A stretch of 64,000 nt of DNA from Bacteroidota bacterium (lineage in GTDB: Bacteria; Bacteroidota; Bacteroidia; Chitinophagales; Chitinophagaceae), in NCBI GenBank assembly GCA_018970395.1, contig JAGWWM010000010.1:1-64000 (forward strand). The letters are read 5' to 3'. The notes beneath the pieces were generated by a model. It was not told where the DNA came from and ran no database searches. It was given only the letters and a program-made list of their open reading frames with translations. The position numbers and the translations under genes were made by a program. Below, piece by piece: positions 1-64,000 of the stretch. Every line of letters begins with the position of its first letter. Position 1 is the first letter of the stretch.

Positions 1-1572
1 AATGTACAGGTTTGTCCGCCTATGCTCAATGCAAAACTTGCTGTGCCATTTGTTGCAGGTGTACCTGTAATCGTGTAGGTCAGCGTACCTGCACCACTCT
101 GGACCGTACCGGCTGCAAGGGTAGCTATTAAACCAGTAACTCCTGTAGATGCAATCGTTTGTGCAGCATAAGTACCGCCGTTGCCACCTGTGTAGGGAAT
201 ACTGATACTCACGCCACTGGCAACGTTACCCACCGTTAACGTACCTGTATTGGTTGCCCCTGTACAATTCAGCGTAGTAATTGAAGCAGCAGGAAGCGAT
301 ACCGTTCGAGTAAATGTACAGGTTTGACCCCCAAAATTCAGCGTGAACGTCGCATTACCACTCATGCCGGGGGTTGGAGTACCGCTGATGTTTAAATTTA
401 GTGTACCCGCACCTCTTGCCAGCAAGCCTCCTGTGAGGGTAGCGGTTAAGCCGGTCACCCCGGTTGAATTAATAGTTTGAGCAGCGTAAGTGCCGCCATT
501 GCCGCCTGTATAAGCAATAATACTACTTGCCCCTGTCGCAGGAGTTCCTGCCGTAAGCGTTCCGCTATGGGTAGCTGCTCCGCAATTCAACGAAGTAACT
601 GCCGCAGGAGGAAGATGTACGGTTAGAGATACCGTACAGGATTGCCCTCCAAGACTTAGCAAAAAGTTGGCTATACCGTCAATGCTTGGAGTGCCGGAAA
701 TTGTATAAAAAATGTCTGCCACTCTAGCTCCCGTAACTACTTCCAGTGTTCCCGCAGTACGAGTGGCGGTTAACCCTGTTACTCCGGTAGAAGAAATGGA
801 CTGAGTGCCGTAGGTGCCGCCATTGCCGCCAGAATAGGGAATGCCGATGGAGATTCCGCTGGTAGGAACACCCGATACAAGGAAACCAGATCCTTGGTAA
901 AAAGAATTCGAACATTGGAGTGCAGTAATGGAAGCAGCTGGTAATGTCACCGTTCTGATCAAGGTGCAACTTTGACCCCCTATATTCAATGCAAAACTGG
1001 CATTGCCGCTCATACCCATGGGTGGGGTGCCGGTAATCGTTACAGTAAGGTTACCCGAACCATTTGCCAATCTACCCGCTGCAAGGTTTGCAGTTAGACC
1101 TGTTATGCCGGTAGAAGGAATCGTTTGGGCGGCATATTGTACGCCATTTCCTCCGGTGTAAGGTATAATACTAGTTACGGTTGGGGAGGCGGCTCTCCCG
1201 GCCGTTAGGGTGCCATTATTCGTAGCTTGGGCGCAATTGAGGGAAGCTACTACAGCTGAGGAAGCGCTTACCGTCCGAGTTAACACACAGCTTTGTCCTC
1301 CGATATTGACCACAAAACTCGCTGTTCCGGTCGTTGCGGGCGTTCCAGTAATATTAAAGCTTAAACTTCCTGAGCCATTTGCCAGTATGCCGGCTGCAAG
1401 CGTAGCAGTTAAACCGGTTACTCCGGTAGAGGAAATGGTTTGAGCAGCGTAGATTCCGCCATTGCCGCCGGTGTAAGAAAACGTGCTTTTAACTCCACTG
1501 GCTGCTGTACCGGAAATTAGAAGGCCAGACTCAGAATGAATACAACTGAGCGAAGCGATTGCCGCAGGCGGA
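1..1572 (-). repeat. In-gene tandem repeats of about 300-330 bp
   Basis: Five consecutive repeats (the last partial) encode the C-terminal part of the FISUMP protein; a sixth sits apart at about 2240-2560, before the FISUMP domain. Boundaries by the LNC/LSC motif lie near 1545, 1245, 920, 585 and 275. The copies differ at many third positions while keeping YTGGNGG, TGVTGL and GGQ-C, so the repeat is old and under protein-level selection rather than a recent DNA duplication. Confidence 0.8.
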
Positions 1573-3338
1573 TAATCAATATCTTTCATACAACGAACGG
1601 AATATCCGGATGATTTGAAAGCAGAGAGCGCTGATGCAGACAGTTCATTTGCACTTAAAAAACGTACCAATGCAGTTGTGCTTCCATTTTGGGTTGAAGT
1701 CCACCAAATCCCCCATAATCCAATACCGGCAAAAGATTGTTCTGCATCACGGTTGCCACCCGGAAGCCCGGAGAAGCCGGAATTGTTAGTAGCTCCTATA
1801 TTGCCATTTAACCAATATTGTGTGCCGGCACTTTTCATCCGTGACCCTGCACCCAGTTCTGCTGTTGGAAAAAAGTTTGTCAACGCCGTCCACTCTATGT
1901 CAGTAGGCACATGCCATCCGGTAGGACAAAGCTGATTCGTACTATTAACCGCATGCCAATTATACAATTTGCCGTAAGGACAATCGTTCAGGACGTTATT
2001 ATTGTAGCTGCAATAAGCTCCGGTGGTATTGTTGTGCCATTGGGCGCTATCTGTAATATTTGAAATAGCAGCACCATTTCGGAATTTCGTAGTTTTTAAA
2101 TTTTCCGCCATCCAGGTCTGATTGCCTATCTGTACCGTTTTGTATACATTTCCATCCTGATCGGTCATACTGCCATATGCTATCGTTGGATTGTGGACAT
2201 TTGCTGCGCCACAATTATGCGAGGTATTGCCACTCAATCCAAAATTGACTGCTCTGGTTAACACACAGCTTTGTCCACCAATAGACAGCGCAAAGCTTGC
2301 TGTTCCGCTGGCAGAAGGAGTGCCGGAAATGTTAAGCGTCAAAGTGCCGGCTCCACTGGCAAGCGTGCCGGCTGCAAGATTCGCAGTCAAGCCAGTTACT
2401 CCAGAAGAGGGAAACGATTGAGCAATATAGGTTCCTCCATTTCCGCCCGTATATGGAATAATACTGGTCACTCCGCTGGCAGTAATTTCTGCCGCTAGGG
2501 AGCCGGAATTGGTGGCTCCGGCGCAATTCAATCCAGCAAGCGAAGCAAGTGGCGGAAGGGTAGTAAAGCTGATCTGGTTCCCATAAGCCGTTCCGGCACT
2601 ATTGGTGGCATAAGCGCGTACTAAATAGGATGTGTTTTCTGCAAGTCCGCTGAGGTTGCTCTTAAATGCTCCACTGCCTGTGCCATTACTCGTTTTAAAT
2701 GCAACTGTTGGATTCTGTGCCGTAGTCCATACCACCCCTCTGGCTGTTACCGGTGCTCCTCCATCCTCAGAAATGTTTCCACCACTAACAGCAGTATTCA
2801 TACCGATTGAATCTATAGTGGCAGTTGTAATTCGGGGTAAACACGGTGTATATTGCACCACCCCATTACAATTGAATAATTGCAAGGCTCCATAAGAGCT
2901 CGTGGGCGGCAAGCCATTGCCCGCACGGGCTGCACTGTCCGATCTGTTGGATTGTAAAGCATACGGCACGCTTAGTAATTGCGTTGTACCCACGATGGTA
3001 TAATTCGTTCCATTATTTGGATCGGTTTCTGAACGAAGAAAATAAGGCCCTTGTCCCCAATTAATGGCAGCAAAGCTACCGACAGGTGAAGTACCTCCGC
3101 CCACTTCTATAAATGCCACGCCACTCGCATTGGTGGTAGTGCTGTGGAGTTCCGTGTAAACTGCCGTTCCGGTGATGCTTCCCTGTAAAATGCTGATGCG
3201 CATCCGGATGGGAGCATTCGTTACCAATACATTATTGGCATTTCTTACAATGGCCTGATAGCTGAGGCGCTGCGGCGCTTGTGCAAATAACTGAAGGGTA
3301 AGCAAGCAGGAAGCAAGCACAAAAAGGATCTTTTTCAT
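1..3338 (-). CDS. Secreted FISUMP-domain surface protein with tandem repeats (C-terminus beyond window)
   Basis: The frame is open from ATG at 3338 to the window edge (1112 codons, no stop), so the 3' end is missing. Order seen: signal peptide (MKKILFVLASCLLTLQLFAQ); an N-terminal beta domain typical of Bacteroidota surface proteins (QRLSYQAIVRN.., SVPYAL) to about residue 145; a fibronectin-like unit ending YATNSAGTAYGNQ near 250; one ~100-residue repeat; a FISUMP domain at about 391-587 (QIGNQTWMAENL, LYNWHAV, CPTGWHVPT, YSVRCMKD); then five more copies of the repeat, the last cut. Each repeat carries YTGGNGGTY, STGVTGL and GGQSC. FISUMP (Fibrobacter succinogenes major paralogous) domains occur on secreted proteins of unknown role. 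An adhesin or cell-surface role is inference. A C-terminal sorting domain would be expected off-window. Confidence 0.85.
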   Translation of the reverse strand, partial: MKKILFVLASCLLTLQLFAQAPQRLSYQAIVRNANNVLVTNAPIRMRISILQGSITGTAVYTELHSTTTNASGVAFIEVGGGTSPVGSFAAINWGQGPYFLRSETDPNNGTNYTIVGTTQLLSVPYALQSNRSDSAARAGNGLPPTSSYGALQLFNCNGVVQYTPCLPRITTATIDSIGMNTAVSGGNISEDGGAPVTARGVVWTTAQNPTVAFKTSNGTGSGAFKSNLSGLAENTSYLVRAYATNSAGTAYGNQISFTTLPPLASLAGLNCAGATNSGSLAAEITASGVTSIIPYTGGNGGTYIAQSFPSSGVTGLTANLAAGTLASGAGTLTLNISGTPSASGTASFALSIGGQSCVLTRAVNFGLSGNTSHNCGAANVHNPTIAYGSMTDQDGNVYKTVQIGNQTWMAENLKTTKFRNGAAISNITDSAQWHNNTTGAYCSYNNNVLNDCPYGKLYNWHAVNSTNQLCPTGWHVPTDIEWTALTNFFPTAELGAGSRMKSAGTQYWLNGNIGATNNSGFSGLPGGNRDAEQSFAGIGLWGIWWTSTQNGSTTALVRFLSANELSASALSAFKSSGYSVRCMKDIDYPPAAIASLSCIHSESGLLISGTAASGVKSTFSYTGGNGGIYAAQTISSTGVTGLTATLAAGILANGSGSLSFNITGTPATTGTASFVVNIGGQSCVLTRTVSASSAVVASLNCAQATNNGTLTAGRAASPTVTSIIPYTGGNGVQYAAQTIPSTGITGLTANLAAGRLANGSGNLTVTITGTPPMGMSGNASFALNIGGQSCTLIRTVTLPAASITALQCSNSFYQGSGFLVSGVPTSGISIGIPYSGGNGGTYGTQSISSTGVTGLTATRTAGTLEVVTGARVADIFYTISGTPSIDGIANFLLSLGGQSCTVSLTVHLPPAAVTSLNCGAATHSGTLTAGTPATGASSIIAYTGGNGGTYAAQTINSTGVTGLTATLTGGLLARGAGTLNLNISGTPTPGMSGNATFTLNFGGQTCTFTRTVSLPAASITTLNCTGATNTGTLTVGNVASGVSISIPYTGGNGGTYAAQTIASTGVTGLIATLAAGTVQSGAGTLTYTITGTPATNGTASFALSIGGQTCT

Positions 3339-3496
3339 CGAAGTGAGTATTTATATTGAATGAAAGAAAAATAAAGATAGCTTTTTTTATTCGTTGACAA
3401 CCCTCAAGGGGGCGATAAATGTGCTGCCGCCATTGCGGCACCGACAACCCAAATTCTTATTATTAATTGCTAATTCTTAACTACTAATTATCCTCA

Positions 3497-6232
3497 TCAT
3501 TCCGGCTCAAACCCAAGCATAAACGTAAATCGGGTAATGTCGCGCAGCTGCGCTCCGGGGAAATTTCTGTCCAGCCCGATACCATAATCAAATCCTAACA
3601 AGCCAAACATCGGCAGGAAAAAACGCATCCCCACCCCAAAACTTCTTCTGAGACGGAAAGGATTGTAATCCTTAAACTCATACCAGCCGTTCGCTGCTTC
3701 AAAAAAAGCAAGTCCGAAGATGGTACTGCTCGGATTTGTACTCAGCGGATAGCGCATTTCGAGGGTGTATTTGTTGAAGATGGTAAAGAACTGATTGGCG
3801 GTGGTTTGATTGGGATTGTTGATTTTCGGATTGCTGTTATCATACACCGGGAAACCGCGATGCGCGATGATATCAAATCCGATGATCCCGAAGTTGTTTT
3901 GCAAACCGGCATCTCCCACCTGGAATCTTTCAAAAGGAGAAATATTCAGGAAGTTGCTGTACCTGCCTAAAAATCCGAATTTGGCTGCAGCGCGCAATAC
4001 AAATTGTCGATTTTTATCCGCACCCATGGGCTTGCCGATTGGCACAAACCACTCATAATTGAAACGCCATTTGTGGTATTCCACCAGCCGGTATCTTTCC
4101 GCCGCCGTTGTATATGCACCCGCTCCGCGAAATACCGACCACGGCGGCGTAAAAGTAGCACTCAAAGAAAAGTTAGTTCCTGTTCTCGGAAACATGGGCT
4201 GATCCACGCTCGAACGAATCAGTTGAAAACGAATGTTTAAGTTATTAGAGATGCCACTGTCCAATTCAGGGAAAATGGGATAGTCTTTGAGTTTATATTG
4301 GGTAAAGTTGACCGTAGTAACCAGATTGAAATAATCATCCGGCCATTTCAGTTGTTTGCCCAATGAAACCGAAGTGCCAAAAGTGCGGAGAAAACGATTA
4401 TCGGCAGCGGCACGGTTCGGCAAACCGGTGCGTGGATCAAAAGCATTGGCCAGTTTGGTTCGGAAAACGCTGACAGTAAACGCATTTCTTTTTTTACCGC
4501 CCAACCAGGGTTCCGTGAAGGAAAAGTTTTGGGAAGAAAAAGAAGGCCCGTTGGATTGCACCCGCAAAGAAAGTCGCTGCCCATCGCCGGAAGGAAGGGG
4601 TTGCCAGGCTGATTTTTTAAATATGTTTTTAGTGGAGAAATTATTAAACGTAATCCCCAGCGTTCCGGTAAGACCAATAAATCCACCCCAGCCCGCGCTC
4701 AGCTCCAGCTGATCGCTTGATTTTTCTTCAAGATTATAATTGATGTCCACTGTTCCGTCATCCGGATTTGGAATAGGAACGGGATTGATTTTTTCGGGAT
4801 TGAAATAGTTGAGCGCCGACAATTCACGAATGGAGCGAATGAGATCGCTGCGTCTGAATTTTTCTCCCGGCACGGTGCGCAACTCTCTCCGAATCACATG
4901 CTCTTTGGTTTTGTCGTTACCCGCAATATTCACCGAGCGAATGGTTGCCTGCGGTCCTTCGGCAATACGAATTTCATGATCAATGGTATCGTTATACACT
5001 CTGGTTTCAACGGGCTCTATGCGAAAAAACAAATAGCCGTCATCCATATAAAGACCGCTGATATCTCCGCCTTCCTGCGACATTTCTTTTCCAAGTCTCT
5101 TGTTGAGCACCGAAATGTCATACACATCGCCCTTTTTAATATTGAGCATCGCGTTGAGAGAGGAGTCGGCATATTTGGTATTGCCTCTCCAGGTAATATC
5201 GCCGAAATAATATTTCCTTCCTTCGTTGACTTTTAATTCTACCACCAGGTTGCCGGAGGCAGGCGTGTAAAAAGTGTCTTTTTCAATCACCGCATCACGG
5301 TAGCCTTGCGCATTATAGAGCTGAATGATTTTTTCTTTGTCTTCCTCGTATTTGGATTGATTGAATTTGGCAGATGAAAAAAATTTGAAACGAAACCAAG
5401 GATCAAGATAATCTATCCAGCGGCTCGGATAAAAATAATTTTTTTCATTGATAAACTGGCGAAATGAACTTCGATCTTGTGCCCCGAAATATGGTTGAGC
5501 CTGCTCTGCAAACAACCGGATGCGCCCCATTTCCTTGGTGCCCTTCATTTTGCTTTTGAGTTTCAGATCGGAGAGGGAAGAATTGCCTGCAATAAAGATG
5601 TCCTGCACTTTTACCTTATTCCCTTTTTTAATTACAAAACTGATATCGGTAAAACCCTGCAGGGTTTTGCTTTTCGTTTCCTCAATTTTAATGTCTATGT
5701 TTCTGTATCCCTTTTCCGTAAAAAATTTCCTGATTTTTTCAACTGCGTTTTTACGAAGATTATCGGTTATGACTTTATTAGGAGTCAGTCCGATTTTTTC
5801 TTTCAATTCATCTTCTTCCCCTTTGCGAATGCCTTTGAATTGAAAGCTGCCAAGGCGGGTTCTTTCCTTCACATACAAATCGAGGTATATTTTTTTGCCG
5901 TCAATTTTGGTGATATAGATGGCGACGTCATCAAAATACTGTTGTTTCCAGAGAGCGGTGATGGCTTTGCTGAAAATATCGCTGCCGGGGAGATAAGCCT
6001 TGTCGCCTACGGACAAACCTGAGATCGAAACGAGAAGATCGGTGTCGAAGGATAAAGCACCCGAGGTGGTGATGCCTGCAATGGTATATTCTTTGGGTAC
6101 TTTAGAAGTAAAGATGGCTTCCAGTTCAGGATCAACCGATACAGGCGGAAGGGTATCGGAAGACTGTGCATTTGCTACGAAGCGGAGAGACAGCAACAGA
6201 CTAATGAGATATATTTTGGGAGAAAGAGACAT
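3497..6232 (-). CDS. bamA: Outer-membrane protein assembly factor BamA (Omp85)
   Basis: BamA inserts beta-barrel proteins into the outer membrane. ATG at 6232 gives 911 residues beginning MSLSPKIYLIS with a signal peptide ending VANAQ; a TTG seven codons upstream is less likely. The N-terminal half reads as POTRA domains (GITTSGALSFDTDLLVSISGL, DIFIAGNSSL, GDITWRGNTKY, SVNIAGNDKT), the C-terminal half as the Omp85 barrel (SAGWGGFIGLTGTLGITFNN, RTGTNFSLSATFTPP) ending in MLGFEPE. Length fits Bacteroidota BamA. It lies directly downstream of uppS, a common pairing, and is probably co-transcribed with it. Confidence 0.93.
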   Translation of the reverse strand: MSLSPKIYLISLLLSLRFVANAQSSDTLPPVSVDPELEAIFTSKVPKEYTIAGITTSGALSFDTDLLVSISGLSVGDKAYLPGSDIFSKAITALWKQQYFDDVAIYITKIDGKKIYLDLYVKERTRLGSFQFKGIRKGEEDELKEKIGLTPNKVITDNLRKNAVEKIRKFFTEKGYRNIDIKIEETKSKTLQGFTDISFVIKKGNKVKVQDIFIAGNSSLSDLKLKSKMKGTKEMGRIRLFAEQAQPYFGAQDRSSFRQFINEKNYFYPSRWIDYLDPWFRFKFFSSAKFNQSKYEEDKEKIIQLYNAQGYRDAVIEKDTFYTPASGNLVVELKVNEGRKYYFGDITWRGNTKYADSSLNAMLNIKKGDVYDISVLNKRLGKEMSQEGGDISGLYMDDGYLFFRIEPVETRVYNDTIDHEIRIAEGPQATIRSVNIAGNDKTKEHVIRRELRTVPGEKFRRSDLIRSIRELSALNYFNPEKINPVPIPNPDDGTVDINYNLEEKSSDQLELSAGWGGFIGLTGTLGITFNNFSTKNIFKKSAWQPLPSGDGQRLSLRVQSNGPSFSSQNFSFTEPWLGGKKRNAFTVSVFRTKLANAFDPRTGLPNRAAADNRFLRTFGTSVSLGKQLKWPDDYFNLVTTVNFTQYKLKDYPIFPELDSGISNNLNIRFQLIRSSVDQPMFPRTGTNFSLSATFTPPWSVFRGAGAYTTAAERYRLVEYHKWRFNYEWFVPIGKPMGADKNRQFVLRAAAKFGFLGRYSNFLNISPFERFQVGDAGLQNNFGIIGFDIIAHRGFPVYDNSNPKINNPNQTTANQFFTIFNKYTLEMRYPLSTNPSSTIFGLAFFEAANGWYEFKDYNPFRLRRSFGVGMRFFLPMFGLLGFDYGIGLDRNFPGAQLRDITRFTFMLGFEPE

Positions 6233-6304
6233 TCGTAGATAAAAATGGAGCAAAATAACGGCTTTTAAAGTAATGCCTTGTTAAAAATGAGATTATATTT
6301 TGTT

Positions 6305-7069
6305 TTAAGACGTGGTTTCGTTTTGTTTATGCAACTGTTCCCCTGTTTTGCCGAAGCGCCTTTCTCTTTTCTGATAATCGAGAATGGCTTCATACAGATT
6401 ATCTTTTCTGAAATCGGGCCAGCGAACGGAGGTAAAATAGAGTTCTGCGTAGGCGAGTTGATATAATAGAAAATTACTGATGCGATATTCACCGCTGGTA
6501 CGAATCATTAATTCGGGGTCGGGAAATTCGCGTGTGGTGAGATAATCCTTAATCGTATCCTGATCAATTTCGTAAGGTTCGAGATGACCGGCTTTCACAT
6601 CGGCGGCGATGTTCTTGATGGCGTTCACAATTTCCCATCTGCTGCTGTAGCTAAGCGCCATGATCACATTGAGACCGGTATTTTTTCCCAGCACCCGCAG
6701 ACATTCATCCAGTTCTGCTTTGGCATAATCGGGGAGCATGTTGATGTCGCCGATTACATGCAGACGGATATTATTTTTATTGAGGGTTTCTGTTTCTTTT
6801 TTAATAGAGTCCACGAGCAGCTCCATCAATCCTGTTACTTCTTCCACCGGCCGATCCCAGTTTTCAGTACTGAAAGCATAAAGCGTAAGGTATTGAATGC
6901 CCAATTCAGCAGCGCCTTCCACAATATTCCGTACGCTTTCCACTCCGTGAAAATGACCAAAGAGCCGATCTTGTCCCTGCTCCTTAGCCCAACGACCATT
7001 GCCATCCATAATGATGGCGATATGGCTGGGTAAGCGACTCATATCCAATTGTTCACGAAGGGACATCAC
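6305..7069 (-). CDS. uppS: Isoprenyl transferase (undecaprenyl diphosphate synthase)
   Basis: Cis-prenyltransferase that condenses isopentenyl diphosphate into C55 undecaprenyl diphosphate, the lipid carrier for peptidoglycan and O-antigen. The signature IIMDGNGRWAKEQG near residue 17 holds the catalytic Asp22; the C-terminal RTSGEYRISNFLLYQ is the RTSGE-R-SNFLLWQ family motif. About 254 residues, normal length. Two Met codons start the frame (7069, 7066); the second may be the true start. bamA follows after about 70 bp. A terminator for the upstream sus genes lies just before it, so uppS-bamA forms its own unit. Confidence 0.95.
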   Translation of the reverse strand: MMSLREQLDMSRLPSHIAIIMDGNGRWAKEQGQDRLFGHFHGVESVRNIVEGAAELGIQYLTLYAFSTENWDRPVEEVTGLMELLVDSIKKETETLNKNNIRLHVIGDINMLPDYAKAELDECLRVLGKNTGLNVIMALSYSSRWEIVNAIKNIAADVKAGHLEPYEIDQDTIKDYLTTREFPDPELMIRTSGEYRISNFLLYQLAYAELYFTSVRWPDFRKDNLYEAILDYQKRERRFGKTGEQLHKQNETTS

Positions 7070-7116
7070 TTTTAATTTGGCTGCAAAATTACGAAATAAA
7101 GGGGGTTTTAGGGCAT

Positions 7117-7143
7117 AAAAAAACCGGCCTCAATTGAAGCCGG
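7117..7143 (-). terminator. Rho-independent terminator of the sus operon
   Basis: On the minus strand GCCGG (7143-7139) pairs with CCGGC (7128-7124) around a further pairing TCAATTGA core with one mismatch, followed at once by seven T residues (7123-7117). It lies 26 bp past the susE stop and before uppS, so it separates the starch locus from uppS-bamA. Confidence 0.8.
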
Positions 7144-7168
7144 CTTATATGCGTTTTTAAACTGAAGA

Positions 7169-8623
7169 TTATTGCTTCACGAGTTTATAGGTTCCTTTTG
7201 TAAAGTCAACCATAATCTTGTAGTTGCCGGATTGGTCAGGAGCTTTGAAGTTTTCGCCAAAATAAACCAGCTCTCCTTCTATCTTCTCTTTACCTCCCAC
7301 TTTCTCTTGCCACCAGCAGCATTCCACATTGTTTTGGAATAAGAGATACTCATTGGTAGCAGTTAAAGCAATTGTAATTTCAAACATGCCGTCTGATACT
7401 TTAGTGAATTTTTGGGTTGCTTCATCCACCGGTGCAGTCCAACCACCGGGTGTGGCATCCCCGATAATATAAAGAGAAGGAGGAGGTGTTACAACATCCT
7501 TATCGCCTTCAAAATATTCTACCGTAGCTTCAATCGGATTGGTTTTGCCATCCCATTTGATTAATTTTTCATATCCCCATTTATTCACACTTTTCTTATC
7601 ATTTTTTACGATCAAATATTCAGTAGCCTGAAGTTTGGGGACAACGGCAGCAACTTTAGTAGTGCCGGCAACACGAATCAATGGAATGGATCGATTGGTT
7701 AGCGGATCTCCTTTTTTAACTAAAAAATATTCAATGCTTTGATCATCATTTTTTACATCAATTAAGGCAGTTATTTTGCCGGAAGCAATCAACGAATCAG
7801 GAAGAGAGACGGGTGGAAGCTGAACCCTGTCTGCCCAATTTAGTACTCTGTAAAACTGTGACGTTTGTCCATTCCATTTCAAGTTATCTTTAATCTCAGA
7901 ACCATCAGCAGCTTTCATTACAGTATTCCAGGAACCGCGGGTAATTTTAAATTCAGCAGAATTAGTAAGATTGAGTGCTATGTAATAACAGGTGTTTGAC
8001 CCTTGAACCTTGGTAAGTTTTAAACACTGATTGCCACCGCCGGACCAATTACCTGTACCACACGCAAGTGATTCTTCAAAATTACCGCTCACGTACAAAT
8101 CTTCTCCTTCAGTGCTGGCAGGAGCAGTTACATATAGCCAAACGTTTTTTCCGGCAGGCAAAGGTGTGGAGGGAAAAGATCCCTCACAATTAGAATCCGG
8201 CGCCGTTTGCGTATTCAGGATATTAACTTTGTAGGACTTTGTATAAGTATTTCCTTTTTTATCTGTAATAGTATATTTAATTACATATAAACCGGAATTT
8301 CCGCCGTCTTTAGGCGCAGGGAAAGGGATGTTTACCGTCGCCCTCCCGGTGCTATTGTTGACAAAATTTCGGATGACAGTGCCGGCGATTCTTTTGGTAA
8401 GTTCTGTTTCTTTATAGGCGCCAATCGCAATACTATCGATAGCATTGTTATCGCCGTAAGACAAAACTACCGGCAGATAAGGTTTTGAATTGGTAACCTG
8501 AACAATATCAAATTCTTCAACACCATAGGTTTGAAGTTCAGGCAAGGTGGTATCTTTCTTACAACTCCACAGAATCACTGAGAAAATCAGCGCAGTGAGG
8601 GGGATGAATAGTTTGTTGTTCAT
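7169..8623 (-). CDS. susE: SusE-like outer-membrane starch-binding lipoprotein
   Basis: Start chosen at ATG 8623 (MNNKLFIPL), giving a lipoprotein signal with lipobox VILWSC and lipidated Cys about residue 21; an ATG seven codons upstream is an alternative. The N-terminal part is an Ig-like SusE domain (LPVVLSYGDNNAIDSIAIG, YVIKYTITDKKGN), then beta-rich carbohydrate-binding modules with LYVSGNF, YIALNLTNSAEFKITRGSWN and, at the end, YIIGDATPGGW...TNEYLLFQNN...GNYKIMVDFTKGTYKL. This matches SusE/SusF proteins, which sit on the cell surface and hold starch near SusCD. It is the last gene of the locus, 27-48 bp after susD. Family assignment is firm; the glycan is inferred from the GH13 neighbour. 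Confidence 0.88.
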   Translation of the reverse strand: MNNKLFIPLTALIFSVILWSCKKDTTLPELQTYGVEEFDIVQVTNSKPYLPVVLSYGDNNAIDSIAIGAYKETELTKRIAGTVIRNFVNNSTGRATVNIPFPAPKDGGNSGLYVIKYTITDKKGNTYTKSYKVNILNTQTAPDSNCEGSFPSTPLPAGKNVWLYVTAPASTEGEDLYVSGNFEESLACGTGNWSGGGNQCLKLTKVQGSNTCYYIALNLTNSAEFKITRGSWNTVMKAADGSEIKDNLKWNGQTSQFYRVLNWADRVQLPPVSLPDSLIASGKITALIDVKNDDQSIEYFLVKKGDPLTNRSIPLIRVAGTTKVAAVVPKLQATEYLIVKNDKKSVNKWGYEKLIKWDGKTNPIEATVEYFEGDKDVVTPPPSLYIIGDATPGGWTAPVDEATQKFTKVSDGMFEITIALTATNEYLLFQNNVECCWWQEKVGGKEKIEGELVYFGENFKAPDQSGNYKIMVDFTKGTYKLVKQ

Positions 8624-8670
8624 GTTACTATTATTTTTTATCATGTTGAATTAAAATTCCTCCGAAGTGA

Positions 8671-10128
8671 TTAATATCCTTTGTTTTGTTTAAGATTCTT
8701 GTTTGCGTTGATTGCAGAAGTAGGAATCGGGAATACAGTTACATGTTGGGGCGATGCAGGTTTAAAATCACGAGCCACGGTGAATTTGCCAAAACGAATC
8801 AAGTCTTGTCTGCGATGTCCTTCCCAGCATAATTCACGTCCTCTTTCATCCAAAATTTCATTTAAAGTAGGGTCTGCAGCCAATGCAGGTAATCCGGCGC
8901 GCGCACGAACCTGATCAATGATTAATTTCGCACCTCCGGTATTTCCAATATTAAATAAGGCTTCGGCTTTCATCAGTAACACATCGGCATAGCGATAGAC
9001 CACAAAATCATTAGAAGCAGCCCCTCCGTTATATGGAGCAACAGGCTTGTATTTAATGTTTCTGGCTCCTTCAAATGGACCGGCAGCGGTCAAAGAAGAA
9101 ATCTCTTTGGTGTAGGTAATTCCTCCGGGCTGCTGACCAACGACCCATTGTGCCTTTCTTAAATCTGCATCATCATATTTGTCATAAAAATCCTGATGAC
9201 AGGTAGATCCGCCCCAGGTGCTGAAACCGAATTCAGCATTGCCTTGTTCTGCACGAAGCGTTCTGATTCCAATGATATTTCTTGGAGCAGTATTGGCGTT
9301 GATATAAAGAGAATAAATAGATTCATCTTCAGGGTTAACATCACCGAAGATTTCGAGGTAATTCGGATGCAAGCTGTATCCTCCTTTAAGAATAATGGAA
9401 TCACAGGCTTTAGCTGCTTTTTCCCATTGTGGGGTTCCTGAATAAACTTTTGCATTCAGATACACTTTTGCAAGAATCGTGTAACCGGTCCATTTGTTGA
9501 TTCTGCTGTAAAATTCCCCTCCTTTATTGGGAGATAGTAACGGCACATTCGCTTCCAGCTCCGTTACGACCCAATCATAGACAAAGGATCTTGGTTTTTG
9601 CTGAATTTTATCAACGGGTAGGTTGTTTTCTGTATAGAAAGGCACATCTCCCCAACCATCCATCAGCAAATAATATAAGAATGCCCGATACACTTTCGCT
9701 TCAGCAATACCTGAAGCAGGTGCCTTTGCTTTAGTTAATAATTCAACGGCCTGATTGGCTTTAAATACGCCTCTGTACAACCAGTTCCAGGTGTTGTCAA
9801 GAAAAGGATGGTTGGCAGTCCATTTGTGCTGATAGAAGTCTCTCCATACCCCTCCATCATCCCAGTCACCCGTATTACGAGTGGGAATCATCATTTCATC
9901 CGTAGAAACCTCATTGATGTCGTACCAGCCCCTGTCGGCACCGGCATAACCCTTACCCCCCCAGTCACCGCGAATTTCATTGTATAAATCTGCCAGGGCG
10001 CCTTTAATCCCCTCGGGTGAGGCATAAAACTGGCTGGCGACTTGTTGATCATAAACCCCTTCTTCCAACTTGGTACATCCTGTTGCGAAGAGCAACCCTG
10101 TTGTAAGAATGAATAATATTTTTTTCAT
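8671..10128 (-). CDS. susD: SusD/RagB family nutrient-binding lipoprotein
   Basis: 485 residues. Lipoprotein signal with lipobox FATGC (Cys18). SusD family features: N-terminal helices (ALADLYNEIRGDW), a TPR-like core (VYRAFLYYLLMDGWGDVPFYTE, YTILAKVYLNAKVYSG), and the C-terminal region typical of the family (YADVLLMKAEALFNIGN, LDERGRELCWEGHRRQDLIRFGKF, VFPIPTSAINANKNLKQN). SusD forms the lid of the SusC transporter on the cell surface and captures oligosaccharides. Only 72 bp separate it from susC, which fits one transcript. Confidence 0.95.
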   Translation of the reverse strand: MKKILFILTTGLLFATGCTKLEEGVYDQQVASQFYASPEGIKGALADLYNEIRGDWGGKGYAGADRGWYDINEVSTDEMMIPTRNTGDWDDGGVWRDFYQHKWTANHPFLDNTWNWLYRGVFKANQAVELLTKAKAPASGIAEAKVYRAFLYYLLMDGWGDVPFYTENNLPVDKIQQKPRSFVYDWVVTELEANVPLLSPNKGGEFYSRINKWTGYTILAKVYLNAKVYSGTPQWEKAAKACDSIILKGGYSLHPNYLEIFGDVNPEDESIYSLYINANTAPRNIIGIRTLRAEQGNAEFGFSTWGGSTCHQDFYDKYDDADLRKAQWVVGQQPGGITYTKEISSLTAAGPFEGARNIKYKPVAPYNGGAASNDFVVYRYADVLLMKAEALFNIGNTGGAKLIIDQVRARAGLPALAADPTLNEILDERGRELCWEGHRRQDLIRFGKFTVARDFKPASPQHVTVFPIPTSAINANKNLKQNKGY

Positions 10129-10199
10129 ATGTCTGAGTTTAAAATTTTTAATGATTCAAATTATAATGCTAAAGGAAAATGTTTGCTCAATTAATTCAA

Positions 10200-13184
10200 T
10201 TATTTAAAGGATACATTTAATCCGATGGCATAACTGCGCACGCGCGGATAGATACCGGAATCTATGCCACTGCCGCCTGCACCATTCGAACCCACTTCAG
10301 GATCAATCCCTGAATATTTCGTAAATACAGCGAGATTATTCCCGGTTACATATAAACGCAGCGCGCTGATCAGCTTCACATTTTCCAAAGGAATACGATA
10401 CCCTAAAGTGATATTCTCTATGCGCACAAATCCGCCATCCTCCATCCACAGATCACTGGGGCCTGAAACTGTACGAATACCTAGTTCAGGCGCATCTTTC
10501 AAAACATTGGAGGCACCCAGCCTGTCTAACATACTCAAACGAGCGCGGTAATTATTGTAAATCTTATTGCCATGAGCACCCCTTACCACTAGATTGAGGT
10601 CTAGATTCTTATAAGAGACTGTAGGCGTAAATGCCCAGGTGAATTTAGGCATAACCTGACCTGCTAACACCCGGTCTCCCCCTCTGTCGCCAAAATCAAT
10701 TTTTCCGTCTTTATTGTAATCTTCAATAATTTGATTGCCGTTTCCATCAACGCCCGCATGACGAGGGAGGAAGAAGGCTCCGATCGGCTGACCGGCAATA
10801 AGATAAGTAGCATTAAAATTACCGCCTACTCCAATCGCTTCACCGGCACCCCAGGAAACTGTATCCGTTTTTAAAGGAATTCCGTTCAGCGAGCCGCTCA
10901 GTGATTTCACTTCTGTACGAATGCTGGTAAAGTTTCCGGCTAAAGTCACATTCCAGTCGCGTGTGTTGACCAAATTATAATTCAGACTAATTTCAAGCCC
11001 TTGGTTTAAAATAGTTCCTACGTTCGCTTTGATACTATTGAAAGGATAAGGTGGTTGAGGAACATTATAATTAAATAAAAGATCCCTGGTTTCTCCGGTA
11101 AACACATCAATGGTACCGCTTAATTTATTTTTAAGTACGGAGAAATCAATCCCTGCATTAAACATGCGACGGGTTTCCCAGCGAAGATCTCTGTTTTCAT
11201 TCTGCGTAACGGCAAAGTTAGGAATACTGGTTCCTCCAAAGAAGGTGCTGCCGCTTGGACTAACCAAACGAACAGAATTAAGAGGCCCTAAGCCTTGTTG
11301 GTTTCCGGTTACCCCATACCCAACCCGAAATTTAAGATCGTTGATCAGGGAGGAATTCAGCATGAAGTCTTCCTGACTAACCCTCCAGGCAAGATTAACC
11401 GAGGGGAAATTAGCCCATTTGTTATTGGCTCCAAACTTAGAAGAACCGTCTCTGCGGAAACTGGCGGTTGCCAGATATTTGCCTTTATAGGAGTAATTCA
11501 AACGACCCAAAAAAGAAATGAGGGTTTGATCGTTTTTGTACCCACTCATATCTCCTTGCTGAAACTTGCTTACCGTACCTGTTTGTAATGCATTGAATGT
11601 GGTAAAATCGTTCAGATAGCCGCGGCCATTTACTGAGAACCCTTCATAAACCGCTTTTTGCCACTCATAAACACCAATTACATCGAATGAGTGATCCTTA
11701 ACCGTTCTGCGATAGTTTAAAGAAATATTGGTGAGCTTTTCATCACTCAAATTAGTAGAGCGATTGGCAATACCGCCATCGTTACGAGCAGATTCAATCG
11801 TAGTGCGAGGCGCCTGATAGCCACCATATACCCCATCGACTTTACGCCAGGAACCAAACCATCCGGCCGTAAAGCCTTTAAATAATTCGAGGTCTGCTCT
11901 GAAACTACCAAACAAGCTGTTTTGCTGACGACCATCTATGATTTCTTTGGCACGTGCGTAAGGATTCAAATAACCAAATGAAGTTGGATCAATGAAATAG
12001 GGACCATTTCTATCTGTAGGATCGGGATTAGTTTTATAAATCGGATCGGTCGGGCGACGGAAATAAGCAGCTCCGATAGCACCGGGACCATTGTATTTCC
12101 AGTCTGTAATAGAGGAGTTTAAATTCATCGTAAGCGTCAGCTTATTATCCAAAGCTTTTTGTGTTGCTTGAAATCTTCCGATATAATTTTTAAACCCGGA
12201 ATTGATCACAATTCCATCTTGTAAAATAGCAGTCAAGGAAGCCCGGTAATTGAAGCTGCCCGCTCCTCCGCTGAAAGCCAGATTGTGATTTTGCTGAAAT
12301 CCTTTGCGGGTAATTGCATTAAACCAGTCTGTGTTGGCTCCGAAATCAGTAGGATTGGTTAAGCGCTTTTTAGCTTCCGCTCTCCACTCATCCGCAGTTA
12401 ACAATTCATATTTTTTTGCGATTTCTTCAAAAGAAGCTACCACATTATATTCGAGTGTAGTCTTTCCGGCTTTGCCTTTCTTTGTCGTTACCAACAGCAC
12501 CCCTGCCGCTCCGCGAGAACCATAAATAGCAGTAGCAGAAGCATCTTTTAAGATATCCACTGATTCAATTTCTCCGGGAGGAATTTGATTAAACAAATCC
12601 AGATTACCCTGAATGCCATCCACAACCACCAGCGGATCACTACCACCTATAAGAGATGTAACCCCTCTGATACGAATGCCCGGAGCAATACCCGGCTCAC
12701 TTCCGGTTTGCGTCACCGTAACCCCTGCAGCACGTCCGTTGATTTGCTGTAACGGGCTGGAAATGGGTCCTTGATTAAAATCTTTTTCACCAATTTTCGT
12801 TACTGCACCGGTAAGATCTTTTTTACGTTGCGTTCCGTAACCTACTACCACTACCTCGTTCAAAGCAGCTGTAGTTGGATTTAAGGAAACGGTCAACTCT
12901 TTCTGATCGCCGACTTTCACTTCTGTTTTAGTATAACCTACAGAAGAGATAACCAATACTACATCGTTGTTGTCAACAGAAATACTGAAGGTTCCGGCAG
13001 CACCTGTGGTCGTTCCTTTTTTAGAACCCTTTATTGTAACAGATGCATTAGTGACGGGACTGCCGTCTTTACTGTCTGTTACCTTTCCGGTAACGGTTCT
13101 TACCTGGGCAAAGCTGATTTGCGCTGAGACCATTATCAGCAGCATTAAAGCTCCTGAAAAGGCAAGCAGTCGATTGAAGGTCAT
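10200..13184 (-). CDS. susC: SusC/RagA family TonB-linked outer-membrane transporter
   Basis: 994 residues. Signal peptide ending ISFAQ; a carboxypeptidase-like regulatory domain (VTGKVTDSKDGSPVTNASVTIKG) at about 30-105; the SusC-type link NEVVVVGYGTQRKKDLTGAV; a plug domain with the SusC signature (DPLVVVDGIQG, SVDILKDASATAIYGSRGAAGVLLVTTKKG); and a long beta-barrel ending SYAIGLNVSFK. Imports oligosaccharides across the outer membrane with SusD, driven by TonB. Signature motifs are intact, so it should be functional. Gene order amylase-susC-susD-susE argues for maltodextrin or starch as substrate, which is inference. Confidence 0.97.
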   Translation of the reverse strand: MTFNRLLAFSGALMLLIMVSAQISFAQVRTVTGKVTDSKDGSPVTNASVTIKGSKKGTTTGAAGTFSISVDNNDVVLVISSVGYTKTEVKVGDQKELTVSLNPTTAALNEVVVVGYGTQRKKDLTGAVTKIGEKDFNQGPISSPLQQINGRAAGVTVTQTGSEPGIAPGIRIRGVTSLIGGSDPLVVVDGIQGNLDLFNQIPPGEIESVDILKDASATAIYGSRGAAGVLLVTTKKGKAGKTTLEYNVVASFEEIAKKYELLTADEWRAEAKKRLTNPTDFGANTDWFNAITRKGFQQNHNLAFSGGAGSFNYRASLTAILQDGIVINSGFKNYIGRFQATQKALDNKLTLTMNLNSSITDWKYNGPGAIGAAYFRRPTDPIYKTNPDPTDRNGPYFIDPTSFGYLNPYARAKEIIDGRQQNSLFGSFRADLELFKGFTAGWFGSWRKVDGVYGGYQAPRTTIESARNDGGIANRSTNLSDEKLTNISLNYRRTVKDHSFDVIGVYEWQKAVYEGFSVNGRGYLNDFTTFNALQTGTVSKFQQGDMSGYKNDQTLISFLGRLNYSYKGKYLATASFRRDGSSKFGANNKWANFPSVNLAWRVSQEDFMLNSSLINDLKFRVGYGVTGNQQGLGPLNSVRLVSPSGSTFFGGTSIPNFAVTQNENRDLRWETRRMFNAGIDFSVLKNKLSGTIDVFTGETRDLLFNYNVPQPPYPFNSIKANVGTILNQGLEISLNYNLVNTRDWNVTLAGNFTSIRTEVKSLSGSLNGIPLKTDTVSWGAGEAIGVGGNFNATYLIAGQPIGAFFLPRHAGVDGNGNQIIEDYNKDGKIDFGDRGGDRVLAGQVMPKFTWAFTPTVSYKNLDLNLVVRGAHGNKIYNNYRARLSMLDRLGASNVLKDAPELGIRTVSGPSDLWMEDGGFVRIENITLGYRIPLENVKLISALRLYVTGNNLAVFTKYSGIDPEVGSNGAGGSGIDSGIYPRVRSYAIGLNVSFK

Positions 13185-13270
13185 AATCTGAGGTTTTTAG
13201 TTTAGTGAACGCAATATAGTGAATGCTAAATAATTATGAAATAATTGTTAAGATTTTTTTTATGATATTA

Positions 13271-13300
13271 AACAGCCCCTTATTTTGATAAGAGGCTGTT
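13271..13300 (-). terminator. Strong hairpin after the amylase gene, weak terminator
   Basis: AACAGCC (13271-13277) pairs with GGCTGTT (13294-13300); after one mismatch, CTTAT and ATAAG extend the stem around a TTTG loop. It starts 9 bp beyond the amylase stop codon. On the minus strand it is followed only by TTTAATATCAT rather than a U-tract, so it may stabilise the mRNA 3' end or attenuate read-through into susC rather than terminate fully. Confidence 0.45.
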
Positions 13301-13309
13301 ATCCTTAAC

Positions 13310-16267
13310 TTATGGAATGATGACTTTTTGCGTAATTGCCTCTTTTTCAAGCTGCAATTTGAGAAGGTATTGTCCGGAAGGCAGTTGCTTGCCGGCTAAC
13401 TGAAGTGCATTCAACTCAACAGTCTGCACTCCTTTGGCTTGGAAACCAAGATTGCGCTGTCCCATTACCTGACCCTGGATGTTGAGTAACTGTAATTGCA
13501 CACGACCACTTTGAGGAAGCTCATAACGTATCATGGATTGAGCGCCAACTGGGTTGGGATAAACATTCATGCTGAATCCTTTATTTCTTAGGAAAGATTC
13601 GCTCACAGAGGTAACCACTCCTCCGGTTACATTTTGATTGATGAAAATCCTGAATTGACCGGGTGCTAAATTAACGCTTGAGCTTCCTCCGGATACATTA
13701 ATACTGCCCCCATTAGTATAATCATACCAGGTTCCCTGAGCAGGGAAGGTTACGGTAGGATTTTGTTGCACCACATCAAAATTGGCTACAGCCACATAAC
13801 TTAAGTCGGGATGCTTTACAACTATTGTTTTTACATTTCCATCTAAGTTAGTTCCGCCTTCCAAATTGGGAGAGCGGAAGGCAAACTTGAATTGATTCCT
13901 GAGTTTTGCCATAGCAGCATAGGTTTCAAATATTCGCATACGCGGGCCAAAAGCATAGTAATCCCAACGAACCGGTTTATTAGAGGTACGACAGCCGTCA
14001 CTTAGAGAATCAAGTCTCCAGTTAGGAGGACAAGAATTAAGAGAAAAATCAAATCCTAATTCATCAAACTGCCAGATCATTTTAGGGCCGGGGAATGAAA
14101 GGAGGAATCCTCCGACAGCTTCTGATCTTCTTAAAGCCACCGATTGGTCACGAACATTGTGGTTGGCTTGAGACTGGTTGCCAAAACGTAAATTCTCCAC
14201 CATAATTCTCTCTTTATCATGACTGACCGCGTAAGTAATCAGGTGGGGGCGATCGTTTAGATAGGGATCTTGCCAGAATTGGCGGTTTTTCCAATGTACG
14301 TTGCTGAGACTGCCGTTTGAATTGGGAAAACCAATTGAATTTTGTTTAAACACCTCATGCATTTCACCCCAAAGCATCATTTCTCTTTTGGCAAGCTCTG
14401 CCTCCTCATCCCAGTCTCCCAAATGCTCCAGAATACAATAAGATCCGGGCGATGAAGCTTCCATTTGATTTTTATAGTCTTGTAAAATGTTGATTCTATC
14501 CTGATTGTATTTGTTCCAGCAACCAAAATCAGTGAATCCACAATTTTGATTGGTAAATCCTTTACTCAAATCCCATCTGAAGCCATCCACACGATATTCT
14601 TTTAACCAGTAATCAATGAATCTTTTTACATGCTCTCTGGTTTTGGGATAATTATGGTTCATGTCATGAAAGACACTAGCCGGGTGTTGTGCATCCACAT
14701 AGAAATAAGGATTGTTGGCCGCAGTTTTATTGGTCGCCCTATTCCACCACATGGCAGCCAGCGGAGAGGATCCTGTAGCATGGTTAAACGCAACGTCGAG
14801 GATGATTGCAATGCCTCTTTCATGTGCTTTGTCAATCAATTCCTTTAGATCGTTTTTAGTACCATACGCTTTATCGAGTGCTAAGAAATGGTTAGGATTA
14901 TACCCCCAGCTTTCATTGCCGTCAAATTCATTCACCGGCATAAGCTGGATCGCATTAAAACCGAGCTTTTGGAAGTAGCCTAAGGAATCAATGATGCTTC
15001 TGTAACTTCTGGTAGCCACAAAATCACGCACCAGCAATTCATATACCATCAAGTCTCTTTTGTCCGGTCTTCCATAATTCACCGGCGTTTTCCAGTTATA
15101 AGCCGGCTCTCCCGGTACCAATACACTTGCCATACCGGAGGTTCTGCCTGCCGGATATGGAGGCATATTCGGGAAATTGGACTTGGGAATGTATTGATCA
15201 TTCCAGGGATCTAGTACTAATTCGCTATATGGATCCGTAATTTTTAAAGTATCATCGACTACATACTGGAACACATATTTTTGACCGGGAGTAAGGCCTG
15301 TAACGCGTGTCCAGAAGTATTCTCCGTCTTTTTTCATCAGCGATTCGCAAGTAGGAGTCCATTGGTTAAAATCTCCAATTACTGCCACTTTATTTTTTAG
15401 TGGCGCGTGGAGAATCAACAGGGCTTCCGTATTCCCGTTTTCATAAGTAATTCCATCTTGTTTTCCTGCTGGGCGCGCACCGGTCGGATTGGCTTTAGGA
15501 TAAATGAAAAGATTGACTGTGTCTCTTAGTGTATTGTTGCCTGCTGTTGCCTGGTAAGCAATGCTGTGCCGGCACTCAGTGTTGATAAGGGCATTTCCAG
15601 AAACCGTAGTGGCATTGTTGGCATTGCCAATACTTGTAGTGTTTCCGCTATTGGTATAAGTAAGATTAAGGGTCGCATTTTGAGACGTAACGACTGTTAC
15701 GGGAATTGTAACAGGAATTACAGGATTGAGGGGTTCGGGAGTGGGAAAATACATAGGCTGCATAGCCGGTGAGGTAAATTTAGCGGCAAACTCCCCGGAT
15801 TGGTATATTTGAATATACATATCAGATCCGTCAATGTTAGTATGTTTTTTACTGCCATTTCCGCTTCTGAAAAGAATGGCAAGGCGGGTAATTTTTTCAT
15901 TGGCGGGCACCCCATAATATTGACGAAGGGATGATGTAGCTGACCCAATGGTAATTTTCCATCTATTATTACCAAGAGAAGTTGCCCTCAATGGTCCCCA
16001 TGCCTGGGTAAAAATATTTGGCAAATTCCCAAATTTCACGTATCTCCAGTCGGTAGGAAATTTGCTGCTGTCTGTTATCACCCCGGTATGAATATAAACA
16101 TCCCCGGCCGCGTTATTCAGCAATCCCTTATTGCCTTTGGTGGCGTCCAGGGTAATTTCCAATGCAGTGGTTGCGTCCGTAGGGAAATTCACATTGGTAG
16201 TTAACAATTGCGAAAAACTTTTTCCTGCCACAAAAAACAAAACCATCAGTAACAAACCCTTTTTCAT
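13310..16267 (-). CDS. Secreted GH13 alpha-amylase with type IX secretion tail
   Basis: 985 residues. Signal peptide ending GKSFSQ; an N-terminal beta domain of unknown type; a CBM48-like module near 280-370 (VAVIGDFNQWTP); the GH13 barrel from about 405 (YELLVRDF). All four GH13 regions are present: DVAFNH near 491, GFRWD with nucleophile Asp566, acid/base Glu614 in CILEHLGD, and SHDKE with Asp684. The last ~90 residues form a Por/T9SS sorting domain (MNVYPNPV ... LPSGQYLLKLQLEKEAITQKVIIP), so the enzyme should be exported through the type IX system and released or surface-anchored. It degrades starch or related alpha-1,4-glucans to feed the downstream SusCDE proteins. Exact specificity (amylase, pullulanase or other) cannot be read from sequence alone. 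Confidence 0.92.
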   Translation of the reverse strand: MKKGLLLMVLFFVAGKSFSQLLTTNVNFPTDATTALEITLDATKGNKGLLNNAAGDVYIHTGVITDSSKFPTDWRYVKFGNLPNIFTQAWGPLRATSLGNNRWKITIGSATSSLRQYYGVPANEKITRLAILFRSGNGSKKHTNIDGSDMYIQIYQSGEFAAKFTSPAMQPMYFPTPEPLNPVIPVTIPVTVVTSQNATLNLTYTNSGNTTSIGNANNATTVSGNALINTECRHSIAYQATAGNNTLRDTVNLFIYPKANPTGARPAGKQDGITYENGNTEALLILHAPLKNKVAVIGDFNQWTPTCESLMKKDGEYFWTRVTGLTPGQKYVFQYVVDDTLKITDPYSELVLDPWNDQYIPKSNFPNMPPYPAGRTSGMASVLVPGEPAYNWKTPVNYGRPDKRDLMVYELLVRDFVATRSYRSIIDSLGYFQKLGFNAIQLMPVNEFDGNESWGYNPNHFLALDKAYGTKNDLKELIDKAHERGIAIILDVAFNHATGSSPLAAMWWNRATNKTAANNPYFYVDAQHPASVFHDMNHNYPKTREHVKRFIDYWLKEYRVDGFRWDLSKGFTNQNCGFTDFGCWNKYNQDRINILQDYKNQMEASSPGSYCILEHLGDWDEEAELAKREMMLWGEMHEVFKQNSIGFPNSNGSLSNVHWKNRQFWQDPYLNDRPHLITYAVSHDKERIMVENLRFGNQSQANHNVRDQSVALRRSEAVGGFLLSFPGPKMIWQFDELGFDFSLNSCPPNWRLDSLSDGCRTSNKPVRWDYYAFGPRMRIFETYAAMAKLRNQFKFAFRSPNLEGGTNLDGNVKTIVVKHPDLSYVAVANFDVVQQNPTVTFPAQGTWYDYTNGGSINVSGGSSSVNLAPGQFRIFINQNVTGGVVTSVSESFLRNKGFSMNVYPNPVGAQSMIRYELPQSGRVQLQLLNIQGQVMGQRNLGFQAKGVQTVELNALQLAGKQLPSGQYLLKLQLEKEAITQKVIIP

Positions 16268-16494
16268 TTGGTAATAATTTGGTTAATTGGTAATGATGAA
16301 ATACAGCCATCGATTTAATAAATATTTCATCTGAAATTTTGACGTTGTAAATTTATATTTTAATTCGGATATTTTTTTTTTAAACGTATCTTAATTTTTT
16401 TAAAAATTCTTTAAGCTAATAAACGTTAATTTCATTTTGTTTAAAGTTTGTCGGATTTTAATAGAAAAGGTTTAATTGTAAGCTTTATGAGTGT

Positions 16495-16842
16495 TTACCC
16501 CAAACCATATTGCTCCACCCCCACAAAAACGCCCTCCTCCCGCTCCTCGATAGAATATGTTTTTAAGTAATACCCTTCTCCGCTTATATTTCGCCCATTC
16601 TTCAAATCAAAACGATAGCGATGCAAGGGGCAAACAATATTGCCGACAGGGTCGAGCCAACCCTGCGCCATGCGCCCGCCGGCATGCGGACATTTAGCTG
16701 CACAAGCATGAAGGTTTTCCTGATGAATGGCCACACAAATTGGCTTCTCACCTGCCATCACTTCCACAATCTTATTACCGGCGGCAAACAATTCTTCCCT
16801 GCTCTCCGCTACCTTGTACCAGTGTAATTTTTTTTTGAACAT
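16495..16842 (-). CDS. Rieske [2Fe-2S] ferredoxin-like protein
   Basis: 115 residues, a single Rieske domain. The ligand motifs are CPHAGGRM (C-x-H) near residue 51 and CPLHRYRF (C-x2-H) near 71, with the usual spacing. There is no signal peptide and no oxygenase catalytic domain, so it is probably a cytosolic electron carrier of the NirD/BphA3 type. No partner reductase or oxygenase is adjacent, and its redox partner is unknown. About 140 bp of low-complexity repeats separate it from hflX. Confidence 0.85.
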   Translation of the reverse strand: MFKKKLHWYKVAESREELFAAGNKIVEVMAGEKPICVAIHQENLHACAAKCPHAGGRMAQGWLDPVGNIVCPLHRYRFDLKNGRNISGEGYYLKTYSIEEREEGVFVGVEQYGLG

Positions 16843-16942
16843 AAGGGGGAAGGGGGGTTGATTCGTTGATTCGTTAAGGCGTTTAGATGTTTAGAGTTGA
16901 GAGGTTTAGGGGTTTAGTGTCAACCTACAACCTCCAACCTAC

Positions 16943-16975
16943 AACTTTTAGGTTTTGCCTTTTGACCTTTGACTT
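16943..16975. repeat. Low-complexity intergenic repeat shared with 52.2 kb
   Basis: The gap between hflX and the Rieske gene contains tandem fragments such as caacctacaacc and a T-rich run. The 16-mer TTTTGACCTTTGACTT at 16960-16975 recurs exactly at 52186-52201 in another gap, where the flanks are also of the ttttgcc/aaggcaaaa kind. This looks like a dispersed low-complexity element with no coding potential. Confidence 0.5.
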
Positions 16976-16983
16976 AATAATTC

Positions 16984-18171
16984 TCACGAAAACCCCGCTT
17001 TATACGGATACCGAATTCCGTATAGCTCCTTCACCTTATCCAGAATGACCGCACGCAACTGATCCATATTGCGTTTCTCCAATGCGGACACAAACACGCA
17101 ATTCCCCTGTGTTTCATTTTCCCATCTATGCTGCAAATCAGATAAAATCAATGCCTTCTCCTCCGGCTCCAGCCATTCGTCAAACTGCTGCTTTTCATAT
17201 AAATCTGTTTTGTTGAAAATGGTCAGACAGGGCTTATCCGACACCTTCATCTCCTGCAAAGTGCTCAGCACCACCCGCATCTGATCTTCATATTGTGGGT
17301 GTGAAAGATCAACCACATGTAACAATACATCGCTTTCCCTCACTTCATCAAGCGTACTCTTGAAACTTTCTACCAGATGATGGGGCAATTTCCGAATAAA
17401 TCCAACCGTATCACTCAATAAAAAGGGTGTGGTTTCAAAAACCACTTTACGGGTCGTAGTATCGAGGGTAGCGAACAGCTTATTTTCTGCGAAAACTTCT
17501 GCTTTACTCAACACATTCATCAGCGTGCTTTTTCCTACATTGGTATATCCCACCAGCGCTACCCGTATCAATTCCCCTCTTTCCTTTCGCTGCGTTAAAG
17601 CCTGCTTGTCAATCTCCGCCAACCTTCTTCTTAATAAGGCAATTTTATCTTTCACAATCCGGCGATCAGTTTCTATTTCCGTTTCACCCGGCCCCCTTGT
17701 ACCAATGCCGCCCCCTTGTCTTTCAAGGTGTTTCCACATCCCTTTCAGGCGCGGCAGCAGGTATTGATACTGCGCCAGCTCTACTTGCGTTTTGGCTTGT
17801 GCGGTCTTAGCTCTTCCTGCAAAAATGTCGAGAATCAAATCGCTTCGGTCAATGGTATAAACGCCTAGCACTTTTTCAATATTCATGATCTGTGCGCCGC
17901 TCAATTCATCATCAAAAATCACCAGACCGATATTTCTTTCCTGAATGTAGGTTCGTATCTCTTCCAGTTTTCCCTTGCCCACAAAAGTCTTGCTGTCGGG
18001 ATGTGGCAGTTTTTGAGTAAACCGCTTGACCACATCGGCGCCGGCAGTATCAGCAAGAAAGGCTAGTTCATCAAGATATTCAATGAGCTGCTGTTCGGTT
18101 TGTTGTTTGTACACCAGCCCCACCAAAACAGCTCTTTCCCTTACGCCGGATTTAATTTTTTTCTCTATCAA
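16984..18171 (-). CDS. hflX: GTPase HflX
   Basis: Ribosome-associated GTPase that splits stalled 70S ribosomes under stress. The frame has no ATG near its start; TTG at 18171 gives MIEKKIKSGVRERAVLVGL, which aligns with normal HflX N-termini, while a TTG 21 bp upstream would add an odd hydrophobic leader. Motifs: HflX N-terminal domain (FVGKGKLEEIRTYI, VIFDDELSGAQ), the RRRLAEIDKQ coiled segment, and the G domain with P-loop GYTNVGKST, G3 DTVGFIRKLPHHLVESFKSTL and G4 NKTD. About 395 residues, normal. Confidence 0.93.
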   Translation of the reverse strand: MIEKKIKSGVRERAVLVGLVYKQQTEQQLIEYLDELAFLADTAGADVVKRFTQKLPHPDSKTFVGKGKLEEIRTYIQERNIGLVIFDDELSGAQIMNIEKVLGVYTIDRSDLILDIFAGRAKTAQAKTQVELAQYQYLLPRLKGMWKHLERQGGGIGTRGPGETEIETDRRIVKDKIALLRRRLAEIDKQALTQRKERGELIRVALVGYTNVGKSTLMNVLSKAEVFAENKLFATLDTTTRKVVFETTPFLLSDTVGFIRKLPHHLVESFKSTLDEVRESDVLLHVVDLSHPQYEDQMRVVLSTLQEMKVSDKPCLTIFNKTDLYEKQQFDEWLEPEEKALILSDLQHRWENETQGNCVFVSALEKRNMDQLRAVILDKVKELYGIRYPYKAGFS

Positions 18172-18287
18172 AATAAAAAATTGGAAACACAAATGTACGT
18201 CGGCGAGCAGCAGCTTAAGATAAAACTGAAAACTTAAAAGTAAAAAGTTGATCTATTGTATTCTCTTTTGAGTTTTGAGTTCCCCAA

Positions 18288-19025
18288 TTATAACCCCGAA
18301 AGCGTAATCCCGATAAGCAGCGGTCTGATATCGGCTGGCCCCTGTCCTTGTTTGATAAACTCATTCAGATGATACTGTGCAAATAGGCTAAAGGAACCAT
18401 ACCCAACACGCGCCATGGCAGCCAAGCGGAGATTGTTGAAATTTCTGCGATCCCTTATTTTAAGCGTGTAATCTCCCACACCCTCTTCGTCTCTTTCAAA
18501 CCTTATTTTTTCTACCGCCGTAATCATTGTTCCCACCTTCATGCCAATAGCGGCTTTGAAGCTTTTTTCAGGCTGATCGGGACGCAGCATGAATCGTAAC
18601 TCGACCGGCGCCTCCAGATAGGCTGTATGCAGCTTCATACTTTTATATTTTATACTGGCTTCCGCTCCTTCATTTTTTTTGAACTGAAAACCCCCGGGAC
18701 GATTAATGATCAAATCTCTCCCTGCATTTTTATCAAAAAAAACATGGTCTGAACCAATCCCAGCACCAATACCTACACTAAACCTGGGGTCAGTTTTAAA
18801 AGTCAAATCCAGCATAAAATACGCGCTGAAACTACGGGAAAATCCTCCCGTAGCAATGGTATCCGGACGATTCAGCCACTGCACATTTCCCAATTGAATA
18901 AGCAGGTGGTCTTTAGGTCGATTATTAAGCTTGGAAGATTTATTAGCAGCAGATTTTTCTTGCGCCAAAAGAGTTGTCTGAGAAAAAAGCAGTAAAAAAG
19001 CGAAACATTTTAGTTGATTCCACAT
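18288..19025 (-). CDS. PorT-like outer-membrane beta-barrel protein
   Basis: 245 residues with a signal peptide ending TTLLAQ. The rest is alternating beta strands (FSVGIGAGIGSDHVFF, LHTAYLEAPVELRFML, FKAAIGMKVGTMITA, RLAAMARVGYGSFSLFAQYHLN) and a terminal hydrophobic strand LLIGITLSGL. This fits the outer-membrane beta-barrel/PorT family, a small eight- or ten-strand barrel. No function beyond membrane location can be assigned. It stands alone, divergent from the sensory operon at 19319. Confidence 0.7.
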   Translation of the reverse strand: MWNQLKCFAFLLLFSQTTLLAQEKSAANKSSKLNNRPKDHLLIQLGNVQWLNRPDTIATGGFSRSFSAYFMLDLTFKTDPRFSVGIGAGIGSDHVFFDKNAGRDLIINRPGGFQFKKNEGAEASIKYKSMKLHTAYLEAPVELRFMLRPDQPEKSFKAAIGMKVGTMITAVEKIRFERDEEGVGDYTLKIRDRRNFNNLRLAAMARVGYGSFSLFAQYHLNEFIKQGQGPADIRPLLIGITLSGL

Positions 19026-19318
19026 AAAATTTTAATAAGCTGTTACAAGTAATACGACCTTTTTTTATACAGTAGCGAAGGTAGGAATATCCCCTCTTTT
19101 ATATCCAAAGATTTCTCAAATTGGTGAAAGACTTTCAACGCATAGTTTGTTTTTGATATACAAGGCTCTACAACAGCAGCTTGAACTCACCTTTGAAGCC
19201 ACTCATGATAGCGTTGAAATTTACTGAAACAGGCAAGTTTTTTCCTCCCTTGTAATATCCGGCTAAAAAAGACTAATTTTATCCCATTGTATTTCTGTCC
19301 CTTACAACCTTCTGCAGG

Positions 19319-19732
19319 ATGAATAAAACTTTTGCAATGATCGTAGTGGATGACGACCCTTTTATCATCCAGATGCTTGGCTTTCAGTTGAAAAAACTGG
19401 TGCATATTCCCGATTTGTCTTTCGAATATTTTACGAATCCCGACGAAGCCTATGAGCATTTTGTACAAATGAATGAAAACGGCATTACGCCCGTTATGTT
19501 GATTACCGATTATCAAATGCCCGAAATGAATGGCGCCGATCTAATCCGAAAATGCAAGGAAAAACAAAATAATCTTTCCTGCGTACTGCTGACCGGCTAT
19601 GCTAATGCCATACAGGTTGATGATCTGGTAAATGATGAATTGCTGGAAGGCTTTATCTCCAAACCCTGGAGCGAAGAGGACTTAACCGGTACGATTTTAC
19701 CTATTCTGGAAAGAAAAAATTTATTTATCTGA
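19319..19732 (+). CDS. Stand-alone response-regulator receiver protein
   Basis: 137 residues, one CheY-like domain and no output domain. Acid pair Asp11/Asp12 (VVDDDP), phospho-acceptor Asp64 in TDYQMPEMNG, Thr in LLTGYA and Lys in SKPW are all present, so phosphorylation should work. It is first in a run of four genes whose stop and start codons overlap (TGATG at 19730-19734), and the last gene encodes a histidine kinase with no receiver, its obvious partner. The absence of a DNA-binding domain means output by protein contact or phosphotransfer. Confidence 0.92.
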   Translation: MNKTFAMIVVDDDPFIIQMLGFQLKKLVHIPDLSFEYFTNPDEAYEHFVQMNENGITPVMLITDYQMPEMNGADLIRKCKEKQNNLSCVLLTGYANAIQVDDLVNDELLEGFISKPWSEEDLTGTILPILERKNLFI

Positions 19733-20832
19733 TGAGAGTACCCTTAAAAATATCTTTATTAAAAGAATTTATAAAGCGCAGCTCGATTGGTTGTTTTTTG
19801 TTTTTTATTACCCTTGGAGCCAAAGCTCAAAAACCGGAAACGCACTTCAATGGTTTCGGACACTTAGACTTCAGTTATCAACCTGCAGATAGCAGTAATA
19901 GCTCTTTCAGTTTAGGTGAGCACGACTTCTTTATCACCTCTAAGCTGAATAAAAATATTTCCTTCTTAGGGGAATATGTGTTTCGCTACAATCCTGGCTC
20001 TGCCACCACTTTCCTTCCGAGTATAGAACGCTCGCTGGTAAAAATCAACTACACAGGAAACCATAGTGTAATCGCCGGAAAAATTCATACGCCGGTAAAC
20101 TACTGGAACGATGTGTACCATCACGGCAGACTGTTCTTTCCCACGATTGATCGCCCAATCGCTTTCTCCTACCTGATTCCGCTGCATACGCTGGGCGTTC
20201 AGTTGCAAGGACAAAATCTGGGTAAGCTCAACTGGGGCTACGATGTATTTACCGGCAACGGCATCTCTTCGAATGATGCCGGCAAAAAGGGAATGAATTT
20301 TTCCTGGGGAACAAGCATACACTTCAAACCTAACGACTACACCAGAATAGGTGCTTCTTTCTATTCAGATTTTATATCCAATAACAGAGCCGGCGTGCAT
20401 AGCGGACACAACAGTAATCCAAGCCACTATACCGGCCCTCTTTACAACAAAAAAGTTGATTTCAAACTCGCTTGTCTCTCCATTGCCCATTTCGGCAATC
20501 GGTATGAATTACTCAGCGAATCCTCATTCAACACGACCCGAACAGACAGTCTGGGTGTCGCACAGAATTTTTCCAGCTTTCTGTATACCGGGTATGTAAT
20601 TAATGAGAAGCACACGCCCTATCTTTTAGTTGATTATTTAAAAGTGGACAAAAAAGACCTTTACACTTACCCACTTGAACTTTTAAAAACAGGATTAGGT
20701 TATAAATACGAGTTTAATCACCTGATACTAGTGAAATCACAAGTTGAATATCTGTTTGAACTCCACGATCACAAAGATCACGGCGCACACAATAATCTGT
20801 TATTTAAATTACAACTGGCGTATGGGTTTTAA
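19732..20832 (+). CDS. Porin-like outer-membrane protein in sensory operon
   Basis: 366 residues. Signal peptide ending LGAKAQ, then a run of aromatic, alternating beta strands (FNGFGHLDFSYQP, ISFLGEYVFRYNP, LGVQLQGQNLGKLNWGYDVF, NFSWGTSIHFKP, RIGASFYSDF) and a final strand ending LQLAYGF, the terminal Phe typical of outer-membrane barrels. The layout resembles phosphate/anion-selective porins, but the family cannot be fixed by eye. It overlaps the receiver gene by 1 bp and the binding-protein gene by 11 bp, so co-expression is very likely. Role in letting a ligand reach the periplasmic sensor is inference. Confidence 0.75.
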   Translation: MRVPLKISLLKEFIKRSSIGCFLFFITLGAKAQKPETHFNGFGHLDFSYQPADSSNSSFSLGEHDFFITSKLNKNISFLGEYVFRYNPGSATTFLPSIERSLVKINYTGNHSVIAGKIHTPVNYWNDVYHHGRLFFPTIDRPIAFSYLIPLHTLGVQLQGQNLGKLNWGYDVFTGNGISSNDAGKKGMNFSWGTSIHFKPNDYTRIGASFYSDFISNNRAGVHSGHNSNPSHYTGPLYNKKVDFKLACLSIAHFGNRYELLSESSFNTTRTDSLGVAQNFSSFLYTGYVINEKHTPYLLVDYLKVDKKDLYTYPLELLKTGLGYKYEFNHLILVKSQVEYLFELHDHKDHGAHNNLLFKLQLAYGF

Positions 20833-21286
20833 GAAATGGAACAGACTGTTGTTCTTGCTGGTGTGGTACATAAGTGGCTCCTTTCATAAAGCAGCAGCCC
20901 AGCAAACTCCGGTAGCACAGGATTTTGTGGTAATTGGCAACGATATTGGCATAAAATCCGTTTCATCATCAGGACTTACTTCTATATTCAGAGGAAAATA
21001 CTCAAGCTGGTCAAATAGTCAAAGTGCCATTATCGTTTTGCCCTCCAAGAAAAATCCTTCTGCGGGCTTGGTAGCACTTTTCTTGTATAAAACCAGTATC
21101 ACCGGCATGCAGAAATTCTGGCTCTCTCAAGTGTTTCAGGGGAGAAGCAATGCGCCTTCCTTTTTAGACAGTGATGAAGAAATCATTGACTACGTTGAAA
21201 AAAACCCGGGCGCAATTGGTATTATTCGAAAAGCTTCCGTTTCTTCCAAATTGAATCCAAACCGAATTATTCTTATCACCAACTGA
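20822..21286 (+). CDS. Small phosphate-binding-like periplasmic protein
   Basis: ATG at 20822 gives 154 residues (MGFKKWNRLLFLL...) with a signal peptide ending KAAAQ; an upstream Met would remove the signal. The mature part resembles a truncated PstS-type domain (PBP-like): DIGIKSVSSSGLTSIFRGKYSSW, IIVLPSKKNP, FWLSQVFQG, IIDYVEKNPGAIGII, where the I..IF.GK..W and V..NPGAIGY segments are the family's hallmarks. Full PstS is about twice as long, so this is a single-lobe version. There is no ABC permease nearby; it is wedged between porin and kinase (TGATG overlap with the kinase), which suggests ligand sensing rather than transport. Confidence 0.72.
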   Translation: MGFKKWNRLLFLLVWYISGSFHKAAAQQTPVAQDFVVIGNDIGIKSVSSSGLTSIFRGKYSSWSNSQSAIIVLPSKKNPSAGLVALFLYKTSITGMQKFWLSQVFQGRSNAPSFLDSDEEIIDYVEKNPGAIGIIRKASVSSKLNPNRIILITN

Positions 21287-23811
21287 TGCGTTTCTTCAAA
21301 AGCATATCTTTTCGCATCTGGATGATTTTTGCCCTCATGGTGATGAGTGTGCTCACTTTTTTCATCATTTATTATCCGATGAAACAAAGAGAGCTGCTTA
21401 CCGATTACAAAAAAACAGAACTGGAAGAAACAGCAGAAACTGTTGCTACTTCCGTTATTCTGGCGCTGAAAAATGATGATTATGACGGGGTAAAAATTGC
21501 CATCAATCAGGCTTCTGAAAAAAAAGATTTTGAATTTCTGGCGGTCTTGCTGGAAGAGCAAAACAACAAAGCTGTGCTGGCGTCTTATCCTGAAGTAGAA
21601 GAGGAAAAGATTCTTAATCGAACCAATGAAGAACTCCTTTATGAGTTGGCGCCCTTTCAGTACGGAGAGTTTAAAGGAGAAGTGGTGGTTGCTTTATCCA
21701 AAACCAAAATCAATACCACCATCAGTGCACTCACGCAACCCATTTATATTACCGCTGTAATTGTATTGGTTGTATCCATCATTCTTTTTTATTTTATTGC
21801 GGCCTTCATATCAAAACCTATTGTGTTGCTAACCAGGGTAACGAATACCCTGAAGATGGAAAATTTTGAAATGCCTCTTTCCTTTGTTTCGTCTGACAAT
21901 GAATTGGGGGAATTGCACAATTCCATCGCAGCACTTCAAACCAATTTGCTTGCCTCTAGAAAACGCAACCGGGAGTTGACCGATAATCTGGAACAGCAGG
22001 TAATTGCACGAACCGCAGAACTCAAAGCAACCGCAGAAAAATTGCTGGAAGCGCAAGAAACTGCCCGCATCGGAAATTTTGAATATAATATCGAGCTGAA
22101 TCAATGGAATGCCTCTCCCATCAGTTACAGCATTCTCCAAATGCCGGAACAACCCAATTATCCTATTGAAAAATTTTGGGAATTACTCAAAGAAGAAGAT
22201 GCGGTAGAAGCCCTCGCATTCTTTGAAACCTTTAAGCCAAATGTGGACACCCTGTTTGAAAAAGATTTTAAAATCTTCCTGCCGGGAAACAGCACACCCC
22301 TGTGGATTCATTTTACTTACAAAGTCTTATTCAACGAAAAAAATGAACCCCGATTTATCAAAGGAACCATTCAGGATATCACTTACCGTAAAAAAATTGA
22401 AGAAGAATTGAATGAGCTTTCCCTGGTGGCCAAAAAAACATCCAACTACGTAATCATTACCGATAAGGAAAAAAGGATAAAATGGGTCAATGACAGCTTG
22501 CTTAAGGTGAGTGGGTATAGTATGGAAGAACTGATCGGACAAAAGCCCACTATTTTCCAGTTTGAAAAATCGAATCCAGAGACACTTCATGAAATCAGAC
22601 AAAAATTAGCGGAAGGTCAGGAAGTGAAAACGGAAATCCTGAACCGTGGAAAAAACGGCAACGAATACTGGCTTGAACTAAACATCGTGCCGATTAAAAA
22701 TCCAAGAGGAGAGACACAAGGTTTTATTGCCGTTGAAACCGATATAACCGACATTAAGGCCTCTGAAGAAAGTATTCGAAAGCTCAATGAGAGTCTGGAA
22801 ATAAGAGTACTTGAAAACACCCGAAAAAATCTGGAGTTGTCGGGTAAAATAGTAGAGCAGGAAAAGCTTGCCACCCTTGGGGAGCTGGCTGCCGGCGTTG
22901 CACACGATCTCAATACTCCTTTAGGCTCAACTAAGGTGGGAGCCGAAAGTTTACAATTTACCTTGCAGGAAATTATGCGAATCCTGCCGATGATGAACAA
23001 CGCCGAACAATCCGCTGCAGTTTCAATTGCAGACAAAATAAAAACCAATTTGGCTGTTAGTGGATTACAGAAAAAAAAGGAAGAAGCCGCGATGCTTCAT
23101 TTTTTAGAGGAAGCGCTTAATTATCAAAAAGAAAATGCCGCACTGCTTGCCAGCCGTTTAACTGAAAGTCGCATCAAGCCCGAAAATCAGGCGGAAATAG
23201 AAAGAATTATACAATCCAGGGATCCGCTGCTATTCCTTGACCTGATCTATAATCTGCAACTCAAAAATGTGTTGCTGGAGAGTATCCTTGTCTCCACCGA
23301 CAATGCAGCCAAGGTTGTACGCAATATCCGCTCCTTCATCAATAAAGGAGAAGAAACCGGCAGATCGGTCATTCTGATTGAAGAGAATATTCGAGTAGTA
23401 CTGAATGTATTCCAGCATGAAATAAAAAAAGATGTGGAGCTGGAAATGAATATTGAAAAAGGATTGTCTGTCTCAGGTTTCGATATTAAACTGTTTCAGC
23501 TTTGGTCTAACCTCATAAAAAATTCGCTGGATGCCATGGATGGACAGGAAGACAAGAAAATTTGGATAGCGGGTACAAAAACAGGCAAGGGCGTGTTGAT
23601 TGAATTCAGCAATAATGGGCCACAAATTCCACAGGAATACTTAGATAAAATTTTCAGGAAATTCTTTACCACCAAGAGTAATAAAAAAGGAACGGGATTA
23701 GGATTAAGTATTGTGAAAAATGTACTGGAAGCACATCATGCCAAAATAGAAGTTAGCTCTGACGCAAGCATTACCCGTTTCTCTATGTTGTTTCCGCTTG
23801 CCAATTCATAA
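21286..23811 (+). CDS. Membrane sensor histidine kinase with HAMP and two PAS domains
   Basis: 841 residues. TM1 about 10-30, a ~120-residue periplasmic domain, TM2 about 150-172, HAMP about 173-225 (ISKPIVLLTRVTNTL), a coiled coil, PAS domains near 260-375 and 385-500 (each ending in an ITDI/DITYR motif), then DHp with phospho-accepting His near 540 (GVAHDLNTPLG) and an HATPase with N box NLIKNSLDAM near 743 and G boxes (FFTTKSNKKGTGLGLSIVKN). The H-to-N distance is about 200 residues against the usual ~110, so an extra helical segment sits inside the DHp region. Last gene of the operon; it should phosphorylate the receiver protein encoded first. Confidence 0.93.
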   Translation: MRFFKSISFRIWMIFALMVMSVLTFFIIYYPMKQRELLTDYKKTELEETAETVATSVILALKNDDYDGVKIAINQASEKKDFEFLAVLLEEQNNKAVLASYPEVEEEKILNRTNEELLYELAPFQYGEFKGEVVVALSKTKINTTISALTQPIYITAVIVLVVSIILFYFIAAFISKPIVLLTRVTNTLKMENFEMPLSFVSSDNELGELHNSIAALQTNLLASRKRNRELTDNLEQQVIARTAELKATAEKLLEAQETARIGNFEYNIELNQWNASPISYSILQMPEQPNYPIEKFWELLKEEDAVEALAFFETFKPNVDTLFEKDFKIFLPGNSTPLWIHFTYKVLFNEKNEPRFIKGTIQDITYRKKIEEELNELSLVAKKTSNYVIITDKEKRIKWVNDSLLKVSGYSMEELIGQKPTIFQFEKSNPETLHEIRQKLAEGQEVKTEILNRGKNGNEYWLELNIVPIKNPRGETQGFIAVETDITDIKASEESIRKLNESLEIRVLENTRKNLELSGKIVEQEKLATLGELAAGVAHDLNTPLGSTKVGAESLQFTLQEIMRILPMMNNAEQSAAVSIADKIKTNLAVSGLQKKKEEAAMLHFLEEALNYQKENAALLASRLTESRIKPENQAEIERIIQSRDPLLFLDLIYNLQLKNVLLESILVSTDNAAKVVRNIRSFINKGEETGRSVILIEENIRVVLNVFQHEIKKDVELEMNIEKGLSVSGFDIKLFQLWSNLIKNSLDAMDGQEDKKIWIAGTKTGKGVLIEFSNNGPQIPQEYLDKIFRKFFTTKSNKKGTGLGLSIVKNVLEAHHAKIEVSSDASITRFSMLFPLANS

Positions 23812-23843
23812 AAATCCTTTAACTGCAATTTTTACTATCCGGT

Positions 23844-25709
23844 TCAAAACATTTGCGCCGCACACCAGTAGCGCCAGTCGAAATTATCTAGGTTATAAGC
23901 AGACACCGGGAACGTCGGCTCTTCCAAAGCACTTTTCCTTAGGATTCCTTGTGCTACCCAATTTTTTTTCGCTTCCATTATGCGTTCTTTTACGGAAGGA
24001 TGCTGCATCCATTGCTGCTGCGGGGGTTCAAATCCGATTTTATCCGTTCGCCATACAATTTCTCCCGGTAAATAAGGCACTATCGATTTTCGTAATACCC
24101 ATTTCGAAAACCCATCATGCAATTTATACGCTGAAGGCAAAGAAAAAGTAAACGCCACTAACTCATGACTTAAAAAAGGAAGTCGCAGCTCCCTTCCAAA
24201 AGCCATACTGTTTCTGTCGGCATAATGCAAAAGTTCATTCAGCCCCTGCTGCATGGTATTGAAATACAAGATATCATTCAGTCGGCTTACGGGCGGTTTG
24301 TAGATGGAAAAATATTTATCATAATGTGCATGTGCGTAGTCACGACTAAGGTGCGGGTGTGAAAAAATTCTTTTTCTTTCTTTTGATTCCAGCGATACAC
24401 TAGTCAATAATGGAAGAAAAGCAGCAGCGAAATTCTTAGTTCCCCAATCAAAAGCTAGCTGATGTTGTTGAAATTGTTTCTTTTCCTGCTGAAATTTTCC
24501 CCATTGCTTGCGAGCCACCAGCTCCTGTAAATACCAGTGAATATATTTTGAATAGCCCGCGAGTGTTTCATCCGCACCCTGTCCATCCAGCAGCACGGTT
24601 ACCCCTTGTTGCTGCGCCAGCTCCATCACTTTAAACTGTACGTACACACTGGCAGAGGTAAAGGGCTGCTCCTGATGATAACACAATTTGTCCCAATCTT
24701 TCAGCAATCCTTCCGCATCCGGTACCACCGTATGATGATGCAACTGCAACGCTTTGGCAACCGTTTCAGCATAGCGTTGTTCGTTCTTTTCGAATCCGGG
24801 AAAAACAGCTGTGAAAGCGTGTCGGCTATACAGATTTTTTTCTCCTGATTTTTTTTGTACTTCCGCAATCATGGCGGCAACGGCACTGCTATCGAGTCCG
24901 CCGCTGAGCGAGGTGCCGATCGGCACCTCGCTCCGTAACCTCCGCATCACGCTATTTTGAAACAATTCTAACCATTTCTCTACCGTTTCTTCTTCGCTCA
25001 TTCTCGCCTCACTCTTGCTGTCCAAATCCCAATATTGCTGCAATGTAAATCGGTGGGTGCGATACTCATAAATTCCATAATGCGCTGGCGGCACCTGCAA
25101 AATCTCTTTAAAAAAAGTAAGCGTTCCATCCAACGCATTTTGCGTATGTCCGTTCGCAAAATAATTCAGCAACATCAAATGATTGGGCGCTCTCGATACT
25201 CCTGCACGCCACAATGCCTTGCATTCACTTGCAAATAAAAAGGATGAGGTAGTTTGTGCATAGTATAAGGGCTTCTCCCCAAAACGATCGCGCGCTACAA
25301 ATAATCGTTTGCTCGACTCCTCCCAAATAGCGAAAGCAAACATGCCGTCAAAATACTGCAGACATGCTTCTTTCCAGCAATCATACGCGGCAACCAACAC
25401 TTCTGTATCAGAATGTGTGCGAAAATGATAGCCCTTCTGAAGCAGGATGTTTTTTATTTCTAAGTAATTATAAATTTCTCCATTAAAGACTAGTGTATAG
25501 CGATCCTGAAAAGAAAAAGGCTGCGCTGCGGATGGAGTTAGATCCATCACGGCAAGCCTACGATGCCCGAATAGCACCGGCAAAGAAGGGTGTTGCCAGT
25601 ATCCCTCTCCATCCGGACCCCTATGCGTCAACGCATCTGTCATCGAACGAAGTCGTTCCATATGAGCTTCTGCCGGATCGGCCGAAACAATTCCTGAAAT
25701 ACCGCACAT
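23844..25709 (-). CDS. asnB: Asparagine synthase, glutamine-hydrolysing
   Basis: 621 residues. Class II glutamine amidotransferase domain with catalytic Cys2 (MCGISGI), GRRLA-like GHRRLAVMDL, NGEIYNY and HSDTE, followed by the synthetase domain with the PP-loop SLSGGLDSSAVAAM and LDGQGADE. Converts aspartate, glutamine and ATP to asparagine. The C-terminal RDKIGFEPP-like motif (RTDKIGFEPPQQQW) is the form seen in AsnB paralogues that modify other carboxylates in surface-polysaccharide or secondary-metabolite clusters, but no such cluster is adjacent. Converges with the kinase gene (33-bp gap). Confidence 0.9.
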   Translation of the reverse strand: MCGISGIVSADPAEAHMERLRSMTDALTHRGPDGEGYWQHPSLPVLFGHRRLAVMDLTPSAAQPFSFQDRYTLVFNGEIYNYLEIKNILLQKGYHFRTHSDTEVLVAAYDCWKEACLQYFDGMFAFAIWEESSKRLFVARDRFGEKPLYYAQTTSSFLFASECKALWRAGVSRAPNHLMLLNYFANGHTQNALDGTLTFFKEILQVPPAHYGIYEYRTHRFTLQQYWDLDSKSEARMSEEETVEKWLELFQNSVMRRLRSEVPIGTSLSGGLDSSAVAAMIAEVQKKSGEKNLYSRHAFTAVFPGFEKNEQRYAETVAKALQLHHHTVVPDAEGLLKDWDKLCYHQEQPFTSASVYVQFKVMELAQQQGVTVLLDGQGADETLAGYSKYIHWYLQELVARKQWGKFQQEKKQFQQHQLAFDWGTKNFAAAFLPLLTSVSLESKERKRIFSHPHLSRDYAHAHYDKYFSIYKPPVSRLNDILYFNTMQQGLNELLHYADRNSMAFGRELRLPFLSHELVAFTFSLPSAYKLHDGFSKWVLRKSIVPYLPGEIVWRTDKIGFEPPQQQWMQHPSVKERIMEAKKNWVAQGILRKSALEEPTFPVSAYNLDNFDWRYWCAAQMF

Positions 25710-25753
25710 ATTGTAAAGATGGGAAAATAAAACGACTCCCTTTCAAATAGGGG

Positions 25754-26323
25754 TTACCAGCTGATGGGTAAACTAACAATTCTGTCATCCCATGCAATCA
25801 CTAACTGAATTGCCTTCTCTGCATTTTTTTCAAATACCATTGTCAACGTCTCTGTTATTTCCTGTGTGAGGAGTACGGGACACTCTACCCTTACCACATC
25901 TTTTTGAACATTGTATTTAAAAGCACCCCATACGTCGAGTTCAGTATTTAAAATCAACGTCCAGGTGCTGTCATTCTCAATAGCATATAATGTGTATCGC
26001 CCTTTTTTGATTTTTTTGGCGCCAATCCTTACCTCTCTGAAGAATTCAACTTCTGTCGCTTCATTGGCACCGAGTCGCCAGACTTTTCCATTCTCCACCA
26101 ATTCTTCAAATACATTTCTTCCGTTCTTTTGCGGACGACTGTAAATGACTCTGGCAATAAGCGGCTCTAACACTTTACCGGGTTGTACTTTCATAATCGG
26201 ATAATTGGATGGGTAATAGCTGACATCCAAGGGTGATTTATCAACTGAAGGGAATCGTTGTGGAGTCTGAGCAAGAGCAGTAAAACTCAAGAATAAAGCT
26301 ATCAGTAATAAGGTCGGCTTCAT
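25754..26323 (-). CDS. DUF2911 family secreted protein
   Basis: 189 residues with a signal peptide ending TALAQ. The motif run SPLDVSYYP, RVIYSRPQKNGR, FEELVENGKVWRLGANEATEVEF and KKGRYTLYAIEN identifies DUF2911, a beta-sandwich family common in Bacteroidota with no known activity. 45 bp follow before asnB, so the two may be co-transcribed, though no functional link is evident. Confidence 0.88.
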   Translation of the reverse strand: MKPTLLLIALFLSFTALAQTPQRFPSVDKSPLDVSYYPSNYPIMKVQPGKVLEPLIARVIYSRPQKNGRNVFEELVENGKVWRLGANEATEVEFFREVRIGAKKIKKGRYTLYAIENDSTWTLILNTELDVWGAFKYNVQKDVVRVECPVLLTQEITETLTMVFEKNAEKAIQLVIAWDDRIVSLPISW

Positions 26324-26366
26324 ATAAAATATTTATGTGCAAAAATAATCAATTGAGGGTAGTTAT

Positions 26367-26816
26367 TCAATCCAATAAAGGACGAATATATTCTTGCTCA
26401 TATCCTTTTTGCATTAGGTAATCCTGTAATTTTTTCCGGCGAAGCAGCGGTGGCTTTACGCTTTTCAGGGTTTCTTTTTTGGCTTCATACAAAGCTTTTA
26501 GTGTTGCTATATAAGCCGTTTCTTCAATCTCATCCATCGCCTTTCGAATACAATAATCACTCACCTTTTTAGCTCGCAACGCATGTTTGATTTTATTTCT
26601 TCCCCATTTTTTATTGCGAAAATGTCCCCCCGCAAACTGAATGGCAAACCTTTCTTCATTCAGATAATTATCTGCAATTAATGACACGATGATGGCATCG
26701 CTCTCTACAGCATTCAATCCGTATTCGAAGAGTTTCGTCTTTACCTCGCTGTGACATCTCTCCTGATACGCACAATAATGCCTGATTTTTAGTAATGCTT
26801 GTTGTGGAGTATTCAT
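26367..26816 (-). CDS. recX: RecX regulatory protein
   Basis: 149 residues made of helical RecX repeats: YCAYQERCHSEVKTKLFEYG, IVSLIADNYLNEERFAIQFAGGHFRNKKWGRNKIKHALRAK, RRKKLQDYLMQKGYEQEYI. RecX binds the RecA filament and limits strand exchange. In many bacteria it is next to recA; here recA lies 16 kb away (42945-44027). Normal length, intact motifs. Confidence 0.88.
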   Translation of the reverse strand: MNTPQQALLKIRHYCAYQERCHSEVKTKLFEYGLNAVESDAIIVSLIADNYLNEERFAIQFAGGHFRNKKWGRNKIKHALRAKKVSDYCIRKAMDEIEETAYIATLKALYEAKKETLKSVKPPLLRRKKLQDYLMQKGYEQEYIRPLLD

Positions 26817-26966
26817 CCGTTTATGATTGCAAACACTTCAAAGACAAAAGTATTTTTTTCTCCATCAAAACTTAACTTTATTTTTGAAAAAAGGGTATCT
26901 CACACCGCTGATCTGAAAACAGTTAAATATTTTTTGATCTACAGTGTCCTGAAAAAATCATATTAG

Positions 26967-27818
26967 ATGTTGGCAAAAATTAAATTTACCATACTCAAAC
27001 TTCTTTCTTATTTGAGGAAAAAATTTTTAGGGAAGTATGCCATCTCTATTACTTACAATACAGTTAATGGTGTTTTTTCTATCCCGATAGAAGATTTTTC
27101 GATTGGCAGAAAGCTGGGTTTTGAAGGTCAATGGAATAGGGATGAGGTTGATAAGCTTAGTCAAATTTTAAGCCCTGAAAACACAGTTTACATTTTAGGT
27201 ACACATGTCGGCACGCTTCTGATTCCTTTGTCCCGCAAATGTAAAGAGGTAATTGGCTTCGAAGCTAATCCTGCTATTTTTGGATACTTAAAGAATAATA
27301 TTTATCTCAATAATATAGAAAATTCAAGAGTATATAATTATGGCGTTGGAGATCAATACGGACAACTGCATTTTTTGCAGAACAGTATTAACAGCGGAGG
27401 CAGTAAAATTTTACCTCAAAAGAATGACTACGCATTTACGTATGACAATCCTTCTACTGTAGTGGTGGACATGGTTCCTCTTGATGATTTTATCGAAAAA
27501 AACAACTTGCCTTCGGGAGATGTGCTGATTATGGATATTGAAGGTTCTGAGTTCATGGCATTAAAAGGAATGGCAAAGTCAATTGAACATTGTCGTAATC
27601 TCTATATTGAATTTGAGCCCGTTCATTTAAAATTTGTTGCAAACTGTGCTTTGGAAGAATTTCTTAATCTCTTCATTCATCGATTCAGTTTAATTACTTT
27701 TATGAGGAGAGGAATTACCATTGATCTAATCAATGATTTTGATCAGTTTAATCAATTGATCTTATCGCTTTACCAGAATAATCAATCGGACGACTTATTA
27801 CTAGTGAAAAATAAGTGA
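26967..27818 (+). CDS. FkbM family methyltransferase
   Basis: 283 residues. The SAM-binding core shows VYILGTHVGTLLIPLSRKCKEVIGFEANP (motif I with GTHVGT in place of the usual GANIG) and, further on, the FkbM motif VDMVPLDDFI...VLIMDIEGSEFMALKGM. FkbM enzymes O-methylate sugars or polyketides, often in cell-surface glycans. The gene is visibly more AT-rich than its neighbours and stands alone, with no glycosyltransferases beside it, which hints at transfer. Substrate unknown. Confidence 0.8.
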   Translation: MLAKIKFTILKLLSYLRKKFLGKYAISITYNTVNGVFSIPIEDFSIGRKLGFEGQWNRDEVDKLSQILSPENTVYILGTHVGTLLIPLSRKCKEVIGFEANPAIFGYLKNNIYLNNIENSRVYNYGVGDQYGQLHFLQNSINSGGSKILPQKNDYAFTYDNPSTVVVDMVPLDDFIEKNNLPSGDVLIMDIEGSEFMALKGMAKSIEHCRNLYIEFEPVHLKFVANCALEEFLNLFIHRFSLITFMRRGITIDLINDFDQFNQLILSLYQNNQSDDLLLVKNK

Positions 27819-27839
27819 TTGATCCCCTTGCTAAAGGGG

Positions 27840-27871
27840 AAAAAAAAGATCCACCGTAGAAACGGCGGATC
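27840..27871 (-). terminator. Minus-strand rho-independent terminator
   Basis: On the minus strand GATCCGCCGT (27871-27862), loop TTCT, ACGGTGGATC (27857-27848) forms a 10-bp stem with one G-U pair, followed at once by eight T residues (27847-27840). A second hairpin, CCCCTT-GCTA-AAGGGG (27824-27839), abuts it. No annotated minus-strand gene reads into it, which is why a small transcript is proposed. Confidence 0.8.
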
Positions 27872-27980
27872 GTAATCGATTGCTTGCCATATGAAAAAAA
27901 AGTAAATTCTTGTTTTGGTGCACATTTAAGTGCTGCTGTTCCGAACTTTGCTTTCAATCAAATGCCTCATTTCAAAAGAA
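27840..27980 (-). ncRNA. Candidate small RNA of about 140 nt
   Basis: A consensus promoter at 28017-27986 on the minus strand points to a start near 27980, and the hairpin-T8 terminator ends at 27840. Between them there is no convincing coding frame (only 13- and ~38-codon frames). The sequence holds small internal hairpins such as GCAC-TTAAAT-GTGC and a GTTCGGAAC palindrome. It lies between FkbM and the 28106 gene and is read opposite to both. The transcript is inferred from paired signals, not seen. Confidence 0.45.
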
Positions 27981-27985
27981 CAAGA

Positions 27986-28017
27986 CAAAATTACGCTCCC
28001 AAGCAGGCGAGAACAAA
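27986..28017 (-). promoter_or_regulatory. Bacteroidota-type promoter for the small transcript
   Basis: On the minus strand TTTG (28017-28014), 20-nt spacer, TAATTTTG (27993-27986). This matches the TTTG / TAnnTTTG consensus at every fixed position. Confidence 0.6.
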
Positions 28018-28105
28018 CCAAGTTCCGGCTTTTGGTATGATGGCAAACCGGATTGGGGACATTGAAACCTTTACAGGACAAAGGTTTTAAAAAAAATTAA
28101 AATAG

Positions 28106-29653
28106 ATGGCAAACCGCTATTCCGATATATTATTTCAATTAATCCACTCCCTTGAAAAAGCGGAAAAGAGACATTTTAAGCTGTATATCAAAAGAAGTTC
28201 GGCGAAAGAAGATCTCAAAGTAATTCAGCTTTTTGATGCGCTTGATAAAATGGAGACGTATGATGAAAAATTACTGGCAAAAAAATTTCCGGCGATAACC
28301 AAACCACAATTAGCCAACTTAAAAACGCATTTATACAAGGAAGTATTATCTAGTCTGCGGCTGTTGCGAACATCCGACAATATAGACTTACAGCTCAGTG
28401 AAATGCTCGATCACGCCCGTATTCTTTACAACAAGGGATTAAAAATTCAGAGCCTGCGCATACTTGATAAAGCCAAGGAGCAGGCCCAACAGCATCATAA
28501 GTTCAACACGCTGGTGCAACTGCTTTCATTGGAGAAAAAAATCGAGATGCTGCATATCACGAGAAGTCCAGCAGAAAAAACACAACAGTTAGCAGATGAA
28601 TCCACCGCAATAGGGTTACACATCAATCGGGTGACTCGTTTTTCGAATCTGGCACTTTTACTTTATCGCTGGTATGTACTCAACGGGCATTCAAGAGATG
28701 AGGCCGATGAAAAAGATATTCGGACTTACTTCAAAGAGCAGTTGCCTAAAGACATGGATCAGGTGTCGGGCTTTTATGAAAACCTTTATTTGTGTCAGAG
28801 CTATTGCTGGTATGCTTTTATCCGACAGGATTTTTTGATGTACTATCGCTATGCACAGAAATGGGTAGATCTTTTTGAAAAAGAGCCCATTCTGAAATCG
28901 GTGGAGACGGGGCACTATATTAAAGGGATGCACACCTTGCTGAACGCGCATTTTGATTTAAGAAATTTTCGGGCTTTTGATGAGACTCTTCGTCAATTTA
29001 TTTTGTTTGAATCAACAGAAGCCGCACAGAAACACGATAATTTTCGCACCCATACATCACTCTATATCACGGCAGCAAAAATCAATGGTTGTTTAATGAA
29101 GGGAGATTTTGCTGAAGGAGTAAAAATGATTCCGGACATAGAGCAGAAGCTAAGCGATTACGCACTGTATGTAGATCATCATAGGATTATGGTGTTCAAT
29201 TACAAGATTGCGACCTTATATTTTGGAAACGGGGATTATGAAAAAGCGATTGACTACCTGCAGGAAATTATTAACAGTCCGATTGAATTAAGAATTGACC
29301 TGCATTCATACGCACGGCTTTTGCATCTGATTTGTCATTATGAACTCGGCAATTATGATATTCTTGATTCACTGGTGAAAGCCGCTCATCGTTTTATGCT
29401 ACGCATGAAAAATCTGACAGTAGTGGAAGAAAAGATTTTTCGCTTTCTGAAGAAAAGTTATATGAGCGCACAGGATATTCGCGAGGGACTGAAGCCATTG
29501 CTTGAATCGATCCGGCATTTAGAAAAAAACCGTCACGAGACCCGCGCTTTCGCTTACCTGGATATCATATCATGGCTGGAAAGCAAAGTAAACAATACCA
29601 CTATGCAATCCATTATAAACCGCAAGTATTTGAATAGTAGAAGGGTGGGGTAG
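28106..29653 (+). CDS. Conserved helical (TPR-like) protein of unknown function
   Basis: 515 residues beginning MANRYSDILFQLIHSLEKAEKRHFKLYIKR. No signal peptide or membrane segment. The body is almost wholly alpha-helical with paired-helix, TPR-like periodicity (ILYNKGLKIQSLRILDKAKEQAQQH, YFGNGDYEKAIDYLQEIIN, LHLICHYELGNYDILDSLV). I believe similar proteins occur as hypotheticals in related Bacteroidota, but I cannot name a family. A scaffold or adaptor role is only a guess. Transcribed alone. Confidence 0.75.
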   Translation: MANRYSDILFQLIHSLEKAEKRHFKLYIKRSSAKEDLKVIQLFDALDKMETYDEKLLAKKFPAITKPQLANLKTHLYKEVLSSLRLLRTSDNIDLQLSEMLDHARILYNKGLKIQSLRILDKAKEQAQQHHKFNTLVQLLSLEKKIEMLHITRSPAEKTQQLADESTAIGLHINRVTRFSNLALLLYRWYVLNGHSRDEADEKDIRTYFKEQLPKDMDQVSGFYENLYLCQSYCWYAFIRQDFLMYYRYAQKWVDLFEKEPILKSVETGHYIKGMHTLLNAHFDLRNFRAFDETLRQFILFESTEAAQKHDNFRTHTSLYITAAKINGCLMKGDFAEGVKMIPDIEQKLSDYALYVDHHRIMVFNYKIATLYFGNGDYEKAIDYLQEIINSPIELRIDLHSYARLLHLICHYELGNYDILDSLVKAAHRFMLRMKNLTVVEEKIFRFLKKSYMSAQDIREGLKPLLESIRHLEKNRHETRAFAYLDIISWLESKVNNTTMQSIINRKYLNSRRVG

Positions 29654-29730
29654 CTGGGCAACCCTCAATATCTAGCCCCTTAATTGAAATAAGAGGTAAC
29701 CCCTAATTCCGGAATTAGCCCTTCCAAACG

Positions 29731-29762
29731 ATTGGCAACGAAAAATCAGGAGAATATCTTTG
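29731..29762 (+). promoter_or_regulatory. Promoter in front of the TCCAA-repeat region
   Basis: ATTG (29731-29734, one mismatch to TTTG), 20-nt spacer, then TATCTTTG (29755-29762), a full match to TAnnTTTG. Predicted start near 29768. Confidence 0.5.
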
Positions 29763-29767
29763 TTATA

Positions 29768-29929
29768 TCAATCCAAATCCAATAGAAGTCCAATAAAATC
29801 CAAACCCTAAAAAAACTAAAAACAATATCCTTAAAAAGTCATTGAAATCCAATCCGAAAAACCAATCCGTTCTTTTGAAACCCTATCAAAACCGGAAAAA
29901 ATTGACCCCGATGTAAATCGGGGTTTTTT
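29768..29929 (+). ncRNA. Candidate small RNA (~160 nt) with TCCAA repeats
   Basis: Bounded by a consensus promoter and a strong terminator, with stops in all frames. The sequence is A/C-rich and poor in G until the terminator, so it should stay single-stranded. TCCAA occurs at 29772, 29778, 29789, 29799 and 29848, plus related CCAATCC near 29862. Repeated unpaired motifs are what one would expect of an RNA that pairs with several targets. It could instead be the 3' trailer of the 28106 gene; the promoter argues against that. Confidence 0.45.
29906..29929 (+). terminator. Rho-independent terminator
   Basis: CCCCGAT (29906-29912), loop GTAA, ATCGGGG (29917-29923), then six T residues. It ends whatever is transcribed from 28106 or from the promoter at 29731, and isolates the esterase gene that starts 25 bp further on. 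Confidence 0.85.
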
Positions 29930-29953
29930 ATTGTATTTTTATTCCACATTATT

Positions 29954-30889
29954 ATGCACAGAATTATTTCACTCTTTATTTGCATCTTCCCGAACTGCCT
30001 GTTTTGCATTCCGGCGTCTTCCCAAATTCCTAAAGTATCGTCCGGCAAAATCATTCGGGTCGAAAATTTTAATTCTTCTTTCGTAACCGCAAGAAACATT
30101 GATATCTGGCTGCCTGATCATTATCCGAACCACAAGCAACCTTATGCGGTACTTTATATGCACGACGGACAAATGCTGTTTGACTCCACGATTACCTGGA
30201 ATCAACAAGAATGGAAAATGGATGAAACCGCCGGCAATCTCATACGGGAAAATAAAACGCAACCCTTCATCATCGTTGGTATTTGGAATGGCGGCAACAC
30301 TCGACACGCCGACTATTTTCCGCAAAAAGCATTCGAATCATTGAGCAATGAACAAAAAGAGAACATTTTTAATGCTGTTCGTACCAACGGAGAAACGGTT
30401 TTCAAAAACAATACGATCAACTCAGATAATTATCTTCGGTTTATTGTAAAAGAACTCAAGCCTTTTATTGACAGTTCTTTTACTGTTTCAACAAAACCGC
30501 AACATACTTTTATTGCGGGCAGTAGCATGGGCGGGCTTATTTCTCTTTATGCTATTTGCGAATATCCCGATGTGTTTGGAGGAGCTGCTTGTATTTCCAC
30601 CCACTGGCCGGGTATATTTCAAATGGAGAACAATCCTGTACCCAATGCGCTATTTTCTTATCTCAAACATCATTTACCCAACCCAAATAATCACCGGCTT
30701 TACTTCGACTATGGTACCGAAACGCTGGATGCGCTCTATCCTCCACTGCAAAAAATAGCCGACCGGATTATTTTAAAAGCAGGCTATGAAAAAAACAATT
30801 GGATGTCGGTGGAATATAAGGGAGAAGATCACTCTGAAAAATCCTGGAGCAAGAGAATGGATGTACCCCTGCTGTTTTTAATGAAGTAG
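29954..30889 (+). CDS. Secreted alpha/beta-hydrolase (putative esterase)
   Basis: 311 residues with an N-terminal signal (MHRIISLFICIFPNCLFC...). The fold is the PF00756 esterase type: YAVLYMHDGQMLFD, the nucleophile elbow AGSSMGGLISLY (GxSxG with Ser near 193), a family-typical FDYGTETLD, and a C-terminal GEDHSEKSW carrying the likely catalytic His. Related proteins include enterobactin esterase-like and acetyl-xylan or feruloyl esterases. Substrate unknown. The signal peptide contains Cys residues, but there is no clear lipobox. Confidence 0.82.
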   Translation: MHRIISLFICIFPNCLFCIPASSQIPKVSSGKIIRVENFNSSFVTARNIDIWLPDHYPNHKQPYAVLYMHDGQMLFDSTITWNQQEWKMDETAGNLIRENKTQPFIIVGIWNGGNTRHADYFPQKAFESLSNEQKENIFNAVRTNGETVFKNNTINSDNYLRFIVKELKPFIDSSFTVSTKPQHTFIAGSSMGGLISLYAICEYPDVFGGAACISTHWPGIFQMENNPVPNALFSYLKHHLPNPNNHRLYFDYGTETLDALYPPLQKIADRIILKAGYEKNNWMSVEYKGEDHSEKSWSKRMDVPLLFLMK

Positions 30890-30898
30890 GAATGAACG

Positions 30899-31432
30899 TT
30901 ATTTAGACGCCCCTGATTTGTCATAAACCCTCAACCAGATCACCCACTCAAAATCTGAATTTTCAGCCACCAAATCAATCATCAGTTGCTTTCCCACAAC
31001 CTTAAACTGATTGGTCCATATACGCCGGGAAGTATTAGGATGCTCATAGGATAAGACCGGCTCATAACTTTTGGAAAGGGTTTTTAAAGAAACGCCTTTT
31101 AATTCCTGGTAAATTTTTTTATACTCCTTAGCAAGGTCCTCTGTGTTTTCAATTATCCTCAATTTACTTTCCCAAACCCAGTCAGTTTTTTTCAAACCCT
31201 CATACCCAAGAATTTTATTCTCTAAAGAATTGGGGGCATAGATAGTTGAAGCAAAAAGCTTTGTTCCGGGTTCACCCATCAACGCCTCTCCTCTGATTTC
31301 TATAAAATCTTCTGCCGCCGCTCTCAATACTGCCTGAACCGTTTCTCTCAAAGATTCCTGTTTGGGTTTTTCTTGAGCCTTTAAAAAAGTTGCGGGAAAA
31401 ATAAAGAATGAAAGAAGAAAAAGTTTTTTCAT
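30899..31432 (-). CDS. Secreted protein of unknown function
   Basis: 177 residues with a signal peptide ending TFLKAQ. The mature part is a small alpha/beta protein (AVLRAAAEDFIEIRGEAL, WESKLRIIENTEDLAKEYKKIYQELKG, FEWVIWLRVYDKSG). I do not recognise a family. It ends 9 bp from the convergent esterase gene and is not linked to the arg operon that begins after a 60-bp gap. Confidence 0.7.
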   Translation of the reverse strand: MKKLFLLSFFIFPATFLKAQEKPKQESLRETVQAVLRAAAEDFIEIRGEALMGEPGTKLFASTIYAPNSLENKILGYEGLKKTDWVWESKLRIIENTEDLAKEYKKIYQELKGVSLKTLSKSYEPVLSYEHPNTSRRIWTNQFKVVGKQLMIDLVAENSDFEWVIWLRVYDKSGASK

Positions 31433-31495
31433 GCGGACATTGATTTGTTCGCAAAATAGAATTTATTCAATTACAATAATCAGGAAATAGAGATT

Positions 31496-32794
31496 TTATT
31501 CAAATTTAATTTTTACTTTCTCCATTTCTTTCCGAATTTCCTGCAGGCAAAGATTACCGATACTGCCTTCGTGGGTGTGATGCAGCATTTCCCGTTTGAA
31601 GATAAAGCTTCCTTCCTGAATCTGATTACCAACGATTTGATACGCATCTCTGAAAGCGACTCCATCGTTTACTAATTGATTTAAAGCCTCAACACTAAAA
31701 AGTAAATCGTATTTTTTATCCTCCAGCAAACCATCCTTTATTTCCATCAATTGAATGGCTTCCGTCATTACTCTTAGACAATTTTTCATTTCTTCTACCG
31801 CAGGAAATAAAATTTCCTTTGTCAACTGAACATCCCGATGATACCCTGAGGGAAGATTACCCAACATTAATGCGAGCTCATTCGGGACAGACTGCATCCG
31901 ATTTCCTTTGGCACGCAACAACTCAAATACATCCGGATTTTTTTTATGTGGCATTAGACTACTACCCGTTGTCCATGTATCAGGCAAACTGATAAAACGA
32001 AACTGATCATTCATGTACAAACAACAGTCCATACTGAAGCGACTAATGGTTGCGCCAAGCGCAGCAAGCGCCATGCCGACAAATCTTTCCGTCTTGCCGC
32101 GACTCATCTGCGCATAAATACTATTCCAATGTAGCGTTTTGAAGTGTAATAATTCTGTGGTACGTTTTCTGTTTAAAGGAAAAGAAGAACCATAACCCGC
32201 TCCGCTTCCCAGGGGATTTTTATTGCAGATCTGATAAGCGTTGCTCAATAATTCCAGATCATCGATCAATCCTTCCGCATGAGCGCTTAGCCATAATCCG
32301 GCAGAAGAAGGCATGGCAGCCTGGAGATGTGTATAGCCCGGAAATAATTTGTGTTTATTGGCTTCGCTTTTTTCAATGAGCGTATCAAAAAGTACAAATA
32401 CTAATGCTTTGATTTCATTTACTTCCGCTCTTAAATAAAGTTTAATATCTGTTGCCACCTGATCGTTCCTGCTTCTCCCGCTATGAATTTTCTTGCCCGC
32501 AGCGCCAATCAAGTCCGTCAACATTTTTTCTACCTGCGAGTGTACATCTTCTATCCCTTCCTCTATTATAAATTTTCCATCTTTTGCTATTGTTAAAATT
32601 TTATTCAAACCATCAACAGCAAGTTGTGCTTCCTCTTTTGCCATAATTCCTACTTCTCCCAGCATCGTCACATGGGCAATGGAGCCAATGATATCATACT
32701 TTGCCAGCAGCAAATCAAACTCTTTATCTCTACCCACCGTAAACTGCTCAACCAGTGCTGCAGTATGAGTATTGTTTTTTTGCCATAATTTCAT
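31496..32794 (-). CDS. argH: Argininosuccinate lyase
   Basis: Last step of arginine synthesis: argininosuccinate to arginine and fumarate. The ATG at 32794 (MKLWQKNNTHTAALVEQFTVGRD) is chosen over an upstream start that would run through a palindromic repeat. Motifs: HSRSRNDQVATD-like SGRSRNDQVATD, GYTHLQAAMP, and the fumarase/lyase signature GSSLMPHKKNPD. About 432 residues, slightly short of the family norm. Last gene of the operon; about 100 bp with hairpins separate it from argE'. Confidence 0.95.
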   Translation of the reverse strand: MKLWQKNNTHTAALVEQFTVGRDKEFDLLLAKYDIIGSIAHVTMLGEVGIMAKEEAQLAVDGLNKILTIAKDGKFIIEEGIEDVHSQVEKMLTDLIGAAGKKIHSGRSRNDQVATDIKLYLRAEVNEIKALVFVLFDTLIEKSEANKHKLFPGYTHLQAAMPSSAGLWLSAHAEGLIDDLELLSNAYQICNKNPLGSGAGYGSSFPLNRKRTTELLHFKTLHWNSIYAQMSRGKTERFVGMALAALGATISRFSMDCCLYMNDQFRFISLPDTWTTGSSLMPHKKNPDVFELLRAKGNRMQSVPNELALMLGNLPSGYHRDVQLTKEILFPAVEEMKNCLRVMTEAIQLMEIKDGLLEDKKYDLLFSVEALNQLVNDGVAFRDAYQIVGNQIQEGSFIFKREMLHHTHEGSIGNLCLQEIRKEMEKVKIKFE

Positions 32795-32828
32795 TTTAAT
32801 ATTTTTAATTTTCAAAAATCCCGATAAC

Positions 32829-32890
32829 ATCCCGAACTTTCTTCGGGATCGACAGCTTGACAACAGCCACGAGTACTCGTGGCGGACAAC
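32829..32890. repeat. Dispersed hairpin element inside the arg operon
   Basis: Two strong hairpins: ATCCCGAA (32829-32836) with TTCGGGAT (32842-32849), and the perfect 18-bp palindrome GCCACGAGTACTCGTGGC (32866-32883). The flanks GACAAC and CGGACAAC recur, in inverted orientation, at 54912-54942. It lies between argE' and argH, so it would be part of the operon mRNA. Confidence 0.65.
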
Positions 32891-32897
32891 CAACAAC

Positions 32898-33962
32898 CTA
32901 CAACCTCTTCAACATCTCCACATACAACCCAATTCCTTCCCTAATCTCCTCCAGATAAATAAATTCATCGGCAGTATGACTTCTCGCACTGTCGCCCGGA
33001 CCCATCTTCAACGCAGGAAATGGCATCAGCGCTTTATCGCTGGTAGTGGGCGATCCGTAGCAAGTTCTTCCCAAAGACATTCCTGCCTGCACAAGCGGAT
33101 GTTCTCCGGGAATGACAGTTGACCGAAGCCGCATGCTGCGGGGGGATACCTCGCTTTTTAAATTTTTTTGCAGCAATTCTATGATCTCTTCGAAAGTGTA
33201 TAATTCATTACTACGCACATCTAACACAAATTTGCAAGAAGCGGGAACAACATTGTGCTGTTTGTTGTCGGTTTCAATCACAGTAACCGACATTGTTGTC
33301 TCACCTAATAAATCACTTATCTTATCAAAACGATAAGACCAAATCCATTCAATATCTTTCATTGCTTTATATAAAGCATTTTCTCCTTCTTTTCTAGCTG
33401 CATGTCCGGCGATACCCTTTGCTTCGCAATCCACTACCATCAATCCTCTTTCGGCCACCGCCATTTGCATTTGCGTAGGTTCGCCTACAATCGCGGCTTC
33501 AATATTTTCAGTTAATGTCAACGCCAACTCAATGCCGTTTTTTCCACTGATTTCTTCTTCGGCAGATGCAATAAAAATAATGTTATATGGCAAATCTTTA
33601 TGATCATAGAAATACAGAAAGGTTGCCAGTAAAGAAACAAGCGCGCCTCCTGCATCGTTGCTGCCTAAACCGTAAAGCTTTCCATTTTCTATGGTTGGTT
33701 GAAAAGGATCACGGGTGTAATTTTTATTGGGTTTAACGGTATCATGATGAGAATTGAGCAGCAAAGAATTTTTTTGTGGTGAAAAATATTTGTTTTGCGC
33801 AATAATATTGTGTCCTACACGCTCTGTCTGAATATTTTTATTTTGTAAAAAAGCCGCAATACAATCCGCTGTTCCTCCTTCATCCTTACTGAACGAGGGA
33901 ATGGCAATCAATTGTTGTAATAATTGAATGGCATGGTTGTAATATGGTTCGTATGATGGCAT
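32898..33962 (-). CDS. argE: M20 family deacylase of the arginine pathway (ArgE-like)
   Basis: 354 residues, a zinc amidohydrolase of the M20 family. Metal and catalytic motifs: LLLNSHHDTVKP (His and Asp), GSNDAGGALVSL, SAEEEISGKNG (general base Glu pair) and EPTQMQMAVAERG. In pathways that use an N-acylornithine carbamoyltransferase, as here, this enzyme removes the acyl group from N-acylcitrulline rather than N-acetylornithine; that assignment follows from the neighbouring argF' gene. The 42-bp gap to argB supports one transcript. Confidence 0.88.
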   Translation of the reverse strand: MPSYEPYYNHAIQLLQQLIAIPSFSKDEGGTADCIAAFLQNKNIQTERVGHNIIAQNKYFSPQKNSLLLNSHHDTVKPNKNYTRDPFQPTIENGKLYGLGSNDAGGALVSLLATFLYFYDHKDLPYNIIFIASAEEEISGKNGIELALTLTENIEAAIVGEPTQMQMAVAERGLMVVDCEAKGIAGHAARKEGENALYKAMKDIEWIWSYRFDKISDLLGETTMSVTVIETDNKQHNVVPASCKFVLDVRSNELYTFEEIIELLQKNLKSEVSPRSMRLRSTVIPGEHPLVQAGMSLGRTCYGSPTTSDKALMPFPALKMGPGDSARSHTADEFIYLEEIREGIGLYVEMLKRL

Positions 33963-34004
33963 TTATTTTTAATTATATCATTTATGGGCGAAAATTTTTC
34001 GCCC

Positions 34005-34826
34005 CTACCGTTTTTTAATGAACGTTCCCGCTCCTCCCTCAACCATTTTTTCCAATTGATCGGCATGGCCTATCACCACGGCTCCGACACCCGCTTCAAT
34101 CGTTGCAAACGCATTACTCAACTTCGGCAACATACCCTCGGCAATCACCGGCTCTCCTTTCTTATTTTTCGATCTCAGCAATTCCTGGTACAACGCTGAA
34201 TCAAGAACGGGTATCACCGAATCATCATCATCCTTCTCCATCAACACACCGTTCTTTTCAAAACAATAAATCAGTGTAGTATCATAGAAAAAACTCATGC
34301 CAATCGCAATTTCTTTGGCAACCGTATCAGCATTGGTGTTCAGAAGCTGTCCTTTCCCGTCATGGGTGATAGGCGCAAAGACAAGCGTATCAAAACTTGT
34401 CAACAAGTTTTTTATGGCATCGGCCGATACCGCATCCACATCTCCCACCCATCCGTAATCAATACCGGATGATGTAAGGGGTCGCTTATGCGCCAATAAT
34501 GTATTGCCATCTGCTCCCGATAGGCCAAGGGCATTACATTGTAACGACTGTAAATGTGCCACGATTTTTTTGTTGATAAGTCCGGCATATACCATCGTCA
34601 CTAACTTCAATGTTGCTTCATCCGTAATTCTTCTTCCATCTACTTGTTGTTGCGGTATATTCAAATCTTTCGCCAGACTAGTTGCTAACTTGCCTCCACC
34701 GTGAATTAAAATTTTTTTCTCCTTTAATGCAGCGAAAGATTCAATAAAAGAATGAAGCTTCTCTTCATCATCAATAATATTGCCCCCAATCTTTATGATA
34801 TATAATTTTTCCTTCATTTCTTTCAC
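34005..34826 (-). CDS. argB: Acetylglutamate kinase
   Basis: 273 residues, amino-acid kinase fold. Motifs: IIKIGGNIIDD with the phosphate-binding Lys, LIHGGGKLATSLAKDL, LSGADGNTLLAHK, and NTNADTVAKEIAIG. Phosphorylates N-acylglutamate, the second step of the pathway. It overlaps argF' by 4 bp (ATGA), so translation is coupled. Confidence 0.95.
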   Translation of the reverse strand: MKEMKEKLYIIKIGGNIIDDEEKLHSFIESFAALKEKKILIHGGGKLATSLAKDLNIPQQQVDGRRITDEATLKLVTMVYAGLINKKIVAHLQSLQCNALGLSGADGNTLLAHKRPLTSSGIDYGWVGDVDAVSADAIKNLLTSFDTLVFAPITHDGKGQLLNTNADTVAKEIAIGMSFFYDTTLIYCFEKNGVLMEKDDDDSVIPVLDSALYQELLRSKNKKGEPVIAEGMLPKLSNAFATIEAGVGAVVIGHADQLEKMVEGGAGTFIKKR

Positions 34827-35776
34827 ATTGATTTAAGCATTTCAGCAAGTACTGCCTGCGCTGCCCATACTCGGTTGCCGGCCTGTTGAGTAACCAGACT
34901 ATATTCGAAGTCGAGCATTTCATCCGACAACTCCACATTCCTACGAACGGGTAAACAATGCATGATCTTTGCTTCATTCGTATTGTTCCACTTTTTTTTA
35001 TTCATCATCCAGGAAGCGTCATTACATAACACTTTGCCATAATCATAATACGCACTCCAGTTTTTGACATATACATAATCGGCTCCTTCTAATGCTTTTT
35101 GCTGATCGTATTCAATGCTCGCTCCGATTGTAAATTGTTCATCTAATTCGTATCCAAGGGGATGCGTAATAACAAATGTTGCCTGATTCCATTTATTGAT
35201 CCATTGCGCAAAGCTGTTCGCCACACATTGAGGAATCGCCTTGATATGAGGTGCCCAGGTCAAGACAACCTTGGGTTTTTTTTGAATGGATTTGGTTTCT
35301 TTAATTGTAATTAAATCTGCAAGTGATTGCAGTGGATGTAAGGTCGCACTCTCCAGACTCAATACCGGCAGACCACTGTATTTAACCAATTGCTGCATGG
35401 CATATTCTCCATAATCTTTCACTTTATCTGTGAGTGTAGGAAAAGTACGAAAGGCAAGAAGATCAAAATATTGTCCGAGTACCGGCGCAGCATCTTTGAT
35501 ATGTTCTACGGTCTGTCCACTCATTACTACACCGTCTTCAAATTCCCATTGCCATCCTTCGCTGCCTACATTGAAAACCATAGCAGACATGCCCAGGTTT
35601 TCTGCAGCTAATTGCGTGCTGATGCGGGTGCGGAGACTTGGATTGAGAAAAATGAGGCCTAATCGTTTTCCCTTTCCGAGCTGATGATCTTTCTGTGGAT
35701 TGGCTTTGTACTGCAAAGCTGTCTGAATCAGTTGATCGAGATCAGAAACATCATTCGCTGAAAGAAAATGTCGCAT
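34823..35776 (-). CDS. argF': N-acylornithine carbamoyltransferase (ArgF')
   Basis: 317 residues. The carbamoyl-phosphate loop is LNPSLRTRIST, the S-x-RTR form, and the C-terminal IMHCLPVRRNVELSDEML contains the HCLP motif. The long conserved GWQWEFEDGVVMSGQTVEHIKDAAPVL and ESATLHPLQSLADL mark the acetyl-/succinylornithine carbamoyltransferase group found in Bacteroidota and Xanthomonads instead of ordinary OTCase. The residue before EHI, reported to separate acetyl from succinyl specificity, is Val here, so the acyl group is not resolved. Overlaps argB by 4 bp. Confidence 0.9.
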   Translation of the reverse strand: MRHFLSANDVSDLDQLIQTALQYKANPQKDHQLGKGKRLGLIFLNPSLRTRISTQLAAENLGMSAMVFNVGSEGWQWEFEDGVVMSGQTVEHIKDAAPVLGQYFDLLAFRTFPTLTDKVKDYGEYAMQQLVKYSGLPVLSLESATLHPLQSLADLITIKETKSIQKKPKVVLTWAPHIKAIPQCVANSFAQWINKWNQATFVITHPLGYELDEQFTIGASIEYDQQKALEGADYVYVKNWSAYYDYGKVLCNDASWMMNKKKWNNTNEAKIMHCLPVRRNVELSDEMLDFEYSLVTQQAGNRVWAAQAVLAEMLKSM

Positions 35777-35786
35777 CCGTTTTTAT

Positions 35787-36923
35787 TTAATTGGTGGCAA
35801 TGGCTTTTTTGAGTCGATCAATAAAAAGATCGGCAGCTTCCATCGTTAATGCCATACTTGGCAATAACCTTACTGTATTGGGTTTTGCTTCTCCGGTAAA
35901 CACCCGATATTCATTCAGTAAACGACTTCTGAGTTTTGAATGGGATTCCGGTAAATCAAAGCCAATCATTAATCCTCTTCCTCTCAGATTTTGAACAATA
36001 TCAATTTTAGAAAGTGACTGTATCAGATGATTACCTACCATTATTGCATTTTGCATCAACCTTTCTTCCTCCATCACTTCGAGAACCGCAAGCGCTGCCG
36101 CACAGGCAAGATGATTGCCTCCGAAAGTAGTACCGAGTTGAAAATGTTTAGGCTGAATATGCGGTGCAATTAAAATTCCTCCTATTGGAAAACCATTACC
36201 CATCCCCTTAGCCATGGAGTAGATATCTGCATTCACTCCTGCTACATCATGACTAAAAAACAATCCGGTTCTGCCGTAACCACATTGCACCCCATCAGCG
36301 ATATAAAGTGCGCCGTACTGATCACATAGTTTTCTGATTAGCCGAAGAAAAGTAATAGATGCTTCCCGAATACCACCCACACCTTGTATTCCTTCGATGA
36401 TAACAGAAGATATTTCATTGCCATATTTTTCAAAACAATCAATCAATGCTGCTTCATCATTGAAGGGAAGAAAAATCACATGATCGTTTTCATTAACCGG
36501 AGCTGAGTAATTTTTATTATCTGTCGCGCTCACCGCCAAAGAAGTTCTGCCATGAAATGCTTTTGTAAATGCGATGATCTTTTTTCTTCCGTTATGAAAA
36601 CTTGCCAGCTTCAGCGCATTTTCATTTGCTTCCGCACCGCTGTTGCACAAAAAAAGTTGATAGTCGTTTTTTCCGCTGACCTGTCCGAGCTTGTCGGCCA
36701 GCTGTTGTTGTAATGGGATAATAATTGAGTTCGAATAAAACGCAATCTTATTTAACTGTTCTTCAATGCGGGCTTTCCATTTGGGATGTGCATGTCCGAT
36801 GCTGATGACCGCATGTCCACCATACATATCGAGGTATTCATTGCCATAATTATCCCACACGATAGAACCTTTTGCTTTTTCAATGCAAATATTATTAAGA
36901 GGATATACATCAAATAATTTCAT
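35787..36923 (-). CDS. argD: Acetylornithine aminotransferase
   Basis: 378 residues, class III PLP aminotransferase. Motifs: YLDMYGGHAVISIGHAHP, SGAEANENALKLA, FHGRTSLAVSAT, and YIADGVQCGYGRTGLFFSHD; the PLP lysine lies in YSMAKGMGNGFPIGG. Interconverts N-acylglutamate semialdehyde and N-acylornithine. Only 10 bp separate it from argF'. Somewhat shorter than enteric ArgD but complete. Confidence 0.93.
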   Translation of the reverse strand: MKLFDVYPLNNICIEKAKGSIVWDNYGNEYLDMYGGHAVISIGHAHPKWKARIEEQLNKIAFYSNSIIIPLQQQLADKLGQVSGKNDYQLFLCNSGAEANENALKLASFHNGRKKIIAFTKAFHGRTSLAVSATDNKNYSAPVNENDHVIFLPFNDEAALIDCFEKYGNEISSVIIEGIQGVGGIREASITFLRLIRKLCDQYGALYIADGVQCGYGRTGLFFSHDVAGVNADIYSMAKGMGNGFPIGGILIAPHIQPKHFQLGTTFGGNHLACAAALAVLEVMEEERLMQNAIMVGNHLIQSLSKIDIVQNLRGRGLMIGFDLPESHSKLRSRLLNEYRVFTGEAKPNTVRLLPSMALTMEAADLFIDRLKKAIATN

Positions 36924-37014
36924 ATGTGTATTAGTTGTTATCTGTAATGGTCATATGTTATGCCCTTAATATTCATCACAGTTGGTATCAGTCAATCGTT
37001 ATGGGCATTTCATA

Positions 37015-38034
37015 CTAAAAGAAATTCGCTTTTAATTGTAATCCGGTCGTCTCTTCCAATCCAAACATCAGATTCATATTCTGCACCGCTTGTCCGCTTG
37101 CCCCTTTCAATAAATTATCAATGGCCGAATGAATAACCAGCTGATGCCCGACTTTCTCCAATTGAATCAGACATTTATTAGTATTGACAACTTGCTTTAG
37201 GAAAAGTGACCTGCTGATTACATTAGTGAATGGATGTTCTTCATAATAAGATATGTACAATTGCTGGAGCTCCTCTAAAGATAAATCGCATTTGAGTTGA
37301 CTACTGATGAAAATCCCTCTAGTAAAATCACCCCTCCAGGGAATGAAATTCAAATTTGTTTCACTTTTATGTTCAGTTGGCTTACTTGCATTAAGTGTAA
37401 AACAAACTTCCGGCACATGTTGATGCGATAGTGTTTTATAAGCCTGAATATTATTCGCTCTCCAGCTGAAATGCGAAGTGTCCGACATTCCTGCGCCCGC
37501 ACCGGTGCTACCGGTTATTCCGGTTGTATATACATCTCCCAATATTCCTGCTTTTGCGAGTGGCAACAATCCCAATTGTATCGCCGTTGCAAAACAACCC
37601 GGATTGGCAACATATTGAGCAGATTGAATTAATGTCTTGTTGACTTCCGGCAATCCGTAAACAAATTTGATTCCGTGATATTCCGGAACAGGATTGCTTG
37701 CCGTTGCCCGATGATCATTGGAAAGATCTATGATTTTTACAGATGCAGGAATATCGTGTTGTCCTAAAAAAATTTTTGCGTCGCCATGCGCCAGGCAAAG
37801 AAATAGCAGGTCGATATCATTGAGTGATAATTCTCTGGTGAAGCACCATTCAGCATCACCAACAAGATCGGCATGAATGCTGCTGATCGGTTTTCCTGCT
37901 TGCGAATTACTCTGTACAAATTGAATCACCGCATTCGGATGATGGATGAGTAAACGAATGAGCTCACCTCCGGTGTAACCGGCACCACCGATAATTCCCA
38001 CTCTTATTTTATTCAACGAATGCATAAAGCTCAT
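37015..38034 (-). CDS. argC: N-acetyl-gamma-glutamyl-phosphate reductase
   Basis: 339 residues. NADP-binding start VGIIGGAGYTGGELIRLL; catalytic Cys in VANPGCFATAIQLGLLPL; TGSTGAGAGMSDTSHFSWRANN and the catalytic-His region SHQHVPEV. Reduces acylglutamyl phosphate to the semialdehyde. The start codon overlaps the argG stop by one or two bases, indicating coupling; a Met four codons in is an alternative start. Confidence 0.94.
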   Translation of the reverse strand: MSFMHSLNKIRVGIIGGAGYTGGELIRLLIHHPNAVIQFVQSNSQAGKPISSIHADLVGDAEWCFTRELSLNDIDLLFLCLAHGDAKIFLGQHDIPASVKIIDLSNDHRATASNPVPEYHGIKFVYGLPEVNKTLIQSAQYVANPGCFATAIQLGLLPLAKAGILGDVYTTGITGSTGAGAGMSDTSHFSWRANNIQAYKTLSHQHVPEVCFTLNASKPTEHKSETNLNFIPWRGDFTRGIFISSQLKCDLSLEELQQLYISYYEEHPFTNVISRSLFLKQVVNTNKCLIQLEKVGHQLVIHSAIDNLLKGASGQAVQNMNLMFGLEETTGLQLKANFF

Positions 38035-39245
38035 TATTTATATTCTTCACTTTGATGTACCGATTGCCAGATACGAGTCTGATTACCGAAGATGGTACTG
38101 AATCCACGCACGTCATTGCCGGTATAGCCTGTATTCATCTCGCCATATTTGCCGAAGCGACTACTCATCAGATCATATTTGCTTTCTATCCCATGAATCA
38201 GAAAACGATAGGGGAGAAGCTCAATAAAGACTTTCCCGCTGACCGACTGCTGACTGTTTTCAAAATATGCCTCGATATCACGCATTACCGGATCGAGGAT
38301 TTGTCCTTCGTGCAACCAGTTGCCATAAAATTGAGCCAGGGTATCTTTCCATTGCAGTTGCCATTTGGTGAGCACATGTTTTTCCAGCGCATGATGTGAT
38401 TTTAAAATAATCATCGGAGCCGCAGCTTCAAAACCGACTCTTCCTTTAATGCCGATGATGGTGTCGCCAATATGAATATCTCTTCCGATGCCATAAGCGC
38501 CGGCCATTTGTTGTAACGCAATAATGAGTTGTGAAGGATGGTCATATCTCACCCCATTCAACTGCACCGGTTCACCCTTTTCAAAGCTCAATTCAATCAT
38601 CGTTGAATCGTTTGCGGTGCATGCAGTAGGCCAGGCTTCTTCCGGCAGCATGCCTTTGCTGTTGAGGGTTTCTTTTCCTCCTACGCTGGTGCCCCATAGT
38701 CCTTTATTAATACTGTAAGCCGCTTTTTCAAAATTCATTACAATGCCTTTTTCTTTCAGATATTCTATCTCTGCTTCCCGACTCAGCTGCCTATCGCGGA
38801 TGGGCGTAATGATTTCAACACCCGGAATCATGATATGAAAGATCATATCGAAGCGCACCTGATCGTTGCCAGCGCCGGTGCTGCCATGCGCAACCGCATC
38901 AGCATTTAATTTTTTCACCTGCTCTGCAATGTGAAGAGCTTGCATTAAACGTTCTGCGCTTACACTGAGCGGGTAGGTATTATTCTTGAGACAGTTTCCG
39001 AAAATCAGGTATTTGAGAATGCGGTCGTAGTAGTCTTTTACTGCATCCACTGTTGTATGCGATACAACGCCAAGCTGATACGCATGTTGTTCGATTTTAT
39101 CCAGTTCTGCTTTGGTAAACCCACCTGTATTCACAATGATGCTATGCACTTCATATCCTTTTTCTTCACTCAGATATTTTGCGCAATAGGTGGTGTCCAA
39201 TCCACCGCTGAAACCCAGTACTACTTTTTTGTTTGATTGGTTCAT
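38034..39245 (-). CDS. argG: Argininosuccinate synthase
   Basis: 403 residues. ATP-pyrophosphatase P-loop VLGFSGGLDTTYCAKYL at the N-terminus, then AHGSTGAGNDQVRFDM, and GKETLNSKGMLPEEAWPT. Joins citrulline and aspartate. Preceded by the GNAT gene after 7 bp and followed directly by argC. Confidence 0.93.
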   Translation of the reverse strand: MNQSNKKVVLGFSGGLDTTYCAKYLSEEKGYEVHSIIVNTGGFTKAELDKIEQHAYQLGVVSHTTVDAVKDYYDRILKYLIFGNCLKNNTYPLSVSAERLMQALHIAEQVKKLNADAVAHGSTGAGNDQVRFDMIFHIMIPGVEIITPIRDRQLSREAEIEYLKEKGIVMNFEKAAYSINKGLWGTSVGGKETLNSKGMLPEEAWPTACTANDSTMIELSFEKGEPVQLNGVRYDHPSQLIIALQQMAGAYGIGRDIHIGDTIIGIKGRVGFEAAAPMIILKSHHALEKHVLTKWQLQWKDTLAQFYGNWLHEGQILDPVMRDIEAYFENSQQSVSGKVFIELLPYRFLIHGIESKYDLMSSRFGKYGEMNTGYTGNDVRGFSTIFGNQTRIWQSVHQSEEYK

Positions 39246-39252
39246 ATTCTGA

Positions 39253-39954
39253 TTAAAAAATGGAGATCGTGATTTTTTTATCCTTGCTGTTTTCTTTTTT
39301 ATCCATCCCCTTACGCAACAGCTTCAAAAACTTCCATTCCTTAAAGCGTATCAATCGTTCGATTACGCTCTTTTTTTCCTGAAAGAACTTTTGTGTTTCT
39401 TCAGGTTCATAGTGATCTGCCGGATCATAAAGCATCGCTGTACACATGCAATTCTTTCTTTCCTTGCTGATAAGAATGTCATAGTTCACACAGCTTTTGC
39501 AACCCGCCCAGAATTCTTCATCCTGTGTGAGTTCGCTGTAGGTAACCGGTTCATAACCCAGCTCGCTGTTGATCTTCATCACCGCTAGTCCGGTGGTGAG
39601 ACCAAATATTTTTGCTCCGGGATATAATGTTCTGCTCAGTTCAAATATTTTTTTCTTGATGGATTTTGCTACTCCGCTTTTTCTGTAAGCCGGACTTACA
39701 ATCAATCCGCTGTTCGCCACGAATGCGCCATGACTCCAGGTTTCAATATAGCAGAAGCCAAGCCATTCTCCCGAATCAGTAAGCGCAATAACAGCTTTCC
39801 CTTCCTGCATTTTTTTGATGATGTATTCCGGACTTCTTTTAGCAATGCCGGTGCCACGTGCCTTAGCGCTTTCTTCCATACAAGTAGTTATTGCTACTGC
39901 GTGAATGGAATCGTTGCTGTTGGCAACTCGTATAATAATATTTTGTTCGGCCAT
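39253..39954 (-). CDS. GNAT N-acetyltransferase leading the arg operon (candidate N-acylglutamate synthase)
   Basis: 233 residues with one GNAT domain (EWLGFCYIETWSHGAFVANSGLIVSPAYRKSGVAKSIKKKI, where the R-x-x-G-V-A segment binds acyl-CoA). It is the first gene of a complete arginine operon that contains neither argA nor argJ, so it is the natural candidate for the missing first step, acylation of glutamate. After the GNAT core comes a Cys-containing stretch, CKSC and CMCTAML, unusual for the family and perhaps a metal or redox site. The charged C-terminal tail ends KKITISIF. Function is inferred from context. Confidence 0.7.
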   Translation of the reverse strand: MAEQNIIIRVANSNDSIHAVAITTCMEESAKARGTGIAKRSPEYIIKKMQEGKAVIALTDSGEWLGFCYIETWSHGAFVANSGLIVSPAYRKSGVAKSIKKKIFELSRTLYPGAKIFGLTTGLAVMKINSELGYEPVTYSELTQDEEFWAGCKSCVNYDILISKERKNCMCTAMLYDPADHYEPEETQKFFQEKKSVIERLIRFKEWKFLKLLRKGMDKKENSKDKKITISIF

Positions 39955-40174
39955 GTTGAATGAAAACTTCTAATCTGAAACGGATTACCAATCCAAAAAG
40001 AGAACGAGGGATAGCTTCACTGACAGGGGTCTTGGTGAGTGACTGGTCCTGTCAGAATGCGCGTCGGCATGATAGGCATTTATACATGCGCGTAATGGAG
40101 TTAAAACAAAGGAATGAAGACAATGGTCGCATTGCTTTGAAATTAGAATTCGATTAGAGGATTGTTTGCGGTTG

Positions 40175-40182
40175 CAAAAATA
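40175..40182 (-). promoter_or_regulatory. Possible -7 element of the arg operon
   Basis: TATTTTTG on the minus strand matches TAnnTTTG, but no TTTG lies at the right distance upstream. If used, the operon has a leader of about 210 nt containing the hairpins noted in this gap. Confidence 0.3.
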
Positions 40183-40272
40183 TACAATGAATTTATGTAA
40201 AAAGAAAAAATATAGCTAACAAACGTACGGCAACAACAATGTTTTCTTCCAATGAAATGCTTGAATGATTTC

Positions 40273-40303
40273 TTTGCTGCAAAGCGGATATGTCTTTTCT
40301 TTG
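40273..40303 (+). promoter_or_regulatory. Promoter of eno
   Basis: TTTG (40273-40276), 19-nt spacer, TTTCTTTG (40296-40303), one mismatch to TAnnTTTG. Start of transcription would be near 40310, about 40 nt before the eno ATG. Confidence 0.4.
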
Positions 40304-40342
40304 CAGCGAAATTTTAGTCGTTCATTTTCAATAAAAATTTAA

Positions 40343-41644
<1,302 letters not shown>

Positions 41645-41670
41645 GCGGTATTTTCCTGCTATTAGAAGAG

Positions 41671-41955
41671 ATGAAAATTTTCATAACAATTTTTAAAAAC
41701 AAGTATGTGCTTTCGGCCATCGCTTTTCTGATATGGCTTGCTTTCTTTGACAGAAATGATTTCTTTGCTCAATATGAGCGTTCGAAAAAATTAAAGGAAC
41801 TCAAAGAAAGCAGCCATTACTATGACGTAAAAATAAACGATGCGGCTACAGAGCTCCGAAGAAGAGAAGCCGATCCTGCTGCATTCGAAAAGTTGGCTCG
41901 TGAAAAATATTACATGCGTAAACCCGGAGAAGATCTGTATATTTTTGAGGAATAA
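41671..41955 (+). CDS. FtsB/DivIC-like septum formation initiator
   Basis: 94 residues: an N-terminal membrane helix (YVLSAIAFLIWLAFF), then a coiled coil (YERSKKLKELKESSHYYDVKINDAATELRRREADP) and the family's ending FEKLAREKYYMRKPGEDLYIFEE. This is the small bitopic division protein that joins FtsL and FtsQ at the septum. Position after eno matches FtsB/DivIC genes elsewhere. Confidence 0.85.
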   Translation: MKIFITIFKNKYVLSAIAFLIWLAFFDRNDFFAQYERSKKLKELKESSHYYDVKINDAATELRRREADPAAFEKLAREKYYMRKPGEDLYIFEE

Positions 41956-42014
41956 TACACTTTTACGCAATAAATCTATCAAATACTGCGTTTTTTAGGC
42001 AAATTCAAATAGAA

Positions 42015-42251
42015 ATGAGTTGCCAATATACTCCCGAAGATCTGCTTTTATACCTTTATAAAGAAACCTCTCCCAAGCAAACAGCCGAAATAGAAGAAGC
42101 TTTACAGAACGACTGGACTTTGATGGAAAAATGTAAAGTATTAAAAGCGGGTATGAATGGGCTGGATAAGGCTTTTTCATCACCACGTACGGAAGCCATC
42201 CTTCATATCATGCGCTACGCAGCTTCAACTACACCATCAGTTTTTCAATAG
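42015..42251 (+). CDS. Small conserved protein of unknown function
   Basis: 78 residues, MSCQYTPEDLLLYLYKETS... with ATG at 42015. No signal peptide, no membrane helix; two Cys. The N-terminal half (TPEDLLLYLYKETSPKQTAEIEEALQ) resembles the helical start of anti-sigma-factor zinc-finger proteins but lacks the HxxxCxxC motif. Sits between ftsB/divIC and nth, probably on their transcript. Confidence 0.6.
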   Translation: MSCQYTPEDLLLYLYKETSPKQTAEIEEALQNDWTLMEKCKVLKAGMNGLDKAFSSPRTEAILHIMRYAASTTPSVFQ

Positions 42252-42310
42252 TTCCTCTGCATCAATTTTATTCCTTCTTGATTATTTGAGCTTAGCTTTG
42301 TTTGAAAGCT

Positions 42311-42958
42311 ATGAGTAGAATTTCAAAAAAAGAACGATACAAACGGGTCATTGATTATTTCACCGAATTTAAGCCCAATGCAGAGACCGAGCTGCTTTAC
42401 GATAACCCCTTTCAATTACTGGTAGCCGTCATTTTATCCGCTCAATGTACAGATAAGAGGGTCAATATGACCACCCCTTCCATATTTCAAAAATATCCGG
42501 ACGCCAAGACAATGAGTGAGGCTGACTTTGATGAATTATTTGAACGCATTAAAAGCATTTCATACCCCAATAATAAAACCAAACATCTTATTGGGATGGC
42601 TCAAAAACTCATTGCTGATTTTAACGGCGTAGTGCCTTTAACGGTAGAAGAACTGGTAACCTTGCCAGGAGTAGGAAGAAAAACAGCCAATGTCATCACC
42701 TCTGTTATAGATGCCCAACCCAATATGGCGGTTGACACCCATGTTTTCAGGGTTAGCAAAAGAATCGGTTTGGTCAGTTCTACCTCTACAACACCACTGG
42801 CAGTAGAAAAAGAACTAATCAGACACTTTCCCAAAGAGCTGATTCATAAAGCACATCACTGGCTGATTTTGCATGGCAGATATACCTGTGTTGCCCGCAA
42901 TCCGAAATGTTCAGATTGCGGCTTATCTCCCTATTGTGCCGAATTTAACCGGCGTTAG
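42311..42958 (+). CDS. nth: Endonuclease III
   Basis: 215 residues from ATG 42311 (a TTG three codons earlier is less likely). Base-excision DNA glycosylase/AP lyase for oxidised pyrimidines. Helix-hairpin-helix [12 protein letters not shown] with the catalytic Lys nearby, catalytic Asp in [14 protein letters not shown], and the [4Fe-4S] loop C-x6-C-x2-C-x5-C ([17 protein letters not shown]). Its 3' end overlaps the 3' end of recA by 14 bp on the other strand. Confidence 0.96.
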
Positions 42959-44027
42959 AAGCAGCACGAGCTTCCTTCAGCTTCTCACGGATAGCCGTTT
43001 CAATTTCATTGGCTAATTCAGGATTATCTGCAAGCAACTGCTTAACTGCATCTCTGCCTTGACCGAGTTTATCTCCTTTATAACTATACCAGCTGCCGCT
43101 TTTTTGAATGATCTCCAGCTCGGCACCCATATCAATGATTTCCCCATTCTTACTGATGCCTTCCCCAAAAATGATATCAAACTCCGCAGCTTTAAAAGGA
43201 GGAGCTACTTTGTTTTTTACAACTTTAACCTTTACATGGTTGCCGATTGCTTCATCACCATCCTTGATCTGACTCATTCTTCGAATATCCAGCCGAACGG
43301 ATGCATAAAACTTCAGGGCATTTCCTCCGGTAGTGGTTTCTGGATTACCAAACATCACGCCAATCTTCTCCCTCAACTGATTGATGAAAATACAAACCGT
43401 ATTGGTTTTATTAATTGTAGCAGTTAATTTACGGAGCGCCTGACTCATCAAACGAGCTTGCAATCCCATTTTACTGTCCCCCATTTCACCTTCTAATTCT
43501 CCTTTAGGCACCAGGGCTGCAACCGAATCAATCACCACCACATCCAACGCACCACTCAGAATCAAACGATCTGCAATTTCGAGCGCCTGCTCTCCGTAAT
43601 CGGGTTGGGAAATCAGGAGATTATCCACATCTACGCCTAGTTTCTGAGCATAAGAACTATCAAATGCATGTTCCGCATCAATGATGGCGCACATGCCACC
43701 TTTCTTTTGCGCTTCAGCAATAATATGGGTGGCAACAGTCGTTTTACCACTACTTTCAGGCCCGTATATTTCCACGATTCTTCCTTTAGGTACGCCGCCA
43801 ATCCCCAAAGCAGTGTCCAGCGCAATAGAACCGGTGGAGATGACTTCCATTTCGGTCACCCCTTTCTCATTCATCATCATCACACTGCCCTTTCCAAAAT
43901 CTTTGTCTATCTTGTCAATGGTCAACTTGAGCGCTTTGAGCTTCTCGTTGCTTTCTTTTGCATTTTCTGCTTTCATGTTTTCTTTTTCCTTTTTGGGTTT
44001 TCCATTCAAAATTAATGTGTCTTCCAT
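42945..44027 (-). CDS. recA: Recombinase RecA
   Basis: 360 residues from ATG 44027, whose position about 30 nt after the predicted transcription start supports it; a Met 17 codons in is the alternative. Walker [14 protein letters not shown], Walker [13 protein letters not shown], the allosteric [40 protein letters not shown], and the C-terminal acidic-poor tail. Strand exchange and SOS signalling. The upstream region carries three palindromes over the promoter. The N-terminal Lys/Glu-rich extension is common in Bacteroidota. Confidence 0.98.
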
Positions 44028-44052
44028 AACTGTTTGTTTTTAATTGTGAACA

Positions 44053-44104
44053 CTAAATTGTTTAGCAAAAATATGCTAAATATTTTAGATGCCAAATTTT
44101 TTAG
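44053..44104 (-). promoter_or_regulatory. Three CTAAA-N3-TTTAG palindromes over the recA promoter
   Basis: CTAAATTGTTTAG (44053-44065), CTAAATATTTTAG (44076-44088) and CCAAATTTTTTAG (44092-44104, one mismatch). They cover the predicted start site, the spacer and the -33 box of the recA promoter respectively. Candidate repressor sites; the cognate protein could be an SOS-type repressor or the AbiEi antitoxin encoded on the other side. Confidence 0.6.
44066..44096 (-). promoter_or_regulatory. recA promoter
   Basis: On the minus strand TTTG (44096-44093), 19-nt spacer, TATTTTTG (44073-44066): a full match to the Bacteroidota consensus. Start expected near 44059, leader about 30 nt. Confidence 0.75.
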
Positions 44105-44166
44105 CAAAAACTTTGTTAATTCGTCTGCTCGGTTTTAATTTTCCTTTTTTTATTTCTAAATATTAC

Positions 44167-44174
44167 TAAATTTG
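44167..44174 (+). promoter_or_regulatory. Possible -7 element of the AbiE operon
   Basis: TAAATTTG matches TAnnTTTG 18 bp before the antitoxin ATG. No good -33 box. Two direct CTAAA half-sites (44156-44160, 44166-44170) overlap it, the same half-site as in the recA palindromes. Confidence 0.35.
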
Positions 44175-44191
44175 TGAAAAAATAGAAATAA

Positions 44192-44800
44192 ATGTATCAA
44201 CGATTTCGGGAAACCTTCCATGATTTTCCGGTCATCACACTGCCGGATATTCACAAATCGTTTCCGGATTTTGATACAAAAAATTTGATCAACTGGCAAA
44301 AAAAAGGATACCTGATTAGACTCAGAAACGGGTATTATCTCCTATCCGAAAATAAAAGGGATGAATATCTGGTTTATAAAATCGCAAATAAACTTTACAA
44401 TCCTTCCTATGTGTCGCTAGAGTCGGCGCTGAGCTATTATGGCATCATTCCAGAAGCTGTGTACGCCATTCAATCTGTAACAACCCTTAAAACCTGTTCC
44501 TTTTCAACCAAAGTAGCAACTTTTAATTACAGAACCATTAAAAAGGAACTGTACTTTGGGTATCATCTTATCAAACAAGCCAATGCTAGTTTTCGGATGG
44601 CAACATTGGAAAAAGCGGTGTTGGATTTTTTATACCTGCGTGCTGACATAAAAGATGAGCCCGCTATTGAATCGCTGAGGTGGAACAAAGCAGCTATACA
44701 GCAACTGAATGAAAAAGCGCTGCTGGATTATTTAAGTATTTATCGTTCCCCTACTCTGGAAAAAAAGATTCAATTGATTAAAAAGTACAGCCATGCTTGA
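44192..44800 (+). CDS. abiEi: AbiEi-type antitoxin (type IV toxin-antitoxin)
   Basis: 202 residues. N-terminal winged-helix region (FPVITLPDIHKSFPDFDTKNLINWQKKGYLIRLRNGYYLL) typical of the AbiEi antitoxin domain, then the transcriptional-regulator part with YVSLESALSYYGIIPE and TVFRMATLEKAVLDFLYLR-like FRMATLEKAVLDFLYLRAD. The antitoxin blocks the partner nucleotidyltransferase toxin and normally represses its own operon through inverted repeats. Overlaps the toxin gene by 8 bp. Family confident, phage-defence role not shown. Confidence 0.85.
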   Translation: MYQRFRETFHDFPVITLPDIHKSFPDFDTKNLINWQKKGYLIRLRNGYYLLSENKRDEYLVYKIANKLYNPSYVSLESALSYYGIIPEAVYAIQSVTTLKTCSFSTKVATFNYRTIKKELYFGYHLIKQANASFRMATLEKAVLDFLYLRADIKDEPAIESLRWNKAAIQQLNEKALLDYLSIYRSPTLEKKIQLIKKYSHA

Positions 44801-45578
44801 TATTCATGAAATAGAACAATATTATCCGGAGAACCTAAGAATGTTTAAACGGTTTATGTTGCGAGAATACTTGCAATACAAGATTCTTGAAATCATCTTC
44901 AGTGGCCCCTTTGCAGATAAACTGGTTTTCCTGGGTGGCACTTGTCTGCGCTTAGTGTACGGCAATCAGCGTTTTTCAGAAGATTTAGACTTTGATAATT
45001 TTGATTTATCGGAAATAGAGTTTACAGAGATATCAGGAAATATTGAAAGACAACTCGATCTTATGGGATATAAAGCCGAAATCAGACAGATTGCCAAAGG
45101 GGCTTATCATTGCTATATGCGTTTTCCCAACTTGCTTTTTCAACAGGGATTATCCGGTTTTGAGGAAGAAAAAATATTAATCCAGCTGGATACAGAACCC
45201 CAGCATTTCAATTTCATTCCTGAACAGCCAATTTTAAATAAGTTTGATGTGTTCACCAAAATTTTATCCACTCCGCTCGATTTATTGATGGCACAAAAAT
45301 GTTATGCTGTTTTAAATCGCCCCCGGAATAAGGGACGCGATTTTTTTGATCTGGTTTTTTTAATGGGATTGAATATAAGTCCGAACATAGACTATATACA
45401 ACAGAAAACAGGCATACGCTCTACACTTGATCTTAAAAAAAGACTCATTGAAAAATGCAGTAAATTGAATATGGAAGAAATGGCAAAAGACGTTTCTCCC
45501 TTTTTATTTTCTCCCGATGATCAAAAGAAAGTAAAGTGGTTTGCTGACTATCTTGAAAAATATCAGTTTTTACAATAG
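44793..45578 (+). CDS. abiEii: AbiEii/AbiGii-type nucleotidyltransferase toxin
   Basis: 261 residues. Nucleotidyltransferase core LVFLGGTCLRLVYGNQRFSEDLDFDNFDL: the GG-T-LR and R-SEDLDF motifs of AbiEii with the metal-binding Asp pair. C-terminal motifs LLMAQKCYAVLNRPRNKGRDFFDLVFLM also match, with the Lys and RDFFDL of the family. AbiEii enzymes act as GTP-dependent nucleotidyltransferases or modify tRNA 3' ends, causing dormancy. Ends 5 bp from the convergent PspC gene. Motifs intact, so likely active. Confidence 0.87.
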   Translation: MLDIHEIEQYYPENLRMFKRFMLREYLQYKILEIIFSGPFADKLVFLGGTCLRLVYGNQRFSEDLDFDNFDLSEIEFTEISGNIERQLDLMGYKAEIRQIAKGAYHCYMRFPNLLFQQGLSGFEEEKILIQLDTEPQHFNFIPEQPILNKFDVFTKILSTPLDLLMAQKCYAVLNRPRNKGRDFFDLVFLMGLNISPNIDYIQQKTGIRSTLDLKKRLIEKCSKLNMEEMAKDVSPFLFSPDDQKKVKWFADYLEKYQFLQ

Positions 45579-45582
45579 CAGC

Positions 45583-47286
45583 CTACAATTCATCTTTTAG
45601 GATCTCCTCCTCCTCCCAATCAATCGGATGATACGCCTTCTTTATTTTATCATCAAGAATTATGTTTTGTCCAGGCGGCAATGCAATGATTACCTCCATT
45701 CGCTGCCCGCGAAATCTACTTTGCTTATCAATGCCGATACCGCTTCCCAGCAGCAACGAACTGTCTTTTAGCGCAACTTTAAAAGTAATTTTCTCAGCTC
45801 TGGAAAGTGCTTCTTTTTTATTGGCACCTCGACTATATTTCAAAAGCTTTATGTTGATCTGATCATTATCGCTCTTCACCACTTTAATATCCACATTGTT
45901 GTAAAAAAGACTGTCATCGGTAATATCAAATCCGGATTCATCCAGATGAATCCAGTCGTATGCATCACTGTACTCAATGGGTGGCTCGATGAGATCAACG
46001 ACTAATGTTGACGAATCATTAGCCGGTTTTTGCAGCGTAGTGGACACGACCGCCTCCGACTGCCAGTCTCTTCCAACAGTAGCAATCAATATAAACAATG
46101 AAATCCAGCCCAGTAACCATAATAAGCCGAAACTGAGCGACAGGTATTTGTTGGGCTTTGCGCCGACGATGCGGCGAATCAACCAGACAACCATTCCTAA
46201 CATAGGGGTAATGAGAAACAAAACTATCGTTCCCCATAATGCCCATTGCTGTAAGGAACTACTCAGCAAAAAATCATGCAACGGGAATGTTACAATTGCT
46301 GCAAGCGTCAGCGCACCGGCCGTTACCATTCCTGCAAATGCAACAATACTTGCTACAAAGATTAAAAAGATTTTAAGTAGTGTCAACAACAAGCTTACAA
46401 AAGTTGTTCGGGTCGCTTTTACTGTCGGAGATACATTTGTTTTCAATTGATTCAACTCTTCTTTTACCGTATTTTTAATACTGTTAACATCAATTTTTTC
46501 TCCTTTCATTTGCATTTTTTCGGAGGTTGTTCCTGCATAAGGCACTACCACCCATAAAATAATATAGGTTACAAAAAATGCAGTGCCCAATCCGCCGCCT
46601 ATAATGAGATAAGGAATAAGATTGATGGTGAGTCCCGACAAAATGGGAAGCAAAAATATAAGTCGCGGAATCCAAACCGGAATGTTGAAATAGGCCGCTA
46701 ATCCTGCTGCAACACCACCCAATACTTTTTTGTCGCGATCTCGGAAAAATTTCTTGCGGATATTTTGCTCCAAGGCTTTTTTAGGAAGCACTATCCATAG
46801 AATAATATAGAGGATAAATCCGGCCCCGCCACCCAATACAAAAAGTACAAACAACACCCGTATAACAACGGGATCAATATTAAGCGCATGGGCAATACCA
46901 CTACATACGCCGCCGACAACTTTGTCGTTGATATTTCTAAATAAACTCCAACGTGGCGCATCTGTTTTTTCCTGGGCTGATTGCGCCGGTTCTGGTTGCT
47001 TGTTATGATTATCTGATTCCTCCAGCTGGATAAAATCCTCAACCCTCCCCATTATTTTTATGGTGTCTGTCATTTTTTGATCTGTAATACAAGGACTTCC
47101 CTTTTTGATTTCCTGATCAAGCAATTCGGCTATTCTGTTTTCTATATCATTAATAATTTCTTCTTTCCCTTCTTCGTCTTTAAAATGTACACGAAGCGAC
47201 TCAATGTACAATTTCAAATTCTCAAAAGCGGATTCTTCCATTGGAATAATGCGACCGCTAAGATTGATGTTGATGACCTTATGCAT
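45583..47286 (-). CDS. Membrane protein with two PspC domains
   Basis: 567 residues. The N-terminal ~100 residues are soluble (MHKVININLSGRIIPMEE, a helical region with acidic residues), then two PspC domains: NDKVVGGVCSGIAHALNIDPVVIRVLFVL and DKKVLGGVAAGLAAYFNIPVWIPRLIFLL, each with a following membrane helix. Three or four more helices and a C-terminal extracytoplasmic beta domain (VDLIEPPIEYSDAYDWIHLDESGF...) follow. PspC proteins sense envelope stress. It is preceded by a PadR regulator after 26 bp, probably one operon. Confidence 0.83.
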   Translation of the reverse strand: MHKVININLSGRIIPMEESAFENLKLYIESLRVHFKDEEGKEEIINDIENRIAELLDQEIKKGSPCITDQKMTDTIKIMGRVEDFIQLEESDNHNKQPEPAQSAQEKTDAPRWSLFRNINDKVVGGVCSGIAHALNIDPVVIRVLFVLFVLGGGAGFILYIILWIVLPKKALEQNIRKKFFRDRDKKVLGGVAAGLAAYFNIPVWIPRLIFLLPILSGLTINLIPYLIIGGGLGTAFFVTYIILWVVVPYAGTTSEKMQMKGEKIDVNSIKNTVKEELNQLKTNVSPTVKATRTTFVSLLLTLLKIFLIFVASIVAFAGMVTAGALTLAAIVTFPLHDFLLSSSLQQWALWGTIVLFLITPMLGMVVWLIRRIVGAKPNKYLSLSFGLLWLLGWISLFILIATVGRDWQSEAVVSTTLQKPANDSSTLVVDLIEPPIEYSDAYDWIHLDESGFDITDDSLFYNNVDIKVVKSDNDQINIKLLKYSRGANKKEALSRAEKITFKVALKDSSLLLGSGIGIDKQSRFRGQRMEVIIALPPGQNIILDDKIKKAYHPIDWEEEEILKDEL

Positions 47287-47311
47287 AAGAATTTTTTTAA
47301 CCGAATTATGA

Positions 47312-47650
47312 TTAGGGTTGATGTGTTTCGCGGGTTACCAGTTCCACCGAAGCCACCATTTCGTTCCAGGTTTTTTGTAGTTCACTATAAAAAATCTGTC
47401 CTGCTTCTGTCAGAGAGAAATACTTGCGGGGAGGCCCTCCGGTACTTTCCACCCAACGATAACTCAGCAATCCGGCGTTTTTAAGTCGGGTGAGCAAGGG
47501 ATAGAGAGTTCCTTCCAGCAGGGGGATACGACCTTTTCTCATTTCCTCAATGATATCACTCGGATAGGCTTCACCCCTTTTAATGATGGAAAGAATACAA
47601 AATTCCAGCACCCCCTTTCTCAACTGACTCTGCGTATTGTCAATATTCAT
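47312..47650 (-). CDS. PadR family transcriptional regulator
   Basis: 112 residues from ATG 47650 (MNIDNTQSQLRKGVLEFCIL); an upstream Met would be unusual. Winged helix with LRKGVLEFCILSIIKRGEAYPSDIIEEM, the wing LLEGTLYPLLTRLKNAGLLSYRW and GPPRKYFSLTEAG. Such PadR genes in front of PspC membrane proteins are common in Bacteroidota and probably control them. Confidence 0.92.
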   Translation of the reverse strand: MNIDNTQSQLRKGVLEFCILSIIKRGEAYPSDIIEEMRKGRIPLLEGTLYPLLTRLKNAGLLSYRWVESTGGPPRKYFSLTEAGQIFYSELQKTWNEMVASVELVTRETHQP

Positions 47651-47766
47651 ACAATGCGGGTTTAAAATCAATGATTTAATGCAAATCTATGTCAAAACAA
47701 GGTAATATGCAATACATAGTAGTAAATTATTTTTTACCCCCGTCATAAACAGGGGTAAATATGGTA

Positions 47767-48312
47767 TCAGCTCCAGTACTGAAGGATCTCTTCCGTATGA
47801 TTTTTGGTATCGGGCTGCAGGAGAATATGTTCTATGATGCCTTTTTCATTGATAAGAAAAGTGGTGCGATGGATGCCATCAAAAACCTTTCCCATGAATT
47901 GCTTTTTGCCCCACACATCGTATTGTTTGATGACTGTTTTGGATTCGTCGGAGAGGAGACGGAAGGGCAGTTCATATTTTTCGATGAATTTTTGGTGTTT
48001 TTGTTCACTGTCGGCACTCACACCGAGAATTTCAATTCCTTTCTTCTTCAGCATCGCGAAATTGTCGCGCAGGCCGCAGGCCTGCGCTGTACATCCTGGG
48101 GTATCATCTTTCGGATAAAAATACAGCACGAGCCGTTTACCCTTATAATCCTTTAAAGAAACAGCTTTTCCATCCTGGTCCAACCCCGAAAAAGATGGAG
48201 CAGCATCTCCCGTCTTTAAGGCACAAACATGTTTTTTAAACGCTGTCTTGGTTTCTTTTTTCGCCGCTACTGCTTTTTTTGCAGGGGCGCTTACTTTTTT
48301 CTTTGTTGCCAT
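47767..48312 (-). CDS. bcp: Thioredoxin-dependent thiol peroxidase (Bcp/PrxQ) with basic tail
   Basis: 181 residues from ATG 48312 (MATKKKVSAP). The catalytic core has the peroxidatic Cys and a resolving Cys five residues on, DDTPGCTAQACGLRD, with FYPKDDTPGC before and the peroxiredoxin ending FLINEKGIIEHIL. Reduces hydroperoxides using thioredoxin. The first ~28 residues are a Lys/Ala-rich segment (KKVSAPAKKAVAAKKETK) not part of the enzyme fold; ordinary Bcp begins about where LKTGDAAPSF starts. It may bind nucleic acid or be a linker. Confidence 0.9.
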   Translation of the reverse strand: MATKKKVSAPAKKAVAAKKETKTAFKKHVCALKTGDAAPSFSGLDQDGKAVSLKDYKGKRLVLYFYPKDDTPGCTAQACGLRDNFAMLKKKGIEILGVSADSEQKHQKFIEKYELPFRLLSDESKTVIKQYDVWGKKQFMGKVFDGIHRTTFLINEKGIIEHILLQPDTKNHTEEILQYWS

Positions 48313-48390
48313 AGTTAAGAATAAACATACAAATTTAGCAAAGGTTGTATTCAGAAGAATGACAGTATTTTTACAATTCAACACTCAGTC

Positions 48391-50490
48391 ATGTATCAGC
48401 CGGATGTAACCAAAAGATTACAAGCATTAACACAACAAGTGTTGGGCCAATTACTTTCCGGCACACCTGTTTCTGCGCTTGGAGTGGAAGATTTGCGAAG
48501 TATCCTTCGTTTTCACGAATACCGCTATTACCTCCTCAACGATCCGCTCATCAGCGATGCTGAATATGATCAGCTGTATAATGACCTGGTTCGTCTTGAA
48601 AAAGAAAATCCCGAATTAATCACCCCCGATTCACCGACACAGCGCGTTGCCAAAGGACTGGGCAATGATTTTCAAAAAGTGCAACACCTGGTGCCGATGC
48701 TGAGTCTGGAAAATTCTTATAATGAAGACGATTTACGTGATTGGGATAGAAAAGCTAAAGAAGCTACAGGTCTAACATCAGTCGTGTATTGCGTAGAGCC
48801 GAAATTCGACGGCGCAGGTATTTCGCTCATCTATGAAAACGACCGGCTGGTGCGGGCTGCTACTCGCGGAGATGGAACCGAAGGAGAAGATATTACTACC
48901 AATATCAGACAGATTCATTCGATTCCGCTTTCTGCTGCTTTCGGTGAAATGGGGATAAGGCAAATTGAAATCAGAGGAGAAGTGTTGATGACCAAAGAAA
49001 AATTTATCGCCTTCAATCAAAAACTGGCTGAAGAAAATCTGCCGCCACTCGCGAATCCGCGCAATGCGGCAAGCGGTACACTTCGACTGAAAGATCCGAA
49101 AGAAGTAGCCAAAAGAAATCTGGAAGCCTTTGTCTATCATATTGGCTATTTGAATACGGAAGAAAACAACAAAGCGCCACTCTCACACAGCGCTGCGCTT
49201 GAAATGTTATGGCTGCTCGGTTTTCGTAGTCCGGAAAAAGAGAAGAAAGTGTTTAATGGCATTGAAGGCGTTATCCAATACTGTCTCGAATTTGAAGCTA
49301 AAAGAGATACGTTGCCCTATGAAATTGACGGCATGGTGATTAAGGTAAACGATCTTGTTTTGCAGGAAAAAATGGGAATGACTACGCATCATCCGCGCTG
49401 GGCGATTGCGTATAAATTCAAAGCCAGACAAGCCACTTCTTCTTTGCGCTCTGTTGAGTTTCAGGTAGGCAGAACGGGTGCCGTAACGCCGGTTGCCAAA
49501 ATCGATCCGGTGCCCATTGGGGGCGTTACCGTATCAAGTATCTCTTTACACAATGAAGATTTTATTCGGGAAAAAAATTTGCTGATCGGCGATCGGGTAT
49601 TGGTGGAAAGAGCGGGCGATGTGATTCCCTACATCGTGAAATCTTTTCCGGAATTGAGAACAGGAAGCGAAAATAAAATTGTGTTTCCCACTGCTTGTCC
49701 GGTCTGCAACGACCCTCTCTATAAATCAGCGGAAGAAGCGGTATGGCGTTGTGTGAATATTAATTGCAAGGCACAGGTAATTGAACGCATCATCCACTTC
49801 AACAGCAAAGATGCGATGGATATTCGGGGGTTGGGAGAATCACACGTGCAGAAATTCAATGCGCTTGGTTTTTTAAATGATATTCCTTCCATTTATCAAT
49901 TGCCATACGATACAATTGCAGAACTTGACGGATATGGAAAAAAAAGTGTGGACAATTTGAAACTCGCAATAGAAGCCTCTAAATCACAGCCCCTCTATCG
50001 GTTGATTTATGCAATGGGAATTCGTTTTGTGGGAGAAGCCACCTCCAAAACGCTGGCGCATTCCGTCAATCATATTTTGGAATTAAAAGAAAAAACAGAA
50101 GAAGAACTGATGCAGCTGGAAGATATAGGTCCGAAAGTGGCGGCGTCTATTCGTTCTTTTTTCGGCATTGAAGATAATATCAATATGCTGAAAGCGCTGG
50201 AAGCGCAGGGGGTATGTCTGGAAAACAAACAAAAGGAAAAACCCAAGGACGGTAATCTTACGGGACTCAGTTTTCTTTTTACGGGTACCCTGCCTACGTT
50301 AAAACGAAATGATGCAGAAGCGATGGTGGAAGCGCAGGGGGGAAAAATTTTGGGCTCAGTCAGCACCAAACTGAATTATTTAGTCGTAGGAGAAGACGCC
50401 GGCAGCAAGTTGGAAAAAGCAAAGAAACTCCCTACCATAAAAATCATCAGCGAAGCGGAATTTTTGAAGCTGATTGCGCCAGAGTCATGA
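48391..50490 (+). CDS. ligA: NAD-dependent DNA ligase
   Basis: 699 residues. Adenylation domain with active-site Lys near 138 (CVEPKFDGAGISLIY; KxDG), RATRGDGTEGEDIT, IEIRGEVLM, EIDGMVIKV; OB fold; a four-Cys zinc finger (CPVC ... CVNINCKAQ) near 437-460; HhH repeats (ALGFLNDIPSIYQLPY); and a C-terminal BRCT domain (TGTLPTLKRNDAEAMVEAQGGK). Seals nicks in replication and repair. Complete and typical. Confidence 0.97.
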   Translation: MYQPDVTKRLQALTQQVLGQLLSGTPVSALGVEDLRSILRFHEYRYYLLNDPLISDAEYDQLYNDLVRLEKENPELITPDSPTQRVAKGLGNDFQKVQHLVPMLSLENSYNEDDLRDWDRKAKEATGLTSVVYCVEPKFDGAGISLIYENDRLVRAATRGDGTEGEDITTNIRQIHSIPLSAAFGEMGIRQIEIRGEVLMTKEKFIAFNQKLAEENLPPLANPRNAASGTLRLKDPKEVAKRNLEAFVYHIGYLNTEENNKAPLSHSAALEMLWLLGFRSPEKEKKVFNGIEGVIQYCLEFEAKRDTLPYEIDGMVIKVNDLVLQEKMGMTTHHPRWAIAYKFKARQATSSLRSVEFQVGRTGAVTPVAKIDPVPIGGVTVSSISLHNEDFIREKNLLIGDRVLVERAGDVIPYIVKSFPELRTGSENKIVFPTACPVCNDPLYKSAEEAVWRCVNINCKAQVIERIIHFNSKDAMDIRGLGESHVQKFNALGFLNDIPSIYQLPYDTIAELDGYGKKSVDNLKLAIEASKSQPLYRLIYAMGIRFVGEATSKTLAHSVNHILELKEKTEEELMQLEDIGPKVAASIRSFFGIEDNINMLKALEAQGVCLENKQKEKPKDGNLTGLSFLFTGTLPTLKRNDAEAMVEAQGGKILGSVSTKLNYLVVGEDAGSKLEKAKKLPTIKIISEAEFLKLIAPES

Positions 50491-50543
50491 TTGTCTGAAT
50501 CAGGGTTTAAGGATTGTCATCATGCTCGACCGCTTCCACCTTG

Positions 50544-50590
50544 TTTTATCATGATTAAATAAAGTATGGGTTTGTTTTATCATGATAAAA
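50544..50590 (+). promoter_or_regulatory. Paired palindromes in front of the DUF4143 ATPase gene
   Basis: Two copies of the same palindrome: TTTTATCATGATTAAA (50544-50559, imperfect) and TTTTATCATGATAAAA (50575-50590, perfect 16 bp), centres 31 bp apart. The second fills the spacer between a TTTG box and the -7 box of the predicted promoter. Candidate autoregulatory operator. Confidence 0.6.
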
Positions 50591-50601
50591 AGCTACCTTT
50601 A
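50571..50601 (+). promoter_or_regulatory. Promoter of the DUF4143 ATPase gene
   Basis: TTTG (50571-50574), 19-nt spacer, TACCTTTA (50594-50601; last base differs from TAnnTTTG). The gene starts at 50622, about 14 nt after the expected start site. Confidence 0.5.
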
Positions 50602-50621
50602 TATTCTCTAATCACCGATTT

Positions 50622-51761
50622 ATGCATTTTCAAAGAAAACAAAAATTTGTTGCCAACGACGGGAACAGCATCTTTTTTTGGGGGCCGAGACAAACAGGAA
50701 AAAGTACACTGCTCAAAGCATTATTTCCGGATGCTTTATGGTTTGATTTACTATTATCCGACGTTTATAATCGGTTAATTACAAACCCCTCCTATTTAAG
50801 GGAGGTCATCCTTGCTCAAAATCCTACAACCGTAGTAATTGATGAAATTCAGCGAATCCCTGTCTTATTAAATGAAATACACTGGCTGATTGTAAACCAC
50901 CAAATTCAATTTATTTTAAGTGGCTCGAGCCCTAGAAAGATCATTCGTTCGGGTGAAAATTTATTAGGGGGAAGGGCTTTACGTTATGAACTTTTCCCGC
51001 TGACAAGTAGTGAAATTTCAGATTTTGATCTGCTGAAAGCACTGAATTACGGGTTATTGCCGAGACATTATTTATCGGCAAAACCTGACAAGATGATTGC
51101 CGCCTATATCGACAGTTATCTTAAAGATGAGATTATTGCGGAAGCTAAAATCAGAAAAGTGGATGTGTTTGCCCGTTTTCTTGAAGCAGCCGCATTCAGC
51201 AATGGGGAAATAGTGAATTATGTCAATATAGCGACCGATTGCGGCGTTTCTGCTACAACGATTAAAGAATATTTTCAGATTCTGGAAGACACCTTGATCG
51301 GAAGATTTATTCCCTCATATCAGCAAAAACCAAAGCGACGTGTCATCAAAACACCCAAATTTTATTTTTTTGATATTGGCATTACGAATCATTTACTAAA
51401 GAGAGGGAAAATTGAATACGGAACAGAATTATTTGGCAATGCTTTTGAGTCATTCATCTTTCAAGAATTAATAGCACATAGTCATTATTCCGGATTACAA
51501 TATCCAATCGCTTACTGGAGAACCGCATCACAAATGGAAGTAGATTTTATACTAGGTCGTCATGAAATCGCAATTGAAGTTAAATCATCCAACAAAATTT
51601 CTACTCGTCATCTTGGTGGATTAAAGGCTTTTATGGATGAATATGAAGTTAAGAAAGCAATCGTCGTATGCACGGAACCATTACCCAGAATTGTTGGAAA
51701 TATTCAAGTATTACCATGGAAAGTCTTCCTGGAAAAATTATGGAATGGTGCGTTTATTTAA
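50622..51761 (+). CDS. AAA_14/DUF4143 ATPase
   Basis: 379 residues, no signal. Walker A FWGPRQTGKSTLLKAL, Walker B TTVVIDEIQRIPVLL, sensor-like FILSGSSPRKI, the ELFPLTSSEIS segment, then the DUF4143 domain (YIDSYLKDEIIAEAKIRKVDVFARFLEAAAFSNGEIVNY) and a C-terminal nuclease-like core QMEVDFIL...HEIAIEVKSS (D...E-x-K). The family is widespread in Bacteroidota and archaea with no proven function; DNA binding and a mobile or defence role have been proposed in general terms only. The promoter carries paired palindromes that suggest autoregulation. Confidence 0.85.
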   Translation: MHFQRKQKFVANDGNSIFFWGPRQTGKSTLLKALFPDALWFDLLLSDVYNRLITNPSYLREVILAQNPTTVVIDEIQRIPVLLNEIHWLIVNHQIQFILSGSSPRKIIRSGENLLGGRALRYELFPLTSSEISDFDLLKALNYGLLPRHYLSAKPDKMIAAYIDSYLKDEIIAEAKIRKVDVFARFLEAAAFSNGEIVNYVNIATDCGVSATTIKEYFQILEDTLIGRFIPSYQQKPKRRVIKTPKFYFFDIGITNHLLKRGKIEYGTELFGNAFESFIFQELIAHSHYSGLQYPIAYWRTASQMEVDFILGRHEIAIEVKSSNKISTRHLGGLKAFMDEYEVKKAIVVCTEPLPRIVGNIQVLPWKVFLEKLWNGAFI

Positions 51762-51821
51762 ACATGAAGGTTTGCTAATTAGCAAATTACATTGCATAAT
51801 AAACAGCATTTCCTGAAAAAC

Positions 51822-51849
51822 GTAGAGACACACGATTGTGCATCTCTAC
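51822..51849. repeat. GTAGAGAC-type palindromic element
   Basis: GTAGAGA...TCTCTAC arms enclosing ACACGATTGTG; 28 bp. The same core, agagacgcacaatcgtgcgtct, forms the terminator at 62520-62545. This is a dispersed palindrome type seen in many genomes of this phylum and in cyanobacteria. Confidence 0.55.
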
Positions 51850-51864
51850 AAAAAAATATAAATT

Positions 51865-51900
51865 CTCAATATATTGAGTAAATTTGCTCAACATATTGAG
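51865..51900 (+). promoter_or_regulatory. Second pair of palindromes with ATPase-operator geometry
   Basis: CTCAATATATTGAG (51865-51878, perfect) and CTCAACATATTGAG (51887-51900, one mismatched pair), centres 22 bp apart. TTTG (51883-51886) abuts the second copy and TAATTTTA lies 19 bp further (51906-51913), the same arrangement as in front of the ATPase gene but with another palindrome sequence. Confidence 0.5.
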
Positions 51901-51912
51901 TAAGTTAATTTT

Positions 51913-52008
51913 ATGTTTGAAAGGTCTCATTTACAAGAAGTTATTGATCATTCCGAATTAAAATGGCAGGAGTTTTTGCAAATGAATCCGGAGATATTAT
52001 TTGAATGA
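51913..52008 (+). pseudogene. Possible 5' remnant of a second ATPase gene
   Basis: A 31-codon frame, MFERSHLQEVIDHSELK... ending NPEILFE then TGA. The start resembles the N-terminus of AAA_14/DUF4143 ATPases (M-x-x-R followed by amphipathic helix), but no Walker A follows in any frame. It lies directly behind the second palindrome pair. A truncated relic is the best guess; a real short peptide cannot be excluded. Confidence 0.3.
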
Positions 52009-52110
52009 ACTAAGTTGAATATTGTCAATACCCAAATTTTTTCTTCAGAACTATTGCTGACCCGATCGCTCCGCGCGCTCTGCCTTGGCAGCGCCACACA
52101 TTTTGGTAGC

Positions 52111-52137
52111 GTCATCCTGAGCGTAAGCGAAGGATCT
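52111..52137. repeat. Dispersed gtcatcctgagcg element
   Basis: gtcatcctgagcg followed by taagcgaaggatct. Short intergenic segments of this form recur widely in Bacteroidota genomes from what I know; only one copy is in this window. Confidence 0.4.
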
Positions 52138-52374
52138 CGTCTATAAGGCAAAAATCAAAAGGCAAAACCAAAAAGTTTTAATTGCTTTTGACCTTTGACT
52201 TTTGAGTTCTTCTTGAGATGTTCCCGATTCTCGGGATAAATTCGCTATTGCTCAACATGACGTCCCTTGCGAGCTTTGCCTCTTTGCAGCTTTGCGTGAA
52301 ATAATCAATCATCAAAAGAGTTAATTCATATTTTAAAGGGCTTCACATTTCAATTTTCCCCGGACAGCAATGCT

Positions 52375-52935
52375 TCAGAACTGATACCCGATTTTAGTTT
52401 GAAAATCAAGCGGCATGCCTGTTGTTAAATACCAGGCAATCCCTTCTCCAATATTGGCATAAAACTCACCTTCAACTCCAGAATTAAATCTGTAAACGGG
52501 AGGCGTTAGAAAGCGAAATCCAAACATTGGCTCTATGGTAATCTGGTTGCGAAGTAAAAATTTATATCCGCACCCTACTCCTAATCCAAAAGTGGACCAT
52601 CTCTTATTTTTTAACGCGCCATTATAGGCTTCAAAATCATAGGTCGAAAGATTGCCGTAAATCAATTTTGCCTGACCAAAAAAACCTTCCTTATTTCCAT
52701 ATCTTCTCCCATAAATTCTCATAAAGGGCTCGATGACAGGTCCCTTCCAAATCATCATATAATAATTCAAATTCGCTCCGTATGAAGCGTTGGTCTTTAT
52801 CGGTCGCTCGTATTGAAGTCTGAGTTTATAATTTATTACCCCAAACATGCCGGAAACGTGTCCCTTAAAAGACTGAGATTTTACAGCAAAACCGGCAACG
52901 GTAATGAACAGTAGGATTAAAAATGTTTTTTTCAT
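52375..52935 (-). CDS. Small outer-membrane beta-barrel protein
   Basis: 186 residues with a signal peptide ending AVKSQ. Alternating strands (YKLRLQYERPI, YGANLNYYMMIW, FFGQAKLIYGNL, FGLGVGCGYKFLL, IEPMFGFRFL) and a final DFQTKIGYQF with terminal Phe suggest an eight-strand barrel of about DUF3575/OmpW size. Function unknown. Stands alone. Confidence 0.68.
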   Translation of the reverse strand: MKKTFLILLFITVAGFAVKSQSFKGHVSGMFGVINYKLRLQYERPIKTNASYGANLNYYMMIWKGPVIEPFMRIYGRRYGNKEGFFGQAKLIYGNLSTYDFEAYNGALKNKRWSTFGLGVGCGYKFLLRNQITIEPMFGFRFLTPPVYRFNSGVEGEFYANIGEGIAWYLTTGMPLDFQTKIGYQF

Positions 52936-53078
52936 ATAGCTTTGTCTTGATTGTTTTCCTCATAAAGCTACAAATGAAAGAGCGATTTCCAAACCATTAC
53001 GGTTGCCCGACAACCCGACAACCGTTTCTTCCAACCCACAACTTCCTTACTTTTGCGGCATAATAAACCCTTGCCAAA

Positions 53079-54164
53079 ATGAAGTCAACCCCCTTCTTGC
53101 ACAAACATATTGCGCTCCATGCGAAAATGGCGGAGTTCGCCGGATACAATATGCCCATCTCTTACAGCGGCATCAACGATGAACATGCTGCCGTTCGCAA
53201 CAGTGTGGGCGTATTTGATGTAAGTCACATGGGTGAGTTTATTTTAAAAGGAGAACATGCGCTTGATTTGATTCAGCGCGTTACTTCCAATGATGCCACC
53301 AAACTTTCCAATGGTAAAGCCCAATACAGTTGTATGACCAACAACAATGGGGGTATTGTGGATGACTTACTGGTGTACTGCATCGAAAAAGAGAAAGTGT
53401 ATATGCTGGTGGTAAACGCTTCCAATATTGAAAAAGACTGGAACTGGATCCAACAACACAATACCCAAGGCGTTGAAATGCATAATATTAGCGACAAAAC
53501 CTGTCTGCTCGCAGTACAGGGCCCCAATGCCGTGAAAATGCTGCAACCGCTCACCGATCTTGATATTCTTAATCTTCCCTATTATCATTTTGTAAAAGGA
53601 AAATTTGCAGGGGTAGAAAATGTTTTAATCAGCGCAACAGGATACACGGGTGCGGGTGGCGTGGAAATATATTTTGAAGACAGTGCAGATGCTGCCAATA
53701 TCATCTGGGACACTATTTTCCAAACCGGAGCTCCCTATAATATCAAATCGGTTGGACTCGGTGCGCGCGATACCTTACGACTCGAAAAAGCTTTTTGTCT
53801 GTACGGTAATGATATCAACGATAAAACGTCTCCTTTGGAAGCAGGATTAGGATGGATCACCAAATTCTCCAAAGACTTTACCGCTAAATCCATTTTAGAA
53901 GCACAAAAAACAAAAGGTGTTGAACGAAAGCTGGTCGGATTTGAAATGATCGAGCGCGGCATTCCCCGCCACGATTATCAAATTAAAGATGCTGCCGGCA
54001 ATAATATTGGCATTGTTACCAGCGGTACCCAATCTCCCTCGTTGCAAAAAGCTATTGGTTTGGGTTATGTGCAGACAGCCTTTTCCGCTTTTGATACTGA
54101 AATCTATATCGAAATCCGCAATCAGCCGGTAAAAGCGAAAGTAGTGAGAACTCCGTTTGTGTAA
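53079..54164 (+). CDS. gcvT: Glycine cleavage system aminomethyltransferase (T protein)
   Basis: 361 residues. GcvT motifs: [88 protein letters not shown], and [11 protein letters not shown]. Moves the aminomethyl carbon from the H protein to tetrahydrofolate. gcvP and gcvH are not in the window. comB begins 9 bp after its stop. Confidence 0.95.
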
Positions 54165-54173
54165 TTTTGTCCT

Positions 54174-54899
54174 GTGTCTATCAAACCAACCCTTCATACC
54201 TGTTTATCGCCCGCGCTGCTGCATCTCTATGATTTGAATGATGCCGTCGTGGTGGTGATTGATGTATTTCGTGCCACTTCTACTATCGCTGCGGCTTTAT
54301 ACAATGGCGCGGAGGTGGTGGTACCGGTAGATACGGTAGCTAAAGCAATACAGATTTCTAAAGATATTAATGGTATTGCGGCAGGAGAAAGAGACGGTAA
54401 AATTGCGGAAGGCTTGCAATACGGCAACTCTCCGATGGAATATACCCGGGATTTTATTGGGGGGAGAAAACTGGTGCTCACCACCACCAACGGAACGAAA
54501 CTTTTGTATATGGCTTTGGAAAATGGAGTCGCTGATATTGTAACAGGTTCTTTTCCTAATCTGAGTGCGGTATGTGATTATTTGTTGCAACAAAACAAGA
54601 ATGTGGTACTTGCCTGCGCCGGCTGGAAGGACCGGTTTAACATGGAAGATACCCTCTTTGCCGGCGCAGTGATTCATCAAGTAAGCAATGCATTCACCAT
54701 TCATTGCGACAGCTCCGCCACAGCCGCTCATCTCTACAATCAAATGAAAAACGATCTCATCGGCAACGCCCAATCCTTCACCCACTACCACCGACTCGTA
54801 GAGCGCTTCGGGCTTATTGAAGATATCCGCTTCTGCCTCACTCCTGATGCGGCAAATGTATTGCCGGTTTATGAAAATGGAGTGTTGAAAAAACTATAA
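54174..54899 (+). CDS. comB: 2-phosphosulfolactate phosphatase (ComB family)
   Basis: 241 residues from GTG 54174. ComB motifs VVVIDVFRATSTIAAAL, GERDGKIAEGLQYGNSPMEY, VLTTTNGTKLL, ACAGWKDRFNMEDTLFAGAV. In methanogens the enzyme makes sulfolactate for coenzyme M; in Bacteroidota, which make no coenzyme M, the role is unclear and a link to sulfonate or sulfonolipid metabolism is only a possibility. comA is not in the window. Tight spacing to gcvT suggests co-transcription. Confidence 0.9.
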   Translation: MSIKPTLHTCLSPALLHLYDLNDAVVVVIDVFRATSTIAAALYNGAEVVVPVDTVAKAIQISKDINGIAAGERDGKIAEGLQYGNSPMEYTRDFIGGRKLVLTTTNGTKLLYMALENGVADIVTGSFPNLSAVCDYLLQQNKNVVLACAGWKDRFNMEDTLFAGAVIHQVSNAFTIHCDSSATAAHLYNQMKNDLIGNAQSFTHYHRLVERFGLIEDIRFCLTPDAANVLPVYENGVLKKL

Positions 54900-54911
54900 A
54901 TAGTTGTCTGC

Positions 54912-55032
54912 TTGTCCGCCACGAGTTTCTCGTGACTGTTGTCGTGCCCTATCGGGCAGTTGTCGATAGGAAATCAAACCGACAACTCGACAACGCGATA
55001 CCGTTCCGATCTTGAGATTTAGAGATCGGAAC
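54912..55032. repeat. Cluster of hairpin repeats, including a copy of the arg-operon element
   Basis: TTGTCCGCCACGAGT ... CTCGTG-CTGTTGTC (54912-54942) matches 32858-32890 in inverted orientation. Next come TGCCC-TATC-GGGCA (54945-54958), GTTGTCG/CGACAAC arms (54959-54986), and a 10-bp stem GTTCCGATCT/AGATCGGAAC (55003-55032). No T-run follows, so these are repeats rather than terminators. Confidence 0.6.
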
Positions 55033-55133
55033 ATGACAACTTTTCTCTTTTTGTGTGAAATAATAAATCATTAATTGCTAATTTTACAAATTGCCCTTTT
55101 CTGAACCAAGGCAATATTGAAATTTTACGCTAC

Positions 55134-58100
55134 ATGTCGCTTCCGCATCTCAAAAAATTTATCCATAACCACGGCACCGAGGAGGTGATTCAAAGAGGAA
55201 AAAAAATTCATGCTTTTGGTTATGTGGACATGGTGGAACAAGACGATCTGATGGAAAAAATGGTCTTCCGCGTAAAAGATGACGCCTACCATACTTTCTA
55301 TAAAGTACAGATTCAAAAATATAAAGATGAGAAAGCGATGAGCGTGCGTTGCTCCTGTGCTTATAATATCGGAGATATCTGCCGCCACGAAGTGGCGGGC
55401 TTGTTTCAATTGCAAACCTTGTCAGAACAAGGCGTCATCCGCAATCCGCTGATGACCTATAATCCGCAACACACAACGATCAAAATGAAGCAAATCGAAT
55501 TGAAAACAATTCGTATGCTTTGCGCGCCCACCGCTCTTGCAGATGCAGAAAACTTCCTCCGTACCCGTCGAGCTAAAATCATTGAAGCCAAAGACGAACG
55601 CGTAACGGCAGAAATTTCTATGGATCAAAATACCTTTTCTGTCATTCTGTTCAAAAATGAAGAAAGAAACTTTGATACTTCCTGCAACTGCACCGAAAAC
55701 AAACATCCCATTTGTACACATAAAGCCATCGTCTTTATTCAATTGCTCAACGGATACGGCGCACAGTACTTCGACAGCATCCGCGACCCCAATAAAGAAA
55801 AAGCAATCCTGCTGAAACGCTACGGTTACCAATTATCTGATGCATGGCAGGATAAGTTTGAATTCGTCGTAAAAGAAGGCAGAACCATTCTTAAAATCCT
55901 TGACCCTTCTATCAAAACGACCGAACAAAATACGCAATCGGTCATTGCAGCAAAAGCCTCTCCGTCGAATAGTGAGTCTGTAATAATAACGCCTAAATCT
56001 TCTCATAAAAAACCTGGTATCGTCTTCAATGCGAATTGTCAGCAACTCCCTTTTTTTTCGGTGGACTTATTACTAGGAGAATTGGACGAAGAAACCCAAC
56101 GTCATATCGGGAAGGTTGAAAAAATTCTACCCAGCGAACTTATGAAAATAAATGCAGGGGAAGACACACAACGACTCATCAAGCTGCTTAGTAAACTAAA
56201 TGAAGAATCGATTCTATCCTTTTATAAAAGAAATGCACCCTTCACAGAAGTTCCGGATCATCTTCAAATTTCAAACAGTGATAAAACCGATAAAGATGCA
56301 GCGTCTCTTCTGGCGGAATTTTTGTTGCCCAAACTCAGGCAGCTTCTCTCTTTAGATTTTCCTTTTTACGTTTTACCCAAAGGAAAAAAATGGATTACAC
56401 AAAATCTTGTTCCAATCTCCGTCAGTCACAGTTTTTTAACGCCCGGTTTTGAACTAATGCAGGATGAGGACACCTGGATATGGCAACCGGTCATTAAAAT
56501 GAATGGTGTTAATCACAGTGTTTCAGACAACGAATGGAATCATCTTTTTATTTTCGTTTGCAATGAAACCATCAGCACCTGGAATACAAAAGAAGAACTT
56601 TTATCCATGCTGGAATTTGGTGCGCTGCAGCGCCAAAGACTGTCACCAGAAGCGCTTCCGCATTTTTTAGAAACTGTTTTGATTCCTGCGGCAGGTCATT
56701 TTCCGGTTTCATATGATATAAGACTGATAAAAGAAACTCAAACAAACAGTGATCCCGAAAAGGTACTATACCTCTATGAAAGCGGAGATTATCTGATGTT
56801 GGAGCCGGCTTTTTTTTACAATGGGTTGCGGGTTCATTCTTCCGAAAAAAAAGAAATACTTTTTGCGGGAAAAAATGGGCTGATCATCGTTCATCGAAAC
56901 ATTGAAAAAGAGCAAAAATTCATCCGACAGGTTCATTCGCTGCACTCTTCGTTTGTATTGATAGATCAGGGAAAAAAACTCGCCATCAGAGGAACTGAGG
57001 CACTTAAAAACAATTGGTTTTTTCTTTTGATGGATGCGCTCAACGAAATGAAAGTGCGCGTGGAAGGATGGGATGTGTTGAAACGTTTCAGATTCAATAC
57101 CGAAAAACCCAAAACAAGCTTGTTTATTTCGAATGGTATCGACTGGTTTGACGCTAAATTAAATGTACAATTCGGTAATCAGGAAGTACCGCTGGCAGAT
57201 GTGAAAAAAGCAGTACTCAATAAACAGAATTATATCCAGCTGCGGGATGGCTCTCTCGGCATCTTGCCGGAGGAATGGTTAAAGAAATACGGTGTTCTTT
57301 TCAGGGTAAGTGAAAAACATCAAGATCATTTACGCTTATCCAAATATCATTTGAATCTTATTGATGTCCTCTACGAGCAGCGGGATGAAGAAGAAATTCA
57401 ACTGGAACTGGAAGCCAAAATGGATTCGCTTCGTTCTTTCAAAGAAATTGAAGCAATCGATCCTCCCGAAAATCTCGGCAGCATTCTTCGACCTTATCAA
57501 ACCTACGGATTTCAATGGTTGCACTTTTTACATCAGGCCGGTTGGGGGGGCATTCTGGCAGATGACATGGGTTTGGGTAAAACCATTCAAGCGCTGGCTT
57601 TTGTGCTCTGGCTCTATGAAAAAAATCCGGGAGTAAAAGCGCTGGTAGTGTGTCCGACTTCACTCATTTACAACTGGGAAAATGAAATCAAAAAATTTGC
57701 GCCCGTCTTGTCTTATCACATCCATCACGGTGGACAGCGCGGAAAAAATCTGGCAGATTATTCCAAAGCAAATGTGCTGATTACCACTTACGGCACCCTG
57801 AGAAGTGATATTAAATTGTTTGCGGAAAACATTTTTGATTATGTAATCCTGGACGAAAGTCAGGCCATCAAAAATCCATCCAGTAAAATTGCTAAAGCTG
57901 TTTGTCTGATTCAATCAAGGCACCGGATTTGTTTAAGCGGAACTCCTTTACAAAACAACACTTTTGATCTTTTTGCCCAAATGAATTTTTTGAATCCTGG
58001 TCTTCTGGGAACACTGGAACATTTTAAAAATTATTATGCTACGCCGATTGATAAGTTCGGGGAAGCGGAACAAAAAGAAGAGCTGAAAAAAATCATCTTT

Positions 58101-58874
58101 CCTTTTTTACTGCGCAGAACGAAGGAACAGGTTGCCAAAGATCTTCCTGAAAAAACAGAAACCGTATTGTTTTGTGAAATGGAAAGCGAACAACGAGCAA
58201 TATATGAAGCATTCCGCATGGAATTTCGCTCTAAAATTCTCGGAACCATAGATGAAGTGGGTATTCGAAACAGTCAGTTTACCATTCTGCAAGGACTGAT
58301 GAAACTGCGACAAATCTGTGATGCTCCTTCCTTATTAAACAGTGATGAAGTTTTACCGAATGCTTCCATCAAGTTAAATGAACTGGGAAGAGAGTTAAGT
58401 GAAAATATTGGTCCTAATAAAGCCCTGGTATTTTCTCAATTTCTTGGCATGCTTTCGCTCATACAGGAGAAACTCAAAGAATTGAATATTCCTTTCGTTT
58501 ATTTCGACGGAAGCACCTCAGCAACCGGCAGGGAAAAAGCAGTTCACGCTTTTCAAAATGATCCTTCAATCCGTGTTTTTCTCATTTCGCTCAAAGCTGG
58601 TGGGGTGGGTTTAAATCTTACTGCAGCCAGTTATGTATATATTGTTGATCCATGGTGGAATCCGGCAGTTGAACAACAAGCTATTGATCGTACGCATCGT
58701 ATTGGACAAACCAATAATATTTTCGCTTACCGTATGATTTGTAAAAATTCGATTGAAGAAAAAATTCTGCAACTGCAGGAGAAAAAACGGGCACTTGCAA
58801 AAGATATCATTACCGATGATTCCGGATTTGTAAAATCCCTCAGCAAGGAAGATGTGGAATTTTTATTCAGCTAA
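55134..58874 (+). CDS. SNF2-family helicase with two SWIM zinc motifs
   Basis: 1246 residues. Two N-terminal SWIM-type motifs, CSC...CRH (about 73-88) and CNC...CTHK (about 184-196), of form CxCx(n)CxH. A long middle region of unknown fold follows, then the SNF2 ATPase: motif I ILADDMGLGKTIQA near 806, motif II DESQ near 907, GTPLQNN, and the C-terminal lobe with SQFLGMLSLIQE, SLKAGGVGLNLTAA and DRTHRIGQ near 1186. DNA translocase of the RapA/Snf2 type; probable role in transcription or repair. The SWIM motifs bind DNA or protein in other members. Converges with nadA, 2 bp apart. Confidence 0.93.
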   Translation: MSLPHLKKFIHNHGTEEVIQRGKKIHAFGYVDMVEQDDLMEKMVFRVKDDAYHTFYKVQIQKYKDEKAMSVRCSCAYNIGDICRHEVAGLFQLQTLSEQGVIRNPLMTYNPQHTTIKMKQIELKTIRMLCAPTALADAENFLRTRRAKIIEAKDERVTAEISMDQNTFSVILFKNEERNFDTSCNCTENKHPICTHKAIVFIQLLNGYGAQYFDSIRDPNKEKAILLKRYGYQLSDAWQDKFEFVVKEGRTILKILDPSIKTTEQNTQSVIAAKASPSNSESVIITPKSSHKKPGIVFNANCQQLPFFSVDLLLGELDEETQRHIGKVEKILPSELMKINAGEDTQRLIKLLSKLNEESILSFYKRNAPFTEVPDHLQISNSDKTDKDAASLLAEFLLPKLRQLLSLDFPFYVLPKGKKWITQNLVPISVSHSFLTPGFELMQDEDTWIWQPVIKMNGVNHSVSDNEWNHLFIFVCNETISTWNTKEELLSMLEFGALQRQRLSPEALPHFLETVLIPAAGHFPVSYDIRLIKETQTNSDPEKVLYLYESGDYLMLEPAFFYNGLRVHSSEKKEILFAGKNGLIIVHRNIEKEQKFIRQVHSLHSSFVLIDQGKKLAIRGTEALKNNWFFLLMDALNEMKVRVEGWDVLKRFRFNTEKPKTSLFISNGIDWFDAKLNVQFGNQEVPLADVKKAVLNKQNYIQLRDGSLGILPEEWLKKYGVLFRVSEKHQDHLRLSKYHLNLIDVLYEQRDEEEIQLELEAKMDSLRSFKEIEAIDPPENLGSILRPYQTYGFQWLHFLHQAGWGGILADDMGLGKTIQALAFVLWLYEKNPGVKALVVCPTSLIYNWENEIKKFAPVLSYHIHHGGQRGKNLADYSKANVLITTYGTLRSDIKLFAENIFDYVILDESQAIKNPSSKIAKAVCLIQSRHRICLSGTPLQNNTFDLFAQMNFLNPGLLGTLEHFKNYYATPIDKFGEAEQKEELKKIIFPFLLRRTKEQVAKDLPEKTETVLFCEMESEQRAIYEAFRMEFRSKILGTIDEVGIRNSQFTILQGLMKLRQICDAPSLLNSDEVLPNASIKLNELGRELSENIGPNKALVFSQFLGMLSLIQEKLKELNIPFVYFDGSTSATGREKAVHAFQNDPSIRVFLISLKAGGVGLNLTAASYVYIVDPWWNPAVEQQAIDRTHRIGQTNNIFAYRMICKNSIEEKILQLQEKKRALAKDIITDDSGFVKSLSKEDVEFLFS

Positions 58875-58876
58875 TT

Positions 58877-59872
58877 TTATCCGCCGATTCCTGCACTCAA
58901 TTCCAGCATTCTGTCCAATGGTTTTTTGGCCGCTAATCTGAGCGTTTCATCCATGGTTATTTCCGGCAACTCATACTTCATACATAAATAAATTTTCTCC
59001 AATGTGTTTCTTTTCATGTGCGGACAATCATTACAGGCACAATTATTCAAAGGAGGACCAGGGATAAATGTCTTTTCCGGACTATTTTTCATCATCTGAT
59101 GTAAAATGCCGGTTTCTGTTACTACAATAAAAGTATCGGCTGCATCAGTTTTAGCAAATTGGAGTAGTTGTGTTGTGCTTCCTATATAGTCTGCAATTTC
59201 TAAAACCGATTCCAGACATTCCGGATGAGCAATTACTTTAGCACCGGGATGATTGAATTTCAGTCGGGTAATTTTTTCGAGACTGAAAATTTCATGAACC
59301 ATACAGGCACCGTTCCACAGCAACATATTTCGGCCCGTTACTTTATTCACATAAGCCCCCAGATTTTTATCCGGTGCAAAAATGATTGGTTGATCTTTGG
59401 GCAGACTTTCTACAATATGAACGGCGTTACTGCTTGTACAGATGATATCACTTTGAGCTTTGATTGCTGCGCTGCAATTGACATAGGATATCACCAGATG
59501 GTCGGGATGCTGCTCTTTAAAGGCCTTAAAACGGTCGGGTGGGCAACTATCGCTTAAAGAACAACCCGCAAATAGATCAGGCAGTACCACCTTTTTAGAA
59601 GGATTCAATATTTTAGCCGTTTCGGCCATAAAATGCACCCCGGCGAAAACAATCATATCTGCCTGAGTAGATCGGGCTTTCTGCGCCAAACCCAAACTGT
59701 CCCCAATATAATCTGCTATGTCCTGTATATCCGGTTCCTGATAATAGTGCGCCAGAATAATGGCATTCTTTTCTTTTTTCAATTTTTCTATAGCTTCAAA
59801 CAAATCCATATTCGGATCTGTTTTTTCTGCTATATATCCTTCTTTCAAAATTTTTTCTTTAATTGTTGACAT
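58877..59872 (-). CDS. nadA: Quinolinate synthase A
   Basis: 331 residues. Condenses iminoaspartate with dihydroxyacetone phosphate to quinolinate for NAD synthesis. Cluster ligands: [22 protein letters not shown] and [19 protein letters not shown]. Also [26 protein letters not shown] at the start. The promoter lies in the AT-rich 490-bp gap. nadB and nadC are not in the window. Confidence 0.95.
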
Positions 59873-59934
59873 ACCTAATATCTATTATATATATCTATTT
59901 TTTAAATAATCTATTATTATTAGGAGTGTGAATA

Positions 59935-60240
59935 TGTGGGTAAAAAAAGATATACTGTAGAACCTACATTAACTCTGTAGTAATCCACATAGATATCCAC
60001 TTTTTAAAACATAAACTATCCCATTATATTAACAATTCCACATTCATGTGGTTCTCTCCTCAATTTTTCATCCACATCCAATAAATTCTGAATAAATCCT
60101 AGTTTATTCGTCTGATTTTTTAATTCTTTTATAATCTTATTTTTTGCTCACAAAGCGTAAACAGGAAATCCACATTTAATCCATCAAATTCACAGATTTT
60201 TCCACGTATTCTTTCGGTTTTTTCACAAAGTTATCTTTTC
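59935..60240. other. Candidate replication origin (oriC) with DnaA-box-like cluster
   Basis: The whole 59873-60362 gap is strongly AT-rich and non-coding. Motifs near TTATCCACA: TTACCCACA (59943-59935, minus), TAATCCACA (59981-59989), TCATCCACA (60068-60076), each one mismatch; ATATCCACT (59993-60001) and AAATCCACA (60166-60174), two mismatches; plus CCACAT-TC-ATGTGG (60038-60051) and TTTTCCACG (60198-60206). nadA and the foldase gene diverge from it, as expected for leading-strand genes on both sides. dnaA is not in the window. Confidence 0.5.
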
Positions 60241-60332
60241 ATACACTCTTTTACTGTGTTTTACAGACATTATATCGCAAATTTCTTGTAGTTATAACCC
60301 TTTGGTAAATAATATATCAGCTATGATTTCCT

Positions 60333-60340
60333 TACATTTG
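60333..60340 (+). promoter_or_regulatory. -7 element of the foldase gene
   Basis: TACATTTG matches TAnnTTTG 22 bp before the ATG; a TTTG at 60301 is 28 bp away, longer than usual. Confidence 0.35.
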
Positions 60341-60362
60341 CCTTCAAATTATATAATAGTAT

Positions 60363-62486
60363 ATGTCTGTTATTCAAAAAATAAGAGAAAAATACGCAGC
60401 CGTGAGTATTGCTGTTATTGCATTGAGTCTGATCGGTTTTATTTTAATGGATGCTTTAAGTAGCAGATCTAGTCTATTTGGAGCAAATTCTACCATAATC
60501 GGAGAAGTAAATGGAGAAGATATTTCTTTTCAGGAATTTGACACAGAACTATCTGACATGGAAAACAATTACCGTCAACAAGGCATGCAGGTAGATGAAA
60601 ACATGCGTCAGCAATTGATCGAAATGTTATGGAATAATAAGGTTGACGAAGTATTAATGGAGAAAGAATATGATAAATTAGGACTTGTTTTCTCAGCTGC
60701 AGATTTAAATGAAGCGCTTTATGGAGAGAATCCTCCTCCAGCTTTGGCCCAACAATTTAAGAATGAAAAAACAGGAGCGTATGATTCTGAAGCTGCTCGA
60801 AAATTCATCAACGGTCTACGCAAAAAGAAAGCCAACGATCCACAAAGACAATTTGTTGAAAAGAATTTAATTAGCTACTTAATTTCTTCTGGAATAAAGA
60901 ATAAATATTCAACCTTATTGTCGGGTTCTGTTTTCTATCCTAAATGGTTACATGAATTGGAAAATAAAAATGAAAACAGTTTTATCAGCTTTTCGTATGT
61001 AAACATTCCTTATACAACAATCAACGATTCTACTATCCAAGTAACAGATGAAGAAATCAATGCCTATGTAAAGAAACACCCCAAGCAATACAAACAGGAA
61101 AAATCCAGAAGCATATCTTATGCAGTTTTTAATGCTGCACCTTCAGCAGCAGACAGCATTACTGTTAGAAATGCATTGTTAACTCAATTGGAAAATTTCA
61201 AATCCGCAACCGACAATGAACAATTTTTAAATGCCAACGGAAGTGCACTCTCCTATAATGACGGTTATGTATTGTCATCCAAATTACAAGTACCGAATGC
61301 TGATTCTATTAAGGCATTGGCAGATGGTGCTACTTACGGCCCCTATCAAGATGCTTCTAATTTTGTAATTGCCAAGATGATAGCAAAAAGAAATCTGCCT
61401 GATTCTGTAAAATGTCGCCATATTCTAATAGCTACTAAAGATGCCCAAAGCGGTCAGGTAACCTTAGCAGACACTGTTGCAAAGAAGCGCGCAGACAGTA
61501 TTGCTGCAGCGATTGCTTCTGGAAGTGATTTTGCAACACTTGCAAAACAGTTCAGCTCAGATCCTGGCAGTAAAGACAAAGGAGGTGAATATGAATTTTC
61601 CTCTCAACAATTTTCATCGCTCGCCAAACCCTTTGCAGAATTTATTTTTTATAAGCCCGTCAGTTCAAAAGAAGTTGTTAAGACAGATTTTGGATGGCAT
61701 TACATAGAGGTTTTGGAGCAAAAGAAATTTGAAACAGCTTACAAGGTTGCTTATTTTGCTAAAACAATTGAAGCTGGAAACGAAACCGTTAATGCGGCCA
61801 GTACTGCCGCTACACAATTTGCAGCAATCACTCGAGATGTTGCCGGATTTGAGAAAAATTGTGCTCAACAAAAGATTACACCGGCTACTGCTGATATTAA
61901 GCCCAATGAATTTTCAATTACCGGACTCGGTGCTGCAAGAAGATTAATCAAATGGGTTTATGAAAATAAAGAAGGTACGGTTTCTGAACCCGAAACTATT
62001 GGAGACAAATACATTGTAGCTGTTATTACCAAAATTAAAGAAGAAGGTCTTATGGATGCTGCTACCGCTAAGGCTTCCGTTGAACCCCTTCTAAAAACTA
62101 AGAAGAAAGCTAAACAAATCACAGACAAGATCGGAAACAAACGAGATTTAAATGCAATAGCACAATCATTTTCCATTAGCGTTTTAAAAGCAGACTCTGT
62201 AACTTTTGCGTCTCCATTTATTAGTAATATTGGTAGTGACCCTTTGGTATTAGGCGCTGCCTTTAATCCGACACAATTCCAAAAGGTGAGCAATCCACTA
62301 GCGGGAAATAGTGGAGTATTTCTGATTAAGCCGGAACAAAAAGGGATGAAGTCTTCACAAAATCTAGATTATATCGCGAAGAGAAATCAAACAGAACAAG
62401 GACTAAAAGGTTCATTATCTTATCGTTCATCAGAGAGTCTGAAAAAATCAGCAGATATTGATGATTCCAGAATTAAATTTTATTGA
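60363..62486 (+). CDS. PpiD/SurA-type peptidyl-prolyl isomerase (periplasmic foldase)
   Basis: 707 residues. An uncleaved N-terminal membrane anchor (VSIAVIALSLIGFILMDAL), a SurA_N-like domain (VNGEDISFQEFDTELSDMEN, LIEMLWNNKVDEVLMEKEY), and a parvulin domain from about 345 (KCRHILIATKD ... GSDFATLAKQFSSDPGSKDKGGEYEF, FGWHYIEVLEQK). The C-terminal third is helical. This is the PpiD architecture: a membrane-bound chaperone that helps outer-membrane proteins fold. Its 3' end carries a strong terminator. Confidence 0.9.
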   Translation: MSVIQKIREKYAAVSIAVIALSLIGFILMDALSSRSSLFGANSTIIGEVNGEDISFQEFDTELSDMENNYRQQGMQVDENMRQQLIEMLWNNKVDEVLMEKEYDKLGLVFSAADLNEALYGENPPPALAQQFKNEKTGAYDSEAARKFINGLRKKKANDPQRQFVEKNLISYLISSGIKNKYSTLLSGSVFYPKWLHELENKNENSFISFSYVNIPYTTINDSTIQVTDEEINAYVKKHPKQYKQEKSRSISYAVFNAAPSAADSITVRNALLTQLENFKSATDNEQFLNANGSALSYNDGYVLSSKLQVPNADSIKALADGATYGPYQDASNFVIAKMIAKRNLPDSVKCRHILIATKDAQSGQVTLADTVAKKRADSIAAAIASGSDFATLAKQFSSDPGSKDKGGEYEFSSQQFSSLAKPFAEFIFYKPVSSKEVVKTDFGWHYIEVLEQKKFETAYKVAYFAKTIEAGNETVNAASTAATQFAAITRDVAGFEKNCAQQKITPATADIKPNEFSITGLGAARRLIKWVYENKEGTVSEPETIGDKYIVAVITKIKEEGLMDAATAKASVEPLLKTKKKAKQITDKIGNKRDLNAIAQSFSISVLKADSVTFASPFISNIGSDPLVLGAAFNPTQFQKVSNPLAGNSGVFLIKPEQKGMKSSQNLDYIAKRNQTEQGLKGSLSYRSSESLKKSADIDDSRIKFY

Positions 62487-62519
62487 TTATTCATTTAATA
62501 GAAGAGATGCTTATTATAG

Positions 62520-62545
62520 AGACGCACAATCGTGCGTCTTTTTTT
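62520..62545 (+). terminator. Rho-independent terminator of the foldase gene
   Basis: GACGCAC (62521-62527), loop AATC, GTGCGTC (62532-62538), then seven T residues. The hairpin belongs to the same palindrome family as 51822-51849. Confidence 0.85.
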
Positions 62546-62650
62546 ACTTAGTATTTTTACGATTGTTTAAATGAAAATATACTATAATCAGTCTCATTGA
62601 TCTTTTCTTGATTTTTACATCGTAATTTTACGGTATCAAAAGAAAATTCA

Positions 62651-63148
62651 ATGATTTTGAATAAGGTAGCGGAGAGTGAATTGATTACTATCGATCTTAG
62701 CGCCTTTTTACCTAACGAAACGCCATTATTATTTGATCTGAAGCCATTTTTATTTAGAGAACTGATTCTAAAAGAAAAAGATTTCAGAATCGCATTACAA
62801 AATCACGATTGGAAAGCCTATTCCAGTCAAACAGTTCTAGTCTTCTGTAGTGCAGACGCCATCATTCCTGTTTGGGCATATATGTTGGTTGCAAGTTATC
62901 TCCAACCCATCACCACTAATATACATTTTGATACTCCCGCCTCTTGGAAACAAAAGATGCTAATCGAAAAAATGCGCCAACAAAACTTTACAGGTTATAT
63001 TGATAAAAGAGTTGTGATAAAAGGATGTGGAGATGAACATATTGATAGCGCCGCATACTTTGAAATCACGCTACAACTCTTACCGATTGTTAAAAGTATC
63101 ATGTATGGAGAGCCCTGCAGCACGGTTCCGATTTATAAAAGGAAATAA
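62651..63148 (+). CDS. DUF2480 family protein
   Basis: 165 residues, soluble. The family's conserved blocks are clear: ITIDLSAFLPNETPLLFDLKPFL, LILKEKDFRIALQNHDW, VLVFCSADAIIPVWAYMLVASYL and the ending VKSIMYGEPCSTVPIYKRK. Conserved in Bacteroidota with no known role; the Cys and CS-DAI blocks suggest a ligand or metal site. Its 3' end overlaps the next gene. Confidence 0.9.
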   Translation: MILNKVAESELITIDLSAFLPNETPLLFDLKPFLFRELILKEKDFRIALQNHDWKAYSSQTVLVFCSADAIIPVWAYMLVASYLQPITTNIHFDTPASWKQKMLIEKMRQQNFTGYIDKRVVIKGCGDEHIDSAAYFEITLQLLPIVKSIMYGEPCSTVPIYKRK

Positions 63149-63497
63149 AATCATTTCTACCCGCTATCGAATTGGTTATTTTGAAAGAGAGGTAATCAAC
63201 GAGCGAGAACTGAGATTTATTCAGTATTGGGCGCAAAAAAGATTGCTCTCAAAGAAAAAATATATTCTCCATCACGGACTAATTGGTATAACACTTCCGC
63301 TTTTACTAATCGTAAAATTATTTCAAGGACTACTAGAAACCAATGAATTTTTTTTATACTACACTTCATTCGAAGGTATCTTTTTTCTTTTCTTTGAATT
63401 ATTATTCTGGATTTCTGCGGGTATTGCAATCGGTTGGATCAGACATCATTTTTATGAGACGCAATATCAGCTATTAAACGGCAAAGCAGAATATTAA
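63105..63497 (+). CDS. Small membrane protein overlapping the DUF2480 gene
   Basis: 130 residues from ATG 63105 (MESPAARFRFIKGNK), which would overlap DUF2480 by 44 bp in another frame; a non-ATG start nearer 63150 is possible. A basic N-terminal part (QYWAQKRLLSKKKYILHH) is followed by two membrane helices (GLIGITLPLLLIVKLFQGL; IFFLFFELLFWISAGIAIGWI). No family recognised. Confidence 0.6.
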   Translation: MESPAARFRFIKGNKIISTRYRIGYFEREVINERELRFIQYWAQKRLLSKKKYILHHGLIGITLPLLLIVKLFQGLLETNEFFLYYTSFEGIFFLFFELLFWISAGIAIGWIRHHFYETQYQLLNGKAEY

Positions 63498-63883
63498 TAT
63501 TCATTTCCGTGTGCTCGAATAATTTTAATCTTTTTTTGAGCACAACGAATTATACCAAATTCAAAACAACCAATAAGCTCCCGTTTTCCTTCTTTTGAAA
63601 TATGCGTATGAAAGACAGGATTATATCCTTTAATGATTAGATAGTTTTCATCTACCAAACATTGTCTTTTATTTTTTAGTATTCCTTCCAGTACATTTCT
63701 GTTTGTTTGTAGTGTTTTTATTATTCTCATTGATAAGTCTTCTGTCTTTGTATTCTTTTTTCGATGATTAGATAACTCGCTTCTGCATTGATGTGAACAG
63801 AATTTTTTATCACTTCTACCTGAAATAGGTTTACTGCAGTTCAGACAGATTTTTACTACATCTTTGATGTTGGTGTTGTTCAT
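63494..63883 (-). CDS. Small zinc-ribbon protein
   Basis: 129 residues. N-terminal CLNCSKPISGRSDKKFCSHQC gives a C-x2-C-x12-C-x3-C zinc ribbon; the rest is helical then beta (VDENYLIIKGYNPVFHTH, IGCFEFGIIRCAQKKIKII). Such short proteins are found in many Bacteroidota as hypotheticals. It overlaps the membrane-protein gene by 4 bp at the 3' ends (convergent). The 117 bp beyond it to the window end show nothing I can name. Confidence 0.65.
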   Translation of the reverse strand: MNNTNIKDVVKICLNCSKPISGRSDKKFCSHQCRSELSNHRKKNTKTEDLSMRIIKTLQTNRNVLEGILKNKRQCLVDENYLIIKGYNPVFHTHISKEGKRELIGCFEFGIIRCAQKKIKIIRAHGNEY

Positions 63884-64000
63884 GTAAAGTGTTTTAGGTT
63901 AATAACAGCATCATAAAGATATATGGTTTCAAATTACTTAAACGTTTACAAACGCTTAAATTCGCAAGTATGCGCTTATAATTTCCTCGTGAAAAATTTC

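Follow-up and report, generated by a model that had tools for sequence, protein, structure and literature searches.

Promoter repeats of a DUF4143-type ATPase-nuclease gene as a probable cognate tag of the encoded protein

The window (the whole stretch of 64,000 nucleotides analysed here) carries at 50622..51761 on its forward strand a gene for a 379-residue AAA+ / winged-helix / PD-(D/E)XK protein (AAA_14 plus DUF4143; PADLOC PDC-S01), which lies in a chromosome-like contig beside ligA, with housekeeping genes around it. An earlier, sequence-only reading of this DNA had assigned an AAA_14 ATPase and a DUF4143 domain to the protein, and both were found on one chain, AAA_14 (PF13173) at 69.9 bits against a cut-off of 27 and DUF4143 (PF13635) at 124.9 bits against a cut-off of 28.1; seven PDC-S01 models of PADLOC also match it, the best with an E-value of 3.5e-59. 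From the profile match and a predicted structure (mean pLDDT 93.3) the ATPase domain takes up residues 17-132 (50670..51017, + strand). Within DUF4143 the model predicts a winged helix-turn-helix at residues 183-250 (51168..51371, +), with helices at 186-192, 200-207 and 211-223 and strands at 227-230 and 246-249, and helix 211-223 with its N-cap residue 210 is the predicted recognition helix (51249..51290, +). Residues 269-374 (51426..51743, +) are assigned by model and alignment to a PD-(D/E)XK-like nuclease fold. The E-x-K nuclease-like C-terminus proposed earlier is present as D-x10-E-x-K and is conserved in the 70 proteins aligned, D308 and E319 being invariant and K321 kept in at least 90%. 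Pfam matches of Mrr_cat and PDDEXK_3 to this region are weak and below cut-off; the predicted model has the marks of the PD-(D/E)XK superfamily, a mixed sheet flanked by helices that bears D...E-x-K.

Upstream of the gene, a perfect 16-bp palindrome had been described in the 19-bp spacer of a promoter, together with a second copy 31 bp before it. The palindrome, TTTTATCATGATAAAA at 50575-50590, was borne out as perfect and as lying within the spacer of the predicted promoter. The upstream copy, TTTTATCATGATTAAA at 50544-50559, does lie exactly 31 bp away but is not a perfect repetition, having one mismatch to the downstream palindrome. The consensus of Bacteroidota promoters is TTTG / TAnnTTTG (-33 / -7), against which we take TTTG at 50571..50574 (+) to be the -33 element and TACCTTTA at 50594..50601 (+) to be the -7 element, the latter departing from TAnnTTTG at its last base; the 19 bp between the two predicted elements are 50575-50593. 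Both palindromes are the cores of 28-bp sites with the consensus aCTTtgnaTTatCATGatAAtncaAAGt, which we refer to as the tag. Copy 1, ACCTTGTTTTATCATGATTAAATAAAGT, lies at 50538..50565 (+) and copy 2, GGTTTGTTTTATCATGATAAAAAGCTAC, starts 31 bp later at 50569..50596 (+); their scores of 24.1 and 16.0 bits, respectively, come from a site model trained on the same loci. The -33-like TTTG is within copy 2 and the -7-like element abuts it. In the window alone the 16-mer with at most three mismatches is not significantly enriched (3 seen against 1.68 expected). Genome-wide (2.4 Mb) the perfect 14-bp core has a single occurrence and the core with at most one mismatch has five, two of which are in the window promoter, 31 bp apart. 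Neither the best inverted repeat of this promoter (score 16) nor its best direct repeat (score 17) was equalled in any of 200 dinucleotide shuffles.

Ten bases past the stop codon there is another perfect 16-bp palindrome, TTTGCTAATTAGCAAA at 51771-51786, which differs in sequence from the tag and is possibly a terminator. Further downstream, at 51864..51902 (+), lies an orphan, a second tag, TCTCAATATATTGAGTAAATTTGCTCAACATATTGAGTA, that belongs to another DUF4143 subfamily and has no intact gene. The best eight of 189 upstream regions matching it all precede DUF4143 genes of one subfamily (L176, L192, L197, L194, L186, L185, L199 and L190). It is followed only by a 31-codon open reading frame (51913-52008) with no clear protein similarity, and orphan tag and reading frame together are probably the relic of a lost paralogue.

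A scan of genome contigs retained 80 of 93 relatives, 38-79% identical to the window protein, whose upstream DNA by eye carries the same kind of site. When their upstream regions (-180..+15) were searched in a motif-free manner, the best tandem period was 31 or 32 in 54 of 81, with a mean tandem score of 17.7 as compared to 8.9 in shuffles and 9.0 in the region 400-600 bp upstream; the best periods of the control regions were scattered. A palindromic 28-bp model, trained on the same loci that it counts, finds at least one site in 42 of 49 Bacteroidota loci and at least two in 31 of 49, and at least one in 11 of 28 loci from other phyla. By this model there are mostly 2 and up to 3 copies per locus, and of 36 steps between successive sites 28 measure 31 bp. 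Tags of the ATCATGAT type were seen in orthologues across phyla (Uhrbacteria L077, Omnitrophota L080, Elusimicrobia L084). At four loci (L068, L073, L078, L114) a second AAA_14-like gene is close to the window orthologue; these genes tend to cluster.

In 15 of the 77 scored orthologue loci the palindrome supplies the start codon, as the ATG of TATCATG, and the distance of the site from the gene start has therefore changed while sequence and step were kept. Taken by itself, a start codon inside the palindrome might suggest that the repeats act in RNA, as a leader hairpin or a translational operator. We consider this very unlikely. In the window and in many relatives the transcript does not include the repeats, which precede the promoter elements or are embedded in them; from clade to clade the distance between site and start codon changes, with the sequence of the site and its 31-bp step intact; and the link to the recognition helix described below points to a reader of DNA.

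The sequence-only reading would have been refuted by a lack of such repeats in front of homologous genes, and we looked for them across the DUF4143 family with a test that presupposes no motif, in which the highest-scoring repeat of each kind, inverted and direct, at -110..+20 is compared with dinucleotide shuffles. With 200 shuffles and a threshold of p<=0.01, an inverted or tandem repeat near the start codon exceeds chance in 121 of 189 genes as compared to 15 of 189 intergenic controls taken at these loci, an eightfold excess; the remaining 68 genes have no significant repeat in that interval. A version with 40 shuffles gave 134 of 189 genes and 23 of 200 controls. Controls were predicted open reading frames, 200 of 349 flanking ones for 40 shuffles and 189 intergenic ones for 200. 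At p<=0.01 the counts by set were 46/77 for orthologues of the window gene (where L073 and L114 stand for neighbouring AAA genes), 3/8 for paralogues in its own genome, 21/24 for family members of about 30% identity and 51/80 for a phylum sample; orthologues from outside Bacteroidota were weaker (9/28 with 200 shuffles at p<=0.01, 14/28 with 40). The sample is bacterial and mostly from Bacteroidota, and start codons were predicted and chosen by their distance from the P-loop. In the 40-shuffle set no start was found for L006, L026, L036, L049, L100, L102, L110, L152, L169, L170, L173, L175, L193 and L195; L042, L055, L071 and L160 were removed as having the same N-terminus as another locus, and the upstream DNA of L151 is absent. 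For L030, L073 and L114 the scores are those of a neighbouring AAA gene in place of the gene for which the locus had been picked.

As a layout, paired palindromes hold for the window and are merely one of several arrangements family-wide. Others are single inverted repeats of 31-43 bp and tandem repeats of 22, 31-34, 36-37 or 40-41 bp, and many subfamilies have a single large palindrome and no array. The 86 genes with significant direct repeats have periods of 31-34 (65 genes), 22-23 (9), 40-41 (5) and, more rarely, 36-37 (4), 51 (2) and 19 (1). Copies at most of these spacings, close to a whole number of helical turns, would face the same way. Where an inverted repeat is significant its centre lies at -60..-10 in 76 of 94 genes. 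The perfect double palindrome had no matches in viral contigs or in 147 family genomes, which is uninformative given that the upstream copy of the window is itself imperfect. Repeat layout seems to be fixed within a DUF4143 subfamily, and distant subfamilies (L174, L200, L205, L211 and other loci of the phylum sample) have periods of 33, 36-37 or 40-41 bp. DUF234 (PF03008), sought as a sister family, is present in 3 of 148 genomes.

Plasmid iteron initiators and archaeal Orc1/Cdc6 likewise have repeated sites at whole helical turns beside the gene of the binder, and Orc1/Cdc6, like the DUF4143 protein, combines AAA+ with a winged helix. The repeats might be iterons, where an Orc/Rep-like protein assembles or initiates replication, or else relics of a mobile element; autoregulation would then be a by-product. 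The domain composition, the whole-turn spacing of tandem sites (22, 31-34, 40-41 bp), a patchy distribution and the frequency of members on plasmids (510 plasmid records with a match) all speak for such a reading. We nevertheless hold iterons or mobile-element remains to be quite improbable. The window copy sits in a chromosome-like contig beside ligA, copies per locus are few, many subfamilies have one large palindrome in place of an array, and the flanks hold no conserved replication or transposition partner. In contrast to the iteron initiators and Orc1/Cdc6, the DUF4143 protein has a nuclease fold and its loci show no sign of an origin.

If each ATPase recognises its own tag, as the earlier reading had it, tag sequence should co-vary with protein type, and this is what we found: tag similarity tracks protein identity as well as the residues at positions 210 and 212. 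In an all-against-all comparison of the tag regions of 187 genes, pairs with similar tags make up 2.9% at 20-25% protein identity, 28% at 50-60%, 60% at 60-70% and 90% at 70-80%. The next 113 bp upstream are alike in 0.1-2.2% of pairs in every bin below 80% identity (for instance 0.4% at 20-25% and 2% at 60-70%). Similar proteins in different hosts have tags in common, and paralogues within one genome have similar tags in 6 of 154 pairs, which is at background. The window's own 2.4-Mb genome holds ten DUF4143 genes whose promoter repeats differ; one of them (L001) has a 20-bp palindrome at its own gene that recurs nowhere else in the genome with at most three mismatches. On contig C21, at about 16.5-21.8 kb, three DUF4143 genes (L002, L005, L004) are adjacent, each with a different repeat.

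These comparisons bear on the possibility that the ATPase gene is under the control of a separate host regulator for which the repeats are the binding sites. WYL- or XRE-type regulators are ordinary for defence genes, and the repeats overlap promoters, as the sites of such a regulator would. Nonetheless, the most widespread protein family among the 477 flanking open reading frames of 73 orthologue loci is present at no more than 4 of them, which makes a co-travelling regulator unlikely; the differing tags of paralogues in the same genome mean that each paralogue would need a regulator of its own; orthologues in different phyla have common tags; and the recognition helix of the gene's own product predicts the tag. 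On balance we give a separate regulator little credence.

Scans along the protein did not single out the winged helix at first. The partial rank correlation with tag similarity has no winner at the level of domains (AAA 0.18, wHTH 0.14, nuclease 0.13), the sliding-window correlation along the protein is flat, and in a column scan of the window's own subfamily the top columns are scattered over the protein with none concentrated in the winged helix. For 887 pairs among 110 proteins of other DUF4143 subfamilies, columns 212 and 210 ranked first and second of 336 in predicting tag similarity once overall identity was removed. Among bootstraps, 97% place column 212 and 75% place column 210 within the top ten, and the value of column 212 was matched in 0 of 200 tag permutations within components. 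In the predicted model these residues form the start, or tip, of the recognition helix. D-x-K-T accompanies GGAAT...ATTCC or GGATT...AATCC, while the window protein has S210 and T212 at the two positions (S210-A-T212) together with a TATCATGATA core.

As the domain-level and window-subfamily scans went against the simple reading, the D210/K212 link was tested on new genes. The rule was fixed as D210 plus K212 going with GGA[AT]T n2-7 A[AT]TCC, which in the first sample describes 20 of 33 carriers as compared to 0 of 154 other genes and 2 of 200 control promoters. The held-out set, collected after the rule was fixed, comprises 129 loci in genomes not sampled before, of which 126 were scored (L233, L329 and L332 had no start). 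Here the rule holds in 23 of 35 carriers and 1 of 91 others; for proteins less than 60% identical to any first-sample protein the counts are 14/23 and 1/76, and for those that are also mutually less than 50% identical 5/7 and 1/38 (Fisher p 1e-4). The held-out and low-identity counts weigh most, given that shared ancestry within subfamilies inflates raw Fisher values. Twelve of the 35 held-out carriers fail the strict rule; a looser GGA...TCC rule, devised post hoc after the held-out genes had been seen, covers 28/33 against 14/154 in the first sample and 31/35 against 5/91 in the held-out set. In the window's subfamily, also post hoc, CTCC...GGA arms occur with 5 of 7 D210+K212 proteins and 3 of 69 others, and none of the seven keeps the CTTT...AAAG arms. 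Other residue pairs gave suggestive words only, and a rule joining K211-N212 to TTCAC/GTGAA was dropped (3/10 carriers against 1/177 others). By such comparisons of sequence, the protein is a partial predictor of its own tag.

These counts also bear on the sceptical position that the repeats are promoter clutter (AT-rich palindromes, terminators) and that the link between tag and protein reflects shared ancestry. Some controls do have repeats, 15 of 189, and raw pair counts are non-independent. Against this stand the excess over intergenic controls, the adjacent 113 bp without such conservation, the survival of the D210/K212 rule in held-out proteins mutually below 50% identity, and the fact that it also holds in subfamilies with different layouts. 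We regard clutter as largely refuted and as very unlikely.

The family-wide repeats, the tracking of identity and residues 210 and 212 together support, on sequence grounds, the proposal of a private sequence tag recognised by each AAA_14/DUF4143 ATPase. That the tag is read by its own protein we think very likely. We further propose that this one-gene ATPase-wHTH-nuclease binds the repeats of its own promoter and is autoregulatory, probably repressing itself, a combined reading that appears likely. The winged helix would bind each palindrome half as part of a dimer, and copies 31 bp apart, about three helical turns, would seat further dimers on the same face of the DNA, so that an assembly of the ATPase could build up. 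With the repeats lying across the -33/-7 region or the start codon, binding would shut the gene off. The protein might be pulled away by phage or plasmid DNA, or by a signal acting through the state of the ATPase; the assembly would then be lost and expression of the ATPase-nuclease would rise. Autorepression as the main effect of tag binding is judged solely by the position of the repeats and seems to us reasonably probable, and activation or an assembly role of the repeats is still conceivable as an alternative to repression.

Beyond serving as operators, the tags might be addresses, and DUF4143 proteins would then make up a large class of one-gene, sequence-addressed ATPase-nucleases. The ATPase would assemble on the phased repeats, and an incoming element with the same tag, be it a sister copy or a plasmid or phage that had picked up the gene, would be silenced or cut, a system of kin exclusion or incompatibility in which recognition helix and target co-evolve as lock and key. 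Were this so, paralogues could share a genome only by virtue of differing tags. We consider this address function unlikely.

Considering known proteins, the best structural match to residues 1-260 of the model is PDB 2qen (Z 13.9, rmsd 3.3, 238 residues aligned), the archaeal Walker ATPase PABY2304 of the STAND / archaeal ATPase family PF01637, followed by plant NLRs, CED-4 and EfAvs5 at Z 11-13. These matches cover the ATPase and winged helix only and, with clamp loaders scoring almost as high (Z 11-12), do not fix the protein's kinship within AAA+. The AbiEi antitoxin / Rv2827c is a winged-helix protein of type IV toxin-antitoxin. This defence-system protein represses its own operon via inverted repeats in the promoter (PMC7319586), and from that account autoregulation via cognate repeats is already known. 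The AbiEi binder is a separate antitoxin, whereas in DUF4143 the same chain is also an ATPase with a nuclease fold and has no conserved partner gene. IniR, a mycobacterial AAA+ transcription regulator, is, as described in PMC5760070, a signal ATPase that binds a promoter, like the proposed DUF4143 protein; unlike it, IniR acts as activator of a different operon, lacks a nuclease fold and carries a MalT-like sensor domain.

PDC-S01 itself is described as the fourth most common defence across prokaryotes and as an ATPase fused to a PD-(D/E)XK fold, a candidate solitary phage-defence protein, with validation pending for most PDCs (PMC12988326). A word search of that paper's main text gave no match to promoter, palindrom, inverted repeat, winged or autoregul, and relative to that text the promoter tag and the recognition-helix link are additions. 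A search of the openly licensed PMC literature, preprints being outside its scope, found no report of DUF4143 promoter repeats, and as far as this literature goes such autoregulation acting as a lock and key throughout a family of one-chain ATPase-nucleases would be new. According to PMC12988326, few candidate defence proteins of bacteria and archaea are as frequent as DUF4143/PDC-S01. The tag adjoining a gene offers a DNA ligand to try for any family member; tags also allow members to be sorted by specificity and decayed copies to be recognised. The question raised is why one effector chain would read its own promoter and also have a nuclease fold.

A hint that DUF4143 genes are inducible comes from Thermus, where TT_P0211 (AAA_14, DUF4143) was up 6.6-fold in a plasmid-bearing, Argonaute-bearing strain (PMC4406477); the table concerned also contains CRISPR-linked genes, so that the induction is not specific. 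The gene at our Thermus pTT27 locus (L214) is probably the same as TT_P0211. No repeat at this locus passes the shuffle test, though TGAATGA-CTA-TCATTCA precedes the start codon. Of the other three plasmid loci read, those of Simkania (L215) and Azotobacter (L217) have strong inverted repeats (0/100 shuffles) and that of Emticicia (L216) a weak one (6/100 shuffles). By eye, TGAATGA-n3-TCATTCA is common to L214 and a Bacteroidota locus (L172), and GGTGGATGAAA / ATCCACC-like tags are likewise seen at three Bacteroidota loci (L134, L143, L144) and on the Azotobacter plasmid (L217).
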